Positions 1-11,509 of a stretch of DNA of 11,509 nt are shown here, in pieces. The stretch spans positions 1 through 11,509 of the forward strand of contig JAILDD010000181.1 in assembly GCA_024689605.1 (NCBI GenBank), written 5' to 3'. The position numbers were made by a program, and so were the translations under genes. Under the pieces are notes generated by a model. That model was given only the letters and a program-made list of their open reading frames with translations, made no database searches and was not told the origin of the DNA. Position 1 is the stretch's first letter. Every line of letters begins with the position of its first letter. The DNA is from Lachnospiraceae bacterium. GTDB lineage: Bacteria > Bacillota_A > Clostridia > Lachnospirales > Lachnospiraceae.

Positions 1-844
1 CACTTGATGTAATAAAGGTATTGCCTCCTATGACGGAGCCCTCACCGATCACGGTATCCCCGCCAAGTATGGATGCTCCTGCATATATCGTCACATTGTC
101 TTCGATAGTCGGATGACGCTTCTTGCCGGAAAGCTTCTGTCCGCCTCTTGTTGAAAGTGCACCGATGGTAACACCCTGATAGATTTTTACATTTTCTCCG
201 ATAACGGAAGTCTCGCCTATTACAATGCCCGTACCATGGTCAATGAAAAAATACTTGCCTATGGTTGCACCGGGATGAATGTCTATCCCTGTCTCTGAAT
301 GGGCAAATTCCGTCATAAGCCTGGGAATTACCGGCACACTTAACTGATACAGCTCATGTGCAAGTCTGTTGACAGTGATTGCCATGAGTCCGGGATATGC
401 AAGGATTATCTCCTCATAGCAGCATGCTGCCGGATCCCCGTCATATGCGGCCAGCAGGTCGGATTCCACATACTCCCTGATCTCAGGAAGCTTATCGAAA
501 AAGGCACAGCAAATACGATAGCTTTCCTTACGCCTTTCTTCCTCGGTCATCACACCCCTGAGCTTGCAGAAATCCAGTGCAAGAAAGATCTGCTTGTTCA
601 TGTGATAAAAAATATCTTCTACGGTAACCGCAAAGGTATTTCTGGGATTGTATATCTTAAAAGTACGATGCCTGAAATATCCCGGGAAAACTATCTTAAA
701 AAGATTTACAACAATTTCCCTTACTTCGCCTTTGTCAGGCTTATTGAATAGATCAATGACATCAATGTTCCTTCCCTTGTCGAAATCGGAAAGAACTTTT
801 TGTACTATGTTTTCTATTTCTTCTTCTCTTACGTAATCTGTCAT
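1..844 (-). CDS. Serine O-acetyltransferase, EpsC/SrpH type (3' end beyond window)
   Basis: Transfers acetyl from acetyl-CoA to L-serine, giving O-acetylserine, the acceptor used by CysK for cysteine synthesis. I translated this frame by hand: 281 codons from ATG at 844 to the window edge with no stop. An alpha-helical N-terminal half (about 1-180) includes AAYDGDPAA and ILAYPGLMAI. A left-handed beta-helix with hexapeptide repeats follows, starting at DIHPGATIG (catalytic-type His190) and HGTGIVIGET (203-212). The family is about 300 residues long, so only the C-terminal tail is missing; the CysK-binding end cannot be seen. It lies downstream of the encapsulin shell and cargo genes, as a SAT gene (srpH) also neighbours srpI in Synechococcus. 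No Shine-Dalgarno precedes the ATG (upstream bases are A/C-rich), which suggests a very short leader. An AT-rich palindrome sits immediately upstream. The family call is secure; the start is probable. Confidence 0.93.
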   Translation of the reverse strand, partial: MTDYVREEEIENIVQKVLSDFDKGRNIDVIDLFNKPDKGEVREIVVNLFKIVFPGYFRHRTFKIYNPRNTFAVTVEDIFYHMNKQIFLALDFCKLRGVMTEEERRKESYRICCAFFDKLPEIREYVESDLLAAYDGDPAACCYEEIILAYPGLMAITVNRLAHELYQLSVPVIPRLMTEFAHSETGIDIHPGATIGKYFFIDHGTGIVIGETSVIGENVKIYQGVTIGALSTRGGQKLSGKKRHPTIEDNVTIYAGASILGGDTVIGEGSVIGGNTFITSS

Positions 845-852
845 TTTTGTTG

Positions 853-873
853 TGTTATATATATAGTGTAACA
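853..873. promoter_or_regulatory. Palindrome TGTTA-N11-TAACA upstream of the serine acetyltransferase
   Basis: A 5-bp inverted repeat separated by 11 bp lies 9 bp upstream of the SAT start. Its spacing fits the general T-N11-A layout of LysR-type regulator sites, and its TATATATA core could serve as a -10 region. No convincing -35 is visible. Operator function is inference. Confidence 0.35.
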
Positions 874-885
874 GTCTGTAGTATC

Positions 886-984
886 TATAATTCCCCCACA
901 CCGATAGCTCACCTGACGGTGGGGTCAGTTCACTGAGTCTCACTTTACACCGTCAGGCGAGGCTATACGGTGTGGGGAGTTATA
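886..984 (-). repeat. Large imperfect inverted repeat / hairpin between desulfurase and SAT genes
   Basis: The arms 894-921 and 948-977 pair almost throughout. Counting from the base of the hairpin, the outer blocks are CCCCACACCG/CGGTGTGGGG and the inner blocks CCTGACGGTG/CACCGTCAGG, with two extra bases in one arm. A weaker extension (TATAA...TTATA) reaches 886 and 984. The 26-nt loop holds a small TCAGT/ACTGA stem. One A:C mismatch on the plus strand becomes a G:U pair in minus-strand RNA, which favours a role in the minus transcript. No U-tract follows, so this is not a standard terminator. It may be an mRNA-stabilising hairpin, a boundary element, or a small palindromic mobile repeat. 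Confidence 0.75.
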
Positions 985-1009
985 AGGTTGTAAAGTTATA
1001 AAGTTACTA
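978..1009. repeat. Degenerate 8-bp tandem repeat after the desulfurase stop
   Basis: Four consecutive 8-bp units read agttataa, ggttgtaa, agttataa and agttacta on the plus strand. They fill the space between the desulfurase stop (1022) and the large hairpin. No function is apparent. Confidence 0.5.
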
Positions 1010-1021
1010 AAGTTGAAATTT

Positions 1022-2638
1022 CTACGCAAAGGTTCTCAGTACCTTCACCAGTGAATCGATATCATCTGGCGAATTGTAGAGCGCAAGCGTCGGTCTGACG
1101 GAACCTTCGTAACCGAAATGCCTGAGCACGGGCTGTGCGCAGTGGTGTCCGGTCCTTACAGCGATGCCGTAGGCATCCAGCCTCTTGCCGACCTCCTCGT
1201 CAGAGTATCCGTCAAGCTTGAAAGAAAGAACGGAGGCCTTATTGAGGGCAGTTCCTATAAGGGTCAGTCCCGGAACCGTCTTCATTTCCTTCATTGCATA
1301 CTGCAGCAGCTCATGCTCCCACCTGTATACGCAGGGCATTCCTATTTCTGTCAGATACAAAAGCGCTGCGCCAAGTCCTACTGCATCTGCTATGCTTCCG
1401 GTACCCGCCTCGAATTTATTAGGTATGCCATTGTATATGGTACGCTCAAAGGTCACATCCGCTATCATGTTGCCGCCGCCGTGATAAGGCTCCGCAGCTT
1501 CAAGCAGCTCCTTCTTGCCGTATACCACACCGATGCCCGTAGGTGCGAACACCTTGTGTCCCGAGAATACGAAGAAGTCTGCATCCAGCGCGGAAACATT
1601 CACGGGTATATGTGCAATGGACTGTGCACCGTCTATGAGTATCCTTACGCCGTGCCTGTGGGCCACCGCTATAAGCTCCTCTATGGGCGTCACTGTACCC
1701 AGCACATTTGACACATGGGTCACTGCAACGAATTTCGTTCTCTTTGTAAAGAGCTTCTCATACTCTGACAGTATCAGCTGTCCGGTCTCGTCACAGGGGA
1801 TCACCTTGATGACTGCACCGGTCTTCTGTGCGATAAGCTGCCAGGGAACGATGTTGGCATGATGCTCAAGTATGGAAACGATTATCTCATCCCCGGGTGT
1901 AAGCTGAGGCTTAACATAAGCATTTGCCACAAGGTTGATTGCTTCGGTAGTTCCCCTTACGAAGATTATCTCTTCGGATGAAGGCGCACCTATGAAATCC
2001 CTTACGATATCTCTTGCATTCTCATATGCATCAGTAGACCTTGCCGCAAGTGAATGTGCTCCTCTGTGGACATTGGAATTTTCATGCTCATAGTAGTATG
2101 AGAGCCTGTCGATCACCTGTCTCGGTCTCTGTGTTGTTGCGCCGTTATCAAGCCATACAAGAGGATTTCCGTTTATCCGCTCCTTAAGTATCGGGAAGTC
2201 GTCCCTTATCTGAGCCAGAGTCTTGCTGCCTATGCGGATTGAGTCATTCCTTGAAGTTGCCTTTTCTGCACTTTCGCCCTGAGCAGCCACTCCGTCTCCG
2301 CCGATGGATGTGGGCGCGTCAACACGCCTGTCGTACTCCTCGGCCTGAGTCTTAGACTGAACCCTGGGTGAGTACGATACCGGCTTGGCAGAAGGATCAC
2401 CTATTCCGAAGGGATGCTCCCAGTCAAACTCATCCTTAACCGAAGGTGCGGGTACAGCTGCTGTCTGCTGCTGGGAAACACCTGCTGTCTCGGATGCACT
2501 TTCCGGGCTTATCCCCGGTGTCACCACGCCGGGCACCGGAAAGTCAGGATACATCTCATTTGCCAGGGCCGTCAGTTCTGCTGCGCTCGGAAGTCCCAAT
2601 GCGTGTTCTGTTACAGCATACTGATCAGTCGTAATCAT
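1022..2638 (-). CDS. Family 2A encapsulin cargo: SufS-like cysteine desulfurase with long N-terminal targeting extension
   Basis: PLP enzyme that removes sulfur from L-cysteine, giving alanine and an enzyme persulfide. The catalytic domain spans about residues 141-538. It shows WLDNGATTQRP, the histidine pair in EHHANIVPW, the PLP lysine in SGHK (Lys362) and the persulfide cysteine in RTGHHCAQP (Cys500), all typical of SufS/CsdA (about 400 residues). In front is a Pro/Ala/Ser-rich, probably disordered extension of about 140 residues. It has more conserved-looking islands near LGLPSAAEL and DWEHPFGIGDP. SufS proteins lack such an extension, whereas Family 2A encapsulin cargo desulfurases carry one for packaging. 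The shell gene immediately upstream settles the assignment. I chose ATG at 2638 (538 aa) because GAGGTAGG precedes it. The in-frame GTG at 2647 leaves no room for a ribosome site. The frame overlaps the shell stop by 14 bp, implying translational coupling. Confidence 0.93.
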   Translation of the reverse strand: MITTDQYAVTEHALGLPSAAELTALANEMYPDFPVPGVVTPGISPESASETAGVSQQQTAAVPAPSVKDEFDWEHPFGIGDPSAKPVSYSPRVQSKTQAEEYDRRVDAPTSIGGDGVAAQGESAEKATSRNDSIRIGSKTLAQIRDDFPILKERINGNPLVWLDNGATTQRPRQVIDRLSYYYEHENSNVHRGAHSLAARSTDAYENARDIVRDFIGAPSSEEIIFVRGTTEAINLVANAYVKPQLTPGDEIIVSILEHHANIVPWQLIAQKTGAVIKVIPCDETGQLILSEYEKLFTKRTKFVAVTHVSNVLGTVTPIEELIAVAHRHGVRILIDGAQSIAHIPVNVSALDADFFVFSGHKVFAPTGIGVVYGKKELLEAAEPYHGGGNMIADVTFERTIYNGIPNKFEAGTGSIADAVGLGAALLYLTEIGMPCVYRWEHELLQYAMKEMKTVPGLTLIGTALNKASVLSFKLDGYSDEEVGKRLDAYGIAVRTGHHCAQPVLRHFGYEGSVRPTLALYNSPDDIDSLVKVLRTFA

Positions 2639-3584
2639 AATATTCACCTACCTCTACATCTTCCAGAACTGCTATTGCATCATCAGCAAGTATTGCTGCA
2701 GAGCAATAAAGTGAAAGCAGATAGGATGCTACGCCCTTGTCATCTATTCCGCGGAAACGTACGGAAAGTCCTCTTGAATGTTCATTCTTAAGACCTGCCT
2801 GGAAGAGACCGATAACTCCGCGCTTAGCCTCTCCTGTACGGATCAGAAGGATATTGGTCTTGCCGCTCTGTGATGTAGGATTCTTGAGACCGTCAACAAG
2901 CAGCTTGTCTGTAGGTATGATGGGGATTCCTCTCCATGTAAGGAAAGTACCGCCTGCAATGTTTACGACAACAGGGGGAACGCCTCTCTTTGTGCACTCT
3001 CTCTCGAATGCAGCTATAGCCCTGGGATGAGCAAGGAAGAATGAGGGCTCCTTCCATACTTTTGTAATGAGCTCATCAAGATCATCAGGTGTGGGTGCTC
3101 CGTTCCTGGTCTGGATTCTCTGTGAATCAGCAATGTTCTTTAAGAGACCGTAGTCATCGTTATTGATGAGCTGGCTCTCCTGACGCTCACGAAGAGACTC
3201 AATTGCAAGGCCGAGCTGTTCCTGAACCTGATCGTAAGGTGCGCTGTAAACGTCCTCGATAGCAGTATTCACATTGATGATGGTTGAAATGGAATTAAGC
3301 CTGTACTCACGGGGCTCAGTCTCATACTCGACATAACCCTGAGGAATGATATCGCTCTTCTTGGTCTGGCTGCAGAGAACATCGAGGGGAGTCTCGCCTT
3401 CTACAACCTTGTTTACACGAAAGATGCCTGTCTCAAGTCCCTTAAACTCAAGGAACTTTGTGAGCCACTTTGGGGTAAGTGCTCCATACTGGGGTTTTGT
3501 CTTGGTAACATTGGCCAGATTATAAGCTGCTGCTGCTCCAAGAGCGTTGATGCCCTGTGCGTTTGTTTCTGTTTCTTTTGCCAT
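2625..3584 (-). CDS. srpI: Family 2A encapsulin shell protein (SrpI-like, HK97 fold)
   Basis: Predicted to self-assemble into an icosahedral protein nanocompartment around the desulfurase encoded next. Recognised as the SrpI/Family 2A shell type from its overall sequence and length (319 aa against a little over 300 in known members). Visible blocks are PKWLTKFLEFKGLETGIFRVN (split as PKWLTKFLEF and KGLETGIFRVN, 38-58), YETEPREYRLNSIST (87-101), ERQESQLINNDDYGLL (133-148), WRGIPIIPTDKL (217-228) and GLSVRFRGIDDKGVASYLLS (272-291), then an acidic tail. There is no cyclic-nucleotide-binding insertion, which fits 2A rather than 2B. ATG at 3584 is preceded by a perfect AAGGAGG nine bases away; a TTG 30 bp upstream gives a longer frame but has no such site. 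The cargo gene follows with overlap. Localisation: cytoplasmic compartment. Confidence 0.93.
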   Translation of the reverse strand: MAKETETNAQGINALGAAAAYNLANVTKTKPQYGALTPKWLTKFLEFKGLETGIFRVNKVVEGETPLDVLCSQTKKSDIIPQGYVEYETEPREYRLNSISTIINVNTAIEDVYSAPYDQVQEQLGLAIESLRERQESQLINNDDYGLLKNIADSQRIQTRNGAPTPDDLDELITKVWKEPSFFLAHPRAIAAFERECTKRGVPPVVVNIAGGTFLTWRGIPIIPTDKLLVDGLKNPTSQSGKTNILLIRTGEAKRGVIGLFQAGLKNEHSRGLSVRFRGIDDKGVASYLLSLYCSAAILADDAIAVLEDVEVGEYYDYD

Positions 3585-3626
3585 TTTGTCAGTCCTCCTT
3601 ATTAGTGTTGACAACTATGATGATCT

Positions 3627-3669
3627 ATACTAAACGAACTTAGAAATCGCACAATTCCTTTTTCGTTTA
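3627..3669 (-). promoter_or_regulatory. Candidate promoter and flanking inverted repeat for the encapsulin operon
   Basis: On the minus strand TTGTGC (3649-3654) and TAGTAT (3627-3632) are 16 bp apart, a plausible sigma-A-type pair. An 8-bp inverted repeat, TAAACGAA at 3631-3638 and TTCGTTTA at 3662-3669, has arms centred 31 bp apart, about three helical turns. One arm overlaps the -10 and the other lies just upstream of the -35, as an operator might. No U-tailed terminator separates this from the gene upstream, so read-through is also possible. Confidence 0.4.
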
Positions 3670-3705
3670 AATATACGCAGCAATTGCTCCCCCCCGATGT
3701 GTTTT

Positions 3706-5163
3706 TTACAGGAAGCCTCCCTCGTGGGAGAATATGATGTCCTTCATTGCATCCATTCCGCCCTTAAGGTTATAAAGTGCGCCCTTGTATCCTGCTTCGC
3801 GAAGGGTATTGATAGCCAGGACGCTTCTCTTTCCTTCCTTGCAGATAAAGACTGTATCTATTTCGGGATCAAGCTCCTTCTGTCTCCTTGCAAGCTGACC
3901 TATAGGGATCACCAGAGCATCCGGGAATTTTACTATCGCCCTTTCGTGGGGCTCCCTTACATCAACTATGGTAACGGGTTCACCGTTTTCGATCTTTCTT
4001 GCCAGCTCTTCAGGGGTAAAGCCTTCAACAGGTGCTTCTGTCTCTTCCTGCTTAAGTCCGCAGAACTCTTCATAATCAAAATCATTTACATCTGTTATTA
4101 CAGGGGCCCTGCCGCAGAGGGGACAGTTACAGTTCTTCTTTATCTTAAGCACATTTGACTTAAGCCCCAGAGTATCAACTGTAAGCAGCCTTCCGCTTAA
4201 ATGCTCACCTATGCCTATGATAAGTTTGAGTGCCTCATTGGCCTGTATGCTTCCTACTATTCCTGACAGGGGGCTAATGGTGCCTCCTTCCGCACAGGTG
4301 GGAACAAGCCCCGGCGCCGGAGGGTCAGGGTAAACGCATCTAAGACAGGGTCCGTCATTGTATCCGAAAATGCTCACCTGGCCTTCATACTGATAGATGG
4401 AAGCAAATACCAAAGGGATGCCGCTTAATATGCAGGCATCATTGATAAGGTATCTGGCCTTGTAATTGTCTGTGCAGTCAAGCACCAGATCAAAGCCCTC
4501 TATCAGTGACAGTGCATTTTCTGCCGTAAGCATTACATTTTCCGCAATGACCTCGATATTGCGGTCCACATTCCTGATGGTATCCCTGGCAGAAGCCACT
4601 TTCGGCCTCTTCACGTCACGGGAGCTGTGTATCACCTGGCTCTGAAGATTGCCCACGGTTACTGCATCGTAATCTACCACCTTGATGGTTCCTACTCCTG
4701 CTGCCGCAAGGTACTGGATAACTGGGGATCCCAGTGCACCTGCACCGATGACCACAACTCTTGCAGCTTTTATTCTTTTCTGTCCTTTAACGCTTATTTC
4801 CCTGAGAAGCAGATGCTTATTGAAACGCTCGATCTCTTTATCATCAAGAGATACTTCCTTGCGGCGTTCATCAGATATGATGCTATCCTCAGGTGCACCG
4901 CCTGCAAACAAGGGAAGAAGAAGAACCTGCTTCACTCCATCCAATGCTTCACTGTGTCTCGCAGCATCCGTCACATCTTCATCATCAGCAAAGATGCGGA
5001 TAAATGTCCTGAGCTTACCGTCTTCTTCATACAAGCCTTTTTTTGCATCCGGAAATTTCTTTGTAAGGGCATCAAGTATGCCCGCAACTGTATTCGCTTC
5101 TATATCAAGCTCTGCATTCCGGTCAAAAAATGATCTTAATGTTGCCGAAATAATGACTTTCAT
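3706..5163 (-). CDS. Fused MoaD-like sulfur carrier – ThiF/MoeB E1 – rhodanese protein
   Basis: 485 aa with three domains. Residues 1-89 form a MoaD/ThiS-like ubiquitin fold ending LLPLFAGG; the di-glycine (88-89) is followed by Ala90 and a linker, not a C-terminus. Residues about 105-350 are an E1 adenylyltransferase: ATP loop GAGALGS (140-146), CTDN (230-233), PTCAEGG with the conserved cysteine (Cys290), and a zinc site CLRC/CPLC (Cys273, 276, 347, 350). Residues about 383-485 are a rhodanese with VDVREPHE and active-site loop CKEGKRS (Cys441). Expected role: adenylate the carrier C-terminus and load it with sulfur from the rhodanese persulfide, giving a protein thiocarboxylate. The unfused equivalents are HcyS/HcyF, CysO/MoeZ and MoaD/MoeB. 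JAMM protease and MetY-like genes upstream favour homocysteine or cysteine synthesis over thiamine or molybdopterin. AAGGAG lies 14 bases before the ATG, a long spacing; no better in-frame start exists. Confidence 0.92.
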   Translation of the reverse strand: MKVIISATLRSFFDRNAELDIEANTVAGILDALTKKFPDAKKGLYEEDGKLRTFIRIFADDEDVTDAARHSEALDGVKQVLLLPLFAGGAPEDSIISDERRKEVSLDDKEIERFNKHLLLREISVKGQKRIKAARVVVIGAGALGSPVIQYLAAAGVGTIKVVDYDAVTVGNLQSQVIHSSRDVKRPKVASARDTIRNVDRNIEVIAENVMLTAENALSLIEGFDLVLDCTDNYKARYLINDACILSGIPLVFASIYQYEGQVSIFGYNDGPCLRCVYPDPPAPGLVPTCAEGGTISPLSGIVGSIQANEALKLIIGIGEHLSGRLLTVDTLGLKSNVLKIKKNCNCPLCGRAPVITDVNDFDYEEFCGLKQEETEAPVEGFTPEELARKIENGEPVTIVDVREPHERAIVKFPDALVIPIGQLARRQKELDPEIDTVFICKEGKRSVLAINTLREAGYKGALYNLKGGMDAMKDIIFSHEGGFL

Positions 5164-5192
5164 GATATTTGACTCATCTCCTTTTTATTCAG

Positions 5193-5218
5193 GTAACGGT
5201 TCAAAACCTTTGGGTTAC
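5193..5218. other. Small dyad in the leader of the carrier–E1–rhodanese gene
   Basis: GTAAC (5193-5197) and GTTAC (5214-5218) enclose a nested GGTT/AACC stem, between the protease stop and the ribosome site of the next gene. It may be a short mRNA hairpin or a protein site. There is no U-tract, so it is not a terminator. Confidence 0.3.
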
Positions 5219-5240
5219 GACTGTCATTAATAGTTACTTA

Positions 5241-5280
5241 TTCAAAATATTTCAAAACTTTTCAAAACTTTTCAAAACTT
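5241..5280. repeat. Four-unit 10-bp A-tract repeat spanning the protease stop codon
   Basis: Three perfect copies of TTCAAAACTT (5251-5280) and one degenerate copy (5241-5250) lie end to end. The A4/T4 tracts recur every 10 bp, one helical turn, an arrangement known to bend DNA. The repeat encodes the last residues of the JAMM protease and extends past its TGA (5252-5254). Since the unit is not a multiple of three, gain or loss of a copy would change that protein's C-terminus. Confidence 0.8.
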
Positions 5281-5671
5281 CTGAAACATTCATTGTCGTC
5301 CGGTCTTTTTGCCAGAATCTGTGGCCGGTGCTTTCGCCCTTCCTGACTTCTATGATCAGGTACAGAAGACCGGGGATCATATTTTTTTCATCCTCTGATG
5401 AAGGCCTTGCCTCTGCATCAGGATGGGAATGGACGATTCCTATGATATCCAGTCCCTGTTCTGAATATTTCTTTTCCTTTTCATAGAACTTCAGCGGATC
5501 TATGTAAAAATGCTTTGTCCGTTTCCCGATCAGATTTTCATTATCCGCAGGTACATAATCAGTAATTACCGTTTCATTTCCCTGCACGCTTTTTCCAAGC
5601 AGGATGCCGCAGCATTCATATGGATATTCCCTTTTTGCATGGGCGTAAGCTTTGCTTATTATATCTGTCAT
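5252..5671 (-). CDS. JAMM/MPN+ zinc metalloprotease (Mec/HcyD-like)
   Basis: Zinc peptidase of the family that cleaves after the C-terminal glycine of ubiquitin-like sulfur carriers. Mec releases cysteine from CysO-Cys. HcyD trims HcyS-Ala and later frees homocysteine. The full JAMM signature is present in 139 aa: Glu19 in YECCGILLG, then HSHPDAEARPSSED giving His81, His83, Ser91 and Asp94 in HxHx7Sx2D spacing. I chose ATG at 5671 because GGAG lies 8 bases upstream and the domain starts at once, matching family length. ATGs at 5710 (152 aa, overlapping the upstream stop) and 5734 (160 aa) are in frame but have poorer ribosome sites. The neighbouring fused carrier protein is the likely substrate, both as precursor (after Gly89) and as amino-acid adduct; that pairing is inference. 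The C-terminus is encoded by a 10-bp tandem repeat. Confidence 0.92.
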   Translation of the reverse strand: MTDIISKAYAHAKREYPYECCGILLGKSVQGNETVITDYVPADNENLIGKRTKHFYIDPLKFYEKEKKYSEQGLDIIGIVHSHPDAEARPSSEDEKNMIPGLLYLIIEVRKGESTGHRFWQKDRTTMNVSEVLKSFEKF

Positions 5672-5699
5672 GCACGTTGCTCCGGCCGCCGCATTATCA

Positions 5700-6953
5700 T
5701 CATTCTTCATTAGAACGGCTTTCCCTGACTGCATTCAGGAAGTCATTTATCAGATCTTCCTTATCCTCTATTCCGACGCTTACCCGGATGGTATCTTCGA
5801 ATACGCCGGCAGCTTCGGTCTCTGCCTTTCCGCTCTTTAAATAAAGCGTCGAAGCAGGATGTATGACCAGTGTCCGAAGGTCTCCTATATTGCTTGCAAT
5901 AAGTGCAAACTTAAGATTATTTATAATCTTGAATGCCCGCTCCTTACTTCCTGCCCTGAAGGTAAGGATGCCTCCGCCGTATCCGCCAAGTTCTTTATAC
6001 ACATATTTTTGATAAGGATGCGACTCAAGAGTCAGGTAATTTACGCTGATGCCGTCTTCTTTATCCAAAGCCTTAGCCAGGGCATCGGCATTTTCGCATA
6101 TCCTCTCCATTCTGAGCCCCAGGGTATCTGCCCCGATAAAAGAAAGGTAAGCATTCATGGGGGCCATGCACCCGCCAAGGTTTTCCCAAAGGTCCGTACG
6201 GAGCCTTAGCAGAAAGGCCATTTTTCCGTATTTTTTAAATTCGGAAAGTGCAGTATGCTTTTCAAAATCCCATTTGAACTTTCCGCTGTCTACTATGATC
6301 CCGCCTATGGCATTTCCGCCACCGTTGATATATTTGGAAGTAGAATGTATCACCACATCTGCTCCCAGTGAAAGGGGCTGTGCCAGGTAAGGCGTTGCTG
6401 TAGTGGAATCAACAAAAAGCGGAATCCCTGCATTGTGTGCCGCTTCCGCTGCCCCCGCCACATCAAGCACATTAAGGGAAGGGTTGCTGATAAGCTCGCC
6501 GAATACCACTCTTGTCCTTTCAGTGATGAGGCTCTCTATATTTTCCTTATTAAGTACTTTTGCGAATCTGGTATGTATGCCAAATTTTTCCAGGTCGTGG
6601 AAGAGGTCTATGCTTCCGCCATAAAGGCCGCTTCCCGCTATGATCTCATCCCCGCTCTCGCATACCGTCAGCAGTGCAGCAGATATGGCGGACATTCCGC
6701 TGCTGCAGCTTATGGCACCAATTCCGCCCTCAAGTTCATTTATCTTCTGCTCAAATGCAGACAGAGTCGGATTCCCGATGCGAGTGTAGGCATAACCCAT
6801 GCTCTTATGGGAAAATACTTTTTCCAGCTCTTCCATGCTTTCGTATGAAAAAGCCGTCACCTGTGATATGGGAGGCAGTATCTCGCCCTGCCCATACCTG
6901 TGTGCAGCCTTGCCATGTAACATTTTCGTATTGAATCCCGGGCTGTTTTCCAT
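5700..6953 (-). CDS. MetY-like PLP sulfhydrylase (Cys/Met-metabolism family), divergent paralogue
   Basis: PLP enzyme of the O-acetylhomoserine/O-acetylserine sulfhydrylase fold, 417 aa. Visible landmarks are YAYTRIGNPT (55-64), CSSGMSAISAAL (83-94), SGLYGGS (108-114), VDSTTATPYLAQPL (181-194), the PLP lysine in HSTSKY (Lys207) and LVIHPAST near residue 362. It belongs to the same family as the gene at 8725-10005 but differs around the active site (GGGNAIGG after the lysine instead of GGHGTTLGG). Its place immediately before the JAMM protease and the carrier-E1-rhodanese gene suggests that it uses a protein thiocarboxylate as sulfur donor, as MetY does with HcyS in Wolinella, probably with O-acetylhomoserine as acceptor. 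ATG at 6953 has AAGGA 7 bases upstream, overlapping the stop of the preceding gene. A GTG at 6968 is an unlikely start. Substrate is inferred. Confidence 0.9.
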   Translation of the reverse strand: MENSPGFNTKMLHGKAAHRYGQGEILPPISQVTAFSYESMEELEKVFSHKSMGYAYTRIGNPTLSAFEQKINELEGGIGAISCSSGMSAISAALLTVCESGDEIIAGSGLYGGSIDLFHDLEKFGIHTRFAKVLNKENIESLITERTRVVFGELISNPSLNVLDVAGAAEAAHNAGIPLFVDSTTATPYLAQPLSLGADVVIHSTSKYINGGGNAIGGIIVDSGKFKWDFEKHTALSEFKKYGKMAFLLRLRTDLWENLGGCMAPMNAYLSFIGADTLGLRMERICENADALAKALDKEDGISVNYLTLESHPYQKYVYKELGGYGGGILTFRAGSKERAFKIINNLKFALIASNIGDLRTLVIHPASTLYLKSGKAETEAAGVFEDTIRVSVGIEDKEDLINDFLNAVRESRSNEE

Positions 6954-6964
6954 TTTTATATCCT

Positions 6965-7594
6965 TCACGCTACATCCATCTCCACCAGCTTCTCATATAC
7001 TGCTTCCGCAAATCCGGCATGACTTTTCTCGTTCATATGCTCGTTATCTGAAGCATCTGCACTGGCATGGTCTGAAGCAGCCAGATAAGCAGTTCCTTTC
7101 CTTTCAGCTATCCTTGCATATATTGCCTTAAGCTCTTTGCTTACTTCAACCGACCTGGGTCCGAACTCCGGATCCATATCAGGCCACCATACGTCATTTC
7201 CTAAAAATATGGGTGAAACCAATAATATCTTTTCTGCAGGAATATGCTTCTTTAATTCATCTATGCAAAGTTCCATCCCCATGCCTATGGTATGGGCGGA
7301 CGCGCCGTAAACACTTTTGCAGTCATTTGTCCCCAGCATTATGATGGCTGCATCAACAGGATACTGGCTCTCTAGTATCATCGGAAGCATTGCCAGTCCC
7401 TTTCTTCCGGGCCTAAGCTCATCCTCAAATATAGTTGTCCTTCCGCAGAGACCTTCTTCAACCACACGGGCGTCGTCCAGCAAGCCCTGAAGAACTCCTG
7501 TCCACCTGACGTTTTCAGGGTATCTTTCAAAAGGCTCCGACTTGGGCACCAGCCCCCATGTATTCGAATCGCCAAATGCAAGTATCGTTTTCAT
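6965..7594 (-). CDS. SGNH/GDSL-family hydrolase (arylesterase-like)
   Basis: 209 aa, a single SGNH hydrolase domain with no signal peptide or membrane segment, so cytoplasmic. The nucleophile is Ser10 in FGDSN (block I). GTND (88-91) is block III, and Asp183-x-x-His186 near the C-terminus supplies the other catalytic residues, so the enzyme looks intact. Family members hydrolyse acetyl or other short acyl esters; the substrate cannot be told from sequence. It is the first gene of the sulfur-carrier operon: its stop overlaps the ribosome site of the MetY-like gene (11-nt gap), so the two are probably coupled. A role in handling O-acetyl amino acids is conceivable but speculative. The ATG at 7594 matches the family start, yet no Shine-Dalgarno precedes it. 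A LysR-type box lies about 50 bp upstream. Confidence 0.9.
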   Translation of the reverse strand: MKTILAFGDSNTWGLVPKSEPFERYPENVRWTGVLQGLLDDARVVEEGLCGRTTIFEDELRPGRKGLAMLPMILESQYPVDAAIIMLGTNDCKSVYGASAHTIGMGMELCIDELKKHIPAEKILLVSPIFLGNDVWWPDMDPEFGPRSVEVSKELKAIYARIAERKGTAYLAASDHASADASDNEHMNEKSHAGFAEAVYEKLVEMDVA

Positions 7595-7615
7595 ATTTTT
7601 AGATTAGCACCGTCC

Positions 7616-7621
7616 GTATAA
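7616..7621 (-). promoter_or_regulatory. Weak candidate -10 for the SGNH–MetY–JAMM operon
   Basis: TTATAC on the minus strand lies 22 bp before the SGNH start and about 20 bp downstream of the LysR-type box. I see no recognisable -35 in the A/T-rich spacer, as expected for an activator-dependent promoter. The assignment rests mainly on position. Confidence 0.3.
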
Positions 7622-7641
7622 TTTGAATATTTTTTATATTT

Positions 7642-7673
7642 TATTCTCTGTGATAAGTTATGCTTATCGCAGA
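7642..7673 (-). promoter_or_regulatory. LysR-type (CmbR-like) box upstream of the SGNH–MetY–JAMM operon
   Basis: The dyad TCTGTGATAAG/CTTATCGCAGA (7647-7657 and 7663-7673) has one mismatch. Read on the minus strand it is CGATA-N9-TATCA, followed after 4 bp by a weaker GAATA. The same pattern occurs at 10456-10483. This layout resembles the CmbR-box described in streptococci (TGATA-N9-TATCA plus a further TGATA). The regulator encoded at 10545-11450 is the natural candidate. Confidence 0.6.
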
Positions 7674-7681
7674 TTTGGTAT

Positions 7682-7719
7682 AAAAAAGCCCGGGGTCAGG
7701 TCCAAAACTCCGGGCTTTT
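7682..7719 (-). terminator. Intrinsic terminator of the cysK operon
   Basis: Minus-strand RNA reads AAAAGCCCGG, a 16-nt loop, CCGGGCTTTTTT: a 10-bp stem (7710-7719 with 7684-7693) followed by a U-run. It lies 43 bp downstream of the cysK stop and before the operator of the next operon, so it separates the two transcription units. Confidence 0.88.
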
Positions 7720-7761
7720 GAAATATCAGCACAATTAAGCGTTTTATTTTCCTAACCGGTA

Positions 7762-8694
7762 TTACTCCGTAAACAGCGCTGTGGAATAATATCTGTCACC
7801 GCTGTCAGGAAGCAGCGCAACTATTGTCTTGCCCTTATTTTCAGGTCTCTTTGCCAGCTCGATAGCACCGTAAAGGGATGCGCCGGAGGAGATACCTACT
7901 GATATGCCTTCCTTCTTAGCAAGAAGCTTTGCTGTATCAAAAGCATTCTGATTAGGAGCCTTGAATACCTCATCATAAACCTTTGTATTGAGCACGTCAG
8001 GCACAAAACCTGCACCTATGCCCTGGATCTTATGTGCTCCGGCTCTGCCCTCGGAAAGAACCGGTGAATCTTCGGGCTCCAGTGCCACAACCTTGATGTT
8101 CGGATTCTTTTCTTTCAGATACTCACCTGTACCTGTTACTGTTCCGCCTGTACCTACGCCTGCGATAAAGATATCAACCTTTCCGTCGGTATCATTCCAG
8201 ATCTCCGGACCTGTTGTTGCTTTATGAACTGCAGGATTTGCCGGGTTAACAAACTGACCGGGTATGAAGCTATTGGGAATTTCCTTGGAAAGCTCCTCAG
8301 CCTTAGCGATAGCTCCCTTCATTCCCTTTGCACCCTCAGTGAGTACAAGTTCTGCGCCGTAAGCCTTCAGGATATTTCTTCTCTCCACGCTCATAGTCTC
8401 AGGCATGGTAAGGATTATACGGTATCCCTTTGCTGCTGCTATGGCTGCAAGACCGATACCGGTATTTCCGGATGTGGGCTCAATGATAACTGAACCTTCC
8501 TTTAAGAGTCCCTTCTCCTCAGCATCCTCTATCATTGCCTTTGCGATACGGTCCTTAACGCTTCCGGCAGGATTGAAATATTCGAGCTTAACCAGGATCG
8601 TTGCCTCAAGTCCCAGCTCTTTCTCAATATTTACCACCTCAACAAGGGGTGTATTTCCGATAAGTCCTAATGTTCCTTTGTAAATCTTAGACAT
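7762..8694 (-). CDS. cysK: Cysteine synthase A (O-acetylserine sulfhydrylase)
   Basis: PLP enzyme converting O-acetylserine and sulfide to L-cysteine and acetate, in the cytoplasm. At 310 aa it has the normal CysK length. Motifs run in order: IGNTPLV near the N-terminus, the PLP lysine in NPAGSVKDR (Lys47), substrate loop PTSGNTG (73-79), phosphate loop GVGTGGT (179-185), SVGISSGAS (265-273) and [15 protein letters not shown] at the C-terminus. The last motif is typical of CysK rather than CysM. It follows the O-acetylhomoserine sulfhydrylase gene by 30 bp, with AGAGG 8 bases before its ATG, and is closed by a strong terminator. It therefore probably shares the attenuator-controlled transcript. 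SAT, its partner in the cysteine synthase complex, is encoded at the other end of the window. Confidence 0.95.
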
Positions 8695-8724
8695 AATTTT
8701 TACCTCTTTCTTTTTATAGTGTTA

Positions 8725-10005
8725 TTAGATTGCTGCGAAACCTTTCTCCAGATCAGCTATGATGTCGTCAATGTGCTCCGTACCTATGGAAAGCCTTATG
8801 GTGCTCTGCCTGATTCCCTGATCCAGAAGCTCTTCTTCAGAAAGCTGTGAGTGAGTTGTGGATGCCGGATGGATAACAAGGCTCTTTACATCTGCTACAT
8901 TTGCAAGCAGTGAGAAGATCTCCAGGCTGTCAATGAACTTCCATGCTTCTTCCTTTCCGCCCTTGATATCGAAAGTGAATATGGATGCACCGCCATTGGG
9001 GAAATACTTCTCATACAGCGCATGGTCGGGGTGGTCTGAAAGTGAAGGATGGTTTACCTTTTCAACCTTCGGATTCTTCGAGAGATATTCTACCACTTTC
9101 TTGGTATTCTCTGCGTGTCTTTCCAGTCTCAGAGACAGAGTCTCTACACCCTGCAAGAGGAGGAATGCATTGAAGGGTGAAATGCTTGCGCCCGTGTCTC
9201 TGAGAAGGATTGCCCTTATATAAGTAACAAATGCCGCCGGTCCTACAACGTCATAGAAGGATACACCGTGGTAGCTGGGATTGGGATCAGCTATTCCCTT
9301 GTACTTTCCGCTTGCCTTCCAGTCAAACTTTCCTGCCTCTACGATAACGCCGCCCAGCGTAGTGCCGTGTCCGCCGAGGAACTTTGTTGCGGAATGAACC
9401 ACGATGTCCGCACCGTGCTCGATAGGTCTGATAAGGTAAGGTGTTCCGAAAGTATTGTCTACTACAAGAGGAAGTCCGTGCCTGTGTGCTATCTCAGCTA
9501 TAGCATCAATATCGGGGATGTCACTGTTGGGATTTCCCAGCGTCTCCAGATAGATTGCTCTGGTGTTGTCCTTTATTGCACCCTCTACTTCCTGAAGGTT
9601 ATGTGCATCTACAAATGTTGTTTCTATATTGTACTGGGGAAGCGTATGCTCAAGAAGATTGAAACTTCCGCCGTAGATTGTCTTCTGTGCTACAATGTGT
9701 CCGCCGTTTGCTGCAAGTGCTTCTATCGTATATGTGATAGCTGCTGCTCCGCTTGCTACTGCAAGCGCTGCGCTTCCGCCTTCCAGTGCAGCCACTCTCT
9801 TTTCGAGTACATCCTGTGTGCTGTTTGTAAGTCTTCCGTAAATGTTTCCCGGATCTGCAAGGCCGAACCGGTCTGCCGCATGCTTGCTGTTATGAAAAAC
9901 ATATGATGTTGTCTGGTAAATAGGAACCGCTCTTGAATCCGTAGCGGGATCTGCCTGTTCCTGACCAACGTGTAACTGTAATGTTTCAAATCTATAATCG
10001 CTCAT
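8725..10005 (-). CDS. metY: O-acetylhomoserine sulfhydrylase (aminocarboxypropyltransferase)
   Basis: PLP enzyme that makes homocysteine from O-acetylhomoserine and sulfide; some members also act on O-acetylserine. The 426-aa protein looks canonical: ETLQLHVGQ start, PIYQTTSYVF (28-37), NIYGRLTNSTQ (54-64), ASGAAAI (84-90), YGGSFNLL (111-118), VVDNTFGTPYLIRP (181-194), the PLP lysine in HSATKFLGGHGT (Lys208) and LVIHPAST toward the C-terminus. ATG at 10005 has AAGGAG 7 bases upstream. The transcript leader is about 400 nt and holds a Cys/Met leader peptide and attenuator, with an upstream operator. It is followed by cysK after 30 bp. The family is certain; preference for acetylhomoserine over acetylserine is probable. 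The other MetY-like gene in the window is clearly divergent. Confidence 0.93.
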   Translation of the reverse strand: MSDYRFETLQLHVGQEQADPATDSRAVPIYQTTSYVFHNSKHAADRFGLADPGNIYGRLTNSTQDVLEKRVAALEGGSAALAVASGAAAITYTIEALAANGGHIVAQKTIYGGSFNLLEHTLPQYNIETTFVDAHNLQEVEGAIKDNTRAIYLETLGNPNSDIPDIDAIAEIAHRHGLPLVVDNTFGTPYLIRPIEHGADIVVHSATKFLGGHGTTLGGVIVEAGKFDWKASGKYKGIADPNPSYHGVSFYDVVGPAAFVTYIRAILLRDTGASISPFNAFLLLQGVETLSLRLERHAENTKKVVEYLSKNPKVEKVNHPSLSDHPDHALYEKYFPNGGASIFTFDIKGGKEEAWKFIDSLEIFSLLANVADVKSLVIHPASTTHSQLSEEELLDQGIRQSTIRLSIGTEHIDDIIADLEKGFAAI

Positions 10006-10101
10006 TTTTATTCTCCTTATCTTTTATGAATTTTCTGTTTTTGTGTCTGTTTATCTGTTTTAGCAGACTCGTTTATGTTTTCTGTTTTGTTCTTTTTTAT
10101 T

Positions 10102-10125
10102 CATCCGGCTCATCACTTCCGGATG
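10102..10125. other. Hairpin CATCCGG/CCGGATG in the metY leader
   Basis: A perfect 7-bp stem with a 10-nt loop lies between the attenuator and the metY ribosome site. On the plus strand it is followed by TTTTT, but nothing there needs terminating. In the minus transcript it is an internal leader hairpin followed by an A-rich single-stranded stretch. Confidence 0.5.
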
Positions 10126-10137
10126 TTTTTCTGTGCC

Positions 10138-10172
10138 GCCCCGTTTTTTTCTTTCGATAAAAAAACCGGGGC
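10138..10172 (-). promoter_or_regulatory. Second hairpin competing with the attenuator terminator
   Basis: In the minus RNA, GCCCCG (3' arm of the terminator) can also pair with CGGGGC (10138-10143), extended by U7 pairing with A7 (10159-10165 with 10144-10150) across one bulge, loop 8 nt. This helix would consume the terminator's 3' arm and U-run, so the two cannot coexist. It can form only after polymerase has passed the terminator. It may stabilise the read-through RNA or hold it open. Confidence 0.55.
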
Positions 10173-10188
10173 TTCTCTAAGCTCCCGG
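10159..10188 (-). terminator. Attenuator terminator in the metY leader
   Basis: Minus-strand RNA forms CCGGG-A-GCTT, loop AGAG, AAGCCCCGG: nine base pairs with one bulged A, followed directly by U7. It lies 29 nt after the leader-peptide stop and about 154 nt before the metY start, so it would stop transcription before metY-cysK. Its 5' arm is shared with the antiterminator. Confidence 0.88.
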
Positions 10189-10283
10189 GCGGCTGGCACA
10201 TTTCATGATACCTGTTTCAACATCGTATCGTTTCCGGACATGCGGACTCACCGCTCATCCGGGCCATCTCATCCACCCGGGAG
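10182..10283 (-). promoter_or_regulatory. Antiterminator pairing of the Cys/Met attenuator
   Basis: CTCCCGGGTGG inside the leader-peptide gene (10273-10283, codons 20-24) can pair over 11 bp, one of them G:U, with CCGCCCGGGAG (10182-10192), which contains the 5' arm of the terminator. A competing protector stem, CCGGG (10276-10280) with CCCGG (10259-10263), would hide the first arm. A ribosome stalled at codons 13-16 (Cys-Met-Cys-Cys) would disrupt neither antiterminator arm, whereas one moving on would cover the first arm. Complementarity is seen; the mechanism is inferred. Confidence 0.75.
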
Positions 10284-10342
10284 TTAAACATTCGACAACA
10301 CATACAAGCCTTCCACTCCGTAAATATTGTGTTTGCCATCAT
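10217..10342 (-). CDS. Cys/Met-rich leader peptide of the metY–cysK attenuator
   Basis: A 41-codon frame too short for ordinary gene calling. It starts at ATG 10342 or the adjacent ATG 10339. A near-complete Shine-Dalgarno AAGGAGGTG ends just upstream, spaced best for 10339. The peptide has 5 Cys and 6 Met, including the cluster KACMCCRM (residues 11-18), and more Cys at 35 and 41; the final codon before the stop is Cys. It resembles no protein I know. The cluster, the overlapping antiterminator arm and a terminator 29 nt beyond the stop are the standard layout of amino-acid attenuation. Scarcity of charged tRNA-Cys (or tRNA-Met) should stall the ribosome and allow read-through into metY and cysK. 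This stretch also carries no S-box or T-box consensus. Confidence 0.8.
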   Translation of the reverse strand: MMANTIFTEWKACMCCRMFNSRVDEMARMSGESACPETIRC

Positions 10343-10369
10343 CCGCACCTCCTTCCTGTTATTTTGATC

Positions 10370-10397
10370 ATCACCCTTTGCTTTATCAGCGGGTGAT
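10370..10397 (-). other. 5' leader hairpin
   Basis: ATCACCC (10391-10397 on the minus strand) pairs with GGGTGAT (10370-10376), and a short inner GCT/AGC stem narrows the loop. It sits just after the predicted transcription start and 15 bp before the leader-peptide ribosome site. It may protect the RNA 5' end or pause polymerase to synchronise it with the leader ribosome. Confidence 0.5.
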
Positions 10398-10411
10398 TCT
10401 TTCGTTCTGGG

Positions 10412-10442
10412 ATAATATTAACAAGTGAGAATAGATTTGAAA
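10412..10442 (-). promoter_or_regulatory. Candidate promoter of the leader–metY–cysK transcript
   Basis: On the minus strand TTTCAA (10437-10442) and TAATAT (10415-10420) are 16 bp apart; TTCAAA and TATTAT with an 18-bp spacer overlap them. The poor -35 and the operator about 15 bp upstream fit activation by a LysR-type protein. Predicted start near 10405, giving a leader of about 400 nt. Confidence 0.5.
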
Positions 10443-10455
10443 ATTATTGAGAATT

Positions 10456-10487
10456 TATCGTGTGTGATAACCTTTACTTATCGCACA
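10456..10487 (-). promoter_or_regulatory. LysR-type (CmbR-like) box upstream of metY
   Basis: On the minus strand this reads CGATA-N9-TATCA-N4-CGATA (10483 to 10456), three half-sites. The central dyad TGTGTGATAA/TTATCGCACA (10461-10470, 10478-10487) has one mismatch. It closely resembles the streptococcal CmbR-box layout and repeats the site at 7642-7673. The position, about 50-80 bp upstream of the predicted start, is typical for LysR activators. Confidence 0.65.
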
Positions 10488-10502
10488 TTTTCTATGGTAT
10501 TT

Positions 10503-10529
10503 CCCACCGACAGGAGAGCTATCGGCGGG
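10503..10529 (-). other. Hairpin after the LysR gene, without U-tract
   Basis: CCCGCCGATAG, loop CTCTC, CTGTCGGTGGG pairs over 11 bp in minus-strand RNA using two G:U pairs, which are mismatches on the plus strand. It begins 15 bp after the LysR stop. No run of U follows, so termination efficiency is doubtful; it may mark the 3' end of the LysR mRNA. Confidence 0.6.
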
Positions 10530-10544
10530 AAGATAACATAGATA

Positions 10545-11450
10545 TTACAACTCTTTGTATTTCAGCAGCTCTTCCACATACGCCTGACCGTATACAGAAA
10601 GCTGACTTCCTTTTCTGACTATATATCCGATAATGAGGGGATCTTCTTCCTTTAATTTAATGGAAACCATACCCTGAAGGATTGCCTGATCATTTGCAAG
10701 CATGCCGGATCCGATAGAATAACCGTGGAGTTCAGCTATTATCTCCATGGTGGTTGCCCGGTCGTCGGATTTTATCATCTTCTGGAAATCATAATCCGCC
10801 ATAGCCTCTTCCGTCAGATAGAAGTTGCTATCGTCCGTCTGGTCGAAGGATACGCAGGGATAGTCCTTTAATTCTTCCAGGGAAATATTTTTTCTTTTGG
10901 CGAATTTGTGATCCTTCCATACATATGCATAAGTTTCCCTCTGCATAAGGGGAGTAAACTCAAGCTGGTATTCCTTGAAGAGTTTTTTTATGACCCTCTC
11001 ACTGGCACCGGAAAAAGACATGATCCCTACTTCACTTTTCATGGTCCTGACATCTTCCAGCACATCCCTGGTCTTTGTTTCATGGACAGAGAAAACGTAT
11101 TTCTCGGGATCGGCTGCTTTTATCACATCCGTGAATGCTTTTATTGCGAAATTGTAATGCTGGGTAGAAACGGAAAACCTTTCCTTATCGCTGTCTTTTG
11201 AAAGATATCTGTCCTCAAGGATTTCGTACTGCCCTACAGCCTTTTTCGCATAGCTTACAAACTCTCTGCCTTCGTCGGTAAGGCTGATGCCTTTGTTGGT
11301 TCTTTCAAATATAAGTATGCCCAGCTCATCCTCCAGATCCTGAACGCTTGCCGAAAGCGCAGGCTGTGACACGAAAAGCTTTGTGGCAGCTTCTCTCATG
11401 GATGAAGATGATGCTATTTCCAGTACGTATTTTATCTGTGTGATATTCAT
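10545..11450 (-). CDS. LysR-type transcriptional regulator, probable cysteine/sulfur regulator
   Basis: 301 aa with the usual LysR layout. An N-terminal winged helix-turn-helix includes MREAATKLFVSQPALSASVQ (18-37) and DLEDELGILIFERTNKGISLT (split as DLEDELGILIFE and RTNKGISLT, 38-58). A linker helix follows, then a periplasmic-binding-protein-like effector domain from about residue 90, starting near FSVSTQHYNFAIKAF. It probably binds DNA as a tetramer and senses a sulfur metabolite such as O-acetylserine or O-acetylhomoserine; the effector is a guess from context. It sits directly upstream of the metY leader, and two matching LysR-type boxes precede the metY and SGNH operons, so it is the likely activator. 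CmbR-like function is inferred from the box pattern. A good promoter lies 10 bp upstream and there is no Shine-Dalgarno, so the mRNA may be nearly leaderless. Confidence 0.9.
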   Translation of the reverse strand: MNITQIKYVLEIASSSSMREAATKLFVSQPALSASVQDLEDELGILIFERTNKGISLTDEGREFVSYAKKAVGQYEILEDRYLSKDSDKERFSVSTQHYNFAIKAFTDVIKAADPEKYVFSVHETKTRDVLEDVRTMKSEVGIMSFSGASERVIKKLFKEYQLEFTPLMQRETYAYVWKDHKFAKRKNISLEELKDYPCVSFDQTDDSNFYLTEEAMADYDFQKMIKSDDRATTMEIIAELHGYSIGSGMLANDQAILQGMVSIKLKEEDPLIIGYIVRKGSQLSVYGQAYVEELLKYKEL

Positions 11451-11459
11451 AGCATGGCT

Positions 11460-11488
11460 AATATAACACGGAAATCACAAAATGTGAA
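11460..11488 (-). promoter_or_regulatory. Promoter of the LysR gene
   Basis: TTCACA (11483-11488) and TATATT (11460-11465) on the minus strand are separated by exactly 17 bp. Transcription should start around 11452-11454, only a few bases from the ATG at 11450. That would give a leaderless or nearly leaderless transcript, consistent with the missing ribosome site. Confidence 0.65.
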
Positions 11489-11509
11489 GAGTATAGAAAT
11501 AAGAAAACC

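What the first reader, a model, noticed from the sequence alone, without database searches (positions are those of the whole stretch)
10159..10342. Cys/Met leader-peptide attenuator in front of metY–cysK
A 41-codon frame with a near-perfect ribosome site has the run Cys-Met-Cys-Cys at codons 13-16. Eleven bases starting at codon 20 pair with the sequence that also forms the 5' arm of a U7 terminator. The geometry fits ribosome stalling on Cys (or Met) codons leading to antitermination. Firmicutes usually control such genes with S-box or T-box RNAs; a cysteine attenuator of this classical form would be unusual for them.
Basis: partly seen in the sequence, partly recalled or inferred. Interest (0 to 1): 0.9.

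Follow-up and report, generated by a model that had tools for sequence, protein, structure and literature searches.

The report
Cysteine-codon leader attenuator of sulfur genes
A short cysteine-rich reading frame in front of sulfur amino-acid genes appears to let a ribosome that runs short of cysteine switch a transcription terminator off, and relatives of the same switch sit in front of sulfur genes in other gut and rumen bacteria.

Summary
On the minus strand a 41-aa leader ORF (ATG 10342 or 10339) has a strong ribosome site, Cys-Met-Cys-Cys at codons 13-16, an 11-bp antiterminator (10283-10273 with 10192-10182) and a U7 terminator sharing the 3' arm. It belongs to a family: 70 more distinct leaders with this core were found (28 of 80 metY loci, 42 other Lachnospiraceae places) before metY, cysK, amino-acid ABC transporters, a sulfopropanediol dehydratase and nitrogenase-like genes. 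Coding is clear: ribosome site plus start in frame in 66 of 71, against 3 and 3 out of frame; Cys fills 173 of 426 codons before the arm. The antiterminator covaries (7 of 10 pairs). Function is inferred; nothing was measured. Cysteine-leader attenuators are known in Proteobacteria and mycobacteria, so this is a new variant, in Firmicutes. No Rfam, Pfam or NCBIfam model matched, and the open-licence papers searched did not describe it.

The parts
10348..10354 (-). Shine-Dalgarno AAGGAGG of the leader ORF
   Evidence: sequence; in-frame SD+start in 66 of 71 leaders
10217..10342 (-). leader ORF, 41 aa (start ATG 10342 or 10339)
   Evidence: frame test; 105 database relatives at E <= 0.1
10295..10306 (-). 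regulatory codons TGT ATG TGT TGT (Cys-Met-Cys-Cys, codons 13-16)
   Evidence: Cys in 173 of 426 codons at these places in 71 leaders
10289..10294 (-). near-fixed CGA-ATG directly after the Cys codons
   Evidence: CGA in 69 of 71 leaders, 0 of 151 Arg codons in ten window CDSs
10273..10283 (-). arm A: 5' strand of the antiterminator, CTCCCGGGTGG
10263..10267 (-). arm B (ATGGC), 5' strand of the second antiterminator helix
   Evidence: 5 of 5 pairs with two-sided changes in 63 leaders, 85.9% of cells paired
10194..10197 (-). arm B' (GCCA), 3' strand of the second antiterminator helix
10182..10192 (-). arm C: 3' strand of the antiterminator, overlapping the 5' arm of the terminator
10166..10188 (-). 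terminator hairpin CCGGGAGCTT-AGAG-AAGCCCCGG (arm D is its 3' side)
   Evidence: with arms A and B masked C:D >0.5 in 62 of 67 leaders (window 0.60)
10159..10165 (-). U7 tract of the terminator
   Evidence: four T columns of the tract at 90% or more in alignment A1
10341..10348 (-). S: ribosome-site spacer and start, GTGCGGAT
   Evidence: covarying partner of S'
10240..10247 (-). S': GTCCGCAT, complementary to S
10217..10225 (-). ORF end CGA TGT TGA: a second CGA-Cys pair before the stop
   Evidence: 14 of 71 leaders end in CGA-TGT-stop
8725..10005 (-). metY, O-acetylhomoserine/O-acetylserine sulfhydrylase (first regulated gene)
   Evidence: TIGR01326 2e-188, over cut-off
7762..8694 (-). cysK, cysteine synthase A (second gene)
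   Evidence: TIGR01139 3.5e-136, over cut-off

Best explanation
A ribosome-mediated transcription attenuator that senses charged tRNA-Cys (perhaps also tRNA-Met). Shown by sequence and comparison: a leader ORF under coding constraint with Cys codons ending directly before a CGA codon; an antiterminator A:C (plus B:B') starting 11 nt after the first base of CGA; a terminator C:D that shares arm C; conservation of these in front of sulfur genes. Inferred: when cysteine is scarce the first ribosome stalls on the Cys codons, leaves arm A free, A:C forms, and RNA polymerase reads on into metY-cysK. When cysteine is sufficient the ribosome runs over A and B, C pairs with D, and transcription stops at the U7. 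Inferred, less sure: the S:S' helix closes the leader's ribosome site when no ribosome is there and, because it crosses A:C, holds an untranslated leader towards termination and limits repeat loading.
For: Frame: SD plus start in frame 0 in 66 of 71 leaders, 3 of 71 in each other frame; Cys in 173 of 426 codons in frame 0 vs 79 and 7; last Cys codon directly before CGA in 63 of 71, and Cys in only 9 of 426 codons from CGA to five codons on. Pairing: A:C 684 of 710 cells standard, re-paired mean 657.2, maximum 666 in 2000; on the 31 distinct arm pairs 284 of 310 vs 267.7, maximum 278; RNAalifold predicts only A:C, 7 of 10 pairs with two-sided changes; three-helix count 87.0% paired vs 80.7% shuffled (0 of 500) and 30-49% when slid. 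Energetics: A:C >0.5 in 67 of 67 before the 3' terminator arm exists; C:D >0.5 in 62 of 67 when A and B are masked. Footprint: window against L001, the ribosome site and the stretch from the Cys codons to the U tract are nearly identical while codons 2-11 and the flanks have drifted. Regulon. S:S': z 7.4 for one region pair, -1.1 to 1.8 in 15 others.
Against: No expression, term-seq or ribosome data. 6 of 71 leaders have a single Cys codon among the six before CGA. Met codons are enriched too (99 of 426), so the sensed amino acid is not settled. Eight of 71 leaders were dropped from the alignment for unusual spacing or no clear arm C; by my scan, which is permissive, two (L113, L154) show no terminator, and five of 67 fail the C:D test. 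52 of 80 metY loci lack the motif. Relatedness of leaders inflates shuffle statistics. Without the ribosome site the full leader folds as A:C in 59 of 67, with it in 33 of 58, so the untranslated state is unclear. S:S' crosses A:C and their coexistence was not modelled.
Confidence: 0.9

Rival explanations
1. The same attenuator, but the signal is Met-tRNA or both Cys and Met: stalls on the ATG codons mixed with the Cys codons give readthrough.
For: ATG is 99 of 426 codons in the six codons before CGA and 42 of 71 at position -3; targets include metY and transporters with a MetI-family permease over NCBIfam's cut-off and MetN/MetQ-like parts below it.
Against: Cys is more frequent (173 of 426) and the codon next to CGA is Cys in 63 of 71, Met in 2 of 71; cysK alone (L114) and a sulfonate C-S lyase (L130) are also targets.
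Confidence: 0.3
2. A ligand-binding riboswitch whose conserved RNA happens to contain an ORF.
For: Strong nucleotide conservation (CGAATG, CTCCCGGGCA, TGCCCGGGAG) and several covarying helices.
Against: Frame-specific start sites and Cys codons; no compact conserved aptamer, the middle of the alignment varies in length and sequence; no Rfam match on the leader in the window up to E 5.
Confidence: 0.04
3. A nascent-chain arrest peptide: the CCRM peptide itself stalls the ribosome with a small-molecule co-signal such as cysteine.
For: The CCRM core is strongly kept and the start-to-core distance is 13-16 codons in 56 of 66; a rare CGA is fixed at one place.
Against: Other upstream residues vary freely (30 peptides of my choice out of 71: only M1, R16, M17, S20 invariant); Cys is replaced at single places by Trp, Tyr or Met; S, R, A are explained at least in part by the nucleotides of arm A.
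Confidence: 0.06

Closest known systems
uORFC-8-2 motif before cysS, Rhodobacterales (PMC8632094, passages read)
   Same: uORF with tandem Cys codons, usually at codons 14-15; predicted ribosome-mediated attenuation with an intrinsic terminator
   Different: Alphaproteobacteria, only cysS, UGC preferred, Cys codons inside the first stem; here Firmicutes, many sulfur operons, UGU, antiterminator downstream of the Cys codons, S:S' helix and CGA
Polycysteine leaderless sORFs of mycobacteria (Canestrari 2020; only its reference entry and citing text seen; paper not held) and actinobacterial cys leaders (PMC1262725, passages)
   Same: short ORF with Cys codons before sulfur genes
   Different: there leaderless, Cys runs near the stop codon, no conserved terminator hairpin, cited as translation attenuation; here SD-led with an intrinsic terminator
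trp/his/leu-type attenuators (recalled)
   Same: stall on regulatory codons selects antiterminator over terminator
   Different: the regulatory codons lie just upstream of the antiterminator arm, not in a 1:2 hairpin; a protector role may be taken by a helix at the ribosome site
His leader peptide of hisS/hisZ in Bacilli (PMC2965389, passages)
   Same: leader-peptide attenuation in Firmicutes
   Different: other amino acid and other genes
S-box (RF00162) and T-box (RF00230)
   Same: terminator/antiterminator control of Met and Cys genes in Firmicutes
   Different: no match on these leaders; both classes occur elsewhere in such genomes

Membership tests
ribosome-mediated transcription attenuator (leader-peptide class) | translatable leader ORF with its own ribosome site | tested here: met
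   66 of 71 in frame vs 3 and 3; translation itself not measured
ribosome-mediated transcription attenuator (leader-peptide class) | regulatory codons for the end product of the controlled genes | tested here: met
   Cys 173 of 426 codons; downstream metY, cysK, amino-acid transport
ribosome-mediated transcription attenuator (leader-peptide class) | intrinsic terminator before the first gene | tested here: met
   69 of 71 by a permissive scan; C:D >0.5 in 62 of 67 with A and B masked
ribosome-mediated transcription attenuator (leader-peptide class) | mutually exclusive antiterminator, conserved by covariation | tested here: met
ribosome-mediated transcription attenuator (leader-peptide class) | protector (1:2) hairpin giving termination without translation | tested here: inconclusive
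   no local hairpin of arm A; S:S' could serve, predicted before arm C exists in 37 of 58 leaders, but A:C still wins at full length in 33 of 58
ribosome-mediated transcription attenuator (leader-peptide class) | readthrough rises when the amino acid is limiting | not testable with these tools
   needs reporters or term-seq
uORFC-8-2 | Cys codons lie within the first conserved stem, upstream of cysS | tested here: not met
   the one consensus stem, A:C, begins 11 nt after the first base of CGA; genes are metY, cysK, transporters
mycobacterial leaderless polycysteine sORF | leaderless start, Cys run near the stop | tested here: not met
   SD in 66 of 71; in the window 25 codons lie between the Cys run and the stop
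T-box / S-box | covariance-model match in the leader | tested here: not met
   window none; no SAM or T-box match in 71 loci scanned; a T-box lies 3.4 kb behind the L143 leader, before a later gene

The most novel reading that the evidence does not exclude
A distinct attenuator class of Lachnospiraceae that reads two ribosome positions at once. A ribosome stalled on Cys codons frees arm A, and a ribosome on the leader's own start site keeps the crossing helix S:S' open; the near-constant distance of about 15 codons between start and Cys run is just enough for a second ribosome to sit behind the stalled one. A fixed rare CGA codon acts as a built-in brake or timer. One such module coordinates cysteine synthesis, methionine-type uptake and sulfonate or thioether sulfur scavenging across unlinked operons.
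Probability: 0.35. Interest if true: 0.82.

Novelty: new variant of a known kind. Interest (0 to 1): 0.72.

Why it matters
If true, cysteine control in part of the gut and rumen Lachnospiraceae runs through translation of a small ORF, although the same genomes use S-box and T-box RNAs for other genes. It gives an annotation handle: a gene behind this module is a candidate sulfur gene, as the sulfopropanediol dehydratase and nitrogenase-like cases suggest. It also offers a compact natural system in which the role of a near-invariant rare codon, and of a second ribosome waiting at the leader's start site, can be tested directly.

Tried and rejected
Rejected: (a) Riboswitch or T-box on the leader: no match. 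(b) A trp-type local hairpin of arm A with the following codons: probability at most 0.01 in 67 leaders. (c) A pairing partner for CGAATG: CAUUUG before arm C looked possible by eye, but it changes (CATATG in L039) while CGAATG does not, so I dropped it. (d) An extra U7/A7 hairpin just behind the terminator in the window: absent from L001, so taken as chance. (e) Pattern hits L119, L153, L156, L157: no peptide motif, dropped. (f) A first pattern with a wrongly set gap matched 1 of 32 genomes and was replaced. (g) A single peptide as database query found nothing; the alignment of 30 peptides found 105 relatives at E <= 0.1, none with a precomputed Pfam domain, two named, both 'hypothetical protein'. 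(h) In some searches I meant 14 genomes with and 12 without the leader; two handles (G154, G155) were mistaken, so it was 12 with and 14 without one by my searches (three of the 14, G004, G031 and G032, were judged by their metY locus only). (i) My first reading that an untranslated leader is antiterminated by default left out the ribosome site; with it included the prediction is divided. (j) L002 has a start only 4 codons before CGA by my start finder; probably a wrong start.

Papers: searches gave listings, one search gave none; no title or abstract in them describes this motif in Lachnospiraceae. Passages were read of PMC1262725, PMC2965389, PMC8632094 and PMC13236596. The library is open-licence PMC only; subscription papers and preprints were not searched.

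Full report
The window and the finding. The window (no whole genome is held for it) carries on the minus strand a sulfur gene cluster: a LysR regulator, the leader, metY, cysK, a GDSL hydrolase, a second Cys/Met-metabolism PLP enzyme, JAB, a ThiF/rhodanese protein with a weak ThiS match, a type 2A encapsulin, a class-V aminotransferase (cysteine desulfurase by my reading) and cysE (cysE is named by me from its sequence and was not searched). The nearest relative of its MetY among the 80 loci (98%) is Lachnospiraceae bacterium AB2028, L001. The described leader is there, base for base.

Coordinates. Leader ribosome site 10354-10348; start ATG 10342 or 10339; Cys-Met-Cys-Cys 10306-10295; CGA-ATG 10294-10289; arm A 10283-10273; arm B 10267-10263; S' 10247-10240; ORF end 10217; arm B' 10197-10194; arm C 10192-10182; terminator 10188-10166; U7 10165-10159; metY start 10005. 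S is 10348-10341.

Chance in the window alone. An 11-bp helix of that span occurred in 3 of 300 dinucleotide shuffles; fold energy z is -3.3. This alone would not carry the claim.

Relatives by gene. In 28 of 80 the 600 nt upstream hold a short frame with the same core, found by a peptide pattern that did not look at the downstream arm. Nine further loci, seven of them labelled Treponema, hold a different conserved peptide. I did not explain the rest.

Relatives by motif. The pattern TGKCGAATGN5CTCCCGGGC with up to two mismatches matched in 78 of 397 genomes of the family of L001's genome; the reversed control matched in 21 by my count of the table. I fetched 46 stretches, chosen by eye as likely plus a few doubtful ones, 47 places. 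Four were chance hits and one duplicated L032, leaving 42 new leaders. By my count, 38 of 397 genomes hold at least one verified leader; the remaining places were not fetched, so some may be real. A stricter pattern (one mismatch) matched in 8 of 291 Clostridia genomes, 10 places, two of them in L001's genome, with no control match; the new places were not examined further.

Coding. Over 71 distinct leaders a ribosome site plus start lies in frame 0 in 66, in the other frames in 3 and 3. Cys codons fill 173 of 426 codons just before CGA in frame 0, against 79 and 7 out of frame. Start to CGA is 13-16 codons in 56 of 66. TGT makes up 152 of the 173 (sum over the classes), although the window's genes use TGC 26 times and TGT 6 times. 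The last Cys codon is the codon before CGA in 63 of 71, and Cys is rare (9 of 426) from CGA to five codons on. With the recalled leading edge of a ribosome this is the last codon at which a stall leaves arm A uncovered. Six leaders have a single Cys codon among the six: L028, L038, L075, L076, L134, L150.

Antiterminator and terminator. Arm C was chosen by likeness to a consensus (with a bonus for a following terminator), not by fit to its own arm A. It pairs with its own arm A in 684 of 710 cells; re-pairing arms among leaders gives 657.2 +/- 2.2, maximum 666 of 2000; over the 31 distinct arm pairs 284 of 310 against 267.7 +/- 2.5, maximum 278. Examples: GGAC with GTCC, CCAGG with CCTGG, CTTCC with GGAAG. 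On the alignment of 63 leaders (8 of 71 dropped for spacing or no clear arm C: L043, L058, L113, L115, L146, L150, L152, L154) RNAalifold predicts only A:C, 7 of 10 pairs with two-sided changes. Adding B:B' and an inner stem gives 18 of 21 pairs with two-sided changes, 87.0% paired against 80.7% shuffled (0 of 500) and 30-49% slid; the inner stem itself is weaker, 65-71% paired. I wrote that structure from this alignment, which favours it. Folding gives A:C above 0.5 in 67 of 67 before arm D exists and C:D above 0.5 in 62 of 67 when A and B are masked; four leaders were left out.

Ribosome-site helix. The spacer between SD and start pairs with the stretch 40-64 nt after CGA better than with other leaders' stretches: 14.09 against 11.63 +/- 0.33, z 7.4, n = 58; fifteen other combinations of regions give z between -1.1 and 1.8. 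Sequences differ widely, for instance GAGGCGCA:TGCGCCTC, GTGCGGAT:GTCCGCAT (window) and CATGACAA:TTGTCATG; some leaders show only 4-5 bp. Relatedness of leaders may add to this z. The helix crosses A:C. Before arm C exists it is predicted above 0.5 in 37 of 58 untranslated leaders; at full length it stays above 0.5 in 17, A:C is above 0.5 in 33 and C:D in 23 (in the window S:S' 1.00 before arm C, A:C 0.99 at full length). Its role is inferred.

CGA. CGA is the Arg codon in 69 of 71 leaders. The first 29 were found with a pattern that allowed any Arg codon and all 29 have CGA; the other 42 were found with CGAATG in the pattern (mismatches allowed) and so are biased. In ten window CDSs CGA is 0 of 151 Arg codons, in 28 metY genes 4 of 379. 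In 14 of 71 leaders, the window among them, the ORF also ends in CGA-TGT-stop. I have no partner and no proven reason for CGA.

Footprint. Window against L001: the ribosome site and the stretch from the Cys codons to the U tract are nearly identical, while codons 2-11, much of the flank before and the stretch between terminator and metY have drifted.

Regulon. Of the 42 new leaders, 17 precede metY or a metY-like gene (L126 only 40% identical), 15 amino-acid-type ABC transporter genes, 3 cysK or metB-like plus cysK, and 7 others (grouped by me). Families were tested on examples only: a fused family-3 solute-binding plus NlpA protein, an ATPase, MetI (over NCBIfam's cut-off; the MetN and MetQ models match below theirs) and permeases (L155, L114), nitrogenase-like proteins (L115), (2S)-3-sulfopropanediol dehydratase (L130, NF048011, 1397.7 bits, cut-off 1000), a protein with a GST C-terminal domain (L112), a cyclase (L141), PALP plus LanC-like (L152) and a sulfate permease further down (L118). 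AB2028's genome holds a second copy before a transporter (L127).

Other controls. No S-box or T-box was found in the window or in 71 loci scanned (16, 18, 17 and 20). L052-L080 and most later loci were not scanned; one search shows a T-box 3.4 kb behind the L143 leader, before a later gene. Such genomes hold both classes elsewhere: SAM in 23 of 26 (10 of 12 with the leader, 13 of 14 without), T-box over cut-off in 25 of 26. So the leader does not replace these classes genome-wide.

What is known. Cys uORFs: uORFC-8-2 before cysS in Rhodobacterales (PMC8632094, passages); actinobacterial cys leaders without conserved terminators (PMC1262725, passages); mycobacterial polycysteine sORFs (Canestrari 2020, seen only as cited in PMC13236596). 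Leader peptides in Firmicutes: His, Bacilli (PMC2965389, passages). The present module shares the principle and differs in phylum, genes, layout and added elements. The window's peptide matches no Pfam or NCBIfam model up to E 1; of 105 relatives in protein databases two are named, both 'hypothetical protein'.

Verdict. A real, conserved, Cys-codon transcription attenuator by sequence; function inferred with high confidence, sensor identity with moderate confidence, role of S:S' and CGA open.

Noticed in passing
L008, L027, L045, L067, L072, L073, L074, L077, L078 (upstream of metY): Nine metY loci (seven labelled Treponema) carry a different conserved leader peptide with a core like NFRNGRM, in most followed by Cys codons. 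In several the ribosome site GGAGGCGCA is complementary to TGCGCC at the RM codons, and in L045/L067 both sides change (GGCACA, TGTGCC).
   Followed up: partly
window 1-3614: cysE (by my reading), a class-V aminotransferase/cysteine desulfurase with a long N-terminal extension and a type 2A encapsulin (PF19307) lie together in the same sulfur cluster.
   Followed up: no
L130:799-3261: A copy of the leader stands before a (2S)-3-sulfopropanediol dehydratase, suggesting cysteine-controlled sulfonate use.
   Followed up: partly
L115:605-4600: A divergent copy, without a clear arm C, stands before a LysR gene and nitrogenase-like genes (PF00148), perhaps a thioether sulfur-scavenging reductase.
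   Followed up: partly
L155:4239-5942: A 568-aa fusion of a family-3 solute-binding protein with an NlpA lipoprotein stands behind a leader copy.
   Followed up: partly
window 10225-10217; 14 of 71 leaders: The leader ORF ends in CGA-TGT-stop in 14 of 71 leaders, so a second rare CGA and a Cys codon sit at the stop; no role found.
   Followed up: partly
L001:3308-3475 and 7812-7969; L041:178-344: TwoAYGGAY RNAs (RF01731) lie in the loci around metY in relatives; the window shows no match up to E 5.
   Followed up: no
window 10144-10176: A hairpin pairing the U7 with a downstream A7 follows the terminator in the window but not in L001.
   Followed up: yes
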